NCBI GenBank assembly: GCA_009787385.1
Contig: WRGC01000003.1
Location: 1 to 64,000, forward strand
Length of the DNA: 64,000 bases
Direction of reading: 5' to 3'
Source of the DNA: Bacillota bacterium
GTDB taxonomy: Bacteria; Bacillota; Clostridia; Christensenellales; Pumilibacteraceae
The notes below the pieces were generated by a model. The model saw only the letters and a program-made list of their open reading frames with translations. It was not told the origin of the DNA and did not search any database. How positions within the stretch are numbered: position 1 is the stretch's first letter; every line of letters starts with the position of its first letter. Below, in pieces: positions 1-64,000 of the stretch. A program made the translations under genes and the position numbers.

Positions 1-61
1 GGTGGTGTCCATTATTCATTTGTTGTTCTTTACTCTTACATCTAGGGCATTCTCGTTCCAT
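1..61 (-). CDS. Start of a zinc-ribbon protein cut by the window edge
   Basis: An open frame begins with ATG at 61 on the minus strand and runs off the left edge after 20 codons. It begins MERECPRCKSKEQQ, a CxxC knuckle very close to the N-terminus. This layout resembles the InsA zinc ribbon of IS1-type transposases and other short zinc-ribbon proteins. An AT-rich region with a possible -10 lies just upstream; no clear ribosome site is seen. Too little is present to name a function, and the frame could be fortuitous. Confidence 0.35.
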   Translation of the reverse strand, partial: MERECPRCKSKEQQMNNGHH

Positions 62-173
62 TCAATTATTTTATCATATATCATCTAATTAGTCCACTTC
101 TCAATTTGATAGGCACATAATAAAAATCAAATTATTGAATATCCTTATTCCCACACCTTTTTAATTTTTGTTC

Positions 174-475
174 CTACTCTAAAGGTATAGACAACTCTAT
201 TGCAGTATTCATATTTTGTTTTAATATTTCTGCAACTTGATTTGTTTGGTCATCTCTACATTCTACAATCAACTCATCATGTATTTGATGTATAAGAATG
301 TGCATCATAGTCCCTAATTGCACTATGCTCCTTTAACATAGCCAATTTGATAATATCACTAGCACTACCCTGCATAGGCGTTCATAACTAGCACTGTCCA
401 TGTTGTATTATGATATTATTGCTACTTTTTAGTTCGGCTATATACCTAATCCTACCTAATATTGTTATTACTTGT
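174..475 (-). pseudogene. polA: Decayed C-terminal fragment of DNA polymerase I
   Basis: Minus-strand translation in more than one frame gives successive pieces of the family A polymerase C-terminus. First comes TILGRIRYIAELKSSN (about 475 to 400), then after a frameshift MQGSASDIIKLAML (about 385 to 335), then after another shift IHQIHDELIVECRDD ending at a TAG at 174 to 176. These match the O-helix-downstream TLLGRRRY, the NAPIQGxAADIIKLAM motif and the HDE catalytic motif of PolA, in the correct order. At least two frame changes and the lack of the rest of the gene make this a relic, presumably of a partial duplication. The functional polA is not in the window. Confidence 0.8.
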
Positions 476-620
476 TTAAATTTACAATTATCTTATTCAC
501 AATTCACTAATATTTACACCGATTTCACACCAATTTCTCGTGTGCCTTAAAAACGACAATTTTTATAAAAATATTAAAGACAATCTTATACTAATATATG
601 AGTTTAAACATACTAAATAT

Positions 621-2609
621 ATGCAAACAAAAGTACAAAATTTAAAACTAATTATATTAAAGTTGCTACAGATAACTACAATTATATGCATACTTATGAT
701 TGCAATTGGATTTATAGTAATAGAACCCAACTTTAAATTTTTTAGTCTTAAAAATATGGATAACTCAATATTTGTACCAAATCATCAAATAACAGTATTA
801 GGAGCAGACAATACTCCGTTAGATATTTACCCAACTGGTAAAATTTGTATTGGAATAAATGAAGTTTCTCAACACACTATAGATGCATTTACATCTATAG
901 AAGACCATAGATATTTTGAACACAATGGATTTGATTTAAAACGAATTGCCAAATCCATAGCTAAAAATATCATAAGTTTTAAATACAAAGAAGGTGCTTC
1001 TACTATCACTCAGCAATTAGTTAAAAACACTCAACTAAGTCCAGAAAAAAAGATATCAAGAAAAATAAACGAAATACGAATAGCTAGAGAAATAGAAAGA
1101 AATTATTCAAAAAATGATATACTAGAACAATACTTTAACATACTATATTTTGGAAAAAATATTTATGGTTTGGGTACAGCTGCAAAAGAAATGTTTGGAA
1201 AAAAAGTACAGGATTTGGATATTTCTGAGAGTGCTACTTTGGCAGGTATTATCAATAGCCCTATCCTTTACAGTCCATATACCAACTATAAAAACTCAAT
1301 AAAAAGACGCAATCTAGTACTATCACAAATGTTGAAGTATGGAAAAATAACAAGTGAGCAATTTGATGCTATATCATCTAGAGAAATTTCACTAGTACAA
1401 AACAATGATTATTTAAGTGCTTTGTCAACAATGATTGGTCAAGAACTACAAGATAGACAAGCTTTAAATAAAGATATCACAGTATATACCAATATTGATA
1501 AAGAATTTTGCCAATCAGCATATGATACAATAAAAAGTCACAAAACCAACAATATAGATATATCTTGCATACTAATAGACAACTTTAACAACAATATAAT
1601 AGGAGCTTTAAGTACACAAAACTACAACCTATATACTACAAAAAGACAACCTGGTAGCACTCTAAAACCGTTGCTAGTATATGCTCCATCTTTGCAATAC
1701 AATCTAAATGCTCCACTCAGTCCAATTTTAGATCAAAGGACTGTTTTTGATGGAAAATTTAATCCAAAGAATTTTAAAGAGCAATACATGGGCTGGACTA
1801 ATATACAAGATTCTTTGGCACTTTCACTGAATGTACCTGCTGTAAAAGTATTGCAACAAACTGGAATATCTCAATCAAAAGCTTTTGCAAGCAACTTAGG
1901 GATTGAGTTTGACCAATTAGATGATGGACTTCCATTGGCATTAGGTGCTATGCAACAAGGTATAGATTTACCCAATCTTACCAATGCATACTCATGCTTT
2001 GCCAACTTAGGTGTTTATAAACGCCCTAATATAACAGAAAAAATTCAAATGACAAACAATAATGTACTACCTACACCATCGTATAGGTATAGCACTATGA
2101 GACATGATACAGCAGAATTGATGACAAATATGCTTATGAGAACAGTAACTTTAGGAACAGCAAAAAAGCTAAATGGATTAGGTTATCAAGTAGCAGCAAA
2201 GACTGGAACTGTAGGTAATGAAAGTGGGAATACAGATGCATATTGTATTGCATATACTAGCCAGCATAGTTTGGGAGTGTGGGTTGGTGGACAAAAAATG
2301 CCAAATAGTATTACAGGAGGAACACTTCCCACACTTATTGCAAGACAGTTGCTAACAAATTTATACCAAAAAAAATCGCCACCCAATTTTGCATCAAGTG
2401 GCAATATAATAAATAAATTAATAGACAAAGGACAACTAGACTGTGGTATATGCGTAGAGCAAGCACACAAATATGTGGATACAAATAACAAAATACTTGG
2501 AAAATTTTCTGTATACAATCCACCATCTCCAACAAGACTACAATATTGGAATTACAAAAAAGTATTAGAACACTTAATACAAACAACACACAAAAAGAAT
2601 ACTAAATGA
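621..2609 (+). CDS. Class A penicillin-binding protein (transglycosylase/transpeptidase)
   Basis: Bifunctional peptidoglycan synthase, membrane-anchored with the enzyme domains outside the cell. A short basic cytosolic segment and one membrane helix (about residues 12 to 36) come first. The GT51 transglycosylase follows, with EDHRYFEHNGFD and GASTITQQLVKN. The transpeptidase has the active-site SxxK as STLK (in RQPGSTLKPLL), SxN as SLN, and KTGT. The same frame extends upstream to a GTG at 540, but the ATG at 621 places the membrane anchor near the N-terminus as usual for PBP1a/PBP2c-type proteins, so it is preferred. No good ribosome site is seen at either. The gene converges on glf, 13 bp away. 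Confidence 0.93.
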   Translation: MQTKVQNLKLIILKLLQITTIICILMIAIGFIVIEPNFKFFSLKNMDNSIFVPNHQITVLGADNTPLDIYPTGKICIGINEVSQHTIDAFTSIEDHRYFEHNGFDLKRIAKSIAKNIISFKYKEGASTITQQLVKNTQLSPEKKISRKINEIRIAREIERNYSKNDILEQYFNILYFGKNIYGLGTAAKEMFGKKVQDLDISESATLAGIINSPILYSPYTNYKNSIKRRNLVLSQMLKYGKITSEQFDAISSREISLVQNNDYLSALSTMIGQELQDRQALNKDITVYTNIDKEFCQSAYDTIKSHKTNNIDISCILIDNFNNNIIGALSTQNYNLYTTKRQPGSTLKPLLVYAPSLQYNLNAPLSPILDQRTVFDGKFNPKNFKEQYMGWTNIQDSLALSLNVPAVKVLQQTGISQSKAFASNLGIEFDQLDDGLPLALGAMQQGIDLPNLTNAYSCFANLGVYKRPNITEKIQMTNNNVLPTPSYRYSTMRHDTAELMTNMLMRTVTLGTAKKLNGLGYQVAAKTGTVGNESGNTDAYCIAYTSQHSLGVWVGGQKMPNSITGGTLPTLIARQLLTNLYQKKSPPNFASSGNIINKLIDKGQLDCGICVEQAHKYVDTNNKILGKFSVYNPPSPTRLQYWNYKKVLEHLIQTTHKKNTK

Positions 2610-2622
2610 TTAAGAATATACT

Positions 2623-3771
2623 TTATTTAAGTGTACCAAACTCCATCTTGACAGCTCTAATTGCACTAACTATAACCTTGTCCATGTCATAGTACTTGTA
2701 TTCGGCAAGCCTACCTCCAAATATAACATTTGGAGAAACATTTTTTCTCAACATTTTATATTGCTCAGCAATGCAATTATTGGATTTATCATTTACAGGA
2801 TAATATGGATCATTGGGATATTCACTATTCTCATCTCTATATTCTTCAGGATATTCATAAGAAATCAAAGTTTTATCTATAGATGAATGAAATTTACTAT
2901 CAAAGTGTCTATGTTCAATTATTCTAGTTTGCTTAATATTCTTCTCAGTAAAATTGACTACGGCAACACCCTGATAGTTGTCCATGTCCAATACTTTGTC
3001 TTCAAATTTCAAACTACGATAATCAAGTTTTCCATAACAATAATTAAAATACTCATCTAATTTACCTGTATATATTATCTTTTTTGCATTCTTTACCAAT
3101 TTAGAATGATGTTTTGCAAACTCTAAATAATTTGTTTCTAGCTCTACAGGTATTCCAGTCAACATGTTTTGTATCATTTTTGTATAACCATCTTTTGGAA
3201 TTCCTTGATATGTATCACAAAAATAATTATTGTCATAATTAAATCTCAAAGGCAATCTATTGATAATAGACGCTGGTAGACTATTACAAGGTTTGCCCCA
3301 TTGTTTCTCAGTATAACCCTTTATTAGCTTAGTATACAATTCCATTCCCACCAATGCAATTGCTTGTTCTTCTAGATTTTTTGGGCGTTTGGTAGAAAAA
3401 TCTACAGTATTTCGCTTAATATATTCCTTAGCTTCATATGGCGTCACTACACCCCAAAGCTTATTAAATGTATTCATATTAAAAGGAAGATTGTAAATCT
3501 CACTCTTATATATAGCAATTGGACTATTGATAAATAAACTAAATTTGGCATAGTTATTTACATAATTCCATACAATTTCGTCACTAGTATGAAATATGTG
3601 AGGACCATACACATGTTTAAGGATACCTGTATTATTATCTATTTTAGTATATATATTTCCTGCTATATGTGTTCTTTTGTCTATTACAAGGCATTTTTTA
3701 CCATGTGCGGTTGCTTGTTGAGCAAATACAGACCCAAACAATCCTGCTCCTACAATTATATAGTCAATCAT
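2623..3771 (-). CDS. glf: UDP-galactopyranose mutase
   Basis: FAD enzyme converting UDP-galactopyranose to UDP-galactofuranose for cell-surface glycans. The N-terminus YIIVGAGLFGSVFA is the GxGxxG dinucleotide fold, followed by the acidic end of beta-2 in VIDKR. EKQWGKPCNSLP and NRLPLRFNYDNNYF are typical Glf segments, as is the C-terminal GGRLAEYKYYDMD. At 382 residues it has the usual length. It overlaps the upstream M50 protease gene by 4 bp, so the two are probably cotranscribed. Galactokinase elsewhere in the window is consistent with galactose entering glycan synthesis, but that link is inference. Confidence 0.93.
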   Translation of the reverse strand: MIDYIIVGAGLFGSVFAQQATAHGKKCLVIDKRTHIAGNIYTKIDNNTGILKHVYGPHIFHTSDEIVWNYVNNYAKFSLFINSPIAIYKSEIYNLPFNMNTFNKLWGVVTPYEAKEYIKRNTVDFSTKRPKNLEEQAIALVGMELYTKLIKGYTEKQWGKPCNSLPASIINRLPLRFNYDNNYFCDTYQGIPKDGYTKMIQNMLTGIPVELETNYLEFAKHHSKLVKNAKKIIYTGKLDEYFNYCYGKLDYRSLKFEDKVLDMDNYQGVAVVNFTEKNIKQTRIIEHRHFDSKFHSSIDKTLISYEYPEEYRDENSEYPNDPYYPVNDKSNNCIAEQYKMLRKNVSPNVIFGGRLAEYKYYDMDKVIVSAIRAVKMEFGTLK

Positions 3772-4619
3772 AAATTACCTTTATTTATATTTACAGCTTG
3801 TCCCATATCTATTTCTACGCCTTTGTCAACTGCTATATCTTCCAACTGATGCTCCCAAATAAAACCTATAATTTGACCATTTTTCACTACACTAAAGCGA
3901 TGATAATAATTGCTATGTAGCATTCTAAATACTTTAATCAAAGTTGTATCGCAAGATACAACTATTTCTTTAAGTTGAACACCCATTTCAATTTTTTGTA
4001 TACGATATGCCATAGAATACAATCTATGATATCTATTAAAATTTTCAGGGAAAATACTTGAAAAAAATATAAAACCTGCAATAATACCAATACTCAAATT
4101 AGCTCCATAATAAATTGCAAACCCCGAAAAAATTAATGCAAAGATTGAAAATACAATTCCAATCCATCTAAATACCCTAAAAGCTCTAGCTCTAGAATAT
4201 TTTTGTGCTAATATTGCAAGCAAAATTCTTCCGCCATCAAAAGGATAAATTGGCAACAAATTAAGCAAAAACAAACCTAAGTTAGCATACAACAATATCT
4301 CGCTATACTCATATGTAGAAATAAAAAACCACCAAATTGAAGCAATGCAAATAGCTAATATAAGATTGATAGCTGGTCCTGCTATTGCTATTTTTATTTC
4401 ATCTCTACACTTTATTGTTTCAAAATTTCCAGTAAGGCTAGCCCCATAAGGCATCAATTTGAGTATATGCAATTGATAACCCAAGCGTTCGGCAACATGT
4501 GCATGACTAAACTCATGCACAATTATTACCAACATAAAAGCAACGAACTCAACTCCTAGTCCCAATACAAACATGACAAAACCCATTATAAATACTAGAG
4601 GAGATACCTTTAATCGCAT
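3768..4619 (-). CDS. SpoIVFB-like M50 intramembrane metalloprotease
   Basis: Site-2-protease family membrane protein. The zinc-binding HExxH is in VIIVHEFSHAHVAE (about residue 35), and the third ligand motif is in NLLPIYPFDGGRILL (NPDG-like). About five to six membrane helices fill residues 5 to 190. The C-terminal about 75 residues resemble a single CBS-like segment, as in SpoIVFB. In Bacillus, SpoIVFB activates pro-sigma-K; a sporulation role here is only possible, since other M50 proteins have other substrates. A TATAAT lies 5 bases before the ATG, but with a poor -35. It is coupled to glf. Confidence 0.85.
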   Translation of the reverse strand: MRLKVSPLVFIMGFVMFVLGLGVEFVAFMLVIIVHEFSHAHVAERLGYQLHILKLMPYGASLTGNFETIKCRDEIKIAIAGPAINLILAICIASIWWFFISTYEYSEILLYANLGLFLLNLLPIYPFDGGRILLAILAQKYSRARAFRVFRWIGIVFSIFALIFSGFAIYYGANLSIGIIAGFIFFSSIFPENFNRYHRLYSMAYRIQKIEMGVQLKEIVVSCDTTLIKVFRMLHSNYYHRFSVVKNGQIIGFIWEHQLEDIAVDKGVEIDMGQAVNINKGNL

Positions 4620-4738
4620 ATGTCATTATATGAATTAGTTAGCTATATAATAACAGTAACTTAAATAATAGGTTGAGATTTAAAATATAACACATGTTGA
4701 CAAAAATACTTCATTAAGTATGATACAATATTTATTAT

Positions 4739-5839
4739 TTAAAATCTATCATGTTGTCTCATAACGCGCAAAAATGTTGCACACTTACCAAATTGTTTTA
4801 TTCCCGTTGCCCCTATATATGTGCCTGCACTTCTAAGTCCACCCAAAATATCATCAACTATAGGTTGAACTGGTCCAACATAAGGAACTTCTTCTCGTCT
4901 ACCCTCACTAGTTCTATAGTCTTTCATACCCATCATGTACTTTTGTTGTGCATATTCGCTAGACATTCCGTACCAAATTTTATGTTTTTGAATTTCTTCT
5001 TGCAAACCAATTATTTGTCCATCATGTGAGCGTTTGATAATATTGGTCTGCACTATTCGTTCTTCTATATCACCATCTGTCTCATCTGTACCTGACAACA
5101 TTCCACCTAGCATTACAAAATCAGCATTAGCAGCAAAAGCCTTAGCAATATCACCTGGACTTCTCATCCCACCATCCAATACTATACCAGCATCCAATCC
5201 ATGTGCTGCATCACCACACTCTATACAAGCAGATAATTGTGGGTATCCCACTCCTGTCTTTTGTCTAGTAGTACAAGCAGATCCAGGTCCAATACCAACC
5301 TTGACAAAATCTGCACCTGCCAAAATTAGTTCTTGCACCAATTCTGCCGTACATACATTTCCTGCGATTATCACTGTACTAGGATTGGCATCTCGTATTT
5401 TTTTGACAAAATCAGAATAGCGTTTTGTATAACCGTTTGCTATATCTATGCAAAGATGCAAGTCTTGTTTGGATTTTATTTTTCCCAATGCAAACAGCAC
5501 ATCTAGTACTTGCAAATATCTCTCATACTCTAAATCAGACATGCCTATAGTATATATACAATTAGCTATAGTAGTAGCATCTTGAGCTATCCATTCGTTG
5601 ATAGAATAGAATTTGTTGATGGCAACCAACATATTATATTTGGAAAAAACATTAGCCATTTTAAATGTACCTGTTGCCATATTTGCAGCAATAATAGGTA
5701 CACATTCAAAAGTTCTTTGAGACCACTTAGTCTTAAAAACTCTAGACAATACAAAGTCCTTACGACTAACTAATGTAGAACGCTTTGGCTTTAACAATAC
5801 ATCGCTAAAATCCAACTTTACATCATTTTCTATTATCAT
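4739..5839 (-). CDS. guaC: GMP reductase
   Basis: NADPH-dependent conversion of GMP to IMP in purine interconversion. The N-terminus KLDFSDVLLKPKRSTL and VPIIAANMATGTFKMA are characteristic of GuaC. The catalytic cysteine lies in GIGPGSACTTRQKTGVG. FVMLGGMLSGTDE is the phosphate-binding end of the barrel. No CBS pair is inserted, which argues against IMP dehydrogenase. Length 366 is usual. AAGGGAG lies 5 bases before the ATG. The next genes downstream are two phosphoribosyltransferases, so a purine-salvage cluster is plausible. Confidence 0.92.
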   Translation of the reverse strand: MIIENDVKLDFSDVLLKPKRSTLVSRKDFVLSRVFKTKWSQRTFECVPIIAANMATGTFKMANVFSKYNMLVAINKFYSINEWIAQDATTIANCIYTIGMSDLEYERYLQVLDVLFALGKIKSKQDLHLCIDIANGYTKRYSDFVKKIRDANPSTVIIAGNVCTAELVQELILAGADFVKVGIGPGSACTTRQKTGVGYPQLSACIECGDAAHGLDAGIVLDGGMRSPGDIAKAFAANADFVMLGGMLSGTDETDGDIEERIVQTNIIKRSHDGQIIGLQEEIQKHKIWYGMSSEYAQQKYMMGMKDYRTSEGRREEVPYVGPVQPIVDDILGGLRSAGTYIGATGIKQFGKCATFLRVMRQHDRF

Positions 5840-5905
5840 ATTGCTCCCTTCAAAATTTATACTTTTGATTATATACTACTACAAACCAATACACCACATC
5901 ATTAC

Positions 5906-6694
5906 TTAATTTATACAAACTCTATTAGTCCTTATATTTTCCTTACCTGCAATTGTCTCAACCCATGACAACACTGTATCTTTGTCCAAACCTAACATGC
6001 TACTAACTTTAGATGCCGAATACCCCGAAACATATGCTAGTACTGCTGCCCTTTTGGTATCTTCGTCATATCCCTTTTTGATAGGTGTATACCTAATATT
6101 ACAAAATTTGCAATGAAATCTCTGACTTCCAGAATTTGTTTTCCCTTTTTTAATTTGACTAATTGTATCACTACATTTTGGACATTCTATAAGATTTTGA
6201 TTTTGTATAATGTTCAACAATTCATAGTAATACTTTTGGGCATTTGGTATTTTTAACAAATATTCTTTATCATTATCCCACGGAAATACAAACCAACTAG
6301 TTGATATATCACTAGGTTGCAAGTGAGCAAAAAAGTCAGGAACAATCTCACTATCACAAAAACAAAAAAGAGATGCAAACTTAATATTGTTAATTACACC
6401 CTTACTACAATAATGATTGAAAAAAAACTTGAGAGTAGTGCCGGATTTTACCACATCTTCTGTCAACAAAACTGTCTTACCTTGTCTTGCCAACGCAACA
6501 GTATCCCGATACACCATTGGTATACCTAACCTATTAGACAAAACTACGGCAAGCATCAATCCACCTCTTGGCACACCACAAATATAATCTATCTTGCAAC
6601 CTTTTTCTATAATTTGAGATACAATAATACTACAACACCTATCATACTCCCCCCACGAAATACTCTCTATACTAAAATTTGACATACTCAACAA
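5906..6694 (-). CDS. Phosphoribosyltransferase fused to InsA-like zinc ribbon and HTH
   Basis: Residues 1 to about 160 are a type I phosphoribosyltransferase: ICGVPRGGLMLAVVLSNRLG forms the first loop, and VLLTEDVVKSGTTL the PRPP-binding loop. Residues 171 to 198 are a four-cysteine ribbon (CPKC then FHCKFC), followed at about 210 to 248 by a helix-turn-helix (SASKVSSMLGLDKDTVLSWV). The ribbon and HTH closely follow the InsA part of IS1 transposases, including the GK, QRF and CxxC spacing. The enzyme half is paralogous to the next upstream gene. A DNA-binding, nucleotide-sensing regulator is a reasonable inference, but no function is shown. A second ATG at codon 4 is an alternative start. Confidence 0.75.
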   Translation of the reverse strand: MLSMSNFSIESISWGEYDRCCSIIVSQIIEKGCKIDYICGVPRGGLMLAVVLSNRLGIPMVYRDTVALARQGKTVLLTEDVVKSGTTLKFFFNHYCSKGVINNIKFASLFCFCDSEIVPDFFAHLQPSDISTSWFVFPWDNDKEYLLKIPNAQKYYYELLNIIQNQNLIECPKCSDTISQIKKGKTNSGSQRFHCKFCNIRYTPIKKGYDEDTKRAAVLAYVSGYSASKVSSMLGLDKDTVLSWVETIAGKENIRTNRVCIN

Positions 6695-6744
6695 ATAAAC
6701 TCTATAATGACAATAGATTATACAACAAAAACATTATATTTTGA

Positions 6745-7191
6745 TTATTCCCATGGAAAATGTATCCACCTATAATCAGGACTTTCCATATTAGCAGACA
6801 AATAAACTGAATAAAAATCAGGTATAAGTGCAGTCCCTATCCTATACATCAAAGCGGCAGTCTTAAAATACGAACTACATGACTTGGTAGCATACTGATT
6901 ATACATATTAGAAAATGTCTCACCTGTATCAGACAAGTCATCACATGCCAAAATATGTTTATTATCCTTAGCTAGCATAATACCATCATCTAGTATCATA
7001 GGGACACCTAAGCGATTAGATAGCGTAACACTCAATGGCAATCCCCCTCTTGGAATCCCATATATATAGTCCGGTCTATAGTTGACTTTATCCATAGCCT
7101 TGATAATAGTATTTACATGAGCATCAAACTCTTGCCATGTCATGTGTTGCTTAGGATAAGTTTTCAATTGTCTTTGCAATTCTTCTTTCAT
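6745..7191 (-). CDS. Stand-alone phosphoribosyltransferase
   Basis: A 148-residue type I phosphoribosyltransferase. YIYGIPRGGLPLSVTLSNRL and the PRPP loop ILACDDLSDTGET are clear. The motif spacing and the SNRLG(V/I)PM segment are shared with the downstream fusion protein, so the two are paralogues. It lacks the zinc-ribbon/HTH extension. The substrate base cannot be assigned; hypoxanthine/xanthine/guanine-type salvage fits the nearby guaC. It has its own strong promoter with the ATG 11 bases after the -10, giving a very short leader. Confidence 0.75.
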   Translation of the reverse strand: MKEELQRQLKTYPKQHMTWQEFDAHVNTIIKAMDKVNYRPDYIYGIPRGGLPLSVTLSNRLGVPMILDDGIMLAKDNKHILACDDLSDTGETFSNMYNQYATKSCSSYFKTAALMYRIGTALIPDFYSVYLSANMESPDYRWIHFPWE

Positions 7192-7202
7192 TAGCTAAGT
7201 AC

Positions 7203-7231
7203 ATTATACTATTTAATCATATAAATGTCAA
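7203..7231 (-). promoter_or_regulatory. Sigma-A-type promoter of the phosphoribosyltransferase gene
   Basis: TTGACA (7226 to 7231), 17-bp spacer, TATAAT (7203 to 7208) on the minus strand. The start codon at 7191 leaves a predicted leader of about 4 bases. Confidence 0.8.
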
Positions 7232-7295
7232 ACAACTTTTATAATTAGAAATTTCCATTTATAGGTTATTTATATTTAAATTATTACAATTAGTT

Positions 7296-8619
7296 TTAAT
7301 TTACTTTTTGTCCCAATTTATTAGCTCCAATAGTATCTAACAACATCTTTTCTAAAGATGTAAATTTTAATATTTTGCTAATCTCATAAATTAAACACAA
7401 GTTTTTAGTAGGAATATCTTCTTTATTTTCTTTCCAAAAATCAGTTGCTTGCCAAGCTTTACCAATTGGCTTGTTATCATCAATACCCCATGATATATTA
7501 TTAAATTCTTCACTAATAAATATAATATAAGATTTATTTCTCTTATCAAAATATTCATCTTTCAAAATATAAACTATCAATTCCAAAACATATCTAACCG
7601 CTAAAAACGATCCATTTCCATATCTACATAAATAGTCGTCCATTACCCGTTTGATAAAAGACATAAAAACAAAAGTATTGCTGTCATTATACATTAGTCT
7701 TAAGAAAATAGGCTTCTTAATCATATCATTCTTAAAACTTTCCAATTCTATTCCACTTAGCCTTACAAACTCAGCAATACAATCAATTTCTAATTCACGA
7801 AGAAAATCCAACTCACAAACTTTTTCTCCCAAAGCACAGACAAATAATAACTGAACTTCATCTATTGATTGACATCTTTTATAAATATCTTGTTGTCTCA
7901 TTTTATCAACCAACTCATCTAAACAACCATACTTACTACATACATCTTTAATTTGTTTTGGGTTTGTCCCTTCTATAACCTTATTTGTAAACATTTCATT
8001 TAGAATTTTACCCAAAGCAAAAATATCTGTAGTAGGTTTATCACAAATTTCTCCACCACTTTGTTCTGGAGCGTGATATTTGAAATTTGCCAAACGATCT
8101 TGCTTTTTTGTATCAACTAGAGTGTACTTATCATCTTCATCAAAATGTGCAATTCCAAAATCTGCTATAGCTACCTTATCAAGTTCTTCATCATACAAAA
8201 TATTTTCGGGTTTTAAATCTCTATGGATACTGTTGCGTTCATGCACAAATTTTAAACCACAACAAATTTGCAAAAAATACTTCAATATATTTTTGTCACT
8301 TATACCATTATTTATTAAATCTCTGAGTGTTTTGTTGTACTTATTCATAACATAAAAACATTTATTATATTTTTTTCCAAAATCTATCACATCTACTATA
8401 TTTTTATGTTTTTCTTTAAACAAAAAATTCATTTCATTTTTTAATCTTTTTATTTTATTTGTTGGTGTATTTTTGTCTATTATTAGTATTTTTATTGCTA
8501 CTAAATCATCATCTTTATTCTTGGCTTCAAAAACTCTTGCAGAGCCACCCTATCCTATTGGTTTTTGAATAATATAAGTGTTGTTTTTTCCTTTCAATAC
8601 TGTTCCATTTATTATCCAT
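7296..8619 (-). pseudogene. Broken Hanks-type Ser/Thr protein kinase
   Basis: The open part (7296 to 8432) holds the kinase C-lobe: HRDLKPENI catalytic loop, ADFGIAHFD, and HAPEQSGG, plus a C-terminal region of about 200 residues with no recognised domain. The N-lobe is encoded directly upstream in the same frame (QKPIG, then GGSARVFEAKNK and VAIKIL), but a TAG at 8550 to 8552 interrupts the glycine-rich loop. A one-base shift separates the likely ATG (8617 to 8619) from the rest. TAG is a genuine stop in this genome (cas1 ends with it). An internal start would give a kinase without its ATP loop. The SpoIIE-like phosphatase lies nearby. Confidence 0.8.
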
Positions 8620-8625
8620 AATATG

Positions 8626-8654
8626 ATTATATATAATTTATCATAAAAAATCAA
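8626..8654 (-). promoter_or_regulatory. Promoter of the broken kinase gene
   Basis: TTGATT (8649 to 8654), 17-bp spacer, TATAAT (8626 to 8631), then only 6 bases to the ATG at 8619. A leaderless arrangement; its intactness suggests the kinase was lost recently. Confidence 0.7.
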
Positions 8655-8662
8655 TACAAACT

Positions 8663-8735
8663 GCACAATTACTCACTGTAATTATCTAATGTAATTATCT
8701 AATGATTGATTGTGCTGTAGCAAAATATATTTGAA
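8663..8735 (-). pseudogene. Short duplicated fragment of the SpoIIE-like gene
   Basis: About 70 bases closely match 9506 to 9565 inside the SpoIIE-like gene, in the same orientation; the shared stretch encodes LLQH.QSLDN. The fragment also contains an internal direct repeat of 13 bases (GTAATTATCTAAT). It has no open frame of its own and is a relic of a second copy or of a small duplication. Confidence 0.65.
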
Positions 8736-8770
8736 ATACAACTAAAATTCAATATCAATAAAATTTAAAA

Positions 8771-8795
8771 GTAGAGTTGGCAATACCAACTCTAC
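8771..8795 (-). terminator. Intrinsic terminator of the small membrane-protein gene
   Basis: Perfect 10-bp stem (GTAGAGTTGG with CCAACTCTAC) and a 5-base loop, followed on the minus strand by TTTTAAATTT. It lies 20 bp downstream of the gene ending at 8815. Confidence 0.8.
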
Positions 8796-8814
8796 AAAAA
8801 ACAAGTATTTAAAT

Positions 8815-9309
8815 TTATTTGACTATGTTTTTAATTTTTCTAAAAAATATTATTGAAGATACTACTATAGCAGGAAATAGTAATAATACAAATATTATAC
8901 CTAAAAGGAAAAAAAGTTGATTTAAATAAAATACTTCTATATCGGGATAGTCACTACAATAAAAGAAAATAATTATAGCATAACAAACAATAAATACCAC
9001 CCAAAATACATATGCAATCACATGAGATATCCGTCGTTTTTTAAATCTACATATACAAGCAGTAAAAAATCCTATCAACCAAAAAATACTCAAAATACCA
9101 CATAATATTAGCCAAAGCCAAGCAAAATTGTGAGCATATTGTTTTGTTGGATCATCTTGTACCCATACACCATTGATAAAAAGCTTATAAGATATCAAAG
9201 TAAATATACCATGTCCAATCAAAAAAACTGTATTAAAGCATAACAACCCATTGTTTTTAATAAAAACTATATCAGTCTCTTTTATATTTTCCGTTATCCA
9301 TTTTTTCAT
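8815..9309 (-). CDS. Small four-helix membrane protein, function unknown
   Basis: A 164-residue protein with four predicted membrane helices (about residues 25 to 45, 62 to 85, 95 to 115, 130 to 153) separated by short basic loops such as RFKKRR. No family is recognised. It sits between the SpoIIE-like phosphatase and the broken kinase, all on the same strand, and ends at a clear terminator. No strong promoter or ribosome site was found before the ATG. Confidence 0.6.
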   Translation of the reverse strand: MKKWITENIKETDIVFIKNNGLLCFNTVFLIGHGIFTLISYKLFINGVWVQDDPTKQYAHNFAWLWLILCGILSIFWLIGFFTACICRFKKRRISHVIAYVFWVVFIVCYAIIIFFYCSDYPDIEVFYLNQLFFLLGIIFVLLLFPAIVVSSIIFFRKIKNIVK

Positions 9310-9376
9310 TTAATATACTTTTCCATTTACCAATTTATATTGTTTTTTATTTGGCATCAATAGTAAAATGGAACAT

Positions 9377-9417
9377 ATTGATATAGTAAATCATTGAAAT
9401 GGTTGTACTATATCAAT
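9377..9417 (-). terminator. Hairpin downstream of the SpoIIE-like gene
   Basis: A 12-bp perfect inverted repeat (9377 to 9388 and 9406 to 9417) with a 17-base loop lies 20 bp after the stop of the SpoIIE-like gene. The following T-tract is weak, so this may be a terminator or a structured 3' end. Confidence 0.45.
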
Positions 9418-9436
9418 AATCAATTTATGCTTTACA

Positions 9437-10957
9437 CTATGCTTTTGCCAACCTTACTATTAGAACTGTCATGTCATCATTAACTGTCAAGTTATCTACA
9501 ACTTTCTGCACAATTGCTCTACTGCAATTATCCAATGATTGACTGTGTTGTAGCAAAATATCTTTTATTTGTAATTGTGATATATTTTGCGTTATTCCAT
9601 CACTAGCCAACAACAACATATCCCCTTGTTGCAATTGAAATTTGGATACTTGTGCATTATACTCGCTCACTATACCAATAGGCAAATTTGAACTGACAAA
9701 CTCAATAATTTTTTTATCTCTAAATACAAAACTAGATACACTACCACTCTTGGACAATTCTAACCAACCCGTATTAAGATTGACAAATGCTGTATCTAGA
9801 GTAGCATATTGTTCTACATCTTTGTACAATATTTGATTGGCATACTCCAATGCTTTTGAAGTTGGTATTTTATAAGTTTTAAAGTCATGAATCAATCGTA
9901 TAGTATTTGTACTACAATTACGAGCATATTTGCCACTACCTACACCATCACTTAGATACAAACCTACCTGTCCATCACTCATATAGCAAGCAAGATAAGA
10001 ATCACCCGAAATTGACTGTTTAGACGAAGAAGCTATACTATACTCCAACTTGTATTTTGGCTCAACAATACTACTACTGTGCAATATATCTATTGATATA
10101 TTTGCAAATTTTTTGTTAATTAACCAAAATAGTACAATACCTACAATCAAACCAATCCAATTTGCACTATCAAAATTCAATACAAAACAAAAATCAACAA
10201 CCAACACACCAATCAATACTGCCAATCCCTTTAAAATACAATCTTTAATTGAATATGATACTACAACTATGACTGATATCAAAAAAATAAACTCAAAATC
10301 TTCTGTGTATATTGTAGTAATAATACCAAAAAACCAACCAACCAACCAACTTAAACCAACCAACTTCTTTCTCAAGCACATCAATATTGGGACAGAAAAC
10401 ACCCAATACAAACCATATCCCATATTCAAACAACTTATTGCTAAAGCAATTATACAAAACAAAGCTTCAAATTTCTTATGTAATACCAATTCAAAATTTA
10501 AGTTGATATATTTTATAACATTGTCAAAACAATACCAAACAAAGAATATAAGTATACTCAACAAAATCAACTGTACAACTGTAGCATAATCTATATAAGC
10601 GGCAAATAATGTTGAAAATACTACAAACAAACTAGATATATATATTAAAAAATTATTATCTTTCTTATTGCATACAACAACTATCAATGCATTCAATAAA
10701 GCAACAACTTGTACTGTACAAGAAAAACTTGTACAAAAAATTCCATATACATATCCTATGGATACTAATATGCAATGTTTTTTCTTAATTGACCACAACA
10801 AAAATCCTAAGCCAAATGGAAAAACATCATATACTTGACCAAAACACAAAACAAATGCCATCAAACCAATAAACAAACTCAACAAAAAAGGATTGATATT
10901 AAAGCTATCACAAGTTTTAGAAATTTTTAATACATTGTTTGTACATATTTTATTCAT
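9437..10957 (-). CDS. SpoIIE-like membrane PP2C phosphatase
   Basis: A polytopic N-terminal half (about 9 to 10 helices to residue 285) is followed by a PP2C/SpoIIE domain. Visible motifs are ISGDSYLACYMSDG, LYLSDGVGSGKYA, LLLASDGI and NDDMTVLIV, giving the metal-binding aspartates. SpoIIE of Bacillus dephosphorylates SpoIIAA to release sigma-F and is over 800 residues; this protein of 506 residues lacks the long central region, so SpoIIE itself is not certain. An extended -10 (TGTTATAAT) lies 9 bases before the ATG with no ribosome site, suggesting a leaderless transcript. Confidence 0.8.
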   Translation of the reverse strand: MNKICTNNVLKISKTCDSFNINPFLLSLFIGLMAFVLCFGQVYDVFPFGLGFLLWSIKKKHCILVSIGYVYGIFCTSFSCTVQVVALLNALIVVVCNKKDNNFLIYISSLFVVFSTLFAAYIDYATVVQLILLSILIFFVWYCFDNVIKYINLNFELVLHKKFEALFCIIALAISCLNMGYGLYWVFSVPILMCLRKKLVGLSWLVGWFFGIITTIYTEDFEFIFLISVIVVVSYSIKDCILKGLAVLIGVLVVDFCFVLNFDSANWIGLIVGIVLFWLINKKFANISIDILHSSSIVEPKYKLEYSIASSSKQSISGDSYLACYMSDGQVGLYLSDGVGSGKYARNCSTNTIRLIHDFKTYKIPTSKALEYANQILYKDVEQYATLDTAFVNLNTGWLELSKSGSVSSFVFRDKKIIEFVSSNLPIGIVSEYNAQVSKFQLQQGDMLLLASDGITQNISQLQIKDILLQHSQSLDNCSRAIVQKVVDNLTVNDDMTVLIVRLAKA

Positions 10958-11049
10958 TATTTATACATTATAACATGTATTTGTATAATAAATTTGACAA
11001 GTTTTGTAAGATATTAAAAAGTAATGTAAAAACAATATTGATCTGTCAT

Positions 11050-11823
11050 TTAAGAAAATGCCAAATGATACATCAACACACCTGCTGCTACACTAGCATT
11101 AAGCGACTCAATATTGTGCATTGGTAAACAAACTACAATATCAGACTTGAATAGAATATCTTGTCTAATACCATTTGCTTCATTTCCAATTATTAGACAT
11201 TTATTATGTCCTTTATCCAATTGCATTTTGTATATATCTTGTCCCTTAGGAGTTGTTGCAATTGTCTTGTAATATGGCTTTAGTACATCAATATTATTGC
11301 AAAATATAATGTCTAAAAAGTATAGGGCTGACGCCGCACTCCTAATTACTTTTTGAGAAAACACATCTACACAATTATCTACAAAAACCAAACCAAACCC
11401 TGTAGCTACTGCTGTACGCAATATAGTCCCCATATTTCCTGGGTCTCTAATCCTATCTAAATACAAACAATTTGTGTTTGTATTAGATAAATTTTTGACA
11501 TCATCAACTGTACTCCAAACAGGTTTTTGTACTACTGCTAGTACCCCTTGAGTAGTAATCACATCACTAACTTGCTCAAATATACTATCTACAACTACTC
11601 TACATGGGATACCAATATCTATCAATTTTTGTAAGAATCCTGTATTAGATTTATAAAAACTCTCATTAGTCAAAACACTTTGCAATATCAAACCACTAGC
11701 CAACGCTTCTACAATTGCAATTTTCCCTTCTACAACAAAAACACCGCAAATATCTCGGTGTTTTTTGTTTTGCAATTTTATTAGATTTTTGATGTAATCA
11801 TTTTTATTATTTATTATTTGCAT
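11050..11823 (-). CDS. SpoU/TrmH-family RNA 2'-O-methyltransferase
   Basis: SPOUT-fold methyltransferase acting on rRNA or tRNA ribose. The N-terminal substrate-binding domain (RDICGVFVVEGKIAI) is followed by the three family motifs: LDRIRDPGNMGTILRTA, IIGNEANGI, and LPMHNIESLNASVAA. The AdoMet-binding knot is complete. It begins 2 bases after rplT and is the last gene of the infC-rpmI-rplT operon, a common arrangement in Gram-positive bacteria. Confidence 0.9.
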   Translation of the reverse strand: MQIINNKNDYIKNLIKLQNKKHRDICGVFVVEGKIAIVEALASGLILQSVLTNESFYKSNTGFLQKLIDIGIPCRVVVDSIFEQVSDVITTQGVLAVVQKPVWSTVDDVKNLSNTNTNCLYLDRIRDPGNMGTILRTAVATGFGLVFVDNCVDVFSQKVIRSAASALYFLDIIFCNNIDVLKPYYKTIATTPKGQDIYKMQLDKGHNKCLIIGNEANGIRQDILFKSDIVVCLPMHNIESLNASVAAGVLMYHLAFS

Positions 11824-11825
11824 TA

Positions 11826-12179
11826 TTAATTCAAAGAAGCCTTAGCTTGTTCAGCAAGAGCGGCAAAACCTTGTGGATCACTAACAGCTATATCTGCCAA
11901 TACTTTTCGATCCAACTGCACATTGGCAGTCTTGAGACCATGAATAAGCTTGCTATATGACAAACCATTTTGTCTAGCTGCCGCATTGATACGAGCTATC
12001 CACAATTGCCTAAACTCTCTCTTTTTGTGTCGTCTACCAATATATGAATACATTTGAGACTTCATCACAGCTTCTCTAGCTATGCGATAAGTCTTGGATT
12101 TTAGCCCCCAATAGCCCTTAGCCAATCTCAATATTTTTCTTCTTTTTTTAACTGCGTTTACCGCTCTTTTTATTCTCAT
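11826..12179 (-). CDS. rplT: 50S ribosomal protein L20
   Basis: Assembly protein of the large ribosomal subunit, 117 residues as usual. It begins [20 protein letters not shown] and includes [20 protein letters not shown] and [13 protein letters not shown], all strongly conserved. In Firmicutes L20 binds the leader of its own operon to repress it; the long infC leader here would be the target. Confidence 0.97.
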
Positions 12180-12293
12180 TTTATTTAAACCTCAAATATT
12201 AATAGGACAAAACTATAATAAAATTTGTCCAAAAAAACAATCTCAATCAATGTTTTAAAACCCAAACTCTTGTATACAATACAAATCAATTGA

Positions 12294-12497
12294 TTAGTGC
12301 CTTTTTTGTATCATTATACGCACTGTAGCTGCTTCCTTTTTGTTAGATAAATATCCATCTGTTCTCAAACCTACCTTGCGTTTCTTTTCTCTTTTTGTCA
12401 AAATATGAGCTCTATTCATTTTGCGATACTTTACTTTTCCGCTAGCGCTTGCCCTAAATCTTTTTTTAGCTCCGCTATTACTCTTAAACTTTGGCAT
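12294..12497 (-). CDS. rpmI: 50S ribosomal protein L35
   Basis: Small basic ribosomal protein, 67 residues from the chosen ATG: MPKFKSNSGAKKRF, then KMNRAHILTKREKKRK. An in-frame ATG four codons upstream (12509) is rejected because GGAGG lies 7 bases before the ATG at 12497 and would overlap it. Located between infC and rplT. Confidence 0.96.
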   Translation of the reverse strand: MPKFKSNSGAKKRFRASASGKVKYRKMNRAHILTKREKKRKVGLRTDGYLSNKKEAATVRIMIQKRH

Positions 12498-12515
12498 ATT
12501 GCCCTCCATTGTCTT

Positions 12516-13202
12516 TTATTGTTGTGACTGTGCATCTGCTTTTATTTGTTCTTTATCTTTATTTGATTCTTCTTGATTTACTACTGATTTTAGTTTAGCT
12601 CCCAAATTTTGACTACTATTGTTGGTTGTATCTTGAACTTTTTGAACTTTAGGTTGCGAACTTTTTCCACCACCTTTTGTTGGCTTTTCTATTTTTTTGG
12701 GCTTAAGCATCATAAAGATATTTCGTCCCTCTGTATGAGGTTTGACATCTACTTCACTCACTTCTTCACACATAGCAAAAAAGTCGTCCATTACTCCTAC
12801 ACCCAATTTAGAATGAGCTTGCTCACGCCCCTTCATTCTAATACTAACTTTAACCTTGTCCCCAGCTTGCAAAAGCTTGACGGTTTGTCTAGCTTTTGTT
12901 TCTAGATCATGCTTGTCTATATTCATAGACAATCTCATTTCCCTAAGCTCACTACTTTTTTGGGTCTTTCTCAATTCCTTTTCACGCTTAACTGCATCAA
13001 ACTTGAACTTGCCATAGTCCATAATTTTGCACACAGGTGGCTTTGTAGTAGCATTGATTTTTACCAAATCCAATCCCTTGCTTTGAGCAAGTCTATTGGC
13101 ATCTTGTCCTGACATTACACCAAGTTGGTCACCATTTTCATCCAATACTCTAACTTGTGGATCTCTAATTCTAAAGTTTAATTCTACTCTTTGACCTTTA
13201 AT
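12516..13202 (-). CDS. infC: Translation initiation factor IF-3 with AUU start
   Basis: IF-3 binds the 30S subunit and checks start-codon choice. Reading back from the conserved VRVLDENGDQLG, the frame continues to an ATT at 13200 to 13202 with GGGGG 8 bases before it, giving MKGQRVELNFRIRDPQVRVL. A non-AUG AUU start is the known autoregulatory start of infC in many bacteria. A TTG at 13145 would remove the first conserved strand and has no ribosome site. The N-domain, linker and C-domain (KVSIRMKGREQAHSKLG) are complete. A Gln/Lys/Ser-rich tail of about 50 residues extends beyond the usual end. Confidence 0.93.
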   Translation of the reverse strand: MKGQRVELNFRIRDPQVRVLDENGDQLGVMSGQDANRLAQSKGLDLVKINATTKPPVCKIMDYGKFKFDAVKREKELRKTQKSSELREMRLSMNIDKHDLETKARQTVKLLQAGDKVKVSIRMKGREQAHSKLGVGVMDDFFAMCEEVSEVDVKPHTEGRNIFMMLKPKKIEKPTKGGGKSSQPKVQKVQDTTNNSSQNLGAKLKSVVNQEESNKDKEQIKADAQSQQ

Positions 13203-13400
13203 AACTAATTCCCCCTTGCAACTACACTATTTGTTGAAAGCTACAAATTGACTTATACTAAAATAAAAACTATCACGCCAAGCAAAAACTCCCGACGCAA
13301 TAGCAATACAACTATACCAATAATGCAATAGTTGAAATAAATCTATTATAAAATGCGTAAACCAAACAACACAAATCATTTGGTGGGATAATCCACTTGT
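13203..13400 (-). promoter_or_regulatory. Long leader of the infC-rpmI-rplT operon (candidate L20 leader)
   Basis: About 200 bases lie between the promoter and the infC AUU start with no open frame of note. In Firmicutes such leaders carry an L20-binding structure that triggers termination. No convincing terminator stem is seen by eye, so this is a positional inference. A covariance-model search for the L20 leader family would decide. Confidence 0.4.
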
Positions 13401-13406
13401 ACTCGT

Positions 13407-13435
13407 AGTGTATCATAAAAACACTGTAGTGTCAA
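13407..13435 (-). promoter_or_regulatory. Promoter of the infC operon
   Basis: TTGACA (13430 to 13435), 17-bp spacer, TACACT (13407 to 13412) on the minus strand, about 200 bases before infC. Confidence 0.8.
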
Positions 13436-13503
13436 TCAATCTATAATACAAAAATAAGTAATATAAAAAAATTTGTACAAAAGTCTATCTTAAAAATAAA
13501 ATA

Positions 13504-13688
13504 GAGTGTATAACAAGTGATTATTAACAATAAGATACAAACATCAACAAAAGCATAGTTATTCTTTTTTGAAGCAAAAAAAGAACCAAAAAAGCTATTG
13601 AGAAATCCCACCTAACGCTTTATGGTTGTTTTTATTTAGGTTATTGATATTATTTCTTTTCATCTTAATCACTCTATTTGTATCATAC
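13504..13688 (+). repeat. MITE-like dispersed repeat, copy 1
   Basis: One of five full-length copies. It starts GAGTGTATAACAAG and ends near CTCTATTTGTATCAT. Internal landmarks shared with the other copies are TTATTAACAATAAGATACAA, ATTCTTTTTTG, AAAAAAGCT, CTAACGCTTTATGGTTG and CATCTTAAT. Here the inner hairpin is altered (GAAGC for GACGC). Orientation is the same as in all copies. Taken with 13203 to 13435 and the hairpin at 13681 to 13741, this accounts for most of the infC to InlB gap. Confidence 0.75.
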
Positions 13689-13741
13689 TAAATAAAATAC
13701 TCAAGTGTCAAAGTCACTTGAGTATTTTATTTAGTATGATA
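13681..13741. terminator. Very long perfect hairpin after the first InlB-type gene
   Basis: A 27-bp perfect inverted repeat (13681 to 13707 with 13715 to 13741) and a 7-base loop. It abuts the end of repeat copy 1 and lies 39 bp after the surface-protein gene. There is no clean T-tract on either side, so RNA 3'-end protection or bidirectional termination are both possible. Confidence 0.6.
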
Positions 13742-13779
13742 TCTCTTTTGTAGTTAATAACTATTATTTCTAATAATTA

Positions 13780-15537
13780 TTAATAGTTGCCATATCCATC
13801 GTCATAATAGTTGCTGTTGTCTCTATTGCTCTTTTTATTTTTCTTTTTAGACTGGCTTTGATTTTGATTGTCGTATTGGCTATACGGGTTGTTATTGTAT
13901 TGACTATAGTAATTATTGTTAGCAAATGTATTTTGACTACCATAACTATCGTATTGTGTTGAATATGATGAAGATGAGCTTGGATTGTTTCTTCGCTTTA
14001 GGATAATAAAAATACCACTAGCTATCAATGCTGCCACAAATACTCCCAACAAACTCCAACCAAATATCTCTCCAAAATTATCAAAACCTGATGGATTTGC
14101 TGGAGTTGTAGGTGGTGGAAGAATCAACTCACTTTTTTGCCATTGTGCATATAGAGTAGAATCTTTATCTTTGTCCCACACATTCACACAATCCATATAC
14201 TCGTCATAATAAGCCTTTCCACCTTCTAATTTGTCAGTGTATCCTTTAAAGATATATCCTTCTTTAGTAGGTGCTTTGACTGTAGGCAATTTGTCTCCCA
14301 AAGTTGCTTCTACTTTATTTACACCACCGATTCCACCGTTAAAGTCTAGCGTTACTACAAACTTTACAATTGGTTCTAATTCCCACTGTGCATATAGTGT
14401 AGAATTTTTCTCTTTATCCCACAAGCTCGCTGATTTCATATTTTCATCATAATAAGCCTTTCCACCATTTGCACTGTCAGTATATCCTTTAAAGATATAT
14501 CCTTCTCTAGTAGGGGCTGTAGCTTGTGGCATAGCTTCTCCAATGATTACTTCTACTCTGCTTGTGCCACCACTTCCACCATTAAAGTCTAATGTTACTA
14601 TATACTTTACAATTGGTTCTAATTCCCACTGTGCATATAATGTAGAACTTGTATCTTTATCCCACAAGCTCACTGAGTTCATATTGTCATCATAATATCT
14701 CTTTCCACCATCTACACTGTCAGTATATCCTCCAAAGATATAACCTTCTCTAGTAGGTGCTGTAGCTTGTGGCATAGCTTCATCAATTTTTACTGTTACT
14801 TGATTGGTACCACCACTTCCACCGTTAAAGTCTAGTGTTACTACATACTCTACAGATAAGTCTCTTTCCCATTGTGCGTATAGTGTACTACTATCTTCTT
14901 CTTTATCCCATACACTAACTGAGTTCATATCTCTATCATAATATCTCTTTCCACCATCTACACTGTCAGTATATCCTCCAAAGATATAACCTTCTCTAGT
15001 AGGTGCTGTAGCTTGTGGCATAGCTTCTCCAAGGATTGTATCTACTTGACCTGTGCCACCACTTCCACCATTAAAGTCTAGAGTAACTATAGTCTCTACT
15101 TTTTTTGGTGCTACTTCTACTTGTATTATATCACCCTGATCCCAAAATATAGCCGTATCACCAATAGACATGAAGACATATATAGCAAAATAATATGTTT
15201 TAATCTCTTTGTCTGTAGGTACTTGATATACGAGTCCTTTTCCTACTGTTTTAACAGTTTCAAAATTTATCTCATTACCATTGTCATTATTGTACCAATA
15301 AACTAACCCTTCATCATATCCATCTTTTAATGACACTCTTAAAGAAATATCATCACCAACAAACCCAGAATTGTTTTGAGATGGATATTGGTTAAATACA
15401 GAGCTTTCGCCTAAACTTTTGTCTATTGATTGAAATGTTTTGTTTGTCAATAGGACGCTACACAATGCTACCGACAAACTCAACACAAGAATAATAGACA
15501 ATGCTATACATGCTTTTTTAATATTATTTAATCTCAT
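13780..15537 (-). CDS. InlB B-repeat surface protein A
   Basis: A 585-residue exported protein. An N-terminal hydrophobic signal or anchor (residues 9 to 30) is followed by a unique region to about 150. Four Listeria-Bacteroides (InlB B) repeats of about 75 residues come next, each with VTLDFNGGSGGT, the APT(R/K)EGYIF(G/K)GYTD core and LYAQW. A proline linker (ILPPPTTPANP), a membrane helix (about 480 to 502) and basic residues RRNN stop transfer. The final about 80 residues are rich in Ser, Asn, Gln and Tyr and would be cytosolic. There is no LPxTG signal. It is a paralogue of the next gene; binding partner unknown. Confidence 0.85.
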   Translation of the reverse strand: MRLNNIKKACIALSIILVLSLSVALCSVLLTNKTFQSIDKSLGESSVFNQYPSQNNSGFVGDDISLRVSLKDGYDEGLVYWYNNDNGNEINFETVKTVGKGLVYQVPTDKEIKTYYFAIYVFMSIGDTAIFWDQGDIIQVEVAPKKVETIVTLDFNGGSGGTGQVDTILGEAMPQATAPTREGYIFGGYTDSVDGGKRYYDRDMNSVSVWDKEEDSSTLYAQWERDLSVEYVVTLDFNGGSGGTNQVTVKIDEAMPQATAPTREGYIFGGYTDSVDGGKRYYDDNMNSVSLWDKDTSSTLYAQWELEPIVKYIVTLDFNGGSGGTSRVEVIIGEAMPQATAPTREGYIFKGYTDSANGGKAYYDENMKSASLWDKEKNSTLYAQWELEPIVKFVVTLDFNGGIGGVNKVEATLGDKLPTVKAPTKEGYIFKGYTDKLEGGKAYYDEYMDCVNVWDKDKDSTLYAQWQKSELILPPPTTPANPSGFDNFGEIFGWSLLGVFVAALIASGIFIILKRRNNPSSSSSYSTQYDSYGSQNTFANNNYYSQYNNNPYSQYDNQNQSQSKKKNKKSNRDNSNYYDDGYGNY

Positions 15538-15796
15538 AATAATAAAATTATATCATAGAAAAATACTTTTGTTAACTCAATCATACAATCTCTATCTTGT
15601 CAATATCTAGTCATACAAACATGAATATTTACATAATTCATAATTAATTTACAATATTTATTGTATTCTCAACATATATGACTAAGATATTATAAATATA
15701 TTAAATTACAAAATTAGTTGAAATTTGATATTATTTAGACTATTATATGCTTGCAACAAATTTGGCGATACTAAATTATAATACACTTTTATTAGT

Positions 15797-15998
15797 AGTG
15801 TACAACTAGATGACCGTACAACGAAAGATTATTAACAATAAAAAACAAACTTTCAACAAAACAAGCATTATTCTTTTTTGACGCCAAAAAGAACCAAAAA
15901 AGCTCTTGGGGAAGTACCACAAAACTCCCAAACGCTTTAAGGTTATTTTTATTTATATATTACTTCTTTCCCATCTTAATGCCTCTATTTGTACACTC
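15797..15998 (+). repeat. MITE-like dispersed repeat, copy 2
   Basis: Starts AGTGTACAACTAG and ends TTGTACACTC; the outer bases form an inverted pair. It includes a perfect inner hairpin around TTCTTTTTTGACGCC (one base shorter on the right arm) and GCTTTAAGGTTATTTTTATT. It occupies the middle of the 634-bp gap between the two InlB-type genes. The remainder of that gap (15538 to 15796) shows only AT-rich sequence. Confidence 0.8.
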
Positions 15999-16112
15999 TC
16001 TTTTTGTTATACTAAAATTTGCTATACCACAACATTTAACAAAGAGCCAAAATTTTCATTATATCCAAGCTACAATCTTAATGTACTTTTATACACTACC
16101 TATAAAATACAA

Positions 16113-16146
16113 CAAATGGATAGAATTTAAATTTTCTATCCATTTG
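16113..16146 (-). terminator. Terminator hairpin after the second InlB-type gene
   Basis: A 13-bp stem (CAAATGGATAGAA with TTCTATCCATTTG) and an 8-base loop, 26 bp beyond the stop of the gene at 16172. The T-tract is modest. Confidence 0.65.
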
Positions 16147-16171
16147 TTTTTGCGTGTATTATTGATGATAA

Positions 16172-18253
16172 TTAATACCAACTATTGTTGTTGTTATTTC
16201 TATTATTGTTTTGAGATTGATTGTTTCTATAGTTGGCATATGGGTCATTGTTGTATGTGTTGTTGTATTGACTATAATAACTGTTGTATTGGTTGTTATT
16301 GTATGAGTCATTTCTATTACTGCTTCTACGATAACCATACTGTGCTACTCTCACATTCTTCTTGCGTTTCAACATTATAATTATACCACTCAATACCACT
16401 GCTAGCACAAATGCTCCTCCAACACTCCACCCCAATAATTCTCCAAAATCTCCTGAAAATGAATTGGTAGGTGTTGTTGGGTTGGTTGGTGATGGAGTTA
16501 ATGGCAATTCGGTATCTTTCGTTTCCCACTGTGCATATAGTATATAATCTTCTTCCTTGTCCCACACACTAACTGCGGGCGTCATATCATCACCATAATA
16601 AATCTTACCACCATTTAAACCATCTGTATATCCAATAAAAATATATCCATCTCTACTAGGGGCTGTAGCTTGTGGCATACTACCACCATATATTGCTACC
16701 ACTTGCTCTGTTCCATTGCTTCCACCATTAAAGTCTAGAGTTATTGTGTATTTATCTTGTTGCGAAGTTCCGTCATCTTCTTTCCATTGTGCGTATAATG
16801 TAGTATCTTCTTTTTTATCCCACACACTGACCGAATTCATTTTAGCACCATAATAAAATTTTCCACCATCTACACTATCTGCATATCCATTAAAGATGTA
16901 TCCATCTCTACTAGGAGCTGTAGCTGGTGGCATACTCTCACCAAATACTGCAACTACTTGATTTGTTCCACCGTTTCCACCATTAAAGTCTAATGTTACT
17001 GTGTACTTTTCTTGTTGCGTCCCGCCATTTTCTTGCCATTGTGCGTATAATGTAGTATCTTCTTTTTTATTCCATAAACGCAAAGAATACATATCTTCAT
17101 CATAATAAAGCGTTCCACCATCTACACTATCTGCATATCCATTAAAGATGTATCCATCTCTACTAGGAGCTGTAGCTGGTGGCATGCTATCGCCATATAT
17201 TGCTACCACTTGTTCTGTTCTACTACTTCCATCATTAAAGTCTAGTGTTATTGTATATTCTTCTGGCTGTGCTATCTCCCATTGTGCATACAGTGTATCA
17301 TCTTCTTTTTTGTCCCATTGAGTCATTGAGTTCATATTGCCATCATAATATCGCTTGCCACCGTCCACTTTATCTGTATATCCATTAAATACATATCCAT
17401 CTCTAGCGGGAGCTATAGCTTGCGGCATACTCTCGCCATATGTTGCTCTTACTTGACTTGTTCCACCATTTCCACCATTATAATCTAGCGTTATTGTAAC
17501 AATGAAAATTGGTATCATTTCCCACTGTGCAACCAATTTGTAATCTGTTGGAGAATTGTCAATCCTATCCCATACTCTCACTGAGTTCATATTTTTGTCA
17601 TAATAATATCTGTCTTTATAATAAGATGAGACATATCCACTAAAAATATATCCATCTCTACTAGGGGCTGTAGCTTGTGGCATATTCTCGCCATATGTTG
17701 CCACCACACTTGTTGTTCCACCACTACCCCCATTCAAATTTAGCAAGACGGTATCTGGTTTGCGTGGTTCTACCGATACTTCAATGAGATCCCACACTTC
17801 ATAATAAAAAGGCGTACCATCATTTAGCATCCAATTGATATAGACAGCAAAATAATATTGTTTTCCAACATTGCTTGAATCTACATAAAAATATTCTGTT
17901 TGTGTGCGATATTTCTCAGCAGTATTTAAATCAAGAGTATCTCCTTTATTTTTATACCAACCAATTTTAAACCTAGTATACAAATCTTGAGTAGGTGAAT
18001 TAGGATCATTTCCTTGATTCAATACTACTCTCAAAACAAAACTATCACCAACAGTTATACTTATTTTTGATGGTGGATATTCGGCAAAAGCTGTATTCGG
18101 CATTTGCATAAAAGAATACTCATCAGCGGTATTTGGATTATGACTTGCAATATTATTGCTATTTGCAACAGTCAATACCCCCAATGCAAAACAACTAAAC
18201 AATACTATGATAGATATTATTATAGATAGATAGATACTTCTCTTCTTGCTCAT
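16172..18253 (-). CDS. InlB B-repeat surface protein B
   Basis: A 693-residue paralogue of protein A. A signal or anchor segment (ISIIVLFSCFALGVLTVA) is followed by a unique domain to about 190. Five InlB-type repeats follow (TLD(F/Y)NGG, APSRDGYIF.GY, LYAQW), then a Pro/Thr linker (LPLTPSPTNPTTPTNS), a membrane helix and basic RKKNVR. The cytosolic tail of about 70 residues is made almost entirely of Asn, Tyr, Ser and Gln. Start chosen at ATG 18253, which has GGAG 8 bases upstream, rather than the in-frame ATG at 18271. Differences in repeat number between the paralogues suggest recombination among repeats. Confidence 0.85.
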   Translation of the reverse strand: MSKKRSIYLSIIISIIVLFSCFALGVLTVANSNNIASHNPNTADEYSFMQMPNTAFAEYPPSKISITVGDSFVLRVVLNQGNDPNSPTQDLYTRFKIGWYKNKGDTLDLNTAEKYRTQTEYFYVDSSNVGKQYYFAVYINWMLNDGTPFYYEVWDLIEVSVEPRKPDTVLLNLNGGSGGTTSVVATYGENMPQATAPSRDGYIFSGYVSSYYKDRYYYDKNMNSVRVWDRIDNSPTDYKLVAQWEMIPIFIVTITLDYNGGNGGTSQVRATYGESMPQAIAPARDGYVFNGYTDKVDGGKRYYDGNMNSMTQWDKKEDDTLYAQWEIAQPEEYTITLDFNDGSSRTEQVVAIYGDSMPPATAPSRDGYIFNGYADSVDGGTLYYDEDMYSLRLWNKKEDTTLYAQWQENGGTQQEKYTVTLDFNGGNGGTNQVVAVFGESMPPATAPSRDGYIFNGYADSVDGGKFYYGAKMNSVSVWDKKEDTTLYAQWKEDDGTSQQDKYTITLDFNGGSNGTEQVVAIYGGSMPQATAPSRDGYIFIGYTDGLNGGKIYYGDDMTPAVSVWDKEEDYILYAQWETKDTELPLTPSPTNPTTPTNSFSGDFGELLGWSVGGAFVLAVVLSGIIIMLKRKKNVRVAQYGYRRSSNRNDSYNNNQYNSYYSQYNNTYNNDPYANYRNNQSQNNNRNNNNNSWY

Positions 18254-18431
18254 ATATAATTCTCCATGCAACCTTATACACCAATTATATAATATTTGAC
18301 ACTATTTGTCTATATATATAATACAATACATCTTTGTCAATATGTTGCTTTATTGTATATTTAGTTAAATTTTATTATTAATTTATTCATATATTTAAAT
18401 TTTAAAGCATATGGGACACTTACAAAGCCAA

Positions 18432-18459
18432 AAAACACTACTATATAAAGTAGTGTTTT
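18432..18459 (-). terminator. Terminator of the APC permease gene
   Basis: An 11-bp stem (AAAACACTACT with AGTAGTGTTTT) and a 6-base loop, 60 bp after the permease stop, followed on the minus strand by T-rich sequence. Confidence 0.75.
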
Positions 18460-18519
18460 GGTATATATAAAAGTACTTTAAATACAGTGCAACAAGTTGT
18501 AAAAATTTTTAATAATATA

Positions 18520-19953
18520 TCAATCAACTATCCACTTTCCACCATCATTTGCAATTTCATCGTTCAAATCTCTAATTTGATCCGTTGATTCCTCTACACA
18601 GTAAGAACCATGAATCTTTTTGCCATAGTACAACAACAACCAACCAATCAACTGCATACCCACAAATACTACTGTAAACCACAATACATACATTTGGTGT
18701 TTGGATATGAGTGCTATAACCAAGAATATCACACAACCTATAGACACTATTGGAGCTACAAACCTATTAAACCAATGTACATCTTTATACTTTATCATCA
18801 TTGCCACAAAAATAGGCAAAAACATAACATACAAAAATACAATAGGAAGCTCTGATATATCAAATTCGCCATCCCATCTAGTCATACTAAAGTACCATAC
18901 TACAAACCACATAGCTGACATAACCAAGCCAATGACAGAAGAATTGGTAGGTACATTGGTATGCGGAGAAATATGTCCAAATGTACCTTGTCCTACACAC
19001 ATTCTCTTTTGTGCCAAAGAGTACATACTGCGAGTAGATGACATCATCATACCATTGGCAGTACCCAAGCAAGACACAACAACAAACACAAACAAGAGAG
19101 TACCACCCATGCTGCTAAATATTTGTGAAAATGCATTTTGAGTACCTACATCACCTGCTTCCATCAAAACACCAACATTGAGAGAGCTAGTCATACCTAC
19201 AAAGTACAAAATATATACACCAACTACAATTATAGCGGCAATCAACAATCCCAAAGGTACATTTCGTTTTGCATTCTTGATTTCTGGAACTATACTAGTG
19301 ACTATTATCCAACCATCATATGCAAACAAACATGCAATAATAGCCTTAAAAAAAGGATTTCCGTCAACTTCTGCTGTCACTGTACCAAAATTGTCCATAG
19401 TAGTACCCTTGGCTAAGCCTACTATAGTCCCAATAATAGCCATCAACAACAATGGCACAAGCTTGACAACTAGAGCGGATACTTGAAATTTGCCTGCAAC
19501 TTTGGGTGCTAGAGTATTGATAGCATACAACAGTACCATATAGCCAATAGCAATTGTCCATGTTGCAGCACCAATATAACCACCATCAGGCAAGTCTAAC
19601 AAAGTTGTAGTATACATAGCTGATATCCAACATACTACAGCGACCATGCAAGGAGCATATATAGTTGTCCAAAACCAACCAATAAAATAACTAAATTTGC
19701 TACCAATCAAGTCATCGGCGTACCCCATCAACCCTGGAGAATTGGGGTGTTTTGCGGCAATAACACAAAAAGTATAACATAAGCACAACATGACAAGTCC
19801 ACCTACAAGCCAAGCAGAGATACTCAACCACATGTTGCCACCAGTAGCATTTAATACATCATCAGCTTTAAAGAATACACCACTACCAATTACAATACCT
19901 GCAACCATGGCAATACATGTAAACAAACCATATTTTTTTTTTAGCTCTTGCAT
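18520..19953 (-). CDS. APC-family amino acid permease
   Basis: A 477-residue transporter with about 12 membrane helices. The first helix carries MVAGIVIGSGVFF, the glycine-rich substrate-binding motif of amino acid-polyamine-organocation transporters, and the sixth region has ACLFAYDGW. Substrate not assignable by eye. GGGAG lies 7 bases before the ATG. It stands alone on the minus strand between a terminator and the repeat copy at 20151. Confidence 0.88.
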   Translation of the reverse strand: MQELKKKYGLFTCIAMVAGIVIGSGVFFKADDVLNATGGNMWLSISAWLVGGLVMLCLCYTFCVIAAKHPNSPGLMGYADDLIGSKFSYFIGWFWTTIYAPCMVAVVCWISAMYTTTLLDLPDGGYIGAATWTIAIGYMVLLYAINTLAPKVAGKFQVSALVVKLVPLLLMAIIGTIVGLAKGTTMDNFGTVTAEVDGNPFFKAIIACLFAYDGWIIVTSIVPEIKNAKRNVPLGLLIAAIIVVGVYILYFVGMTSSLNVGVLMEAGDVGTQNAFSQIFSSMGGTLLFVFVVVSCLGTANGMMMSSTRSMYSLAQKRMCVGQGTFGHISPHTNVPTNSSVIGLVMSAMWFVVWYFSMTRWDGEFDISELPIVFLYVMFLPIFVAMMIKYKDVHWFNRFVAPIVSIGCVIFLVIALISKHQMYVLWFTVVFVGMQLIGWLLLYYGKKIHGSYCVEESTDQIRDLNDEIANDGGKWIVD

Positions 19954-20150
19954 AAAAATCTCCCAATAATCAACAAGGTTGAATCAACTAATACAACATC
20001 AAATATTATGTGCTTGCTTGCAAATGCATAAATATACAATTTTACTGTATATTTATATTATACTATATTCAATATATTCTTGACAATCAATTTAGACAAT
20101 GTTTGTAATTTTAAAAAATTTGTAAATGATTTAAAGTAATTTAATAAGAT

Positions 20151-20340
20151 TACAATGAGCGGTTTTATTACAATAAAATACAAATTATCAACAAAACCAT
20201 CGTTATTCTTTTTTGACGCCAAAAAAGAATCAAAAAAGCTTTTTTTTTGGGGGGGGGGGCGAATCCCCACGAACGCCTTAAGGTTGTTTTTATTTATTTT
20301 GTTACTTCCTTTACATCTTAATGCACTCTATTTATATACT
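20151..20340 (+). repeat. MITE-like dispersed repeat, copy 3, with an 11-G tract
   Basis: Shares GAGCGGTT, the perfect inner hairpin TTCTTTTTTG and CAAAAAAGAA (as in copies 4 and 5), and GAACGCCTTAAGGTTGTTTTT. The outer ends are degraded. A run of 9 T followed by 11 G sits at about 20240 to 20259. It lies immediately downstream of the cas operon terminator. Nothing else is recognised in the 19954 to 20457 gap apart from the terminator. Confidence 0.75.
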
Positions 20341-20395
20341 TCTTATAATTGAATAAAGAGCATAATTGAACAAATATTGCATAATTTAAAGACAA

Positions 20396-20425
20396 AAAAA
20401 TGGATTTTGTATCAAATCCATTTTT
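20396..20425 (-). terminator. Terminator of the cas operon
   Basis: A 12-bp stem (AAAAATGGATTT with AAATCCATTTTT) and a 6-base loop, followed on the minus strand by a T-run. 33 bp after cas2. Confidence 0.8.
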
Positions 20426-20457
20426 GTTAATATTAGTATTTGTTATTAACTACATCT

Positions 20458-20775
20458 TTATAAGAATGTTAGTTGATGCCACTGTGCGTCTTTGTCTGAT
20501 GGTATTTTAGTACCCAACAATATATCCGCATTGGTAAATTGTTTTTCGGTAATTGTAATTAGCCTTATACTTCCATACAATGGCAAAACTGACTGCAAGC
20601 GTTTTTTGTATTTTTTTACGCTATCATGTCCATTGCACAATCTACCATATACAGAATACTGTATCATATAAAAACCTTGCTTGATAAGGTTGTTTCTAAA
20701 TTGAGTTGCTGCTCTCCTTTGGTCCTTAGTATTGGTAGGCAAGTCAAACATTATCATCATTCTCATAAATCTCAT
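20458..20775 (-). CDS. cas2: CRISPR-associated endoribonuclease Cas2
   Basis: Adaptation-complex subunit, 105 residues. MMIMFDLPTNTKDQRR carries the beta-1 aspartate of the ferredoxin fold, and GFYMIQYSVYGRLC is the conserved second strand. It lies 42 bp after cas1 in the order cas9-cas1-cas2. No csn2 or cas4 is adjacent, which defines subtype II-C. The ATG at codon 4 is a possible alternative start. Confidence 0.93.
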   Translation of the reverse strand: MRFMRMMIMFDLPTNTKDQRRAATQFRNNLIKQGFYMIQYSVYGRLCNGHDSVKKYKKRLQSVLPLYGSIRLITITEKQFTNADILLGTKIPSDKDAQWHQLTFL

Positions 20776-20817
20776 AACTTTAGATGGAAAATTTTGTTAT
20801 ATTTTGAAAATACTATA

Positions 20818-21732
20818 CTACACAATTGAATGCAATCTAAGCACACCCAATCTCACACGAGACAGTTTGTCACAGCTTTGCTCTACACTTTGATTAAATC
20901 CCACAATATATCTCTCAATTGCAGTAGATAAATTAAACTTTTCGTTGTCTATTTTTATCTCATACTCCACTAAACTAAAAATTTTTTGCTTGCAATCACT
21001 ATCCAACTGTGTGTATTTTTTTAACAATTTAAAAATGTACAAATCTACAAATGGTCTAAAAGGTTCTATAATATCATCAGCCAAGTTGAATGCATTCAAC
21101 TCTGAACTATGAAACAAACCCAAACTAGGTTCGTATCCAAAAGCTACAAGAGTACGAGCTATCATACCTCTCACAATAGCATATCCATAGTTGAGTGCAT
21201 CATTGACAAAACAATCATCTTTTCGGCTAAATGCAACACCAAAAGTATTTTTGTCAAACAGTGAATCAAAATAACACATAGCTGCTCTAGCTTCTATATT
21301 GGTACAGTCTCCTATCTCTACTTGATTGACATAGTGTTGTAGCATCTCAATATTTTCTTTTTTATAAGCATGAAGTACAAAAGCTTGATTGTCAATTTTG
21401 TTTTTTATTATTGTCTGCCACAATTGTTGTTTGAGATTGCAAGACATAGATATTTGACTAGATAGAGCTTTTAGATGTCTACTATGGCAACAAAATGGAA
21501 GCAATACGCCATTGGGTATATGGCGTGCATCACAAACATAGGTAGCTATTTGATTTTCGGCTAGTTGAGAAATTGTGTAAGCCGTGATAGTACTCTCTCT
21601 ATTTTCTATAACCAAAGTACTCAAATCTTCTAAATTTGCTGTATAGTTGTTTACACCTTGTCTTATAACAAGTTGCCCTCTATCTATACTCAAATATGAT
21701 GGCTTGGATATGAATATATTTCTAAACGGCAT
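20818..21732 (-). CDS. cas1: CRISPR-associated integrase Cas1
   Basis: Catalytic subunit of spacer integration, 304 residues. NIEARAAMCYFDSLF carries the catalytic Glu; AFGYEPSLGLFHSSELNAFN carries the catalytic His; and LADDIIEPFRPFVDLYIF carries the C-terminal Asp region. Family-typical N-terminus RNIFISKPSYLS. It ends in TAG. It begins 74 bp after cas9, likely cotranscribed. All active-site segments look intact. Confidence 0.95.
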   Translation of the reverse strand: MPFRNIFISKPSYLSIDRGQLVIRQGVNNYTANLEDLSTLVIENRESTITAYTISQLAENQIATYVCDARHIPNGVLLPFCCHSRHLKALSSQISMSCNLKQQLWQTIIKNKIDNQAFVLHAYKKENIEMLQHYVNQVEIGDCTNIEARAAMCYFDSLFDKNTFGVAFSRKDDCFVNDALNYGYAIVRGMIARTLVAFGYEPSLGLFHSSELNAFNLADDIIEPFRPFVDLYIFKLLKKYTQLDSDCKQKIFSLVEYEIKIDNEKFNLSTAIERYIVGFNQSVEQSCDKLSRVRLGVLRLHSIV

Positions 21733-21806
21733 GTGCTTTTTAAGTGTTCGATTAGTATAATATTATAACGACAATTACAATATTATTTTTAAAAATCTTT
21801 TATAAA

Positions 21807-24800
21807 CTATTTTTGATTAGGAAATTTTTCTCTAACTTGCTTAGTAGTGATTTTGGTAATATTGCCTAGAGTATCTACTGAGCATTTGGATATTTCTTTC
21901 AAACCTTTTACTCCTAGACTAGAAAGATTGTACAAACTATCATGCGACTTTACTGTTATTGCGCCGCCAGATATTCCCGCTTTGACATAATAAATATACA
22001 CATCATTGCAAGTAGTTTTGCTAATATTTTTTACAACTTTATCACCTTCTACAACTTCGTCTTCTCTAGTAAATTCCATATTATCTTTATGCTTTACATA
22101 AATGCAATCATTGGGGTAGAGCGAAAATATAAAATCTTCATCTTTCATCTCTTTTAAAGATGGTCTAGCTAAATTAGGCAAAGTATGTTTGACAAAATCA
22201 TTGACATATACAGGCACCCAATAATACCCATTGTCACCTTTCTTTGGAGCATTTTCAACCTTAAAGACATCTATTCTTATCATTCCACCATTGGCTGCTG
22301 CACCGTTGTTCTTGAGAGTAACAAATGATGACTTTTTTTCTATTGTGTTTACTTTAAGGACTACATTCCCAAAAGTCATTGTCCCGTCTTGATTGCGGAT
22401 TGGTTTATAAAAAGGTTCTTTAAATTTGTCTTTTTCTGGCAACTTGCTTTGTTCTTTTAGGTATTGTTTCAAAGCTTGGTACAACAACTTGTCACTATCA
22501 GGCTTATAATAATTATCTATCTCTCCATCTTTGTCCAACTTTAAATTTTTCAATTCCGTGCGTTTTACCATAAGTGTAGGGTCTAACTGCTCATTCTCTT
22601 GTACTCTATCCTTGCATACACCTACTTCACTAGACTTGATTTTTGCAACTTTTCCAAATGTAGTCTCTTGATGCCCTTGTCCTGTAGCTTTGCGATTTAA
22701 TTTGCGTGATACAAATATTTTATTGATGTGTGTATCTTTGCCATCTACATGCACAGGATTGCCATCATGCAATCCTTGTGATTGTTCTATAAGTTGAGTA
22801 ACTAGATTTCTAAACTGAGTAGCTTTATAATTGCTTAGTGGAGACATTTCATTGTCAAACAACTGCCTTTCTAGCTCTTTTTTGACATGACTATTGGTTT
22901 GCTTGGTGTGCAACCCTCTTTTAAAGTACTCTTCTTTTGTCAACACTTCACCCGTCTCATAATCTACCCATTCTTCAATAGTGGCAATAATTTCTCCAGT
23001 TTCTAAATCTATTTGATTGGTAATATCTGGCTTTCTATATTTGTTTTCTATCAACTTATTGTATTTGCTTATTTGCTGTATATAGCTATCTGTAGTACAC
23101 GCAACTACTATAGCATCTAGTGCATGGTGAGTATCTCCGTTGTTGCGTACCTTGTTGAGACCAAATCTAGCTCTAATATAACTAGTCATAGTACCATTGA
23201 CAGTAATAACTCTCTTTTTTTGAGTATCTTTGGTATGAACAACTTCGTCAAACAAGAGATAATTTTTTAGTGTATTAGCTATTACCTTGGTTGCATATCT
23301 AGTGTCATTGAGATTGCGTTCTATAAACTTGTTTCTATCTTCATCTGTGATAACAGTCTTGAGTAGTCTTGACCTTTTGCCCAAATTTTTGCCAAATATT
23401 CTCTCAACATTGGCAATATATCTTTCTCTTTTTTCTCCCGTGAGATATTGCAAAGGCAATCTATTGCCTTTTTGTTGATTTTCTTCACCAAATACTAATA
23501 CCTTATTTTGATAACTGTCATTAAAAGAAATACTGTAAGGAACTATATGGTCAACTTCAACATAGCCATCTTCTAGCAAACGAGTGTTGTCTATAGATTT
23601 TCCACTATACATACATATACAGTTTTGTTGCCTATAGAGATTTATTTTGACTATATCTAGCCCTGTAGGATTGGAATCTAGTTTAGAATTGGATTTTCTT
23701 AGTTCTACAGCTTCTTGCTTGGCTCTTTCGTTGCGTTCTCTATTTTGCTTATTAGCCTTTTCAATATCCTGTCTCTCTTTTTTGGACTTTGCCATATCTC
23801 TAGCTAACTCTATATTGATACCTATAGGACTACCATATGTCTCTACCAAAGAATTGACTACCTTTATCACTTGTCCTACACTGCGTCTCACAACAGGGTT
23901 GTTGATAGGCTTAGTCCCACCATTTTCGGCATGTTCTAATAGGCTCAATTTTTTGAACCTTTCTCCCGTCCACTCACTCTTAAAGTCATACCCCGCACGA
24001 GTAACAGCTTGGTCATAAGTATCACCAACTTGCCACACATCAAGAATTTTATCTACAGCCTTAATTGACAAATGACCAACGCCACTAAATGACAATTCCA
24101 AACTTGCTTGTGATATATTGTGTGCAACCACACTGTCAAGCCCATTTTTGACCAACTCAGTCTCTAGTTTTTCAACCAAATCATTATCATCTTTGTACTT
24201 AGAGACTACTGTAGCTATACAATTGAGTTGAGCCGTAGTGAGAGTTGTGATATCAATTGACACGCCCTTTAGGACTCTTTTTATAGCGTGATATTTTGGC
24301 AATCCCAAAATCTTTGCATCTGATTCTGGATCTTTTGACTGGTCATCTTGTATAGGATTGCCATCTTTGTCTTTTTTGACTTTAGGTTTGTAGTCAACAT
24401 TGCTAAACTTGCAATCTTGAGACAAATTCAAGACTTTTCTAATATCTTTGTATGTTATTTTTTCTTTATCATGTGCATGTTTGACTAGAGCATCAAACTG
24501 CTCTTGAGTCAAATGTTGTCTGCTGTTTTTTCTACCATCAACAATACTAATGTGATTGAAATCTTGATACAACCGAAATTTTTCAAAACTATAACTAGCT
24601 TTGACCGCTCGTTCTTCTTGTGGTTCAAAAGTACACTTGCCTGTCATTTTTTCTATCAAAGAAATCAATGGTTGCAGTCCTTGCTTTTGTCTATGATAAT
24701 TGATACCCTCAATACCGTACTTGCTTTCAATTCCTCCTGGACCTTCACTGTAATGGCGTTGACTTTCAAATATCTCAAGATACTTGTCTTTCAATTGTGG

Positions 24801-25640
24801 ATTAGCATACTGATGATTACCCAAAGCAAATTGTCTTTCAAATATAAGCTTAATCTCATCTACAATCCACGCTCTCAACATTACAAATTTGTAATCTCCT
24901 GTAGAGTTGCGTGCTTTGAATACATAATTTCCTTTTACAGAAACTTGATTGCCACCCACATTGAGTCTAAACTTGGAGTCATTGTATATCATCTCTCCTA
25001 CAGAACGGTATTGAGACAAAATGATTTTGTTGTTGGCTATACTTTTTAGTGCTGCTTCATCATCTGTTTTTTCACTTTCTGTTGCTTTTGCCTTAGCTTT
25101 TTTGCTTTCATCTGTTTGACTGTCTAGTACTTTTGTATCTTTGGCATTGGACTTATAACCACGGCGTTGCAACAAATGTATAAGCAGTTTGGCAAACTCT
25201 TGATTGGTCAAAACACTATCCAACGCTCTATACCTAATCTCATATATATCCTGCTTGGGTTGACTATTGTCATACAAGTTGTCCAACTGTTGTTGAGAAA
25301 GCATACCACTTTCAACAATCAATCTCTTAGCTCTATGTAATCTAAATTTGTGTCTACGATTTCTTCGCCTAGCACCCCTTGCACTTCGCCTAGCACCCCT
25401 TGCACTTCGCCTAGCTTCTCCAAGCCCCTCATCACTACCTGGCACTTCGGCAGCTGTAAACACTCTAGAACCTGCCGCAACAATATCCACAGCATAACCA
25501 GACTCATCGCACTCTATCACAGACCAACCAACACTAGCTATACCAATATCTAATCCAAACCGTACTTTAGTGTTTTTACTTTCCTTAGTGTTTTTACTTT
25601 CCATAGTGTTTTTACTTTCCATAGTGTTTTTACTTTCCAT
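21807..25640 (-). CDS. cas9: Cas9 endonuclease, subtype II-C, with N-terminal repeat
   Basis: RNA-guided DNA endonuclease of 1277 residues. RuvC-I is RFGLDIGIASVGWSVIE (D31), RuvC-II has NIELARDMAK (E611), HNH has VEVDHIVPYS (H698), and RuvC-III has THHALDAIVVA (H838/H839, D842), so all catalytic residues are present. Two oddities are direct repeats: four hexapeptides (M/K)ESKNT at the N-terminus from 18-bp units, and a duplicated ARRSARG in the arginine-rich bridge helix from 21-bp units. The promoter is close and no ribosome site precedes the first ATG. No CRISPR array or clear tracrRNA anti-repeat was found in the window. Confidence 0.96.
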   Translation of the reverse strand: MESKNTMESKNTMESKNTKESKNTKVRFGLDIGIASVGWSVIECDESGYAVDIVAAGSRVFTAAEVPGSDEGLGEARRSARGARRSARGARRRNRRHKFRLHRAKRLIVESGMLSQQQLDNLYDNSQPKQDIYEIRYRALDSVLTNQEFAKLLIHLLQRRGYKSNAKDTKVLDSQTDESKKAKAKATESEKTDDEAALKSIANNKIILSQYRSVGEMIYNDSKFRLNVGGNQVSVKGNYVFKARNSTGDYKFVMLRAWIVDEIKLIFERQFALGNHQYANPQLKDKYLEIFESQRHYSEGPGGIESKYGIEGINYHRQKQGLQPLISLIEKMTGKCTFEPQEERAVKASYSFEKFRLYQDFNHISIVDGRKNSRQHLTQEQFDALVKHAHDKEKITYKDIRKVLNLSQDCKFSNVDYKPKVKKDKDGNPIQDDQSKDPESDAKILGLPKYHAIKRVLKGVSIDITTLTTAQLNCIATVVSKYKDDNDLVEKLETELVKNGLDSVVAHNISQASLELSFSGVGHLSIKAVDKILDVWQVGDTYDQAVTRAGYDFKSEWTGERFKKLSLLEHAENGGTKPINNPVVRRSVGQVIKVVNSLVETYGSPIGINIELARDMAKSKKERQDIEKANKQNRERNERAKQEAVELRKSNSKLDSNPTGLDIVKINLYRQQNCICMYSGKSIDNTRLLEDGYVEVDHIVPYSISFNDSYQNKVLVFGEENQQKGNRLPLQYLTGEKRERYIANVERIFGKNLGKRSRLLKTVITDEDRNKFIERNLNDTRYATKVIANTLKNYLLFDEVVHTKDTQKKRVITVNGTMTSYIRARFGLNKVRNNGDTHHALDAIVVACTTDSYIQQISKYNKLIENKYRKPDITNQIDLETGEIIATIEEWVDYETGEVLTKEEYFKRGLHTKQTNSHVKKELERQLFDNEMSPLSNYKATQFRNLVTQLIEQSQGLHDGNPVHVDGKDTHINKIFVSRKLNRKATGQGHQETTFGKVAKIKSSEVGVCKDRVQENEQLDPTLMVKRTELKNLKLDKDGEIDNYYKPDSDKLLYQALKQYLKEQSKLPEKDKFKEPFYKPIRNQDGTMTFGNVVLKVNTIEKKSSFVTLKNNGAAANGGMIRIDVFKVENAPKKGDNGYYWVPVYVNDFVKHTLPNLARPSLKEMKDEDFIFSLYPNDCIYVKHKDNMEFTREDEVVEGDKVVKNISKTTCNDVYIYYVKAGISGGAITVKSHDSLYNLSSLGVKGLKEISKCSVDTLGNITKITTKQVREKFPNQK
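25363..25415 (-). repeat. 21-bp tandem repeat in the Cas9 bridge helix
   Basis: About 2.5 copies of CTTCGCCTAGCACCCCTTGCA (plus strand), coding on the minus strand for ARRSARG twice and then ARR. In-frame units, so the copy number can change without breaking the gene. Confidence 0.9.
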
Positions 25641-25653
25641 AGTGTTTTTACTA
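25568..25653 (-). repeat. 18-bp tandem repeat over the cas9 start
   Basis: Four full units of TAGTGTTTTTACTTTCC(A/T) (plus strand) plus a partial fifth upstream of the first ATG. Three units each begin with an in-frame ATG on the coding strand, so several start codons are available. Each unit also creates a small AGTGTT/AACACT inverted pair. Confidence 0.9.
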
Positions 25654-25661
25654 ACACTTCA

Positions 25662-25690
25662 ATTATAGCATATAATCAAGATTTTGTAAA
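25662..25690 (-). promoter_or_regulatory. Promoter of the cas9-cas1-cas2 operon
   Basis: TTTACA (25685 to 25690), 17-bp spacer, TATAAT (25662 to 25667); the first cas9 ATG is 21 bases after the -10. Confidence 0.75.
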
Positions 25691-25780
25691 CAAATAATGA
25701 CAAAATATCTTAATTATTTCAAAATTTTTATAAAATACTATACAGTTAGAGCGTAAATATGTATACCCACTAAAACTAAC

Positions 25781-25870
25781 GAGTGTACAACGAGTGTTTA
25801 TTACATAACAAATCATACTAAAACATACAAAAAAAACAACCCACTATCGTAAGGTTGTTCATCTATTTTA
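25781..25870 (+). repeat. MITE-like dispersed repeat, internally deleted copy
   Basis: Starts GAGTGTACAACGAGTG, keeps the left end and the right-hand GTAAGGTTGTTCATCTATTTT, but lacks the central hairpin region. Same orientation as the full copies. It lies between galK and cas9 and now supplies the galK terminator. Confidence 0.6.
25835..25859 (-). terminator. Terminator of galK
   Basis: A 7-bp stem (AACAACC with GGTTGTT) and an 11-base loop, followed on the minus strand by a run of T. It is formed inside the deleted repeat copy, 16 bp after the galK stop. Confidence 0.7.
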
Positions 25871-25875
25871 TGTCA

Positions 25876-27051
25876 CTATGATACAAAAATTTCTTTTGCA
25901 CCATCACTCATATTCGTATAATATATACTACAATTCAATCCTGTTTTTTTAGGATATTCTATATCCAAAAGTTGTTGAATTTTGTCTCTGTTATCTTTAG
26001 CTACAATAGCTACACAACAACCCCCAAAGCCACCACCCGTCATTCTTACACCTTTGCAGTATGACTGAGCTTTGAGTATGTCCACAATAGTATCTAGCTC
26101 AACGCAACTCACCTCATACAAATCTTTGAGTGAATCATGTGACTGCAACATTAGATTTCCAAAGAGTTGTATATCACCTTTGCCAAATGCATCTACTGCA
26201 TTTACAACTCTATCATTCTCGTATACACAATGTTTGGCTCTATTGTATAATACAGAATTCATTCCTTGTGCAAGAGACTCAAATTGTGTAGGTGTTAGAC
26301 TGCACAAATCTTTTATTGGTTTGTCAGATTTTGTATTCAACCAATTCAAGGCAGATTCGCATTCTTGTCTTCTTTCGTTGTACTTACTTGTAGTCAAATC
26401 ATGTGGCTTGTTTGTATTGATTATGCACAACTCCAATCCGTCCATATTGCCGCTAATATACTTGTATTCTAATGTAGAACAATTTAGCAATATAGCGTTG
26501 TTGTCTTTACCCATTGCAGATGCAAACTGATCCATAATGCCACAATTGACTCCTACAAAATTGTTTTCTGCCTTTTGACAAATCACAGCAAGTTGTATAC
26601 AATCTATTGGTTTTGCAATACCATGCTTGTTATTATAAATTGATTGCAACATATAAGCCGTTGCAACTTCTATCGCCGCACTACTACTCAATCCACTACC
26701 AAATGGCACGGTTATGTCATACAACACATCTATTCCTACAAGTTGTATACCAATATCTTGCAACTGAATACACACACCCGCAATATAGTTGAGATAATTT
26801 TTGTCTCTGTAGCTATCCAATTTTGTATAGTCTATACTACCCTCAAAATCAGTTGTAGTATACGCTACATTGAGACAATTCTTGTCATTTAGACGACAAT
26901 ATATTGTACAACCCAAGCCAATAGCGGCAGGCAATACAAATCCACCATTATAATCAATATGCTCACCTATGAGATTGACACGACCAGCCGAATAAAATGC
27001 TCTTATTGGGTGACTACTTGCCCCATGCTTTTGTACAAATAACTGCAACAC
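25876..27051 (-). CDS. galK: Galactokinase
   Basis: Phosphorylates galactose to galactose-1-phosphate (Leloir pathway). A GHMP kinase of 391 residues: signature GRVNLIGEHIDYNGG, ATP loop VPFGSGLSSSAAIEVA, and C-terminal MTGGGFGGCCVA. Starts at GTG 27051 with AGGAG 7 bases upstream. A promoter overlaps the preceding terminator. No galT or galE is beside it; with glf in the window it may feed UDP-galactose for surface glycans (inference). Confidence 0.93.
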   Translation of the reverse strand: MLQLFVQKHGASSHPIRAFYSAGRVNLIGEHIDYNGGFVLPAAIGLGCTIYCRLNDKNCLNVAYTTTDFEGSIDYTKLDSYRDKNYLNYIAGVCIQLQDIGIQLVGIDVLYDITVPFGSGLSSSAAIEVATAYMLQSIYNNKHGIAKPIDCIQLAVICQKAENNFVGVNCGIMDQFASAMGKDNNAILLNCSTLEYKYISGNMDGLELCIINTNKPHDLTTSKYNERRQECESALNWLNTKSDKPIKDLCSLTPTQFESLAQGMNSVLYNRAKHCVYENDRVVNAVDAFGKGDIQLFGNLMLQSHDSLKDLYEVSCVELDTIVDILKAQSYCKGVRMTGGGFGGCCVAIVAKDNRDKIQQLLDIEYPKKTGLNCSIYYTNMSDGAKEIFVS

Positions 27052-27078
27052 AATACTACTCCTAACATCAATACAGTT

Positions 27079-27107
27079 ATTTTATCATATAAACAAAAAA
27101 TTGGCAA
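27079..27107 (-). promoter_or_regulatory. Promoter of galK
   Basis: TTGCCA (27102 to 27107), 17-bp spacer, TAAAAT (27079 to 27084). The -35 overlaps the stem of the upstream terminator. Confidence 0.65.
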
Positions 27108-27125
27108 ACTACAATTGTTGCCAAT
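27100..27125 (-). terminator. Terminator before galK
   Basis: An 8-bp stem ATTGGCAA with TTGCCAAT and a 10-base loop, followed on the minus strand by TTTTTTG. It ends the transcript of the frameshifted membrane gene. Confidence 0.7.
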
Positions 27126-27138
27126 TACAAAAATACAA

Positions 27139-27578
27139 TTAATCTTGATTGTTTTTACAATTACGACAAGTTGTCCAATTGCCATTTATATCTTTTGCAA
27201 CAATGCTACCACACTTTTTGCAAAAATTAAAACTATCACTATTTACTTTAAATACGAAAGAATCATATTCTACAGTATTTTTGGTATTTAGTACTTCTTT
27301 AACAATATTATTGCTATCTTGTGATTCTTTATTGTAGCAATGCCGCCTATTTGTCTCTCATCTCGTTCTTCAAATACAGCTTTTATAATACAATGTGAAA
27401 TATAAAGTGCTATCCAAATGAAGAAACATACCCCTGCAACAATGTTGGCAATAACTGATACTAGTGCCATAAACTCATTTTTAGCACCTACAGCTATAAA
27501 TGAAAAAATGATAGCAACAGCTAATAAATAAAAAAACACTGTCCTAAAATTTTGATATGTTTGTTTCAAATTTTTCAT
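27139..27578 (-). pseudogene. Membrane protein with C-terminal zinc ribbon, frameshifted
   Basis: The first frame (27288 to 27578, 96 residues) has two membrane helices and ends shortly after ERDERQIGGIA. A shift of frame at about 27340 restores an open reading YNKESQDSNNIVKEV and leads to a classical zinc ribbon, CKKCGS with CRNC, ending at TAA 27139. The two parts read naturally as one protein of about 145 residues, so a one-base indel is the simplest explanation. A sequencing error or a deliberate frameshift cannot be excluded; no slippery heptamer is visible. Function unknown. Confidence 0.65.
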
Positions 27579-27649
27579 TAGTCAAATCTACTTATACATA
27601 CTAATATCTTTGCAAAAATATCAATAAAATCTCAACATTAATTATCATT

Positions 27650-28219
27650 CTAAAAATATTTATAGAAATTTTTTATAATAAAGTCATCGTCTAATATACC
27701 CCTATCTCTCAAACTCACCGCTCTCTCTATGACTTTTGGGTCTCTTATTCTCATTGTATTAAGTCTATCATCATGATAAATTTTAAAATACTTTACCATG
27801 CTTTCAAATGTTATTTTCTCATCTTGTTTTGTAGTAGACCAAGGCAATTCGTTGACTGTCATTTCACTTAGTCGCCAAGTTGAATATTGACCAAACAACA
27901 AATATATATTTTGCAAAAAATGTATATCAGGTTTGTCCATCTCTATATCTATGTCATCTTGCCACAAATTTATACCATTGATAGCAAACCTAATGTACTT
28001 ATCTGTTATTTTTTGAATAGTAGGACCACTGCGCTGATGAACAAATTCGGTATCAAAAAGCTTTTTACCTTGTATCACACCATAGCAACCTTGACTATAA
28101 TACAACAGTTTTTGCAACTTGAGTAATGAGATATATTCTCCTTTACCATCTTGCACATCTAATATCGCACGATTGACAAACCATTGTGCCACTATCTCTA
28201 CTTTGATTGGTGTCCCCAT
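27650..28219 (-). CDS. Panacea (DUF4065/SocA-like) antitoxin-type protein
   Basis: About 189 residues. The Panacea signature LLKLQKLLYYSQG (with Y-Q-G and downstream EFVHQRSGPTIQ) and the late ELPWS segment are clear. Panacea domains are known as versatile antitoxins paired with many unrelated toxins and as prophage regulators such as GepA. The ATG at 28219 sits 7 bp after the upstream small gene; a longer start at 28246 would overlap it by 20 bp and is less likely. The pairing suggests a PanAT-type toxin-antitoxin operon. Confidence 0.75.
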   Translation of the reverse strand: MGTPIKVEIVAQWFVNRAILDVQDGKGEYISLLKLQKLLYYSQGCYGVIQGKKLFDTEFVHQRSGPTIQKITDKYIRFAINGINLWQDDIDIEMDKPDIHFLQNIYLLFGQYSTWRLSEMTVNELPWSTTKQDEKITFESMVKYFKIYHDDRLNTMRIRDPKVIERAVSLRDRGILDDDFIIKNFYKYF

Positions 28220-28226
28220 TTCTTTT

Positions 28227-28658
28227 TTACCTTTTTTTGCTATCACTTAGCACATATCTATATACTGCTAACACATTATTAAAATGATCCATCATTATTA
28301 CATCTTTAGTTATACAAGCATTGTCTACCCTAATTTGAGAATATACTCTTTTGGCATCTTGCAATATCGGTGTAGCAAATGGCAAACCTTTTTGATCTTC
28401 CCACGCAAATCCCCAATCTCCACACTGCATAAGATGTCTTCGTCCTCTCATAATACTAAACAATATACTAGCATTTTCTTCTCTATATACAGTACTTACT
28501 CTCAAATCTTCAAACCTAGACTGATATGCCATATCCAACATATCCACAAGTGGTCTACGACTACCATCAGCCTTGATAGAAATATCATAACCACTGTCCC
28601 ACATTTCTCTCAATGTAAGCCTATTGGAAATATTCAAATTGTTGTCGTACATATCCAT
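28227..28658 (-). CDS. Putative toxin partner of the Panacea protein, unknown family
   Basis: A 143-residue soluble protein of mixed composition with no domain I recognise. Conspicuous stretches are LREMWDSGYDISIKADGSRR, SILFSIMRGRRHLMQCGDWG and DHFNNVLAVYRYVLSD. It is the first gene of a two-gene operon with the Panacea antitoxin-like gene, the usual place of a toxin in such pairs. It has a strong promoter (TTGACA, 17 bp, TATTAT) and a palindrome about 150 bp upstream. Toxin identity is inference from context only. Confidence 0.55.
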   Translation of the reverse strand: MDMYDNNLNISNRLTLREMWDSGYDISIKADGSRRPLVDMLDMAYQSRFEDLRVSTVYREENASILFSIMRGRRHLMQCGDWGFAWEDQKGLPFATPILQDAKRVYSQIRVDNACITKDVIMMDHFNNVLAVYRYVLSDSKKR

Positions 28659-28700
28659 AGACTATAAATCCAAAACTATATTTAAAAAATCATCAACAAT

Positions 28701-28729
28701 ATAATAACATATTATTAATAGTTTGTCAA
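28701..28729 (-). promoter_or_regulatory. Promoter of the putative toxin-antitoxin operon
   Basis: TTGACA (28724 to 28729), 17-bp spacer, TATTAT (28701 to 28706); 42 bases before the first ATG. Confidence 0.8.
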
Positions 28730-28804
28730 TAAATGATAAATAATATTAATTTACTTTATTTGTAAATTACCATTTATATACTATTTTTATTGTACTGTTA
28801 TTTT

Positions 28805-28833
28805 AGACATATGTATTTAAAATACATATGTCT
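28805..28833. promoter_or_regulatory. 29-bp perfect palindrome upstream of the putative TA operon
   Basis: AGACATATGTATTT and its exact complement around one central base. With the hairpin at 28891 it is the only structure in the 358-bp gap. It could be an operator or a terminator-like stem. Confidence 0.5.
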
Positions 28834-28890
28834 GCTATTATATTTTTAAAAATTGTAATATACAAAATGCTTTTAACATCCAATATATCT

Positions 28891-28926
28891 ATATACCGCA
28901 GTTACTTGTTTGCAACTGCGGTATAT
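28891..28926 (-). terminator. Hairpin downstream of the uracil/xanthine permease
   Basis: A 13-bp perfect stem (ATATACCGCAGTT with AACTGCGGTATAT) and a 10-base loop, 91 bp after the permease stop. GC-rich core but no T-tract. Confidence 0.55.
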
Positions 28927-29016
28927 CTTAAGAACTTATTTTATATAGTATTCCATTGATAAATACAAAGCTTTGTCTCATACAATAAACATAATTATAT
29001 ATCAAAAAACAAACAA

Positions 29017-30369
29017 CTAATAACCATCATTCATAAACTGCTCGTTGTCTGAGCCTGAAATTGTCTCATCATTTCCGTCACTATCACCAATCTTAGGCAA
29101 ATCCTTGGGCAGACAAATATTGGCCAATATACCAACTACTGTAGCTACAAATAATCCACTCAAATTAAAGTTCTCTGATATTGAAATATATCCGCCCAAC
29201 CCTGAAAGAGTTATACCCAATCCGACTGAAAGTATGAGAGATGTTATAACAAGATTGCGACTGTTCTTAAAATCAACTCTATTGTCAACCAATACCATTA
29301 TACCACAACTAGCAATAATACCAAACAAAACTATAGATACACCGCCTAATACAGGACTAGGAATTGTTTGAAGCAATGCTCCAAACTTGCCCAAAAACGC
29401 CAATACAATAGCAAAGCATGCTGCAAGTCTAATAATACGAGGGTCAAAGTTCTTAGATGTAGCCAACACTGCTATATTTTCGCCATAACTTGTATTGGCA
29501 GGACCACCAAAGAATCCCGCCGCCATAGTAGCTATACCGTCACCCAATACAGTTCTATGCAATCCTGGCTCTTGGTATATATCTTTGCTTGTCACTGCTC
29601 CAAGTGTAGTCATATCACCTATATGTTCCATAAAAGTAACTATTGCAATAGGGGCTATAACCAATATTGATGACAAGCTAAATTTTGGCAATTGCATAAA
29701 TCCATCTGTAACATAGGGTATATTTATCCAATCTGCCGCACTAATAGCATCAAAGTTGAGTACATTCAATCCAAAAGCTGACAAAATCAAACAAACAACA
29801 TATCCTGCAACTATGCCAATCAAAATAGGTACAAGTTTAAAGATACCTTTTCCTCTAAGCATAAATAATAATATTACAATAAGCGTAAAAGCAGCCACCA
29901 ACCAAGACAACCAAGGATATTCAGCCCACGAGTTGCCTTGTTGATTTATAGCACTTGCATCATTTATACCATTTCCAACCAAACTCAATCCTATTAAAAT
30001 AACTATAGGACCGACTACTACGGGTGGAAAAAGCTTTTTGATATTGCTAGCACCTACAAAATAAACTAGAATAGAAAATATCAAATAAATTCCACCTGCC
30101 ACAATTATTGCCCCACCCGCATAGTTAGCACCTTCACTTGCAACTACTGCGGCAATTCCTGGCAAAAATGCAAAGCTAGAACCCAAAAAAATAGGCACTC
30201 TCATTTTAGTCACAAAGTGAAAAATAAGAGTGCCTAGTCCAGCTGTCAATAATGCAACAGATGCGTTCATTCCCGTCAAAATAGGGACAAGTATAGTAGC
30301 TCCAAACATTGCAAACAAATGTTGTACACCGAGAGCAACCTCTACCCCACTATAACCTTTAAATTTCAT
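29017..30369 (-). CDS. NCS2-family uracil/xanthine permease
   Basis: A 450-residue nucleobase:cation symporter with about 14 helices. N-terminal GVQHLFAMFGATILVPIL and FLGSSFAFLPG match the UraA/PyrP group. PIAIVTFMEHIGD carries the transport-site Glu-His, and FFGGPANTSYGENIAVLA matches the TM10 NT(S/T)YxEN motif of the uracil branch. Uracil is therefore the likeliest substrate. GGAGG lies 5 bases before the ATG, and the leader is about 65 bases with no clear PyrR or purine riboswitch structure. Confidence 0.88.
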   Translation of the reverse strand: MKFKGYSGVEVALGVQHLFAMFGATILVPILTGMNASVALLTAGLGTLIFHFVTKMRVPIFLGSSFAFLPGIAAVVASEGANYAGGAIIVAGGIYLIFSILVYFVGASNIKKLFPPVVVGPIVILIGLSLVGNGINDASAINQQGNSWAEYPWLSWLVAAFTLIVILLFMLRGKGIFKLVPILIGIVAGYVVCLILSAFGLNVLNFDAISAADWINIPYVTDGFMQLPKFSLSSILVIAPIAIVTFMEHIGDMTTLGAVTSKDIYQEPGLHRTVLGDGIATMAAGFFGGPANTSYGENIAVLATSKNFDPRIIRLAACFAIVLAFLGKFGALLQTIPSPVLGGVSIVLFGIIASCGIMVLVDNRVDFKNSRNLVITSLILSVGLGITLSGLGGYISISENFNLSGLFVATVVGILANICLPKDLPKIGDSDGNDETISGSDNEQFMNDGY

Positions 30370-30440
30370 ACAAACCTCCAGTTACCATATTTTGATACAA
30401 TCACCATGGTTGTTATAAAGCAATTGAAATAAATTATCTA

Positions 30441-30469
30441 ATAATAACACATAAATATATAGTCGTCAA
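30441..30469 (-). promoter_or_regulatory. Promoter of the nucleobase permease
   Basis: TTGACG (30464 to 30469), 17-bp spacer, TATTAT (30441 to 30446) on the minus strand. The rest of the 30370 to 30697 gap shows no gene or repeat. Confidence 0.75.
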
Positions 30470-30697
30470 CTATTTCTTAAACTAAAGCACATGGTAATAT
30501 GGTCTATCAAATAGAATGGCAAATAGACAAGTGAAATGCAATTATAATAAGAACAAGCATTGTTCTAACAACTTAAATTTTTGAATAGCACTATAAGTCT
30601 ATAAAAAATTTAAATAAAATAATTTAAATAAATAACAAAATATTAAAAATATAAAAATTGTATACTATCAACTTATTACAAAGATAATCTTGATATG

Positions 30698-31222
30698 CTA
30701 GCTAGCATTTTTTTTGTATTCAGTACCTAGATACAACATTCCACCATTTTCCCTTTTATAAAAAATCAGCTTATCATTGTACTCATGTATATATAAGTTG
30801 GGGTCTACTCTACTTGCAAATACTAGTGGGGCAGGTTGATACTGCGGTAGCAATTGTGACTTAGCTTCTTGTGCTATAGTATACTGATTGTTGTTGATTG
30901 TATTGTTGTATTGAGGTGCAGGAGTTGGAGCTATTTGTTGTGAAATTAGTGGTTGTGGACTAAATTCTTGTTTTGGAGCTTTCTTGATATTAGGTCCTTT
31001 AATTACAAACAAAAGCACACTTGTAGCCAAACATATAAAAAATCCAATCAAAAATATTTCAGAATAAGGTGGAAATTCTTGTCCATTAACAAGCAAAATT
31101 AAAAAAAATATGAGAGAATAAGAAAATGGAATCCACAACCAACCTACAACCAAAACCTTAGATACACCCTTAGCTATAGTGTCCATAAGTTTTCTTATAC
31201 CTTCAAACAAATTCTTTGACAT
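30698..31222 (-). CDS. Two-helix membrane protein with Gln/Asn/Pro-rich segment, unknown
   Basis: A 174-residue protein with two membrane helices (about 30 to 48 and 58 to 75). A linker rich in Pro, Gln and Asn (QQIAPTPAPQYNNTINNNQY) follows, then a small C-terminal segment FASRVDPNLYIHEYNDKLIF. No family recognised. Its promoter places the -10 only 9 bases before the ATG with no ribosome site, so a leaderless message is likely. Confidence 0.6.
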   Translation of the reverse strand: MSKNLFEGIRKLMDTIAKGVSKVLVVGWLWIPFSYSLIFFLILLVNGQEFPPYSEIFLIGFFICLATSVLLFVIKGPNIKKAPKQEFSPQPLISQQIAPTPAPQYNNTINNNQYTIAQEAKSQLLPQYQPAPLVFASRVDPNLYIHEYNDKLIFYKRENGGMLYLGTEYKKNAS

Positions 31223-31231
31223 AGTGATGAT

Positions 31232-31260
31232 ATGTTACTACAATTTGTCTAATTTGTCAA
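31232..31260 (-). promoter_or_regulatory. Promoter of the two-helix membrane protein
   Basis: TTGACA (31255 to 31260), 17-bp spacer, TAACAT (31232 to 31237); 9 bases to the ATG at 31222. Confidence 0.75.
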
Positions 31261-31299
31261 TATTTTTGAGATAAAGAATACTATAGAAAATTAAAAAGA

Positions 31300-31483
31300 G
31301 AGTGTACAACGAGCGGTTAATTACAATAAAATATAAACAATCAACAAAATAGGAGTTATTCTTTTTTGACGCCAAAAAAGAAGCAAAAAAGCTTTTTTTT
31401 GAGGGGATTCCCCCCTAACGCCTTATGTTGATTTTATTTATATCTTACTTTTTTCAATCTTAATATACCCTATTTGTATACTC
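31300..31483 (+). repeat. MITE-like dispersed repeat, copy 4
   Basis: Starts GAGTGTACAACGAGCGG and ends TTTGTATACTC, an imperfect terminal inverted repeat. Perfect inner hairpin TTCTTTTTTG with CAAAAAAGAA. Also carries CTAACGCCTTATGTTG. Sits between the small membrane gene and the flippase gene. Confidence 0.8.
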
Positions 31484-31506
31484 ATATTAGAAACTGTATT
31501 CTCAAA

Positions 31507-33141
31507 TCAAATATTGACATCTACATTTTTGAGTTTATTGCCTATCAGGCCCAACAACCAACAAACAATACCATACAATACAACTGACATGCCACCACAC
31601 AACAATAATCTAATAGTAAAACTAATACCACCCAACAACAACTCTCTCAAAGCAAAGCTAATACCAAAACTAACAATACTTGCTAATATTATTTTTATTG
31701 AATATTTAGAAGTGTGATGCAAATCTATTCTCTTACGACATAGTATCAAATTAAATAAACATGCAACCAAATAAAACAACACACTTGCTAAAGTTACACC
31801 ATAAATTCCCAATAAATTTAACAAAATTATTGTAAATACAATTTTTATTACAGCACTTATAGCTAATATAAAAGCAGGTCTAGATGCCTTATCCATTCCT
31901 TGAAGTGTGGCCGTGCAAATTTGCATAATTCCGGCATAAACAATAATGCTAGATGACAACTGTAGTATTTTTATTCCCAAGTCCAATTCTTGTGCACTTA
32001 GTCCCCTACCATACATAAAATACATTATATCTTTAGCAAACAACAACACTCCTACAAAGCTAGGAAAAGCCAACAATAATGAATATTTCATGGCATTATT
32101 AACTTCATTAGTACTATCTTGTTGTGTAGCAAAACATCTAGCAACCTTGGGAAGCAAGGCTATGGATATGGCCAATGTGATTAATACTGGCAAGTTTATC
32201 AAACTTGATACTGGACCATTGAGTATACCATATTGCCCTGTAGCATCTGCCTTGCTCAATCCTGCACTAATCAAAAAATTGATAACTATTATACTATCTA
32301 TAACTTGTGTCAATGGAAGTATCATAGCACCTAAAGTAACTGGCATTGCAACTTTGTAGACAGCTTTAAGTATACTCTTTGCACTACTACTAGTGTTGAT
32401 ACTAGTAGAATTATTTTTTATAATATCATTTGTCAAATTCCAATCCAAAGCTACTTCTGTTTGGAATTGTAAATTCGTTTTCAAAAAAATATTTTTGCGT
32501 CTTGCTACAATATTTCCCAATATATAAAACCCAATCAAAGTCAACATTGCGACACATTCGGATACACTAATACCAATCATTGCACCAAGCACTGCATACT
32601 CAATTCCCCATCTCATAAAATACATACTAAGAGAAATCCCAACTACTAACTTAATGATTTGTTCTACAATTTGCATTATGCTAGATGGCAACATGTTTTG
32701 CCTACCCTGAAAATACCCTTTTAATACACAAATTATACATACAAAAAATATAGAAGGTGCAATCCCCAAATAAGCTATACTTGCTCTAGAGTTTCCTTGC
32801 AATGATGAAATCCACTTATGCATACACACAATGCCTATTGTTGCAACAATACCTATACAACTAAGCAAAAACAAAGACACCTTAAGAACCTTTTTTGCAC
32901 CATCTATATCATCTATTGCTGTTTTGTTAGCCACAACTTTAGAAATAGCAATAGGCAATCCCCCACTTGATAGAGTGAGTACAACTGTATATATAGGGAA
33001 AACCATTTGGTACATACCCATACCCTCTGCACCAAGAATATTGGTAAGCGGAATCCTAAAAAACGCTCCAATCAACTTTGCCACAACAGAGCATATTGCA
33101 AGCATGCCCGCTCCACAAAAAATTTTTTTTATTTTTGACAT
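31507..33141 (-). CDS. SpoVB/MurJ-type lipid flippase (MVF/MOP superfamily)
   Basis: A 544-residue protein with about 14 helices. The N-terminal IPLTNILGAEGMGMYQMVFP and LSSGGLPIAISK are typical of the SpoVB branch of the polysaccharide exporter superfamily. These proteins flip lipid-linked cell-wall precursors; SpoVB acts in spore cortex formation, while paralogues act in vegetative growth, so the exact role is open. The gene faces away from nrdE across a 433-bp divergent region. Confidence 0.87.
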   Translation of the reverse strand: MSKIKKIFCGAGMLAICSVVAKLIGAFFRIPLTNILGAEGMGMYQMVFPIYTVVLTLSSGGLPIAISKVVANKTAIDDIDGAKKVLKVSLFLLSCIGIVATIGIVCMHKWISSLQGNSRASIAYLGIAPSIFFVCIICVLKGYFQGRQNMLPSSIMQIVEQIIKLVVGISLSMYFMRWGIEYAVLGAMIGISVSECVAMLTLIGFYILGNIVARRKNIFLKTNLQFQTEVALDWNLTNDIIKNNSTSINTSSSAKSILKAVYKVAMPVTLGAMILPLTQVIDSIIVINFLISAGLSKADATGQYGILNGPVSSLINLPVLITLAISIALLPKVARCFATQQDSTNEVNNAMKYSLLLAFPSFVGVLLFAKDIMYFMYGRGLSAQELDLGIKILQLSSSIIVYAGIMQICTATLQGMDKASRPAFILAISAVIKIVFTIILLNLLGIYGVTLASVLFYLVACLFNLILCRKRIDLHHTSKYSIKIILASIVSFGISFALRELLLGGISFTIRLLLCGGMSVVLYGIVCWLLGLIGNKLKNVDVNI

Positions 33142-33347
33142 TTCAAAAATAGTATGTGGAAGTATTTATATTAATAATTTATTTTTATTTTATATACTTA
33201 TTGATTTTGTGTTTTTACACAATTATATTTTAATACAAATATAATTTTAATATTTATTTACATTGAAAAGAAATATTAAGTGGCAAAATAAAATATTCAT
33301 ATTTATTTAAACTTATTAAATTTTCAATGCTTTTAGCAAGCTTATAA

Positions 33348-33392
33348 AAAAATAGAATATTTATTTTTTGTAAAAATAAATATTCTATTTTT
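33348..33392. other. 21-bp perfect hairpin in the flippase/nrdE divergent region
   Basis: Arms 33348 to 33368 and 33372 to 33392 with a 3-base loop. It is upstream of both divergent genes, so it is not an ordinary terminator of a visible gene. It could insulate the two promoters or lie in the flippase leader. The rest of 33142 to 33447 is AT-rich with no gene. Confidence 0.65.
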
Positions 33393-33447
33393 AACTTAAT
33401 AAAACCAAAATTAAAATTTTAAATAACAATCTAAAGTTTAAAACCAT

Positions 33448-33476
33448 TTGACAAAAATTTTTTAAAAATGTATTAT
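33448..33476 (+). promoter_or_regulatory. Promoter of nrdE
   Basis: TTGACA (33448 to 33453), 17-bp spacer, TATTAT (33471 to 33476). Confidence 0.85.
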
Positions 33477-33493
33477 CTTCAAATAAATTACCT

Positions 33494-33527
33494 TATATAG
33501 TGCTTTTTAAATTTAAAGCACTATATA
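33494..33527 (+). promoter_or_regulatory. Palindrome just after the nrdE transcription start
   Basis: A 13-bp perfect inverted repeat (TATATAGTGCTTT with AAAGCACTATATA) and an 8-base spacer, starting about 10 bases after the predicted start of transcription. A repressor site such as an NrdR-like box or a leader stem is possible; it does not match the usual NrdR box closely. Confidence 0.5.
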
Positions 33528-33574
33528 TAGTATGTTTTAATATAATCCATATCACTTTTAAAGGGAATCAAATT

Positions 33575-35662
33575 TTGAAACACATTGAACTTAACAACGA
33601 AATCATGCAAAAAACTCCTGATGGTTTTTTTGATTTAAAAAAAGATAAACTTGCTCTAGATGAGTTTTTGAAGTATGCATACAACAAAACAAAGAAGTTT
33701 GAAAATTTATTAGAAAGATTTAGATTTTTAATAGACAATAAATACTATGAAGATGTTTTTCAAAATTATAGCATTGCACAAATACAACAACTATATGACA
33801 TAGCTGTAGATGTAAAATTTGAATTTGCTTCGTACATGGCAGCTAGCAAATTTTATACCAACTATGCATTAAAGACAAATGATGGAAAAGAGTATTTGGA
33901 GACATATATTGATAGAGTTGTAGTAGTTGCATTGTATTTAGGACAAGGAAGTTTTGCAAGAGCTGTTGATTTTGTACTACAAATGATGAAACAAAACTAT
34001 CAACCAGCCACACCAACTTTTCTCAATGCTGGTAGACAACGCCGTGGTGAAATGGTAAGTTGTTATTTGTTAGAGGTTGATGATAGTCTAAATTCTATAT
34101 CATTTAATGTATCCACTTCACTTTATCTAAGCAAGATGGGAGGTGCTGTTGCTCTCAACTTGTCTAAATTGCGTTCTCGTGGAGATAGTATCAAGGGCTT
34201 TGCTAATGCATGTAGTGGTGTAGTACCTGTAATGAAACTATTAGAAGACACATTTGCATATGCAAATCAACTTGGACAAAGGAAGGGAGCAGGGGCTGCA
34301 TATCTCAATATTTTTCATCATGATATCATAGAATTTTTGGACACAAAAAAAATAAATGCTGACGAAAAATCTCGTATAGCAACCCTAGCTATAGGACTCA
34401 TTGTACCAAGTAAGTTTTATGAACTAGTTAAGGATAACAAGCCAATGTTTGTTTTTGCCCCTCATAGTGTATATGAAGCATACAATCAACACTTAGATGA
34501 TATGGATATAGATATAATGTATGATGAACTCTTATCCAATCCTAATGTAAAAAAGACAGTACTAGAGTTGTCTGCAAGAGACTTGTTGGTAAAAATAGCA
34601 ATGATACAATTAGAGTCTGGCTATCCGTATATAATGTATAAATCCAATGCAAATCGTGTACATGCATTAAAAGATTTGGGACAAATCAAAATGTCAAACC
34701 TGTGTACTGAAATTTTTCAACTTCAAGAAACTAGCCAAATTGGTGACTACGAAGACCCTGACACTATTAATAGAGATGTTAGTTGTATATTAGGTTCTCT
34801 CAATATTGCCAATGTAATGCAAAATAAAGAAATAAAGCAAGCAGTCCATATAGGCATGAGAGCATTGACAAGTGTTGTACAAATGACCAAGTTACGCAAT
34901 GCCCCTACTATACAAAAAGCAAATGAAGAACTTCACTCTGTAGGACTAGGAGCTATGAACTTGCATGGATATTTGGCTAAGAATAAAATAGACTATGATA
35001 GTGCTGAAGCTTTAGAATTTGTAGATACATTCTTTATGATGCTAAACTACTATAGTATACAGGCTAGTTGTGAAATAGCCAAAGACACAAATAGTAAATT
35101 TTTAGGGTTTGAAAAATCAGAATATGCCAAAGGTACTTACTTTGAAAAATACATCAACACTAGCTTTATCCCCCGCTCTACTCATGTAATAAAATTATTT
35201 GATGGTATACATGTACCAACTACACATGACTGGACTACATTAAAAGAACAAGTACTAGAACACGGGCTATACCATGCATATCGCTTAGCAATAGCACCTA
35301 CTCAATCTATATCTTATGTTCAAAATTCTACAGCTAGTGTTATGCCAGTAGTAGACCAAATAGAAATTAGAACATATGCAGATTCTACAACATATTACCC
35401 TATGCCATTTTTAGGAAAAGACACAGCACTATACTATAAGTCAGCATTCAATATAGATCAATACAAGCTTATAGACTTAATATCAACAATGCAAGCACAT
35501 ATAGACCAAGGCATAAGTACAACACTATTTGTAAAATCTGATATTTCTACCAAAGAAATTGCCAAATACTCAATTTATGCACATCGCAAAGGATTGAAGA
35601 GCCTATACTACACTAGAACTAGACACACTACTGCCGAAGATTGCTTGATGTGTAGTGTATAA
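33575..35662 (+). CDS. nrdE: Class Ib ribonucleotide reductase alpha subunit
   Basis: Catalytic subunit making deoxynucleotides. PATPTFLNAGRQRRGEMVSC and the active-site region NLSKLRSRGDSIKG with GQRKGAGAAYLNIFH are diagnostic. The C-terminal redox pair is ECCMC-like, here CLMCSV. Start taken at TTG 33575, which has AAAGGGA about 8 bases upstream and gives the usual N-terminus; an earlier in-frame ATG at 33500 falls inside the leader palindrome. No ATP-cone is present, as expected for class Ib. nrdF follows after one intervening gene. Confidence 0.94.
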   Translation: MKHIELNNEIMQKTPDGFFDLKKDKLALDEFLKYAYNKTKKFENLLERFRFLIDNKYYEDVFQNYSIAQIQQLYDIAVDVKFEFASYMAASKFYTNYALKTNDGKEYLETYIDRVVVVALYLGQGSFARAVDFVLQMMKQNYQPATPTFLNAGRQRRGEMVSCYLLEVDDSLNSISFNVSTSLYLSKMGGAVALNLSKLRSRGDSIKGFANACSGVVPVMKLLEDTFAYANQLGQRKGAGAAYLNIFHHDIIEFLDTKKINADEKSRIATLAIGLIVPSKFYELVKDNKPMFVFAPHSVYEAYNQHLDDMDIDIMYDELLSNPNVKKTVLELSARDLLVKIAMIQLESGYPYIMYKSNANRVHALKDLGQIKMSNLCTEIFQLQETSQIGDYEDPDTINRDVSCILGSLNIANVMQNKEIKQAVHIGMRALTSVVQMTKLRNAPTIQKANEELHSVGLGAMNLHGYLAKNKIDYDSAEALEFVDTFFMMLNYYSIQASCEIAKDTNSKFLGFEKSEYAKGTYFEKYINTSFIPRSTHVIKLFDGIHVPTTHDWTTLKEQVLEHGLYHAYRLAIAPTQSISYVQNSTASVMPVVDQIEIRTYADSTTYYPMPFLGKDTALYYKSAFNIDQYKLIDLISTMQAHIDQGISTTLFVKSDISTKEIAKYSIYAHRKGLKSLYYTRTRHTTAEDCLMCSV

Positions 35663-35802
35663 AATATAACTTTTAAAAACTTAGTTTTATTATTTGTAAA
35701 ACATCTATTGTATACAAATTACTCCCGTAACCAATAAAAAACAAATTGTAAACACCATATATTCAAACACATAGATTGACAACTTTAAATTTGTATAGTA
35801 CA

Positions 35803-35831
35803 TTGACCATTGCTATTCTTTGTAGTACAAT
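35803..35831 (+). promoter_or_regulatory. Promoter of the HExxH gene inside the nrd locus
   Basis: TTGACC (35803 to 35808), 17-bp spacer, TACAAT (35826 to 35831), 9 bases before the ATG at 35841. A second possible promoter, TTGACA at 35776 with TACATT 17 bp later, overlaps it. Confidence 0.65.
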
Positions 35832-35840
35832 ATAATTGCA

Positions 35841-36455
35841 ATGAGTTCATTACTAAATATTTTAAAATCACAAATTGAAAAATTGTTGCAACACAACTTT
35901 TGCGTCAATGTCACATGTATAGAGTATTTATTAGACACCAAATTATCCAATCCGTACTATACAAAAATTGGAAATACACCATACATTGCAGTCAATTGTA
36001 GCTTTGAAGACTATAGCGGATTTATATTTCAATACTCACATGAATATACTCATCACATAATGCATACTCTTTATCCTTGCATATTTTATCACTATGATTG
36101 GTTTGAAGAGGTTATATGCGAAGCTGTATCATACTGGTGCCTAGATTGGTTTGCACAAAATTTTGATTGGGCAAAAGTAGGATTAGACGCTTATCAATAT
36201 CATATCAAACTATATCTAAAATTAGAAATGGATAGGCATTATCAAGATGACAATTATATTTTTGTGAGTGATAGATATTTTAAAAGTGAGTTGACTTTTA
36301 ATATCAAACGCCCTCGCTTGCAAATAGTAATAGACTTGTACAAATTGTTAGTTTGTGAAGAAGTATGGACAACACTAAAAAACTACAACCCAATAAAACA
36401 ACCACAAGGATTAGGGCGTCCCGAATGGTTGCAACCAAAGTTGAATACAGTATAA
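35841..36455 (+). CDS. Putative zinc metallopeptidase-like protein (HExxH) in the nrd locus
   Basis: A 204-residue soluble protein with SHEYTHHIMHTLYP, an HExxH zinc motif, followed about 20 residues later by WFEEVICEAVSYW, whose Glu could be the third ligand of a gluzincin-like site. No signal peptide, so it would act in the cytosol. No family name can be given. It lies between nrdE and nrdF, where class Ib operons usually have nrdI or nrdH, but it shows no flavodoxin or glutaredoxin features. It has its own near-leaderless promoter. Confidence 0.65.
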   Translation: MSSLLNILKSQIEKLLQHNFCVNVTCIEYLLDTKLSNPYYTKIGNTPYIAVNCSFEDYSGFIFQYSHEYTHHIMHTLYPCIFYHYDWFEEVICEAVSYWCLDWFAQNFDWAKVGLDAYQYHIKLYLKLEMDRHYQDDNYIFVSDRYFKSELTFNIKRPRLQIVIDLYKLLVCEEVWTTLKNYNPIKQPQGLGRPEWLQPKLNTV

Positions 36456-36508
36456 CGACACATAAATATAATAATCAAAATACAAAAACAAAGGTATAAT
36501 ATTACATT

Positions 36509-37498
36509 ATGGTAACTAACGATAATACTTTACTTACAAAAGCAGTCAATTGGAATACACCTGAAGACAATTATTCTTTGACATTTTGGAAACAAAATAC
36601 CATGCAGTTTTGGCTAGAGGACGAAGTACCCGTATCTCAAGACAAAAATACTTGGAATACACTTACACCAATAGAAAAAGACACATACAAAAAAGTTTTG
36701 GGAGGACTAACTCTATTAGATACCAAACAAGGTGGTGATGGAATGCATCTTATTCCATTGCATATGGATAGACTTCAAGCTAAGGGTGTATTTACATTCA
36801 TGGGTGGAATGGAAGAAATTCATGCCAAGTCATACAGTCACATGTTTAGCACTCTTGCCACAGACGAAGAGATAGACGAATTATTTAAATGGATAGAAAC
36901 AGATCCAATCTTAGACAAAAAAGAAAAACTAATTACAAGCCGCTATCACAAGTTATTTACTCCAAATGCTCCAAAAAAAGATGTATATATGGCACTTGTA
37001 ACAGGCGTATTTTTGGAAAGTTTTCTGTTTTATAGTGGATTCTTTTATCCGCTGTGGTGGGCAGGACAGGGTAAATTGACTGCATGTGGAGAAATCATCA
37101 ACCTTATACTGAGAGATGAAAGTTTGCACGGCACATACACAGGACTAATAGCTCAAGATATATTTAAAACTCTAAGTCCACAAGACCAAGAAGAAGTAGA
37201 AAAAGATCGCATGAAACTACTAAAAGAATTATATGAAAATGAACTAGAGTATAGCAATATGCTATACTCTCCTGTAGGGTTAGTAGAAGATGTTCAAAGA
37301 TTTGTGAGATACAACGCCAATTCTGCTTTAAAAAATCTTGGTATACAACCATACTTTCCAATAGACGAAGTAATAAACCCAATAGTATTGAATGGACTAA
37401 AAACAGACACCAAACATCATGACTTCTTTAGCGTCAAGGGAAATGGTTATGTAAAATCCATAAATGTAGAAAAATTAACAGATGAGGACTTTGAATAA
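36509..37498 (+). CDS. nrdF: Class Ib ribonucleotide reductase beta subunit
   Basis: Ferritin-like subunit holding the dinuclear metal centre and tyrosyl radical, 329 residues. Ligand regions GGLTLLDTKQGG, MEEIHAKSYSHMFSTL (with the radical-type Tyr in HAKSYS), FLESFLFYSGFFYP and LILRDESLHG are intact. TATAAT lies 8 bases before the ATG but with a weak -35; it may also be read through from upstream. NrdF normally needs NrdI for manganese loading, and nrdI is not in this locus. Confidence 0.94.
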   Translation: MVTNDNTLLTKAVNWNTPEDNYSLTFWKQNTMQFWLEDEVPVSQDKNTWNTLTPIEKDTYKKVLGGLTLLDTKQGGDGMHLIPLHMDRLQAKGVFTFMGGMEEIHAKSYSHMFSTLATDEEIDELFKWIETDPILDKKEKLITSRYHKLFTPNAPKKDVYMALVTGVFLESFLFYSGFFYPLWWAGQGKLTACGEIINLILRDESLHGTYTGLIAQDIFKTLSPQDQEEVEKDRMKLLKELYENELEYSNMLYSPVGLVEDVQRFVRYNANSALKNLGIQPYFPIDEVINPIVLNGLKTDTKHHDFFSVKGNGYVKSINVEKLTDEDFE

Positions 37499-37540
37499 AA
37501 TATCATCCTACAGACTAAATAAAGTTTGTAGGATGATATT
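37499..37540. terminator. Bidirectional terminator between nrdF and prs
   Basis: A 14-bp perfect stem (AATATCATCCTACA with TGTAGGATGATATT) and a 14-base loop, with A-rich left and T-rich right flanks. It directly follows the nrdF stop in a convergent gap. Confidence 0.85.
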
Positions 37541-37633
37541 TTTAAACAAATGTTGGTTGTATCTAAAATGCTCCAACATTTACTAATAATAATATATTTA
37601 CCTATAAATTTAAGTCCAATATATGAAATCAAT

Positions 37634-38626
37634 TTATATTGTACTAACTGAATAATTACAAAAAATATGATGAATTGCCGTCGAAAATATATCATCTGTA
37701 CTGATTTGTTCAAATTTTGGCAATAATTTTTCGGGGTGCAACTCTATTGTGTCTAACAAAAATAATTTAGAAATTGGGCTTTTGTTGAGCTTGTCCAAAG
37801 CTTGTCCACTTAATACACCATGAGTACAACAAGCATAAATCTCTCTCGCTTGTCCTATATCAATAAGTGCATTAGCAGCATTGACTATCGTACCTGCAGT
37901 ATCTATCATATCATCAAATATTAGGCAACATTTGTCTCTTACATCACCTATTATATTCAATACTTCTGATACATTTGGCTTTGGACGACGCTTGTCTACT
38001 ATAGCAATAGGAAGTCCAAGTTTGCTTGCAAACTCTCTACATCTAGCCACACTACCAACATCTGGAGACACTATTACAACTTCACGATTTTCAAAAAAAC
38101 CAAGCTTTATAAGATGATTTCTTAATACTGGTATACCATACAAGTGATCTACAGGTATATCAAAGAATCCTTGAATTTGAGCAGCATGCAAGTCCATAGT
38201 AAGCACTCTATCAACACCTGCAGTAACAATAAGGTTGGCAACCAACTTAGCTGTGATTGGATCTCTAGGCTTAGCCTTACGATCTTGTCTAGCATATCCA
38301 AAATATGGTATTACAGCTGTGATTTTTACAGCACTTGCTCTCTTTAGTGCATCTATCATAACCAACAACTCTACCAAGTGTTGATTGACAGGATTGCTTA
38401 ATGACTGTATTACAAAAACTTCACAACCTCTAACAGATTCATTAAGCTCTATACTACACTCACCATCACTAAATGAATCTACTTTCATATCACCAATATC
38501 TAATCCCAAAATTTTTGATATTCTTTTAGCTAATTTAGGATTTGAATTGCCTACAAAGAGTTTTATTTTTTTGTTTACTACTTTATCCAATTCTAATTTA
38601 AAATTTGTTTTTTGTTCGCTTTTCAT
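37634..38626 (-). CDS. prs: Ribose-phosphate pyrophosphokinase
   Basis: Makes PRPP from ribose-5-phosphate and ATP for nucleotide, His and Trp synthesis. Family motifs: SDGECSIELNESVRG, IPYFGYARQDRK (flexible loop), DLHAAQIQGFFDIP, VSPDVGSVAR, and the PRPP loop LIFDDMIDTAGTI. 330 residues, slightly longer at the N-terminus than usual. It begins 6 bp after glmU, the standard Gram-positive order. Confidence 0.95.
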   Translation of the reverse strand: MKSEQKTNFKLELDKVVNKKIKLFVGNSNPKLAKRISKILGLDIGDMKVDSFSDGECSIELNESVRGCEVFVIQSLSNPVNQHLVELLVMIDALKRASAVKITAVIPYFGYARQDRKAKPRDPITAKLVANLIVTAGVDRVLTMDLHAAQIQGFFDIPVDHLYGIPVLRNHLIKLGFFENREVVIVSPDVGSVARCREFASKLGLPIAIVDKRRPKPNVSEVLNIIGDVRDKCCLIFDDMIDTAGTIVNAANALIDIGQAREIYACCTHGVLSGQALDKLNKSPISKLFLLDTIELHPEKLLPKFEQISTDDIFSTAIHHIFCNYSVSTI

Positions 38627-38632
38627 ATGTTA

Positions 38633-39724
38633 CTATTTCTTAATTTTATTTATCCAATTTTGTTTATTGACTTGCCTTGCTCTAGCTATTGCCAAGCTAT
38701 CTTCAGGGACTGAATTGATAATTGTAGAACCAGCTGCCACAAATGAATTATTTTCTAATATTATAGGAGCTATTAATGTACTATTAGCTCCTATAAACAC
38801 CCTACTACCTATGCGTGTTGGGTTTTTATTTACACCATCATAATTGGCAATAATGACACCACAGCCAAAATTGCAGTTCTTACCAACTTGAGCGTCTCCA
38901 ATATAAGTATGATGGGCAACTTTAGTGTTGTCCCCTATCAAACTCTTTTTAATTTCTACAAAATTTCCAATCTTGCAATTGTTGCCTATTATACTTTCAG
39001 GTCTCAATCTTGCAAACGGTCCTATAGATGTACATTGTCCAACATAACTATCAAGTAACATACTATTGCTTACACTACAATCATTATCCAAAATACAGTT
39101 GTCAATAGTATTGCCAGACAGCAATGTTACACCTTCTTTTATTTCCGTTTGATTTTTAATGATGTTGTTGGGGTGTATTGTAGTACCCTTTCCTATGCGT
39201 ACTTCACAATCTATCCAAACAGTATTAGGATCAACTATGTGTACACCATTACCCATGTGATAATCAAGAATTCTATCTCTCAATAGTTTTGTAGCTTTTG
39301 CAACATTTATGAAACTGTCTACACAAATCATATCAACATCTATATTATCCAAATGAGTAGTTGATAAATTTGGCAAAATTTCTAAATTTATTAAATAGTC
39401 AGTAACAAATATCCAACCTCTACTAATTTTAAGACAATATAAATCACTACTTTTCATAACATCTATAGCACACTCTATAGTAGCAATATTGACTAACGGA
39501 GTATCACTGTACAATACAATGGTATATTTTCTAGTAATATTAACAGTAGGTTTTATGATATCAATAATATTGTCGTCAATATTATAATCAACTATTCCAC
39601 ACAAACTATTGCCAAATGATAATGAAACCCATTCCAAACAAGTTTTGCCCAAAATATTAACACTCTTGTCACCTAATTTACTATTACTAGTCTTCAAAAT
39701 TATTATACCAATCGCACTAGACAT
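38633..39724 (-). CDS. glmU: GlmU-like acetyltransferase with degenerate uridyltransferase domain
   Basis: GlmU normally acetylates glucosamine-1-phosphate and then uridylylates it. The C-terminal left-handed beta-helix is intact: IGPFARLRPESIIGNNCKIG, VAHHTYIGDAQVG with the catalytic His, and IANYDGVNKNPTRIG. The N-terminal half is only about 135 residues instead of about 230, and the LAAGxGTRM nucleotide loop is replaced by IIILKTSNSKLGD. Remnants such as IVLYSDTPL and LRDRILDYHMGNGV show common origin. So UTP transfer is probably lost and would need another protein. Total 363 residues versus about 455. Confidence 0.88.
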   Translation of the reverse strand: MSSAIGIIILKTSNSKLGDKSVNILGKTCLEWVSLSFGNSLCGIVDYNIDDNIIDIIKPTVNITRKYTIVLYSDTPLVNIATIECAIDVMKSSDLYCLKISRGWIFVTDYLINLEILPNLSTTHLDNIDVDMICVDSFINVAKATKLLRDRILDYHMGNGVHIVDPNTVWIDCEVRIGKGTTIHPNNIIKNQTEIKEGVTLLSGNTIDNCILDNDCSVSNSMLLDSYVGQCTSIGPFARLRPESIIGNNCKIGNFVEIKKSLIGDNTKVAHHTYIGDAQVGKNCNFGCGVIIANYDGVNKNPTRIGSRVFIGANSTLIAPIILENNSFVAAGSTIINSVPEDSLAIARARQVNKQNWINKIKK

Positions 39725-39747
39725 GAATCCATTCCCCTTATAAACTT

Positions 39748-39776
39748 AGTTTATCATATATTATAAAAGGTGTCAA
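39748..39776 (-). promoter_or_regulatory. Promoter of the glmU-prs operon
   Basis: TTGACA (39771 to 39776), 17-bp spacer, TAAACT (39748 to 39753); AAGGGG lies before the ATG. Confidence 0.85.
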
Positions 39777-39915
39777 GAACTGTTTTTTGTGTTAAAAAAT
39801 TAGTTTAATAGATTTTAAACATAATAACGAATTGTAATATATGTCATGCCATACTATATATTGATATATTTAGTATAATAATTATTTCAAAAGCTTACAT
39901 ATTTTGCAACAATTA

Positions 39916-41211
39916 TTAATTGTTTATAACTGTCTTTAATATATCAATAACTTGGATAAATACTTGTTCTAATATAGCAACAACTATACTATTGCCTGCA
40001 GAATGTATTAGATTGTCTTTTGTGAAAAATTTAGAATGCCCTCTAGATATAGGGTTTTTAATAATTACTTTATCAAAATCACTTTCATCAAAACCCATCA
40101 ACAAAAAACACTCTCGTGGTGTAAGATATCTAAATTTGCTTTTTTTGTTATCAATATAATCAAAGTATATATTTCCAGCATTTGGGTGTCTATCTTGCTT
40201 TGTAGTAATTGTATCTACATGTTTTGATTTACAATAATTTTCTGTTACAATTTTTAGATTATCATTCCAAATTCTTTTTCTAGATTGAGTATCATTTGGC
40301 TGAGATTGCTTGGCTTCTTCCAAGTATATTTCATTTTTATAATCCAATCTAAGACATTGCTCTACTTCTTTTCTTTGTATATTTAATGTACTTATATATT
40401 TTAAACATTCTAAATTATGTTCTTTAAAGTACTTTTCTAATCTTTCTTTTAGTAGTTCACCACCATCTTTTACACCAATAAATATACTAAGCATAATAAG
40501 GCGATATCGTCTTTGAGGTTGTCCATACCATTGAGAACGAAGTTTGTATACTTTGTTATAATAACCCAAATTTTGAAGACTATTTTTCCACTCTTCAAAA
40601 TCTTTGCTATGTCTATCTGAAGTCAAAGATGTCACATTTTCTAACATCAAAACTTTTGGCATATCTAGTTTTAATTTCACTCTCTCTTGTAGTATTCTTT
40701 CTACTTCCCAAAGAAGTCCTGACCTGTTATTTGCACTCCTAGATATTCCACTACAATAACCATGAAAATGCCCAACATTGGATAAATCTTGACATGGAAA
40801 ACTATATGTCATAATATCACAATTACTAGGTAAATCACTTCCTCTAAAATCTTTTATATTGACTTTATTGTTTGTATTTAGTATTGCTGAATATATTAAT
40901 TGTAAAGATTCCATTGTATACTGTTTTAATACATCGTGAGATATTTTATTTTTGCAATTAGCACTTAGATTGTATTGTTTTAATTTTTCTAACAATTGTT
41001 GCTTAGAATAGTTTACTACATCTTTGTGCAACTCACCACCATTATGGATTCTATCATAAGCAACCATGGCGTGTATATCCCACTCACAAATAGCTTGTAC
41101 CACAAACTTGGCATTAATATTGTTCAATGCCTTTGCTTGACTACCTATACCACTAAAAAGTTCTACAACTTTTAATATTTTATCTTGTTGTTTTGATTCC
41201 CCTTTCTTCAT
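39916..41211 (-). CDS. DNA 5-cytosine methyltransferase of the defence operon
   Basis: A C5-methyltransferase of 431 residues, complete. Motif I is VELFSGIGSQAKAL, the catalytic motif IV is SFPCQDLSN, motif VI is LENVTSL, motif VIII is QPQRRYRLIML, and the last motifs are LTPRECFLLMGF and AGNSIV. The target-recognition region (about 250 to 360) gives no clue to the site. It is the last gene of the operon, 3 bp after the AIPR gene, and would protect host DNA from the nuclease module. A frameshifted copy of codons about 27 to 89 lies at the other end of the operon. Confidence 0.93.
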   Translation of the reverse strand: MKKGESKQQDKILKVVELFSGIGSQAKALNNINAKFVVQAICEWDIHAMVAYDRIHNGGELHKDVVNYSKQQLLEKLKQYNLSANCKNKISHDVLKQYTMESLQLIYSAILNTNNKVNIKDFRGSDLPSNCDIMTYSFPCQDLSNVGHFHGYCSGISRSANNRSGLLWEVERILQERVKLKLDMPKVLMLENVTSLTSDRHSKDFEEWKNSLQNLGYYNKVYKLRSQWYGQPQRRYRLIMLSIFIGVKDGGELLKERLEKYFKEHNLECLKYISTLNIQRKEVEQCLRLDYKNEIYLEEAKQSQPNDTQSRKRIWNDNLKIVTENYCKSKHVDTITTKQDRHPNAGNIYFDYIDNKKSKFRYLTPRECFLLMGFDESDFDKVIIKNPISRGHSKFFTKDNLIHSAGNSIVVAILEQVFIQVIDILKTVINN

Positions 41212-41214
41212 AAA

Positions 41215-43350
41215 CTATACCAAAACACCAGATTTTTCTAGTTTTTCTTTTGCTTGCCACACAACCATCGCTTGATTCTCCGACAAATAATTGTTGGGCT
41301 TAGATGCATAACCAATTAGTTCCATTTCCTTTATTGACAATATATTTCTATCCTTTGCTTCTTTTAAAAGTCTTTCCCAATATTCAAATCCCAAATTAAA
41401 TACTTCTATCATTATATTTGCTTTATGTGTCAAAGTTTCATCTTTTTTTGAACTTGCTTCTTGCTCATTCCAACTACTGCTATTGATTAAATCTTTTACA
41501 AAATCATCAGTTAATTCTAGATTATACTCATCAGTCATATACTCCTGCATATCTTTCAACTTGTCAAACTTCTTCCAAGTATCTTCTTGCTTACAATATT
41601 CTGTCACAATTTTACCACCTGATTGTTGTATAAATTGATTAGTTACATAAGCAATCTTATTTAACATTTTTAAATAAGATTGTGGTAAGGATTGTTTTTT
41701 CCAAATAGTATTAAAATCTATCGTGCAACTATTATGTAGCAACAATGACATCATTTTAGCTATCGTATAAGGGACTATATTGAGTTTGTATCCACCCGTA
41801 TTGTACCAATCTGCTTTGCTTACAATTCTATCAGTCTCTCTATAAAGTATGGCATAGCAAATAGATTTTTTAAAAAATAAATCATTAAATTTATTTTGGT
41901 CAGTTGAAAAATGATTATCAATAATTGTTGCAAAAGCTTTCATATTGTATTGACTCCCTTTTGCAACCAAGTCAGGTCTCAAATATTGTGCAGATACAAA
42001 GTACTTTGCCAATTCCTCTTTTTTTATTACTTGTTTTTTTGGATACTTTTTAGTATAATCATCTTTTTGCTTTTGAGTAGTAAATTTAAATTTTTGTTGT
42101 TCGTATTTACCCCTAGACCTTTCATAATACCAATGAGTTTCAAATACTTCTCCTTGTTTGGCAGGAGCTAGTATCTTGTTTGCAAGTTCTTCCATTTTCC
42201 TATGAAATGGATGATTGGAAAACATATCAGCATCAGTAACTTTGTTTTGACTATTGGCAAACTTTGCAATATTTGCTATCATTGTGTCATAGTCATCATT
42301 TTTTACAACAGTAAGTTTTAGTGGTACAAAAATATTTTCCAAACTAAATTTATCTCTAAGTATTGCAGATGTCAATGACGCGGTGGTTTGACCACCATTT
42401 ATTATTTGCAAATCTTCTATTTTAACAATTTTACTACCTGACTTATCTAATTCTACTGCAATAGCTGTACATGCTATACCATTATTATAAGTGAAAAATT
42501 TTGTAGGCTCTCTTCTTATTGTATCTCTGATACCCTTATTAATTTTACCCTTTGCTGTCAAGAAAGCCCTTATATTACCTTCTAACAATCTAGAACCAAA
42601 AGAATAATAAATTTTGTGCAACAACTCTCCTGGTATAATTGCAAGATATGCATCATAATCAGTTGCCCCACTCATTTGTGCTTTAATGCAAGGTATACCA
42701 TCACTACCAAACTGTTTTACATCAACAATAATTGTCTCTTTGCCTTTTCCAGATTGTATTAAGTCAAAAATTCTTTGTATACTCCATACATTGACTTCTA
42801 CCTTTTTATTTTTAAAACTATCTTTATGTGTGAATGATTTGATAGAAGAACTTAGCTTTTTGTTGGTTATAATATACAATTTTACTTTGTCAATAGATAT
42901 ATCATTCTCAAAATCCACGAAGTCTATTTTTAACCTTTTTTCTATTTCTTTACCAATTTTAATAATTTCGTTAGAATTATCAAAATACTTTATCAATTGG
43001 TCATCATAAACTTCTTCTAAAAAATATAGCATTTTATTGCTAAAACTAGCTATATCACTATTAGTTAGCATGTCGCTATCCATAGAATCCACATAATCAC
43101 AAATATAAAGCACTATAGACTTGTCACTTTCATCAAAGCTATAACCATCAACACTCATCTTGCGTCCATTGCGACATATCTTGTCAAAACACATAGATAT
43201 TTCCTGTGGGTCTACAATTTCGCCCATATCTTGCAGTTTTCCTAGCATATCTTCAAAAAAGTGTGAACTAGGCATTGTGCCTTCAATGCGTGAATCGTTT
43301 TTTATCTCATCTAAAAATTGCTTTCTAAACTCATCTAATGCTTGATTCAT
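41215..43350 (-). CDS. AIPR (abortive infection phage resistance) family protein
   Basis: A 711-residue protein. The diagnostic AIPR core is FFTYNNGIACTAIAV, then IEDLQIINGGQTTASLTSAI. A helical C-terminal region follows. AIPR proteins occur in phage-resistance and restriction loci; their biochemical role is not settled. It overlaps the upstream PD-(D/E)XK gene by 4 bp (start in stop), showing translational coupling, and is followed 3 bp later by the methyltransferase. Confidence 0.88.
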   Translation of the reverse strand: MNQALDEFRKQFLDEIKNDSRIEGTMPSSHFFEDMLGKLQDMGEIVDPQEISMCFDKICRNGRKMSVDGYSFDESDKSIVLYICDYVDSMDSDMLTNSDIASFSNKMLYFLEEVYDDQLIKYFDNSNEIIKIGKEIEKRLKIDFVDFENDISIDKVKLYIITNKKLSSSIKSFTHKDSFKNKKVEVNVWSIQRIFDLIQSGKGKETIIVDVKQFGSDGIPCIKAQMSGATDYDAYLAIIPGELLHKIYYSFGSRLLEGNIRAFLTAKGKINKGIRDTIRREPTKFFTYNNGIACTAIAVELDKSGSKIVKIEDLQIINGGQTTASLTSAILRDKFSLENIFVPLKLTVVKNDDYDTMIANIAKFANSQNKVTDADMFSNHPFHRKMEELANKILAPAKQGEVFETHWYYERSRGKYEQQKFKFTTQKQKDDYTKKYPKKQVIKKEELAKYFVSAQYLRPDLVAKGSQYNMKAFATIIDNHFSTDQNKFNDLFFKKSICYAILYRETDRIVSKADWYNTGGYKLNIVPYTIAKMMSLLLHNSCTIDFNTIWKKQSLPQSYLKMLNKIAYVTNQFIQQSGGKIVTEYCKQEDTWKKFDKLKDMQEYMTDEYNLELTDDFVKDLINSSSWNEQEASSKKDETLTHKANIMIEVFNLGFEYWERLLKEAKDRNILSIKEMELIGYASKPNNYLSENQAMVVWQAKEKLEKSGVLV

Positions 43351-44255
43351 ATGTTTGTTTTAAATCCTTCTATTGCATTTAGTGACAACTCATACTTTAC
43401 GCTAAGTATTGAGTTGGGTAATTGTGTCCTTTGTAGTCTTGGAAAGTCTTGAGATATAACATAAGCTTGCATACTCATATTGCAAAACACAAATTCATCA
43501 TACGACACATTGTAATAATATCCTGCTTGAATTAGTTTGTTTTCAAAAATATCTAAACACTCTTCATCTAATATCAAATCCTTTATATTAGCAATTAAGC
43601 TATTTAAGGATATACCATCAAATGATGCACTCATCTTTTCTAACCTATATACAACCAACATTCCATCAACAATAGAATCTAATTGCTCTAATGATGAAAT
43701 AATTAGAGAGCTTTTGTTTGCTTCTAAGCTTTTTATCTCAAACCAGATATCTCCATACGAAAAATCTTTGTGTGTAGGTTCTTGACCACTCCACCCCATA
43801 ATCGCATCACGCACTCCATATTTTTGTATAGATATATCTTTTAAAAAAAGTAATTCGGCAATCAATCCACTCAACTCATTTTGTGAAAGAATACTATTAT
43901 TGCTTGCAAACATCTTTTTCCACTTTGTATATCTATTTAGCAAAAATTTGTAACCAAATCCAACATTACAGTTTGTTGAAGTACAAATAAGGTCATTGCA
44001 AAAAGAATAAAATATATCATCATCACCAGAGTTGATAAACATTATAGAGTTATATTCTTGAGTTTTTACTTGTTGTATGACAATTTTTGCACTACTCTTG
44101 ACATTTTGTGGCTCAAAATTTTCATTGAGTCTAAGTGTTTTGTTCCCAAACTGATCTAATCCTAAATAAATCTCTAATGGGTGTATTTCATTTACTCTAA
44201 TATATTTGGAAATTTCTTTTAGAGTAGCAAACTTTGCTTTGGAATCATAAATCAT
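43347..44255 (-). CDS. PD-(D/E)XK nuclease-fold protein (DUF4420-like)
   Basis: A 302-residue protein. The nuclease core is visible as an early Glu in SGLIAELLFLKD, then HKDFSYGDIWFEIKSL, matching E...D...ExK. This is the arrangement of the PD-(D/E)XK motif family found beside Z1 and AIPR genes. It is the predicted DNA-cutting component. It overlaps both neighbours by 4 bp. Confidence 0.85.
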   Translation of the reverse strand: MIYDSKAKFATLKEISKYIRVNEIHPLEIYLGLDQFGNKTLRLNENFEPQNVKSSAKIVIQQVKTQEYNSIMFINSGDDDIFYSFCNDLICTSTNCNVGFGYKFLLNRYTKWKKMFASNNSILSQNELSGLIAELLFLKDISIQKYGVRDAIMGWSGQEPTHKDFSYGDIWFEIKSLEANKSSLIISSLEQLDSIVDGMLVVYRLEKMSASFDGISLNSLIANIKDLILDEECLDIFENKLIQAGYYYNVSYDEFVFCNMSMQAYVISQDFPRLQRTQLPNSILSVKYELSLNAIEGFKTNI

Positions 44256-47029
44256 TCTTCACAATCACCTCTATCATCATAGCTAGCATAGTAATTAGCA
44301 TTTATATTTACTATATATCTAGCGTTTTCTTCTTGTTGATCATTGTCTAACTTTGGAAATCCTATTTGATAACCAATCAAATATTTTTTACTAGCTTTAA
44401 AATTATTAGACATTTCAAATTCTTGCCATTTTTTTACAGTTTCTTTATCCTTTAGGGCTATGGTATCATCAAGCTCATCTTCTTCACTATCCAATGTAAT
44501 GTTTTTTGTTGTGTTATTTTGACAATGAAAGTTTGATGGCAAAACATTGTATATCATAAGCAAGGGATTTCTATCTTGTATTAGATATTTTTTTTCATTT
44601 TCTAAAGTATTTTCTTTGTCAATTTTATTTTTTTGTTCCTTTGTCAATCCTATTGATGTATCCCTTGGACTTCCCAGTCTATTGTGACTTATTTGAATCA
44701 AACTAGTATTGTCCAAAAGTTTGTTGTATTTTCTTAAGACAGGCTTGATTTTTACTCCATTTACAAATTCAAACTCTTCCCCACTACCATTAATTAAAAG
44801 CACATCAAATTTTGTAATAGATTTTTCATTATTCAAAAAATCTATAATTTGCCTTGTGTCAAAGTTGTCATTTGCTTGTTCATTTATTTTCAATTCATCA
44901 AGAAATTTTATAATTTTACTAACATCAATGTCTCTTAAATATGGTTGAGGTGTTTGTGTATCTAGCTTGTCCAAATTTTGTTCTACTAAGAGTTTTGTTG
45001 TTTGTATATTTGTATCATTGTCTTGTTTATAATCAATCATTGGAGTATAGAACATCTCACCCCAAAAGTGTTTTCTAATAGTTTTAGAACTTGTATTTCT
45101 CATCTTGCCAGATGCCGTTATTCTAAGACCATTATAAAAATTGTTACGCACTCTAATACCAAATTGTATAGGCTTTTTCTTTTTAGCACACATATCTTTC
45201 ATATCTTGTCTCAACTCTTCGGTAGACTGAATTATCTCTTTATAATACTCTTTTGTCATTTTTCTCAAATATACAGCACATAAATCACTATATTCATTTC
45301 TATAACCAAACCACCTACCCATTTGCATCAATACATCAAAGGTTGCAGAATTGCGATAAAAATAACTTATCATCAAACCCTCTAGTGTAAGTCCTCTAGA
45401 CAATGCCAAACCACCAATTGCAATAACTCTACACCCATTTTTGTTTGTATAGTCTAGCTTTTGTGATGTTTTATCTGAGTTTACTACAAGTACAATAATG
45501 TTTTTTATTGAGTTATACAATTTACTAATCAAATCATTCCATTCAATACCACAGTACAAATACTCTTTACCAAACAAATCATACAATCTTGCTACACTTG
45601 GATTGCTTAGATATTCTTTTTTTGTCAGTTTCAACGAATGTTTTATATCATTAGTTATATCCTTTAAATATTCTTTGACTAACTCACCTACAACAAATTG
45701 TACTTTTTTGTATGACGATACATTGATTAGCATAGACCTATGAGTACATTTGTCACTATCTCTACAATCTCTAATCGCATTTACTATCAAAAACCTATCA
45801 ATAGCTTGTTGCAATGATTGTGGCAAGACTTTTGGGACAAAGTCTTGTTTATGCCCCAAAGGAATTGCATTGTATAATTCTTCTTGTTCTTGCTCTGTTT
45901 TATCAACAATTTTTAGCATATGACTGTCACTATCATTGCCAACACTCAAGAACATCTTTTTTGCTCCATTGTAGTTTGACGGTGGGGACAATGCAAAAAT
46001 AAAATCTTTTGGAAACAAATCATTGCCCAACATTTCATCATCTGTATTTGGGTCAATAAATACATTTGCAAAAGGTGTGGCAGTAAAACCTACATAATTA
46101 CTTTTTTCAAATAAATTTAGTAGATTACGAATATGCTTGTTTGTTTGTGTTGGGGCATCTTCTTCTTTTTTTGTATTAATACTAGCATTGTCACACTCAT
46201 CATCAATCATAAGCATAGGGAATTTGACTTTACTTTCCCTATTTCTCAAGTTTTTATTTATTGCACTATAAATCTTTTTTAATACTGATACATTTTTTTT
46301 GATAATAAAAATATATGGTTCTCTAGTACTTTCTCTTATTAGCAATGCTGTATTATTTTCCGATCCTTTTACAAAATCTTTATTTCTTGTTGTAAAAGAA
46401 TAAGGCAAAATATCCCCTTTTTCAACGCCAACATCTTGACTGTTTTCCACATCATATCCTATAAAACCCTCTTCAACTCTGATTTGTGTCTGTTGTCTAA
46501 GAGACTCTATAGTTCCAGTCAATAAAAATATTACTTTATATCCAGCGTCAACAGCCTTGCATATTAACCCAATATAATTAGATGTTTTGCCTGATTGAAC
46601 ATCACCTATCACCAACCCCTTTCTTGAAAAACTATCAGTAGAATTTGGATCGCCTAGATAAGACATGAGTTTGGATAGCGTGTCATCTTCTAACGATTGA
46701 ATAACATTTGGCAAAAATCCTTTGTCTTTTAAATGTTTTTTGTACCTACCCCAAAAAAATGTATCTTTGTTTTGCAAATTATTGTACCAATCATCAAAGT
46801 GTTCATAATCAGCTATTATGCCAACACCCTCAGGTTGATAAACTGCATATATAGATTTTATTTTTTTAATCAATTCTTGACAATCTTGGTCATTCAATTC
46901 AACTAATTGTTCTATTCTTAATATAGTTTTTTTTATATAGTTATCATCAAAATCATCTACATTATCTAGTTTATAAAATGAATCAAAAAAACTAAGTGCT
47001 GTTTCTATTTTATCTCTATTGTCACTCAT
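44252..47029 (-). CDS. Z1-domain superfamily 2 helicase-like protein
   Basis: A 925-residue ATPase. Walker A is GDVQSGKTSNY, Walker B is LMIDDECDNAS, motif III is GFTATPFANV, and later helicase motifs appear in SRGLTLEGLM and MQMGRWFGYR. These are the hallmarks of the Z1 group of helicases, known from predicted restriction systems with MORC/MutL-type ATPases. It would move along or remodel DNA to drive the nuclease. It overlaps the GHKL gene by 8 bp and the nuclease gene by 4 bp. Confidence 0.92.
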   Translation of the reverse strand: MSDNRDKIETALSFFDSFYKLDNVDDFDDNYIKKTILRIEQLVELNDQDCQELIKKIKSIYAVYQPEGVGIIADYEHFDDWYNNLQNKDTFFWGRYKKHLKDKGFLPNVIQSLEDDTLSKLMSYLGDPNSTDSFSRKGLVIGDVQSGKTSNYIGLICKAVDAGYKVIFLLTGTIESLRQQTQIRVEEGFIGYDVENSQDVGVEKGDILPYSFTTRNKDFVKGSENNTALLIRESTREPYIFIIKKNVSVLKKIYSAINKNLRNRESKVKFPMLMIDDECDNASINTKKEEDAPTQTNKHIRNLLNLFEKSNYVGFTATPFANVFIDPNTDDEMLGNDLFPKDFIFALSPPSNYNGAKKMFLSVGNDSDSHMLKIVDKTEQEQEELYNAIPLGHKQDFVPKVLPQSLQQAIDRFLIVNAIRDCRDSDKCTHRSMLINVSSYKKVQFVVGELVKEYLKDITNDIKHSLKLTKKEYLSNPSVARLYDLFGKEYLYCGIEWNDLISKLYNSIKNIIVLVVNSDKTSQKLDYTNKNGCRVIAIGGLALSRGLTLEGLMISYFYRNSATFDVLMQMGRWFGYRNEYSDLCAVYLRKMTKEYYKEIIQSTEELRQDMKDMCAKKKKPIQFGIRVRNNFYNGLRITASGKMRNTSSKTIRKHFWGEMFYTPMIDYKQDNDTNIQTTKLLVEQNLDKLDTQTPQPYLRDIDVSKIIKFLDELKINEQANDNFDTRQIIDFLNNEKSITKFDVLLINGSGEEFEFVNGVKIKPVLRKYNKLLDNTSLIQISHNRLGSPRDTSIGLTKEQKNKIDKENTLENEKKYLIQDRNPLLMIYNVLPSNFHCQNNTTKNITLDSEEDELDDTIALKDKETVKKWQEFEMSNNFKASKKYLIGYQIGFPKLDNDQQEENARYIVNINANYYASYDDRGDCEE

Positions 47030-48509
47030 AATTCAATGCTTCCTTTACCAATTTTACAATTTGTACATCATTAAATGGTTCAATTGACAACACCTTATCT
47101 ACAGCTATGCTAATATCAATTTTATTTGTATTAGCAACGATATTTATCATCTTTTTAGCTTCATCTATAAGCATTTGTTGCCTTTCAAGACTTATGTTTA
47201 ATTCAATATTTTGATTACATACACTACTATAAATATCATCAAATGGTATAGCTTGACCTACAATTTCTAGCAATCTATATATCTTAGAGTGATTACTTTC
47301 TTCAAAATTGTTATCTACAAAGTCCCTGACAAATTTACAATCTAAATTGATTGCAAATATATCTTTTCCCGTTCTTGATTGTTTTTTATTCCAAATTCTA
47401 TTGTTGTCTAAGGTATCAAGTTTGTGTTTGTGCGTTGTTTTTCGTTCTGACCTTGTTCTAATGTCTTCTATAATCTTTCTAAAATGAACAACCAATTTTG
47501 GGGGGATATTTGCTTTTTGCTTTTTTATGTCAATATCCCAAATATCATCTAGCGAATTTGGAATATCTACTTTTATTTTTGCATATTTTGCAACTTCTGA
47601 CTTAACTCTAATCCCAAACCAAGTTCCGTATATTATAAGTCTCTCATTGCGATATATATAAAATCCTTGACAATCACGCATTGTATCTGCTCCACCAAGC
47701 AGTACTCTATCATCATCATCCAAATCATGATAGTGTGGTAATGTATAAGATTGAATTTTTATATCATGATTATTACCATCGCTATCAGTTAGTGATATAA
47801 CTTCTTGCTTACCCTTTTCTGTTTTTAAGTGTCGTTCCAAAAAAGGGTCTTGTGGTGTTATCAAATCTCTATTGATAAAAATTTTAACTTTTTTGTCAAG
47901 GTATCTATGAAAAATAAGTTCAATATGTTTTCTTGTTCTTTGTATACTATCTTGCAATGCTCTATACAAATCTTTATTATCGTCTAGCTTTGACAACAAC
48001 AAATCAAAATCTCTCCAAACAACTAAAGTACCTTGTTGCATATCTTTCAAGATACCTATTTGAGGTATGTTAGCTATTTCACTATCGTTATACTCTTGAC
48101 ATAGCCACTTGTTGTCTTTTTGTACTTGTGCAATATCCCAACCAAGAACTGACAAATCACCATCTTTTTTTGATGCTACAACAAGATTTCTACACTGAGA
48201 AAATGAAGCAGTTTTTAATCCTAGACCAAATCTACCAAGGTCATTTTTTGCTCGCTCACCATCAAAGTTACTCCCAATCTTCATGGCATTTGCAAGCTCA
48301 TTTCGTGTCATACCCTTGCCATCGTCCAAAAAAGTAATGTACTGCTCATCAAACGGATTGATACATAGAGAGATATAAATATTTTTTGCATATACAGAAA
48401 GACTATTGTCAAGTATATCTGCAACTGCAGACTCAAAAGAATAACCAATTTGCCTTAAAGAATTTATAAGAACCTTTGGCGTAGGTAAATTTTCAAAATA
48501 TTCAGCCAT
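47022..48509 (-). CDS. MORC/MutL-type GHKL ATPase, first gene of defence operon
   Basis: A 495-residue GHKL ATPase: N box AVADILDNSLS, G1 FLDDGKGM, and G2 GRFGLGLKTASF. The S5-like transducer domain follows (residues about 190 to 330), with the lysine region IKKQKANIP. Such MutL/MORC homologues sit beside Z1 helicases in predicted restriction-modification operons and act as ATP-driven clamps. Start set at ATG 48509 (MAEYFENLPTPK), since the earlier in-frame TTG at 48527 lies in the terminator T-tract. No ribosome site is seen. Expression probably depends on the leader described separately. Confidence 0.9.
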   Translation of the reverse strand: MAEYFENLPTPKVLINSLRQIGYSFESAVADILDNSLSVYAKNIYISLCINPFDEQYITFLDDGKGMTRNELANAMKIGSNFDGERAKNDLGRFGLGLKTASFSQCRNLVVASKKDGDLSVLGWDIAQVQKDNKWLCQEYNDSEIANIPQIGILKDMQQGTLVVWRDFDLLLSKLDDNKDLYRALQDSIQRTRKHIELIFHRYLDKKVKIFINRDLITPQDPFLERHLKTEKGKQEVISLTDSDGNNHDIKIQSYTLPHYHDLDDDDRVLLGGADTMRDCQGFYIYRNERLIIYGTWFGIRVKSEVAKYAKIKVDIPNSLDDIWDIDIKKQKANIPPKLVVHFRKIIEDIRTRSERKTTHKHKLDTLDNNRIWNKKQSRTGKDIFAINLDCKFVRDFVDNNFEESNHSKIYRLLEIVGQAIPFDDIYSSVCNQNIELNISLERQQMLIDEAKKMINIVANTNKIDISIAVDKVLSIEPFNDVQIVKLVKEALNYE

Positions 48510-48520
48510 AAAAACAAATA

Positions 48521-48557
48521 AAAACACACATACCTAGATTTTAGGCATGTGTGTTTT
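48521..48557 (-). terminator. Terminator/attenuator hairpin before the defence operon
   Basis: Arms 48521 to 48531 and 47 to 57 (AAAACACACAT with ATGTGTGTTTT), extended past one mismatch by CCTA/TAGG, then a T-rich tract on the minus strand. It ends 11 bases before the first start codon (48509), downstream of the promoter. Confidence 0.8.
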
Positions 48558-48604
48558 GGTTTTAGTTGTTATAAATTTTGATATGGCAAAAGACGAGAAA
48601 AGTT

Positions 48605-48661
48605 CTACCCCCCCCCGTTGATGCAAATGCTACGGTTTGTCATTTTGTCAATATTCATCAT
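48605..48661 (-). CDS. Possible leader peptide ORF ending in a 9-G tract
   Basis: An 18-codon frame from ATG 48661 to TAG 48605, coding MMNIDKMTNRSICINGGG. The last three Gly codons are a run of nine G (plus-strand C, 48608 to 48616). Loss of one G would open the frame for about 16 more codons to a later TAA. It lies between the promoter and the attenuator hairpin. No ribosome site is visible, but the first ATG is only about 5 bases from the predicted transcript start. Translation is unproven. Confidence 0.4.
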   Translation of the reverse strand: MMNIDKMTNRSICINGGG

Positions 48662-48672
48662 AAATATACCAT

Positions 48673-48701
48673 ATTATACAACAAATTGTAAAAAAAGTCA
48701 A
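48673..48701 (-). promoter_or_regulatory. Promoter of the defence operon
   Basis: TTGACT (48696 to 48701), 17-bp spacer, TATAAT (48673 to 48678) on the minus strand, about 165 bases before the ATPase start. Confidence 0.8.
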
Positions 48702-48739
48702 GTACAAAAGAAAAATTGAATAGAAATAGCTACTCACTT

Positions 48740-48927
48740 TATTTATTTTTACAATTAGCACTTAGATTGTATTGTTTTAATTTTTCTAACAATTGCTGCT
48801 TAAAATAGTTGACTACATCTTTGTACAACTCGCCACCATATGGATTCTATCATAATCAACCATGGCGTGTATATCCCACTCACAAATAGCTTGCACCACA
48901 AACTTGGCATTAATATTTTTCAATGCC
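48740..48927 (-). pseudogene. Frameshifted duplicate of the methyltransferase 5' end
   Basis: 188 bases match 40944 to 41131 in the intact methyltransferase gene, same strand, with about ten substitutions and one missing base near 48839 that breaks the frame. It covers codons about 27 to 89. It joins abruptly at 48927/48928 to the truncated P-loop gene. Confidence 0.92.
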
Positions 48928-49462
48928 AAGAAATACAAACATTACATACAGCACATAGAGTAAATAATATTGCAAACAACAAACTTCTCTTTTTAGATGT
49001 TGCCTTAGTGCGTTCTATTTTTGAATTTGGCAATTTCGAAGCTGGTTGACTATACAACAATTGTTGCAATATACTTCGCTCTATTGCACTATCGTCACTA
49101 ATCTCATTAGCACTGCTATCACTCACAACATCGTCATTAAATGACCCCAAAGATATACGAGTAAATGTATCAGTATATTTTTTTGATTTTCTCTTACTTA
49201 ATTTTGACTGCTCTTCTTGTCTACGCTTGTCCAAATATGTCTCAATTACACTACTCTTTCCCGATCCAAACCTTGCAACAACAGAAATGTTGTTGACACC
49301 ACTCTCCTTTATCTTAAAGTCAAATATGTTTGCCTCATTGTCATATATCTCCGGCATTGCTTTGGGAGAATTATCTAGCAAAAGAGTGGTGTCAATAATA
49401 CAACTATTGTTGCCACTTTGAGAACTTATCTCTTTTTTCATATTATTTCTTTTGTTGCTCAC
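48928..49462 (-). pseudogene. Truncated YobI-like P-loop NTPase
   Basis: Only the N-terminal about 178 residues remain. They include VVARFGSGKSSVIETYLD (Walker A), TRISLGSFNDD, and SAIERSILQQLLYS, followed by a hydrophobic helix where the gene is cut by the methyltransferase fragment. This matches the N-terminal part of the large YobI-type membrane-linked P-loop ATPases, which are normally over 1000 residues. Start chosen at GTG 49462 with GAGGAG 6 bases upstream. Non-functional as an ATPase. The 331 bases between it and the next gene hold nothing recognisable. Confidence 0.75.
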
Positions 49463-49814
49463 AAATCTACTCCTCAATGCCAATCAAAAAATCCAAACTT
49501 TGCTTATTATTATAAAAGGCTATTTGTCATATATATGACGATATTTCTCACATTCACTCAGTACTTTTTTTCTTAAGAAAAGTAAAGTTGTTATCACAAC
49601 ATCTTTAAAAATATCCCTCAAATCATATTTAAATATTTGACACAAAGATGTCGTATAATATTCCATTATAATATTGTTTACATGTAGCAAGCTAGCTACT
49701 TACAAAATCTAAATAAACATTCACTACTACTACAAATCTTTCAACTCAACTTGTGTTAATAATTCTTTGATACTATTATTTGTCAAAATTAAAACTACTT
49801 AATTGCAATAACAA

Positions 49815-50507
49815 TCAACCATCTATCAAAACCAATTTATGCCCCACTTGATCACATGATGTCAAATAAAACTCTGTAGAGCCCACAATGTGTACTCTAG
49901 GGACTTTTATATTGTTTCCATGTAAATGTCCATATATTACTTTAGATACACTATATTGATTGTATAAATCTGTAAAAGGTGTGGATTGTAGCTTGCTATT
50001 GAAAGGTGGATAATGTGCCATAGATATTATTTTGTCACTATCATGTTTTATTTTTTGCATGCTCTGTAGTGACAACTTAAGTCTTTCTATTTCCCTATTG
50101 TATATCTTTAAGTCACTTTCACCTTGATGTTTTTCAGGAACTGTCCACCCTCTAGTGCCACAAATACAATAATTGCCTATCCTTATACTATCATTTTGCA
50201 AAGCATATACCTTGTGCTTGAGTATGCTTCTCAATATAGAAATTGACTTCCACCAATAGTCATGATTGCCTCGTATCAATATCTTGTATCCTGGCAAATC
50301 TGCAACAAAATCCAAATCTAACATAGCGTTTTGCAGTGTCATTGCCCAACTCAAATCTCCACCCAACAACACTATATCATCTTCCATCACTATATCTAGC
50401 CACGATTGCTTTATACGATCTATATGATTGTCCCACCCTTTAAAAATATTCATAGGCTTGTTGTCTACACTTGCCATATGTAAGTCACTAATAGCAAAAA
50501 CTCTCAT
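49815..50507 (-). CDS. Calcineurin-like metallophosphoesterase
   Basis: A 230-residue cytosolic phosphoesterase: FAISDLHMAS, VLLGGDLSWAM, IRGNHDYWW, MAHYPPF and YGHLHG supply the full set of metal ligands. The C-terminal end (LTSCDQVGHKLVLI) fits the family of small Firmicute phosphoesterases of unknown substrate. The promoter is TTGACT, 18 bp, TATAAT with 7 bases to the ATG, so leaderless, and the -10 is framed by an inverted repeat. Confidence 0.88.
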   Translation of the reverse strand: MRVFAISDLHMASVDNKPMNIFKGWDNHIDRIKQSWLDIVMEDDIVLLGGDLSWAMTLQNAMLDLDFVADLPGYKILIRGNHDYWWKSISILRSILKHKVYALQNDSIRIGNYCICGTRGWTVPEKHQGESDLKIYNREIERLKLSLQSMQKIKHDSDKIISMAHYPPFNSKLQSTPFTDLYNQYSVSKVIYGHLHGNNIKVPRVHIVGSTEFYLTSCDQVGHKLVLIDG

Positions 50508-50544
50508 AAAGATTATTATACCATGAGAGTTTAATACTAGTCAA
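50498..50544 (-). promoter_or_regulatory. Promoter with flanking inverted repeat, phosphoesterase gene
   Basis: TTGACT (50539 to 50544), 18-bp spacer, TATAAT (50515 to 50520), preceded by an extended TGG. Ten-base arms AAACTCTCAT (50498 to 50507) and ATGAGAGTTT (50523 to 50532) enclose the -10 and overlap the ATG; possible operator. Confidence 0.65.
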
Positions 50545-50624
50545 TTATAGGCAACTATAGATATATCAAGAGACAAAGAATGTTAAATCAAAATCTTTTA
50601 ACAAACAATTTTTAATTATATATA

Positions 50625-51119
50625 CTAAAATCTTTCTGTCAAACGAACAATAAGATTGCTTACCATTGTCAAAGTTTGTTTTTGGGTTTCCTCAAAAGGT
50701 ACATCACTTATAGCCATTAGTACACCATAACTATCTATACCTATTACAGGCTGAAGCAATACATCCAAACCATTTTCATCTTTGTCCATAATAACTTTTT
50801 TGGTAGCAATACTAGATACAGCCTTTTGATTGATAACTTTGTCTATATACTTATCCTTATATGGTCCTGCCCCTACACGCCAACGCAATCCATCACTAGC
50901 AAGAATAGCAAAAGGTGCAAGCATGCTATCTATTACTATGTTGGCGTTGTTTATGTATTCGGACTCCAATCCGATTTTTTTCAACATAATCTCGCCTTTT
51001 TCGGTTGCCAAAATTTCCATAGGATCACCTATGTTGATTCTATGCATTTTGCGATACTCCATAGGAATAACAATTCTGCCAAGTTCATCAATGCGTCTAA
51101 CTATACCTGTATTTTTCAT
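50625..51119 (-). CDS. spoVT: Stage V sporulation protein T-like regulator
   Basis: An AbrB-type DNA-binding domain at the N-terminus (MKNTGIVRRIDELGRIVIP, then GDPMEILATEKGEIMLKK) is followed by a GAF-like C-terminal domain of about 110 residues, as in SpoVT. SpoVT controls late forespore genes in Bacillus and broader programmes in Clostridia. Start at ATG 51119 with AGGAG 6 bases upstream; an earlier TTG-type start would add 13 residues before the conserved N-terminus. Upstream, TTGAC and GTCAA arms form a small inverted repeat near 51270. Confidence 0.9.
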   Translation of the reverse strand: MKNTGIVRRIDELGRIVIPMEYRKMHRINIGDPMEILATEKGEIMLKKIGLESEYINNANIVIDSMLAPFAILASDGLRWRVGAGPYKDKYIDKVINQKAVSSIATKKVIMDKDENGLDVLLQPVIGIDSYGVLMAISDVPFEETQKQTLTMVSNLIVRLTERF

Positions 51120-51523
51120 ACCAACTCCTAGCTTTTTTGCAATACAAAACAATACCAATCAACTATCAAAAAAGCCTATTTCTTTTAATTTATTAATTAT
51201 TAGATCTAAAAACTGTGATAAATCAACACAAGTATTCACTTTATCACATACAAAGTTTGACAATGTGTCTTGACTTTTGTCAATATATGTGTTATTATAA
51301 CATAAATATTACTTTTTGTCAATTAATTTTGTACAAATTATGAATATATTGTAATATTATTTTCACATTATATAATTACACAATACTTATTTATTAATAG
51401 TATATCCAAATTTCCACAAAAAATATGATATAAACTAATGTATTTAGTTTATTATTTATAATATAACTAATATTATATTTTACCCGCAAAGCATCTTATA
51501 TTGGGACAATAATTTATTCACAT

Positions 51524-51925
51524 ATGCATAATGCAACAATAATAATGACAACTCAACAAGATGGACAATACGACAGTTCTGTAGATATAGCTTGCAGTGG
51601 GACTATTAGTGTTGTGGAAGGTACTACATTTTTAGACTTTGAAACAGAAACAAACAATACCAAAATGCGTATTGGAATTAGTTGTGATGTAATAAGTGTA
51701 AGTAGATTTGGTGAGCAAATTTATACCATGCTATTGCAAAAAGATAACAAAACTCACTTTTCAATTCTATCAAAATATGGAAAAATTCCTGTAACAATTA
51801 TTACTCATGATATACAGTATACTCAATCATCAACCGAATTAAATTTGATTTTAGACTATACTTTACAGTTTGTAGGAGACATACCATCTCACAATAAACT
51901 AGAAATAAAATGTATACGACATTAA
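51524..51925 (+). CDS. DUF1934 (YwiB-like) protein
   Basis: A 133-residue beta-rich protein with the DUF1934 pattern: SGTISVVEGTTFLDFETE, then SRFGEQIYTMLL, SKYGKIPVTIITHDI, and LDYTLQF near the C-terminus. Bacillus YwiB has a lipocalin-like barrel of unknown role. Divergent from spoVT; the 404-bp gap between them is AT-rich with no gene. Confidence 0.75.
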   Translation: MHNATIIMTTQQDGQYDSSVDIACSGTISVVEGTTFLDFETETNNTKMRIGISCDVISVSRFGEQIYTMLLQKDNKTHFSILSKYGKIPVTIITHDIQYTQSSTELNLILDYTLQFVGDIPSHNKLEIKCIRH

Positions 51926-52047
51926 TTTAAATTTATTTTGATATCAATAATACAAATTTAATTTTTCACACACAAAATATTATATATATCATTTACAATA
52001 TTTATACCCAAAACACTGAAATGTTTATAAAAAAATTACAAAATATG

Positions 52048-52078
52048 ACAAAAGAGAGCTTATTAAGCTCTCTTTTGT
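52048..52078. terminator. Bidirectional terminator after the DUF1934 gene
   Basis: A 14-bp perfect stem (ACAAAAGAGAGCTT with AAGCTCTCTTTTGT) and a 3-base loop, in the convergent gap. Confidence 0.85.
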
Positions 52079-52094
52079 TTACAATTAATAATAT

Positions 52095-53330
52095 TTATCC
52101 AAGCCCAGGCAACAATAAATTGTACAATTTGGAATCTTGAGTACAACATATAACAGACAATTGACCTCCATTAGCGTACACAATAGCAGTATTAATAAAA
52201 TAACTAACTACTCTAGATAGCTTTGAACCAACACTAAGTGATTCAAATAAAATTCCCAATTTATCTAGGTTTGCAATAACTGTTATTTTTTTTGCATCAT
52301 TTGCACACTCTTGTTGCAGTATTGGTACACACAAATCGCAAAAGACTCTAATATCATCAACATCTACACCAGCACTAATATACTGAACTCTTACATTAGC
52401 ATTCTGCAAACTACGAAATTCAAATTCACTTGCAAATGGCCAAACTACCACAGTGTTAGACTCTTTTCCATGAACAATTGAATAATCCAAAATCTTGGGA
52501 ATCAACTCAAGCTTGAGAGATGGCTCTACAAGCCCAAGTTCTCTACATATATTGATACTATCAATCCTATATACAAATTCACAATTTTTATATTTTGCTT
52601 TCCAATATACTACAAAGTCTCCTTTTTGAATTTGCTTTTCTTGTACTAGATAATTTGGCAAGACCGTAGGCAAAGTTTGCATATTAGAATCATAAATTTT
52701 GCTAAAATATCCATACTTATTAATTATACAAAAACCTGACTCTTTTTCTAATTTTTCAATATCAAACTTTTGTTGTCTCAGTTTTGAATACAATACATCT
52801 AAAGATAAGATCTTTCTCTCAATTGATGTCTCTCTCAATATTGCAACATTAGAATCACTCTTAATATTAAATTGATTATTAGCTCCAACTTCTTGCAAAA
52901 TAGATTGATACAAAATATAAGGTGTTTCTTTCCCATCTAAAGATATGTTCAATACTTCAGCTAAATACTTTAGAACATCTATCCTTGTTGCTTCTATCTT
53001 AACTTTTGATAGTTGATAAAGTTCTTCTATATTCTTCTTTTTTAATTCGTCTATAGAATATCCTTTGTACGACTTTATGTCCTTTAATCGTTCCAATTCA
53101 AATAAAACAATATCTAACAATGTGCGCCTATTCTTGCCTGTATTAGATTTTAACACATTTAATTTTTTTGCCAATAATTTAATTTCTGCTATATTAGTAT
53201 AATATAAAATATTCTTATCCAAACTTAATAATCCATCATCATCAAGTTCTTCTATATATTGCAAATTATATCCTTTGTTAATTCGTTTTGACAAATTATT
53301 ATTCTCTTTATCTTCAAATTCACTATACAT
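52095..53330 (-). CDS. Rho-like protein lacking ATPase motifs
   Basis: A 411-residue protein. Residues about 35 to 130 look like two helical Rho_N-type segments (YSIDELKKKNIEELYQLSK). A cold-shock-like segment aligns with the Rho primary RNA-binding site, as in INKYGYFSK and LVQEKQIQKGDFVVYW. The C-terminal part recalls the Rho core in pattern (CVPILQQECANDAKKITVIA, and YANGGQLSVICCT), but no Walker A or B is present. So this is at best a divergent or inactivated Rho. The assignment is by eye and uncertain; it may be an unrelated protein. It lies directly downstream of the dead beta-lactamase-fold gene. Confidence 0.4.
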   Translation of the reverse strand: MYSEFEDKENNNLSKRINKGYNLQYIEELDDDGLLSLDKNILYYTNIAEIKLLAKKLNVLKSNTGKNRRTLLDIVLFELERLKDIKSYKGYSIDELKKKNIEELYQLSKVKIEATRIDVLKYLAEVLNISLDGKETPYILYQSILQEVGANNQFNIKSDSNVAILRETSIERKILSLDVLYSKLRQQKFDIEKLEKESGFCIINKYGYFSKIYDSNMQTLPTVLPNYLVQEKQIQKGDFVVYWKAKYKNCEFVYRIDSINICRELGLVEPSLKLELIPKILDYSIVHGKESNTVVVWPFASEFEFRSLQNANVRVQYISAGVDVDDIRVFCDLCVPILQQECANDAKKITVIANLDKLGILFESLSVGSKLSRVVSYFINTAIVYANGGQLSVICCTQDSKLYNLLLPGLG

Positions 53331-53346
53331 AAACTATAATTAAACT

Positions 53347-53368
53347 AGTATAAAATACATTTTATACT
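53347..53368 (-). terminator. Small hairpin between the two divergent-enzyme genes
   Basis: A 9-bp stem (AGTATAAAA with TTTTATACT) and a 4-base loop, 11 bp after the beta-lactamase-fold gene; weak. Confidence 0.45.
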
Positions 53369-53379
53369 ACAATCTATAA

Positions 53380-54603
53380 CTACAAACTATTTTTGTTATA
53401 AACAATAACAATAAAACTTAATAATATACCTATACTAAAACACAGTATTTCCTCCCACCACAACAAATATGGTCTAGAGTTATCGAACAATATATGAGGA
53501 GTAATAGTTTGCAATATCAGCTCATCACCATTCAAAATTACAGTAGTAACAATATCTCCTTGCAATGCAGTATTGTGTATATTTTTTATATCTAATCCCA
53601 CACTATCTAGTCTATTTAACATTTCTCTGTCTGGATAAGTATGACTATTGTCTATAGACATAGATAACAACAAAACAACATTGTAAGAATAAACTACATC
53701 TATCAAAAATTCTAAATATTCTAGTGACATACTATTCTTGCCACCATTATTTCCTATCATTATGACACTGACTTTCAAATTTCCACCAAAAGACAAGCCA
53801 TACCTTTGAACAAAAAGATCTTCTACAACACTATTAGCAGCACCACTAAATATCCAAGACTTGTCACCAAATTCTAAAATTATTATTGGACTAGAATTTC
53901 CAACTACAAAATTAGTACCTAACAAAGTCCTATCTGCAAATGGAAAGATACTCAACAATGCTTGTATACTTACTCCCATTTCAGTTTTGTATTCTTGAGC
54001 AATATATTGTGGCGTTAGTTGATTGACTACTACTGTTGCTACAGTATTGTATATTGCATTTATTGCTTTTCTATACGATATAGAGCTATGAGTAATATAA
54101 CTATTTGCCATCATTTGAGGTAAACCAGGATCGCTATATAAAGGGTCATTGGGATTAATAGCTGCTATATTAGGTCTAAATATAGTCGTATCCCTAGATA
54201 CATATCTAAGCGCTATTTCACTCATTCCACCCACTCTACCTATAAGTGCAGTAGTAAGTATGATGTAGTCAAAATATTTAAAATTTGATTTGAGTACCAA
54301 ATTGTAGTGTATATAATTCAACAATTCACCTATACTTTCCGTAGTACCCGTATCTATTAATACAGTTTTATTTTGTGGCAACTGTATGATTGTAGCATCA
54401 CCCTGTCCAACAGACAGTGTATGCACTACAACTGCACTTTGATGGTCTAAAGCAACAGATTTAGTAAATTTTCTTTTAAGTCGTAAAGCTAGATTGATGT
54501 CATCACGCCAACCTAAACTGACAAGCAAACATACTACAATCACACTGCAAAGCACAATCTTTGCAATCACATATATTTTAGCATTAGCTTTTACAATCTT
54601 CAT
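53380..54603 (-). CDS. ComEC-type beta-lactamase-fold protein without metal ligands
   Basis: An N-terminal helix, a metallo-beta-lactamase-like domain, and a C-terminal helix (about 385 to 402). HTLSVGQGDATIIQLP and VLIDTG match the ComEC C-terminal domain. But the THxHxDHxGG ligand motif is TTALIGRVGG, the FTGDA Asp motif is FSGAA, and the GHHGS motif is GNNGG. All three metal sites are replaced, so hydrolase activity is very unlikely; a structural or binding role is inferred. Start at ATG 54603 rather than a TTG six codons earlier. Confidence 0.72.
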   Translation of the reverse strand: MKIVKANAKIYVIAKIVLCSVIVVCLLVSLGWRDDINLALRLKRKFTKSVALDHQSAVVVHTLSVGQGDATIIQLPQNKTVLIDTGTTESIGELLNYIHYNLVLKSNFKYFDYIILTTALIGRVGGMSEIALRYVSRDTTIFRPNIAAINPNDPLYSDPGLPQMMANSYITHSSISYRKAINAIYNTVATVVVNQLTPQYIAQEYKTEMGVSIQALLSIFPFADRTLLGTNFVVGNSSPIIILEFGDKSWIFSGAANSVVEDLFVQRYGLSFGGNLKVSVIMIGNNGGKNSMSLEYLEFLIDVVYSYNVVLLLSMSIDNSHTYPDREMLNRLDSVGLDIKNIHNTALQGDIVTTVILNGDELILQTITPHILFDNSRPYLLWWEEILCFSIGILLSFIVIVYNKNSL

Positions 54604-54759
54604 AACCAAACTACTAATCAATGCAAATTTTTTACAAAACTAATCAATAAAGTACATAAAAAAACAAATTTTGCAATTATATTTAAAAAAATATAATAAA
54701 CCAAATAAGCACAATTTTCAAATCACCAATCAATACTTACTTGGTTGACTTTATATAAA

Positions 54760-56190
54760 TTATATCTTTTCTATTCTAATATTATTTGTCCAACCACTTT
54801 TCCCTGTCAAACTATTCATAGGCAATACAATAGTGTCACCTGTAGATACCAATCCTGTACTCTTTGCCATTTCTAAGGCATGTTTGATAGTATCATCATT
54901 TGTAATTTGTTTTTTTCCTACCACACTAATAGTACCCCAACATATAGCCAATTGCTCTGCCACTTCTTGACTATTGCAAATTGCTATAATAGGCATATTA
55001 GGTCTAAATCTAGCTATTTCTCTTACAGACCTTCCTGTATCTGTAGGCACAACTATAGCCTTGGCATGCATAGCCATAGCACATCCTACCGTAGATTGAC
55101 TAGCAACTACGCTCTCATTATCTGTGTTAAGAGTAAAATTTGAATAATTAAATAATGACCTGTAGTCTATTTTACTTTCAGTATAAACATCAATGTCCGC
55201 CATAGTAGAAACAGCTCTAATTGGGTACTTACCTGCCGCTGACTCGCCACTCAACATAGTACAATCACTACCATCTAATACTGCATTTGCTACATCAGAC
55301 ACTTCTGCACGAGTAGCTCGTGGAGCATTTGTCATACTCTCCAACATATGTGTAGCTGTAATTACATATTTTCCTGCCTGATTGCAAGCCAATATGATAT
55401 TTTTTTGTATAGATGGAACTTCTATAAAAGGTATTTCTACGCCCATATCTCCTCTAGCAACCATAATACCATCACTAACTTTTATAATTTCATCTATATT
55501 ATTGACACCTTGGCGACTCTCTATCTTAGAAATCAAGTGTATATGCTCTGCCTTGTGTTTTTTTAAGATTGCTCTAACATCCAACACATCTTGTGCCATA
55601 CGGACAAAACTTAATGCTACATAATGCACACCATTTTTGATACCAAACTCTATATCTTCTCTATCGGTTTCAGATACAAAAACCATATCTAAATCTACAT
55701 TTGGCAAATTAACAGCCTTATTATTGCTAATCAATCCACCATATTTAACCTTAGTCACAACTTCAGTAGAAGTAGTACTAACAACTGTCAAGTCCACTTG
55801 CCCATCATTAATAAGCACAGTATCCCCCGCTTTAAGAACCTTAGGTAAATTGAGATAACTAACAGCCACTCTATCTTGATTGCCTACTACAGATTGGTCT
55901 ATAGTCAATACAAATTTATCTTTTTCTTTTAACACTATACTACCGTCTTCAAAAGTACGCAACCTAATTTCAGGTCCTTTTGTATCTAGCATAATGCCTA
56001 CATGCTTCTTGAGTTCTTTAGATACTTTGCGAACCATATCAATGCGACGCTGTGCATCAGTATAATCACCCTTTTTACAATGCGACATATTTAGCCTAGC
56101 CACATCCAAACCATTCTTAACCATCTCTGCAAACATATCAGGAGCATCTATAGACGGACCCATTGTGCAAATTATTTTTGTCTTTCTCAT
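54760..56190 (-). CDS. pyk: Pyruvate kinase
   Basis: Last step of glycolysis. MRKTKIICTMGPSIDAP, MLDTKGPEIRLRTFEDG, the substrate and metal-binding HLISKIESRQGVNN and MVARGDMGVEIP, then TATHMLESM. 476 residues, without the extra PEP-utiliser domain of Bacillus enzymes. AAAAGGGAT precedes the ATG. Confidence 0.96.
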   Translation of the reverse strand: MRKTKIICTMGPSIDAPDMFAEMVKNGLDVARLNMSHCKKGDYTDAQRRIDMVRKVSKELKKHVGIMLDTKGPEIRLRTFEDGSIVLKEKDKFVLTIDQSVVGNQDRVAVSYLNLPKVLKAGDTVLINDGQVDLTVVSTTSTEVVTKVKYGGLISNNKAVNLPNVDLDMVFVSETDREDIEFGIKNGVHYVALSFVRMAQDVLDVRAILKKHKAEHIHLISKIESRQGVNNIDEIIKVSDGIMVARGDMGVEIPFIEVPSIQKNIILACNQAGKYVITATHMLESMTNAPRATRAEVSDVANAVLDGSDCTMLSGESAAGKYPIRAVSTMADIDVYTESKIDYRSLFNYSNFTLNTDNESVVASQSTVGCAMAMHAKAIVVPTDTGRSVREIARFRPNMPIIAICNSQEVAEQLAICWGTISVVGKKQITNDDTIKHALEMAKSTGLVSTGDTIVLPMNSLTGKSGWTNNIRIEKI

Positions 56191-56465
56191 AATATCCCTT
56201 TTTTGTAGATAGAATTTAACAAATAATATATTTTTTGAATAAACTTCTTATTAAAAGCATATACAAAAAACAACAAAAACTGACTTTTAGTACATTACTC
56301 TTCTAACACAATACAATAGAAATGTTACCATAAAAGAAAAAAAATGTCAAAATAAAAACTTTAAATTAAATAAAGTTTTTTAAAAATATTTTTATTAAAC
56401 TTAAAGTTTTGTATAAAACTGGAAAAACTTTAATGAAAATTATATATAATTTTATAAAAATAAAA

Positions 56466-56504
56466 GTCTATCTCATAGTACTTAAAGAATTACTTGAGAT
56501 AGAC
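56466..56504 (-). terminator. Terminator downstream of tRNA-Lys
   Basis: A 10-bp stem (GTCTATCTCA with TGAGATAGAC) followed on the minus strand by TTTTATTTTT, 9 bp beyond the tRNA. The rest of the 56191 to 56745 gap holds only the tRNA. Confidence 0.8.
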
Positions 56505-56513
56505 CCTTTAAAG

Positions 56514-56589
<76 letters not shown>

Positions 56590-56745
56590 ACAACCCTTAT
56601 ATTATATCAAATATACTACAATAAATCAATTGATTGCACACATTTAATCAAAAAAATGTATATATTTCAATAATCTAAAACAAAACTACTGTTGAATATG
56701 AATAAAACTCAACAGTAGTAAAAATTTGTTGTATTAAAAACCTAA

Positions 56746-57120
56746 TTATTCTGTTATTTGTTTTGCCCTATATTCATCTATAGCGGCTTTTATACTCTCT
56801 TCAGCCATTACACTACAATGAATCTTTTGAGCTGGAAGTCCACCCAAAGCTTCAATAACTTGCTTATTAGATATTTTTAGAGCTTCATCTATAGTTTTAC
56901 CTATTATCATATCTGTCGCAACGCTGCTAGTAGCAATTGCAGCAGCACATCCATAAGTTAAAAACGAAGCGTCTACTACTACATCATTCTCAATCTTGAG
57001 ATACATGTTCATTATATCACCACACTCTGCACCACCTACGACACCAGTTGCAGTAGCATTAGACATCTCACCCACATGTTTTGGGTTCTTAAATTCTTCT
57101 ATTACTTTTTCTGTATACAA
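56746..57120 (-). CDS. iscU: Iron-sulfur cluster scaffold IscU/NifU-like
   Basis: A 124-residue scaffold on which Fe-S clusters are built. The three ligand cysteines are in GGAECGDIM, LTYGCAAAIA and KIHCSVMAEE. The first ligand motif has the Asp two after Cys as in IscU. A TTG start at 57120 is used with AAGGAG 9 bases upstream. It follows iscS by 142 bp. There is no iscA or hscBA nearby, as in Firmicutes and related lineages with a minimal iscSU set. Confidence 0.94.
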   Translation of the reverse strand: MYTEKVIEEFKNPKHVGEMSNATATGVVGGAECGDIMNMYLKIENDVVVDASFLTYGCAAAIATSSVATDMIIGKTIDEALKISNKQVIEALGGLPAQKIHCSVMAEESIKAAIDEYRAKQITE

Positions 57121-57262
57121 TTTAGTATTCTCCTTAATTTTGTTATCAATAGTATCCTAATTAGACCTATTGTTTAATATATGTTAGTGTTGTATGCAAC
57201 ACTTTTATTTTTATTAAAATTTTTAATAAACAACTTTATAATATTTACCAATAAAGCTTAAC

Positions 57263-58498
57263 TTACTTTACTATTCTCTTATTGGAATCATCAGTATTAG
57301 TCTTGCTATCTACTTTACGATTTGTTGAAAATTGTGCATAAAGTGGTGACAATTTTCGCAATTTTTCACACGCTTCTTTGATGACTTGCACAGTATAATC
57401 TATATCGTCCTTAGTAGTATTTCGCCCCAAACTAAATCTAATAGAACCATGAGCTCTCTCATGTGTAAAGCCCATTGCCAACATCACATGACTTGGCTCT
57501 AAAGCTCCACTAGAACACGCAGAACCACTACTACACGCTACTCCACCCAAATCTAACGAGAACAACATTCCCTCACCTTCTATATATTCAAAAGTATAGT
57601 TTACATTTTGCGGTAAGCGAATTGTACGATGTCCATTTAGCAACACATGAGAAACATTTTTTTCTATTTCTTGCATAAAATAGTCTCTCAACTCTTGTAT
57701 TTTAGGTGTATGAATTGACATTTCTTGCACAGCTATTTCCAAAGCTTCAGCAAAACCTACTACCAACGGAACATTTGTAGTACCACCTCTCATAGTCCGT
57801 TCTTGAAAGCCACCTGTTATAAGTCTATTTTCCAACCTAATACCATTGCGAATATATAGCATTGCTATACCTTTAGGTCCATAAAACTTGTGTGCAGTCA
57901 CAGTCATCATGTCTACACCCAATTCCTTTGGATTTACAGGAATACTTCCAACGGCTTGCACTGCATCAGTATGAAATAATGCACCATGTGCCTTTGCTAT
58001 AGATGCAAGCTCCTTAATGGGTTGAATTGTACCCATTTCATTATTAGCTAACATTACAGAGACTAAAGCAGTTTTATCACTTATGACTGCTCTTAGAGAT
58101 TCAGGCGATACCATACCAAACTCATCTACAGGCAAGTATTTGACTGATACACCTCGTTCTTCCAACTGGCTTGCCGCTTTCATAATAGCGGCGTGTTCTA
58201 TACTACTTACTATAACTTCAGTACGCCCTTTATTAGATTTTCCTAAGCCTTTTATAGCCCAATTATCTGCTTCTGTACCTCCACTAGTAAAATAAATTTC
58301 GTTAGGCTTTACGCCAAATATATCCGCTACCTTGCGTCTTGATGCATCTACTACAATCTCTGCTTCTTGTCCAAATGAGTGTTGAGAATTAGCATTGCCA
58401 AACACATCAGTAAAATATGGAAGCATTTTTTGCAGTACACGCTTATCTACTGGCGTGGTAGCTGCGTAATCGAGATAAACTCGTTTTATTTTTTTCAT
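57263..58498 (-). CDS. iscS: Cysteine desulfurase
   Basis: PLP enzyme that takes sulfur from cysteine for Fe-S and thio-modification. VYLDYAATTPVDKRVL at the N-terminus, FTSGGTEADNWAIKG, the PLP lysine in TVTAHKFYGPKGIA, and the catalytic-loop cysteine region GVACSSGSACSSG. 411 residues, with a short extra Asp/Asn/Lys tail. Directly upstream of iscU. Confidence 0.95.
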   Translation of the reverse strand: MKKIKRVYLDYAATTPVDKRVLQKMLPYFTDVFGNANSQHSFGQEAEIVVDASRRKVADIFGVKPNEIYFTSGGTEADNWAIKGLGKSNKGRTEVIVSSIEHAAIMKAASQLEERGVSVKYLPVDEFGMVSPESLRAVISDKTALVSVMLANNEMGTIQPIKELASIAKAHGALFHTDAVQAVGSIPVNPKELGVDMMTVTAHKFYGPKGIAMLYIRNGIRLENRLITGGFQERTMRGGTTNVPLVVGFAEALEIAVQEMSIHTPKIQELRDYFMQEIEKNVSHVLLNGHRTIRLPQNVNYTFEYIEGEGMLFSLDLGGVACSSGSACSSGALEPSHVMLAMGFTHERAHGSIRFSLGRNTTKDDIDYTVQVIKEACEKLRKLSPLYAQFSTNRKVDSKTNTDDSNKRIVK

Positions 58499-58521
58499 AG
58501 CAATTTGATAAACCTGGTTTA

Positions 58522-58968
58522 TTATATATCACAAGTTGTACCATTACACTCTACAAATTCACTTTTAGATACAACTTCTTTGAGAACCATACTAAACCTA
58601 ATTTTGGACTTTATGTTGCTGTCAAACAAACAAACTATGCTTAATGAAATTGCAAAAAACACCAACATAAGTACAATTTGATACACAATCCCCCATATAC
58701 TTCCCAATGTTAACCCCAAACCTATAGCAATCAATGGAAACACAAATACAACAAACGGTGCAATTGCAATATTTTGGTCAGGAATATCAACAACTGCAGT
58801 ATCTCCAATTGATACTTGATTTTTTTTCAACTGCATAACACTAGTATCAAAATCCACATCACCAAAACCTTTAAACAAACAATTGCAATCCTTACAAGAA
58901 GCTTGATTGCCAAATCTTACAGTAATTTTATCTTGATCTACTTTGATGATTTGCGTGTTGCGTATCAT
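58522..58968 (-). CDS. RseC/MucC-like membrane protein
   Basis: A 148-residue protein with an N-terminal SASCxxC-type cysteine cluster (GNQASCKDCNCLFKG) and two membrane helices (about 75 to 92 and 97 to 115), the layout of the RseC/RsxC-linked redox family. Function in Gram-positives is unknown; in Proteobacteria it affects sigma-E and SoxR reduction. Start at ATG 58968; the in-frame TTG at 58986 lies inside the promoter. The promoter leaves 6 bases between -10 and ATG, so leaderless. Confidence 0.75.
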   Translation of the reverse strand: MIRNTQIIKVDQDKITVRFGNQASCKDCNCLFKGFGDVDFDTSVMQLKKNQVSIGDTAVVDIPDQNIAIAPFVVFVFPLIAIGLGLTLGSIWGIVYQIVLMLVFFAISLSIVCLFDSNIKSKIRFSMVLKEVVSKSEFVECNGTTCDI

Positions 58969-58974
58969 ATAGTT

Positions 58975-59003
58975 ATTATACAACAATAATAAAAATTTAT
59001 CAA
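58975..59003 (-). promoter_or_regulatory. Leaderless promoter of the RseC-like gene
   Basis: TTGATA (58998 to 59003), 17-bp spacer, TATAAT (58975 to 58980), then 6 bases to ATG. Confidence 0.8.
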
Positions 59004-59049
59004 GTATTTTAAATTAAAAATTTATATTATTTGATAATAATTATTATAT

Positions 59050-60312
59050 TTACAACAAGAAAGCATTTGGATTATCCAAAAATTGTACAAGATTTACACA
59101 ACTTTGTACTCCATTTGATAGACTTTTAATTGTAACAGTCCCATTTTCTTTTTCTTGACTTCCAATTATCAAAGCATATTTTGATAAAACTTTGTCAGCC
59201 CTCTTTAGTTGAGACTTCATTGACTTTCCTGTAAAATCCATATCTACAGATATATGTTTACGCAATTCAGTAGCCAATTGTATACAATCATCAAGTTCTG
59301 CAATGCTTGCATACACGATAGATACTGTAGGCATTGTGGATTGCCCAAAACTCAATCCTTGCTCTTCCATAATTGCCATCAACCGCTCTATACCCATACC
59401 AAAACCAACACAGTTAATAGGCTTTCCGCCCATATTCTCTACTAGATTATCATACCTACCACCACCACATACAGTCCCTTGATTACCCAAACTCGGACTA
59501 TCTGCAACAAACTCAAAAACTGTACGATTGTAGTAATCTAAGCCCCTAACTATATTGGGGTCTAGAGAGTAACTAATCTTAGCATATTCCAACAATTTGA
59601 CAAGCTCACTTTGATGAAATTTACATTCGTCACATATATAATCACTTATGCTAGGAGAATTTTTTAATGTTTCCTTACATTTAACAATTTTGCAATCCAA
59701 TACTCTCAATGGGTTTTTGTTTTGCCTAACTTTACATTGCTCACAAAAAACATCTATATTATCATTTATAAAAGCTTGCAATGCATCAATATATCTCGGT
59801 CTACATATAGGACAACCAATACTATTTAGCTTTAACGATATTCCTTGCAATCCCAAATCTGCAAGAAACATGTATGCCAAATATACAACCTCAAAGTCCA
59901 TATAATGGTCACTACTTCCAAAGTACTCCACACCAAATTGGTGATGTTGTCTATATCTACCCTTTTGAGGATTTTCATATCTAAATATAGGAGTAATATA
60001 GTACAATTTTTGTGGCAAGCCTTGAGCATTCAAATTGTTTTGTACAAAACTTCGTACAACTGCGGCAGTTCCCTCGGGTTTGAGTGTGATAGAACGCTCC
60101 CCCTTATCTAAAAATGTGTACATTTCCTTAGATACAATGTCAGTACCTTCACCAATATTTCGCAAAAAAACTTCAGTATATTCAAAAATAGGTGTTCTAA
60201 TTTCAAATGCTCCAAAACGATGAGCAATCTGTCTAGCTTTATCTTCTATATATTGCCACTTATAAGAATCATACGGCAATATATCATGTGTACCTTTTGG
60301 TTGTTGATTCAT
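59050..60312 (-). CDS. hisS: Histidyl-tRNA synthetase
   Basis: Class II synthetase charging tRNA-His. PKGTHDILPYDSYKWQYIED, motif 2 region YRQHHQFGVEYFG, the HisA-box-like LDYYNRTVFEF, and motif 3 VGFGMGIERLMA. The C-terminal anticodon domain is complete. 420 residues, normal length. Confidence 0.96.
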   Translation of the reverse strand: MNQQPKGTHDILPYDSYKWQYIEDKARQIAHRFGAFEIRTPIFEYTEVFLRNIGEGTDIVSKEMYTFLDKGERSITLKPEGTAAVVRSFVQNNLNAQGLPQKLYYITPIFRYENPQKGRYRQHHQFGVEYFGSSDHYMDFEVVYLAYMFLADLGLQGISLKLNSIGCPICRPRYIDALQAFINDNIDVFCEQCKVRQNKNPLRVLDCKIVKCKETLKNSPSISDYICDECKFHQSELVKLLEYAKISYSLDPNIVRGLDYYNRTVFEFVADSPSLGNQGTVCGGGRYDNLVENMGGKPINCVGFGMGIERLMAIMEEQGLSFGQSTMPTVSIVYASIAELDDCIQLATELRKHISVDMDFTGKSMKSQLKRADKVLSKYALIIGSQEKENGTVTIKSLSNGVQSCVNLVQFLDNPNAFLL

Positions 60313-60426
60313 TATTTTATTAAATACTTTCTTTTAATATATAAACACACACACCACAACTAAAATAAGACTTGAATAAATTCTACAACACATTGCCTCA
60401 CATAGTTGGGAACTTACTAATAAAAT

Positions 60427-61749
60427 CTATAAAATATGTTTTTTCAAATCTTGTTTGTTGATAGTCTTTCCCAATTGTTCTTGTACATATTTTTTATCTA
60501 TAATAACATCAGTCATTGGATGTTTGCCATCGGCATTAAAAGAAATATCTTCTAGCAATCCTTCCATAATTGTATGCAATCTTCTCGCTCCAATATCTTC
60601 TCTAGTTTCATTTTGCTCAAATGCTATTCTAGCTATTTCTTCTATTGCTTGTTGTTTAAATTGCAACTTAATATTATCCACTTCCAATAAGTATGCATAT
60701 TGCCGTGTGATAGCATTCTCAGGTTGAGTAAGAATATTGACAAAATCTTTTGTAGTTAGACTGCTCAACTCAACCCTAATAGGAAAACGCCCCTGAAGTT
60801 CGGGTATTAAATCAGACATTTTAGCTACATGAAAAGCTCCAGACGCTATAAACAATATATAATCAGTGCGAATAGCTCCATATTTTGTCTGTACCGTACT
60901 ACCCTCTACTATAGGCAATATATCTCTTTGCACTCCCTCACGACTAACATCAGGTCCTGACGCAGACTGATTCTTAGCTGCAATCTTGTCTATCTCATCT
61001 ATAAAAATAATACCCTCTTGCTCAGCTCTACGAACAGCCTCACTATTAATACTGTCTTTGTCTAATAGCTTTTCAGATTCTTCCAAAATAATCAAACGCA
61101 TTGCTTCTCTTACATTCAACTTACGCTTTTTAGCCTTAGCCCCAAACATACCTACGCCGCCAAACATTTCTCCAAAATTTATTTCCTGTCCACTTCCTGG
61201 AACAACCTCAAAAGACTTAGGTGCTTCATGAATCTCTATCTCCAACTCTTGTTTATCCAATTTGCCTAATTGCAAATCACGAGTAATATTTTCTCGTACA
61301 ATTTTATAAGGCAATTCACTATCCTTTTGGTCTGCTTTAGCTTCTGCCAATACATCTACAATGCGTTTCTCAGCAGATGCCCTAGCTCTAACTTCTACTT
61401 GAGCCAACTTTTCCTCTCTAACTAATCTTACTGAAACTTCAGCCAAATCCCTTATCATACTGTCCACATCTCTACCGACATATCCAACTTCAGTAAACTT
61501 TGTAGCCTCTACTTTTACAAAGGGGGCTTTTACCAACTTAGCCAATCTTCTCGCTATCTCTGTTTTTCCTACACCTGTAGGTCCTTTCATAATAATATTT
61601 TTTGGGGTTATCTCATCTTGCAACTTGTCAGGCAACTGAGCTCTCCTATAGCGATTACGCAAAGCCACAGCAACTGCCCTCTTGGCATCACTTTGCCCAA
61701 TAATATATCTGTCCAACTCTGAGACTATTTGTTTGGGTTGCATATCCAT
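60427..61749 (-). CDS. hslU: HslU ATPase subunit of the HslUV protease
   Basis: AAA+ unfoldase, also called ClpY/CodX. Walker A GPTGVGKTEIARRL, pore motif GYVGRDVDSM, Walker B IIFIDEIDKIA, and sensor region ELQGRFPIRVEL. 440 residues, including the intermediate domain with KAKKRKLNVREAM. AAAGGAAT lies upstream of ATG 61749. It follows hslV by 163 bp. Confidence 0.96.
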   Translation of the reverse strand: MDMQPKQIVSELDRYIIGQSDAKRAVAVALRNRYRRAQLPDKLQDEITPKNIIMKGPTGVGKTEIARRLAKLVKAPFVKVEATKFTEVGYVGRDVDSMIRDLAEVSVRLVREEKLAQVEVRARASAEKRIVDVLAEAKADQKDSELPYKIVRENITRDLQLGKLDKQELEIEIHEAPKSFEVVPGSGQEINFGEMFGGVGMFGAKAKKRKLNVREAMRLIILEESEKLLDKDSINSEAVRRAEQEGIIFIDEIDKIAAKNQSASGPDVSREGVQRDILPIVEGSTVQTKYGAIRTDYILFIASGAFHVAKMSDLIPELQGRFPIRVELSSLTTKDFVNILTQPENAITRQYAYLLEVDNIKLQFKQQAIEEIARIAFEQNETREDIGARRLHTIMEGLLEDISFNADGKHPMTDVIIDKKYVQEQLGKTINKQDLKKHIL

Positions 61750-61912
61750 AATGTTTGATTCCTTTCTCGTTGTAATAGTTTTTAAATAAAAAATAATACA
61801 AATAAAAACATTTAGTTTGCATCAACTGCAAGAGTACAAACTATAATATTGTAACTAAAATTTAGTATACAAAAACTAATAAGTATTTCAAAAACTCATT
61901 CATGACTATAAA

Positions 61913-62449
61913 TTATATCTCTTCAATAGTAATATTAGCATTAGTAAAAACACACAATTCTCCTGCAACTTTCAATGCTTCTTTGGCTATTGCTTTGGCA
62001 GACATTTTAGTATTTCTCAATAATGCTCTAGCAGCACTCAATGCAAAATTGCCTCCACTACCTATAGCTACACAGTCATCTTCAGGTTCTATTACATCAC
62101 CGTTTCCACTTACAACCAACAAATTAGTCTCATCTGCGACTATCAACATAGCCTCAAGACGCCTCAAGACTTTGTCTCCACGCCACAATTGGGCAAGTTC
62201 TACTGCACTACGCATCAAATTGCCACTAAACTTATTAAGCATTTCTTCAAATCTCTCACTCAAAGTAAATGCGTCAGCTACAGATCCAGCAAATCCTGCA
62301 ATAACTTTATCATTATAAAGCCTACGAACTTTTACAGCATTATTCTTCATGACCACGCTTTGTCCCATAGTCACTTGTCCATCTCCCGCCATAGCCACCT
62401 TGCCATCTCGGCGTACAGCACATATAGTAGTTGCATGAAATTCACTCAT
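61913..62449 (-). CDS. hslV: HslV peptidase subunit
   Basis: Proteasome-like N-terminal nucleophile peptidase that assembles with HslU. From ATG 62449 it reads [17 protein letters not shown], with GDGQVTMGQ and [10 protein letters not shown]. The N-terminus has a short leader before the TT pair, as in Bacillus ClpQ; the true nucleophile after processing is not certain. GGAG lies 6 bases before this ATG, so the ATG four codons upstream is rejected. Confidence 0.95.
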
Positions 62450-62677
62450 AGTTTTCTCCATTTTAAGGTTGTTACCAGCTTTTAATTAGTCAATAAATTA
62501 AATACAATATCAAAGATAATAAACAATAAAGCATTGGCAACTAAATAAAATAATTATATAAAAAACAGTATACAACATTTTCTAGCACTTGTCAAGCTAT
62601 TTTGCTAAATTTTAGACACAATTTAGCAGTTTAATTAATTGATTGCTAATTATATTGAATTGATTATATTAAAAAAA

Positions 62678-62868
62678 GGAGTGTACAACGAGAGATTATT
62701 AACAATAAGATACAAACAATCAACAAAACAGGCGTTATTCTTTTTTGACGCCAAAAAAGAACCAAAAAAGCTCTTGGGGGGCAAATTCAAATCCCCGAAC
62801 GCTTTAAGGTTGTTTTTATTTTAAGTTACACTTCTTTTCCATCTTAATGTCTTCTATTTGTAAACTCC
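62678..62868 (+). repeat. MITE-like dispersed repeat, copy 5
   Basis: Best-preserved copy: starts GGAGTGTACAA and ends TTTGTAAACTCC, an 11-bp imperfect terminal inverted repeat. The inner perfect hairpin is at 62738 to 62761. It occupies the gap between hslV and the MORN gene; the remainder (62450 to 62677) is AT-rich without a gene. Confidence 0.85.
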
Positions 62869-62893
62869 TTAAAAAATAATTATAACAAAACCA

Positions 62894-62926
62894 CCTACTG
62901 CAACAATGGCTTTTGTTGCAAGTAGG
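62894..62926 (-). terminator. Terminator of the MORN-repeat gene
   Basis: A stem of 13 bp with one bulge (CCTACTGCAACAA with TTGTTGCAAGTAGG) and a 6-base loop, about 60 bp after the stop. Confidence 0.65.
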
Positions 62927-62988
62927 CTTTTGTACTATTTTTAAGTTGTAGTATACATTATTTTAATGCAATCATCTAAAGACAACTA

Positions 62989-63978
62989 TTATCTTCCCTC
63001 AAATCTATCACCATTGGCATAGTAGTATACACCCTTAGTATAGTTGTCAGAATCAGTAAGCTCACTCTCAAATCTATCACCATTAGCAAAATAATAAACT
63101 CCTGACTTTGCTTTTTCTGTAGGTTGTTCTAGTTGAGCAGTAGGCTTGCATTCATGATTGTGAGTATGATGATTATGGATAAGTTGATTAGCAGGTTGTG
63201 GAGTTGGAGAATGTTCAAAACTAGCTTGAATATTTCCAGGAGCAACAACATATTCTGGATTTTTATACTCAATTTTAGCTACTCTATTGTCCAAAGTTGC
63301 ACTTGCTCCGTCACTCACATAGTTTGAAGTCAACAATGCTTCACCACTATTGTTGTTTGTGCACAACAAATCATGTTGAGCACGATATGGATGACTAGGT
63401 CTATTTAACCATTCATTTTGTTTGTACTCTCTTCTCTCAGTTATGCCATCTGCATAAGAATACAATCCAGCACCGTGGATTTTACCCTCTACAAACTCAC
63501 CCTCAAACTTCTCAATATTAACAAAATAATAAGTACCTCTACCATGGAATTTTCCATATTCAAAGTAACCTTCATATCTATTACCATTAAAGAAGTAAAA
63601 AGCTCCTGTGCCATGATACTTACCATGAGCAAAATCACCTTCGTACCTGTCGCCATTTGCATATTGAAAACAACCTACACCATGGATTTTGCCAAAAGCA
63701 AAGTCTCCCTCGTATTTGTCACCATTTGCAAAAAACAACAACCCTTTACCGTGATGCTTGCTATAAGCAAACTCACCCTCATACCTATCACCATTGCTAT
63801 ATGTGAAAATACCTCTACCAAAGAATTCACCAAAAGCAAAACTGCCTTCGTATCTATTTCCATTGGCATATTGCAATACACCATAGCCATGTCTCTTTCC
63901 ATTAACTACTTCACCTTGATATCTTGCGGTACTATCATAATTAATAGATGTTTGTGTTGATGTCGTTTGTTTTTTCAT
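62989..63978 (-). CDS. MORN-repeat protein
   Basis: A 329-residue protein. Eight or so 23-residue MORN repeats fill residues about 15 to 195, each like YEGEFAYGKxHGxGxxxFANGD. A spacer of about 100 residues rich in Asn, His and Pro follows, then two more partial repeats (GVYYFANGDRFE and GVYYYANGDRFEGR) at the very end. No signal peptide. MORN repeats bind lipids or proteins; the role here is unknown. A TAAACT -10 lies 6 bases before the ATG, again leaderless; its -35 would lie beyond the window. Confidence 0.85.
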   Translation of the reverse strand: MKKQTTSTQTSINYDSTARYQGEVVNGKRHGYGVLQYANGNRYEGSFAFGEFFGRGIFTYSNGDRYEGEFAYSKHHGKGLLFFANGDKYEGDFAFGKIHGVGCFQYANGDRYEGDFAHGKYHGTGAFYFFNGNRYEGYFEYGKFHGRGTYYFVNIEKFEGEFVEGKIHGAGLYSYADGITERREYKQNEWLNRPSHPYRAQHDLLCTNNNSGEALLTSNYVSDGASATLDNRVAKIEYKNPEYVVAPGNIQASFEHSPTPQPANQLIHNHHTHNHECKPTAQLEQPTEKAKSGVYYFANGDRFESELTDSDNYTKGVYYYANGDRFEGR

Positions 63979-64000
63979 GTGATTAGTTTAACACAAATTT

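Follow-up and report, generated by a model that had tools for sequence, protein, structure and literature searches.

A G-tract leader ahead of an Mza defence operon is probably a phase-variable, translation-coupled attenuator

We analyzed the first 64,000 nucleotides (the window) of contig C3 from a Pumilibacteraceae bacterium (Bacillota; GenBank assembly GCA_009787385.1). The assembly comprises 1.57 Mb in 49 contigs, and the window has a G+C content of about 32%. On the minus strand, from 48509 down to 39916, the window contains a compact run of genes:

47022-48509, minus strand: MzaB-like HATPase, the first gene of the operon, with no clear Shine-Dalgarno sequence
44252-47029, minus strand: MzaC-like protein with a Z1 domain
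43347-44255, minus strand: MzaD-like protein (DUF4420, PD-(D/E)XK)
41215-43350, minus strand: MzaE-like AIPR protein
39916-41211, minus strand: C5-cytosine DNA methyltransferase, the last gene of the run

The assignment to Mza is based on finding MzaB, MzaC, MzaD, and MzaE together in one operon. Among the flanking genes that we scanned, there was no match to MzaA, a sigma-factor-like component; in a related type, mzaA is found in just a few systems (PMC9523054). Elsewhere in the window, Pfam identifies the CRISPR genes cas9, cas1, and cas2 (20458-25640, minus strand), and the only match to Rfam across the whole window, at the gathering thresholds, is one tRNA. Just upstream of the operon's leader lies a short fragment of a YobI/Tmn-like ATPase (48920-49483, minus strand), which is probably a truncated defence gene and which ends at its own hairpin (48930-48903).

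The leader of the operon has these parts:

48673-48701, minus strand: promoter TTGACT-17-TATAAT, matching 11 of 12 consensus positions
48605-48661, minus strand: putative leader open reading frame (ORF) in the assembled G9 state, predicted to encode MMNIDKMTNRSICINGGG followed by a stop
48608-48616, minus strand: G9 tract, the proposed slippage site, inside the leader ORF and directly followed by TAG
48562-48564, minus strand: TAA that ends the leader ORF with G8 or G11, 4 nt 5' of the hairpin
48534-48536, minus strand: TAG at the apex of the hairpin, which ends the leader ORF with G10 or G7 (from reading the frames)
48521-48557, minus strand: predicted intrinsic-terminator-like hairpin with a 16-bp stem, a 5-nt loop, and a U-rich tail

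An earlier note on this DNA had described most of these parts. The promoter is where it was said to be, and so is the hairpin, whose stem is longer than the "11-bp-plus" that was claimed and whose predicted stability is -21.2 kcal/mol. The hairpin ends 11 nt before the ATG of mzaB (48509), and because this gap is so short, we agree that there is no room for a promoter within it. (Between 44000 and 52000, we found 6 terminator-like sites, versus 1.9 expected.) The note also described a small frame that starts with ATG and ends in the run of nine Gs. The run and the TAG behind it are present, but besides the ATG at 48643, the frame might start at either codon of an ATGATG (48661/48658). The ATG at 48661 is 11 nt 3' of the -10 box and lacks a Shine-Dalgarno sequence.

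In the G9 state, the last three sense codons of the leader ORF are all glycine (GGG). These would be the regulatory codons if the leader were a classical attenuator that responds to an amino acid, which we consider extremely unlikely: for a trp-type device, our folds predict no antiterminator hairpin that overlaps the arms of the terminator; about 50 nt would separate the hairpin from a ribosome that had stalled on the tract; and defence genes are not expected to be under the control of glycine.

The position at which the leader ORF ends varies with the length of the tract. As assembled, with G9, it stops 47 nt 5' of the hairpin. According to the earlier note, the loss of one G would extend the ORF by 16 codons toward the hairpin; the ORF is indeed extended, but G8 adds 14 residues, which brings the stop to within 4 nt of the hairpin. 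The gain of one G or the loss of two, neither of which the note considered, carries the ORF across the 5' arm of the hairpin to the stop at its apex. If the footprint of a ribosome is placed at the stop, the predicted stability of the hairpin falls from -21.2 to -9.3 kcal/mol for G8 and to 0 kcal/mol for G10. No frame fuses the leader ORF to mzaB, as all three stop upstream of it, and so we excluded a phase-variable coding tract (one that lies within the gene for the switched protein).

Searching the genome with the mza leader identified one diverged relative, on contig C23 (19317-19430). This second leader has a TTGACA-17-TATACT promoter, an ATG 10 nt after the -10 box, a G9 tract whose distance from the promoter is almost that in the mza leader, and a hairpin directly 5' of the next gene. 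Between the tract and the hairpin, the two leaders are identical at 32 of 53 positions, a value that was reached by 1 in 20000 dinucleotide shuffles. The operon behind the second leader encodes BrxP/SspD-like, SspB (DUF4007), SspC, SspA/DndA-like, PbeA, and PbeC proteins; judging by these genes, it is a defence system of the Ssp/Pbe phosphorothioation type and is unrelated to the Mza operon. The ORF of this ssp leader stops 27 nt 5' of the hairpin with G9 and 46 nt 5' of it with G10; for G8 or G11, the stop is a TGA at the apex. In each leader, then, exactly one frame ends at the apex of the hairpin, and with a ribosome at that stop, the predicted stability of either hairpin is zero. Because the stops of the assembled G9 states fall 47 or 27 nt before the hairpins, we predict that both leaders were assembled in the OFF state.

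Could this arrangement be an ordinary terminator that lies beside a G tract by chance? The hairpin would then be a simple terminator or the end of a short stand-alone RNA, the operon would be transcribed from another promoter or by constant readthrough, and the tract would have expanded neutrally or be an error of the assembly. G homopolymers pose problems for sequencing, and tracts of G are found at the ends of several contigs in this assembly; also, when we inspected the sequence around the C23 copy, we saw no other terminator for the gene upstream of the leader. However, the module is present twice, in diverged sequences, and 11 nt before the ATG of mzaB is too short for a promoter. Furthermore, the gene fragment ahead of the mza leader ends at a hairpin of its own, so the leader's hairpin is not required to terminate it. 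We judge that chance is quite unlikely to be the explanation.

We fetched and read about 94% of this genome. In this part, a palindromic element with the half-site GACGCCAAAAAAGAAYC is dispersed (85 half-sites), and its arms often include G8-G11 and C8-C11; examples in the window are at 20249-20259, 31410-31415, and 62776-62781. Outside this element, there are 22 runs of at least nine Gs, versus roughly 0.3 expected for all such runs. We then left out the element and considered G or C runs of at least 6 and A or T runs of at least 10, which gave 267 combinations of tract and strand. The order tract, terminator, long ORF was found in three of these: the mza leader, the C23 leader, and a G6 tract with a weaker stem. 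The only two tracts of at least nine Gs with this layout in the fetched genome both head defence operons. Two acG9ta tracts (in L091 and L107), which we first took for additional leaders, proved to be C tracts close to the starts of ORFs on the opposite strand.

Tracts of G9-G11 also occur inside restriction-modification genes (L095:4937-4945, L115:28-38, L099:714-722, and L059:15714-15724), namely two N6/N4 DNA methylases, an HsdS type I specificity subunit, and an Eco57I-type methylase. Tracts of G9-G10 lie in signal-peptide-like N-termini (L053:8640-8649, L082:3651-3659, and L098:17330-17338), which suggests phase-variable surface proteins. In both kinds of genes, switching would be classical. 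Another group of tracts (G8-G16) is found at the ends of contigs C5, C6, C9, C15, C22, C26, C31, C37, and C38, which by eye is far above expectation and may reflect variation in length, paralogous repeats, or trouble with sequencing.

In relatives from the same family and order, tracts of G9-G11 form the spacers between -35 and -10 boxes (L123:1534, L126:1529, L132:1524, and L202; in L202, the G9 lies within TTGACAAACGAAC-G9-TAGAAT). These are likely to be phase-variable promoters. Since relatives carry such TTGACA-(G9-11)-TATAAT-like promoters, the tract in the leader might likewise be the spacer of a second, phase-variable promoter. But the boxes that flank it are poor (TTGCAT-13-TAGAAC in the mza leader and TTGAAT-14-TAAATC in the C23 leader, both without the final T of the -10 box), a strong promoter is present upstream of the tract, and the terminator would still be downstream, all of which makes this explanation very unlikely.

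Another alternative is that the terminator is real and constitutive, or controlled by a factor, with the tract acting through RNA structure or by binding a small RNA (sRNA), so that the reading frame is irrelevant. In both leaders, the tract is predicted to pair with a pyrimidine-rich stretch behind it, and several one-sided changes keep the pairing. A variable G repeat in an mRNA leader, as we propose for the mza leader, is known from tlpB of Helicobacter pylori, where the sRNA RepG reportedly pairs with it to graded effect (PMC8295292); for the mza leader, in contrast, we propose antitermination that depends on the frame. Since the hairpin predicted for the G tract leaves the arms of the terminator free, there is no obvious antiterminator, and control by RNA structure would leave the frame that ends at the apex in both copies unexplained. 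We consider this alternative unlikely.

Many ORFs in this genome that lack a Shine-Dalgarno sequence start 6-9 nt after a -10-like box (for example, 49815-50507 in the window, minus strand), so leaderless translation appears to be common. Both leader ORFs start 10-11 nt from the -10 box, which is slightly past this peak, and a near-leaderless start is plausible for them. The ON-frame peptides (those of the frames that end at the apex) have a similarity of 38 between the mza and ssp leaders, versus 5 and 20 for the other forward frames, but one reverse frame scores 42. Also, there are 10, 9, and 5 differences at the first, second, and third positions of the ON-frame codons, unlike the pattern expected of a conserved protein. 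We dropped conservation of the peptide as proof of translation, because a reverse frame is as good and third positions are not the most changed; it is suggestive only. Under the attenuator model, it would be enough to conserve an open frame and the position of its stop.

A mechanism of this kind has been demonstrated in Streptococcus gallolyticus (Danne et al. 2014, PMC3894217). At the pil1 locus, 22 GCAGA repeats put the stop of a leader ORF 49 bp before a terminator, and expression is low; 21 or 23 repeats put the stop 4 bp before the hairpin or within it, and expression is high. The raised transcription depends on translation, and a second locus, pil3, is built in a similar way (PMC3894217). 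The loci described here share with pil1 and pil3 the promoter, the short ORF with a slippery repeat, the premature terminator, and the operon, as well as their occurrence as two loci in one genome. In pil1 as in both of our leaders, the number of repeats sets whether the stop is far from the terminator, beside it, or inside it, and the distances are nearly equal (49 bp, 4 bp, and within for pil1; 47 nt, 4 nt, and the apex for mza). On the other hand, pil1 has a pentanucleotide repeat, a recognizable ribosome-binding site, and pilus genes, while the mza and ssp leaders have a homopolymer of G, a near-leaderless ORF with no Shine-Dalgarno sequence, and operons for defence by DNA modification. 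The function of pil1 was demonstrated and that of our leaders is inferred.

The cwpV-type switch of Clostridioides difficile reportedly also combines phase variation upstream of a gene with an intrinsic terminator in the leader. That switch is an inversion of DNA, whereas we propose slippage within a translated leader ORF.

Together, these results lead us to believe that the mza leader is probably a phase-variable, translation-coupled transcription attenuator. RNA polymerase would start immediately past the -10 box (48673). A ribosome would load at an ATG that is a few nucleotides from the 5' end of the RNA and read the G9 within the leader ORF. With G9, it would stop right after the tract, the hairpin would form, and the Mza operon would be mostly silent. 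After replication slippage to G10 (or G7), the ribosome would translate the 5' arm of the hairpin up to the stop at the apex; with G8 (or G11), it would reach 4 nt before the hairpin, which is a second probable ON state. In all of these slipped states, the terminator could not form properly and the defence genes would be transcribed. The homologous leader would act likewise on the Ssp/Pbe operon, with G8 or G11 as ON.

We observe the parts and the order in which they stand, the reading frames, the homology of the leaders, and the operons; we infer slippage, translation of the leader, and ribosome-dependent readthrough. We favor the attenuator because the full anatomy is present in the right order and recurs in a homologous leader on an unrelated defence operon; because one frame per leader ends at the apex, where the predicted stability is zero; and because just 2 of the 267 cases combine this layout with at least nine Gs. 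The near-equal distances in pil1 (PMC3894217), the abundance of G9-11 tracts in this genome (several of them in restriction-modification genes), and the frequency of starts shortly after a -10 box without a Shine-Dalgarno sequence also argue for it. Against it are the single tract length, G9, in the one assembly that we examined, the lack of a Shine-Dalgarno sequence in the leader ORF together with the slightly long spacing, the indecisive conservation of the ON-frame peptide, and the relatives, in which the leader was not detected and the orthologous operons lack it. The earlier note had proposed such an attenuator, and the second leader and the pil1 precedent strengthen the proposal; what changes is that the frame entering the hairpin is that of G10 or G7, and that G8 or G11 is the other probable ON state.

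To search relatives, we built a covariance model from the two leaders. Across 74 genomes of the family and 396 of the order, the only convincing matches were the two copies in this genome, and the weak matches that we inspected in relatives lacked the arrangement of the leader. Because the model rests on two sequences and the large-scale searches used strict filters, distant copies could be missed. We found no such leader or repeat at orthologues of mzaB and of the BrxP/SspD-like gene within the order, no such leader in 489 kb of a sister species, and no exact leader patterns in viral contigs. Given that we did not detect the leader elsewhere and that it is absent from orthologous operons, the arrangement is probably specific to this lineage.

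The attenuator mechanism itself is already known, and the G-tract leader ORF, with two copies on two defence operons, is a probable variant of it. In the literature that we searched (most subscription journals were outside its coverage), we came across neither a homopolymer version nor defence operons with pil1-type control. Slippage at homopolymers or repeats is known to switch DNA-modification systems in phase-variable type I and III restriction-modification genes (phasevarions), with the tract in the coding sequence of mod or hsdS (PMC12707154), and this genome has coding tracts as well. In contrast, the mza tract lies in a separate leader ORF, and its effect would be on transcription of the operon as a whole. 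More tentatively, and with somewhat less than even confidence, we suggest that the leader is a portable cassette, a phase-variable attenuator that was set in front of unrelated DNA-modification defence operons of a single genome. Each complete operon, with both its modification and its restriction genes, would then switch on its own at the level of transcripts, and several defence states would coexist in a clonal population.

Phase variation of restriction-modification systems is usually recognized by frameshift tracts in mod or hsdS, and a switch in a leader would escape annotation. With such an attenuator, modification and restriction genes that share an operon would be switched in concert. 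If this is true, then the mechanism described in 2014 for the pili of S. gallolyticus is not limited to pili or to pentanucleotide repeats, and phage defence would be a random, heritable trait of the population, in which whole systems could go on or off between cells.
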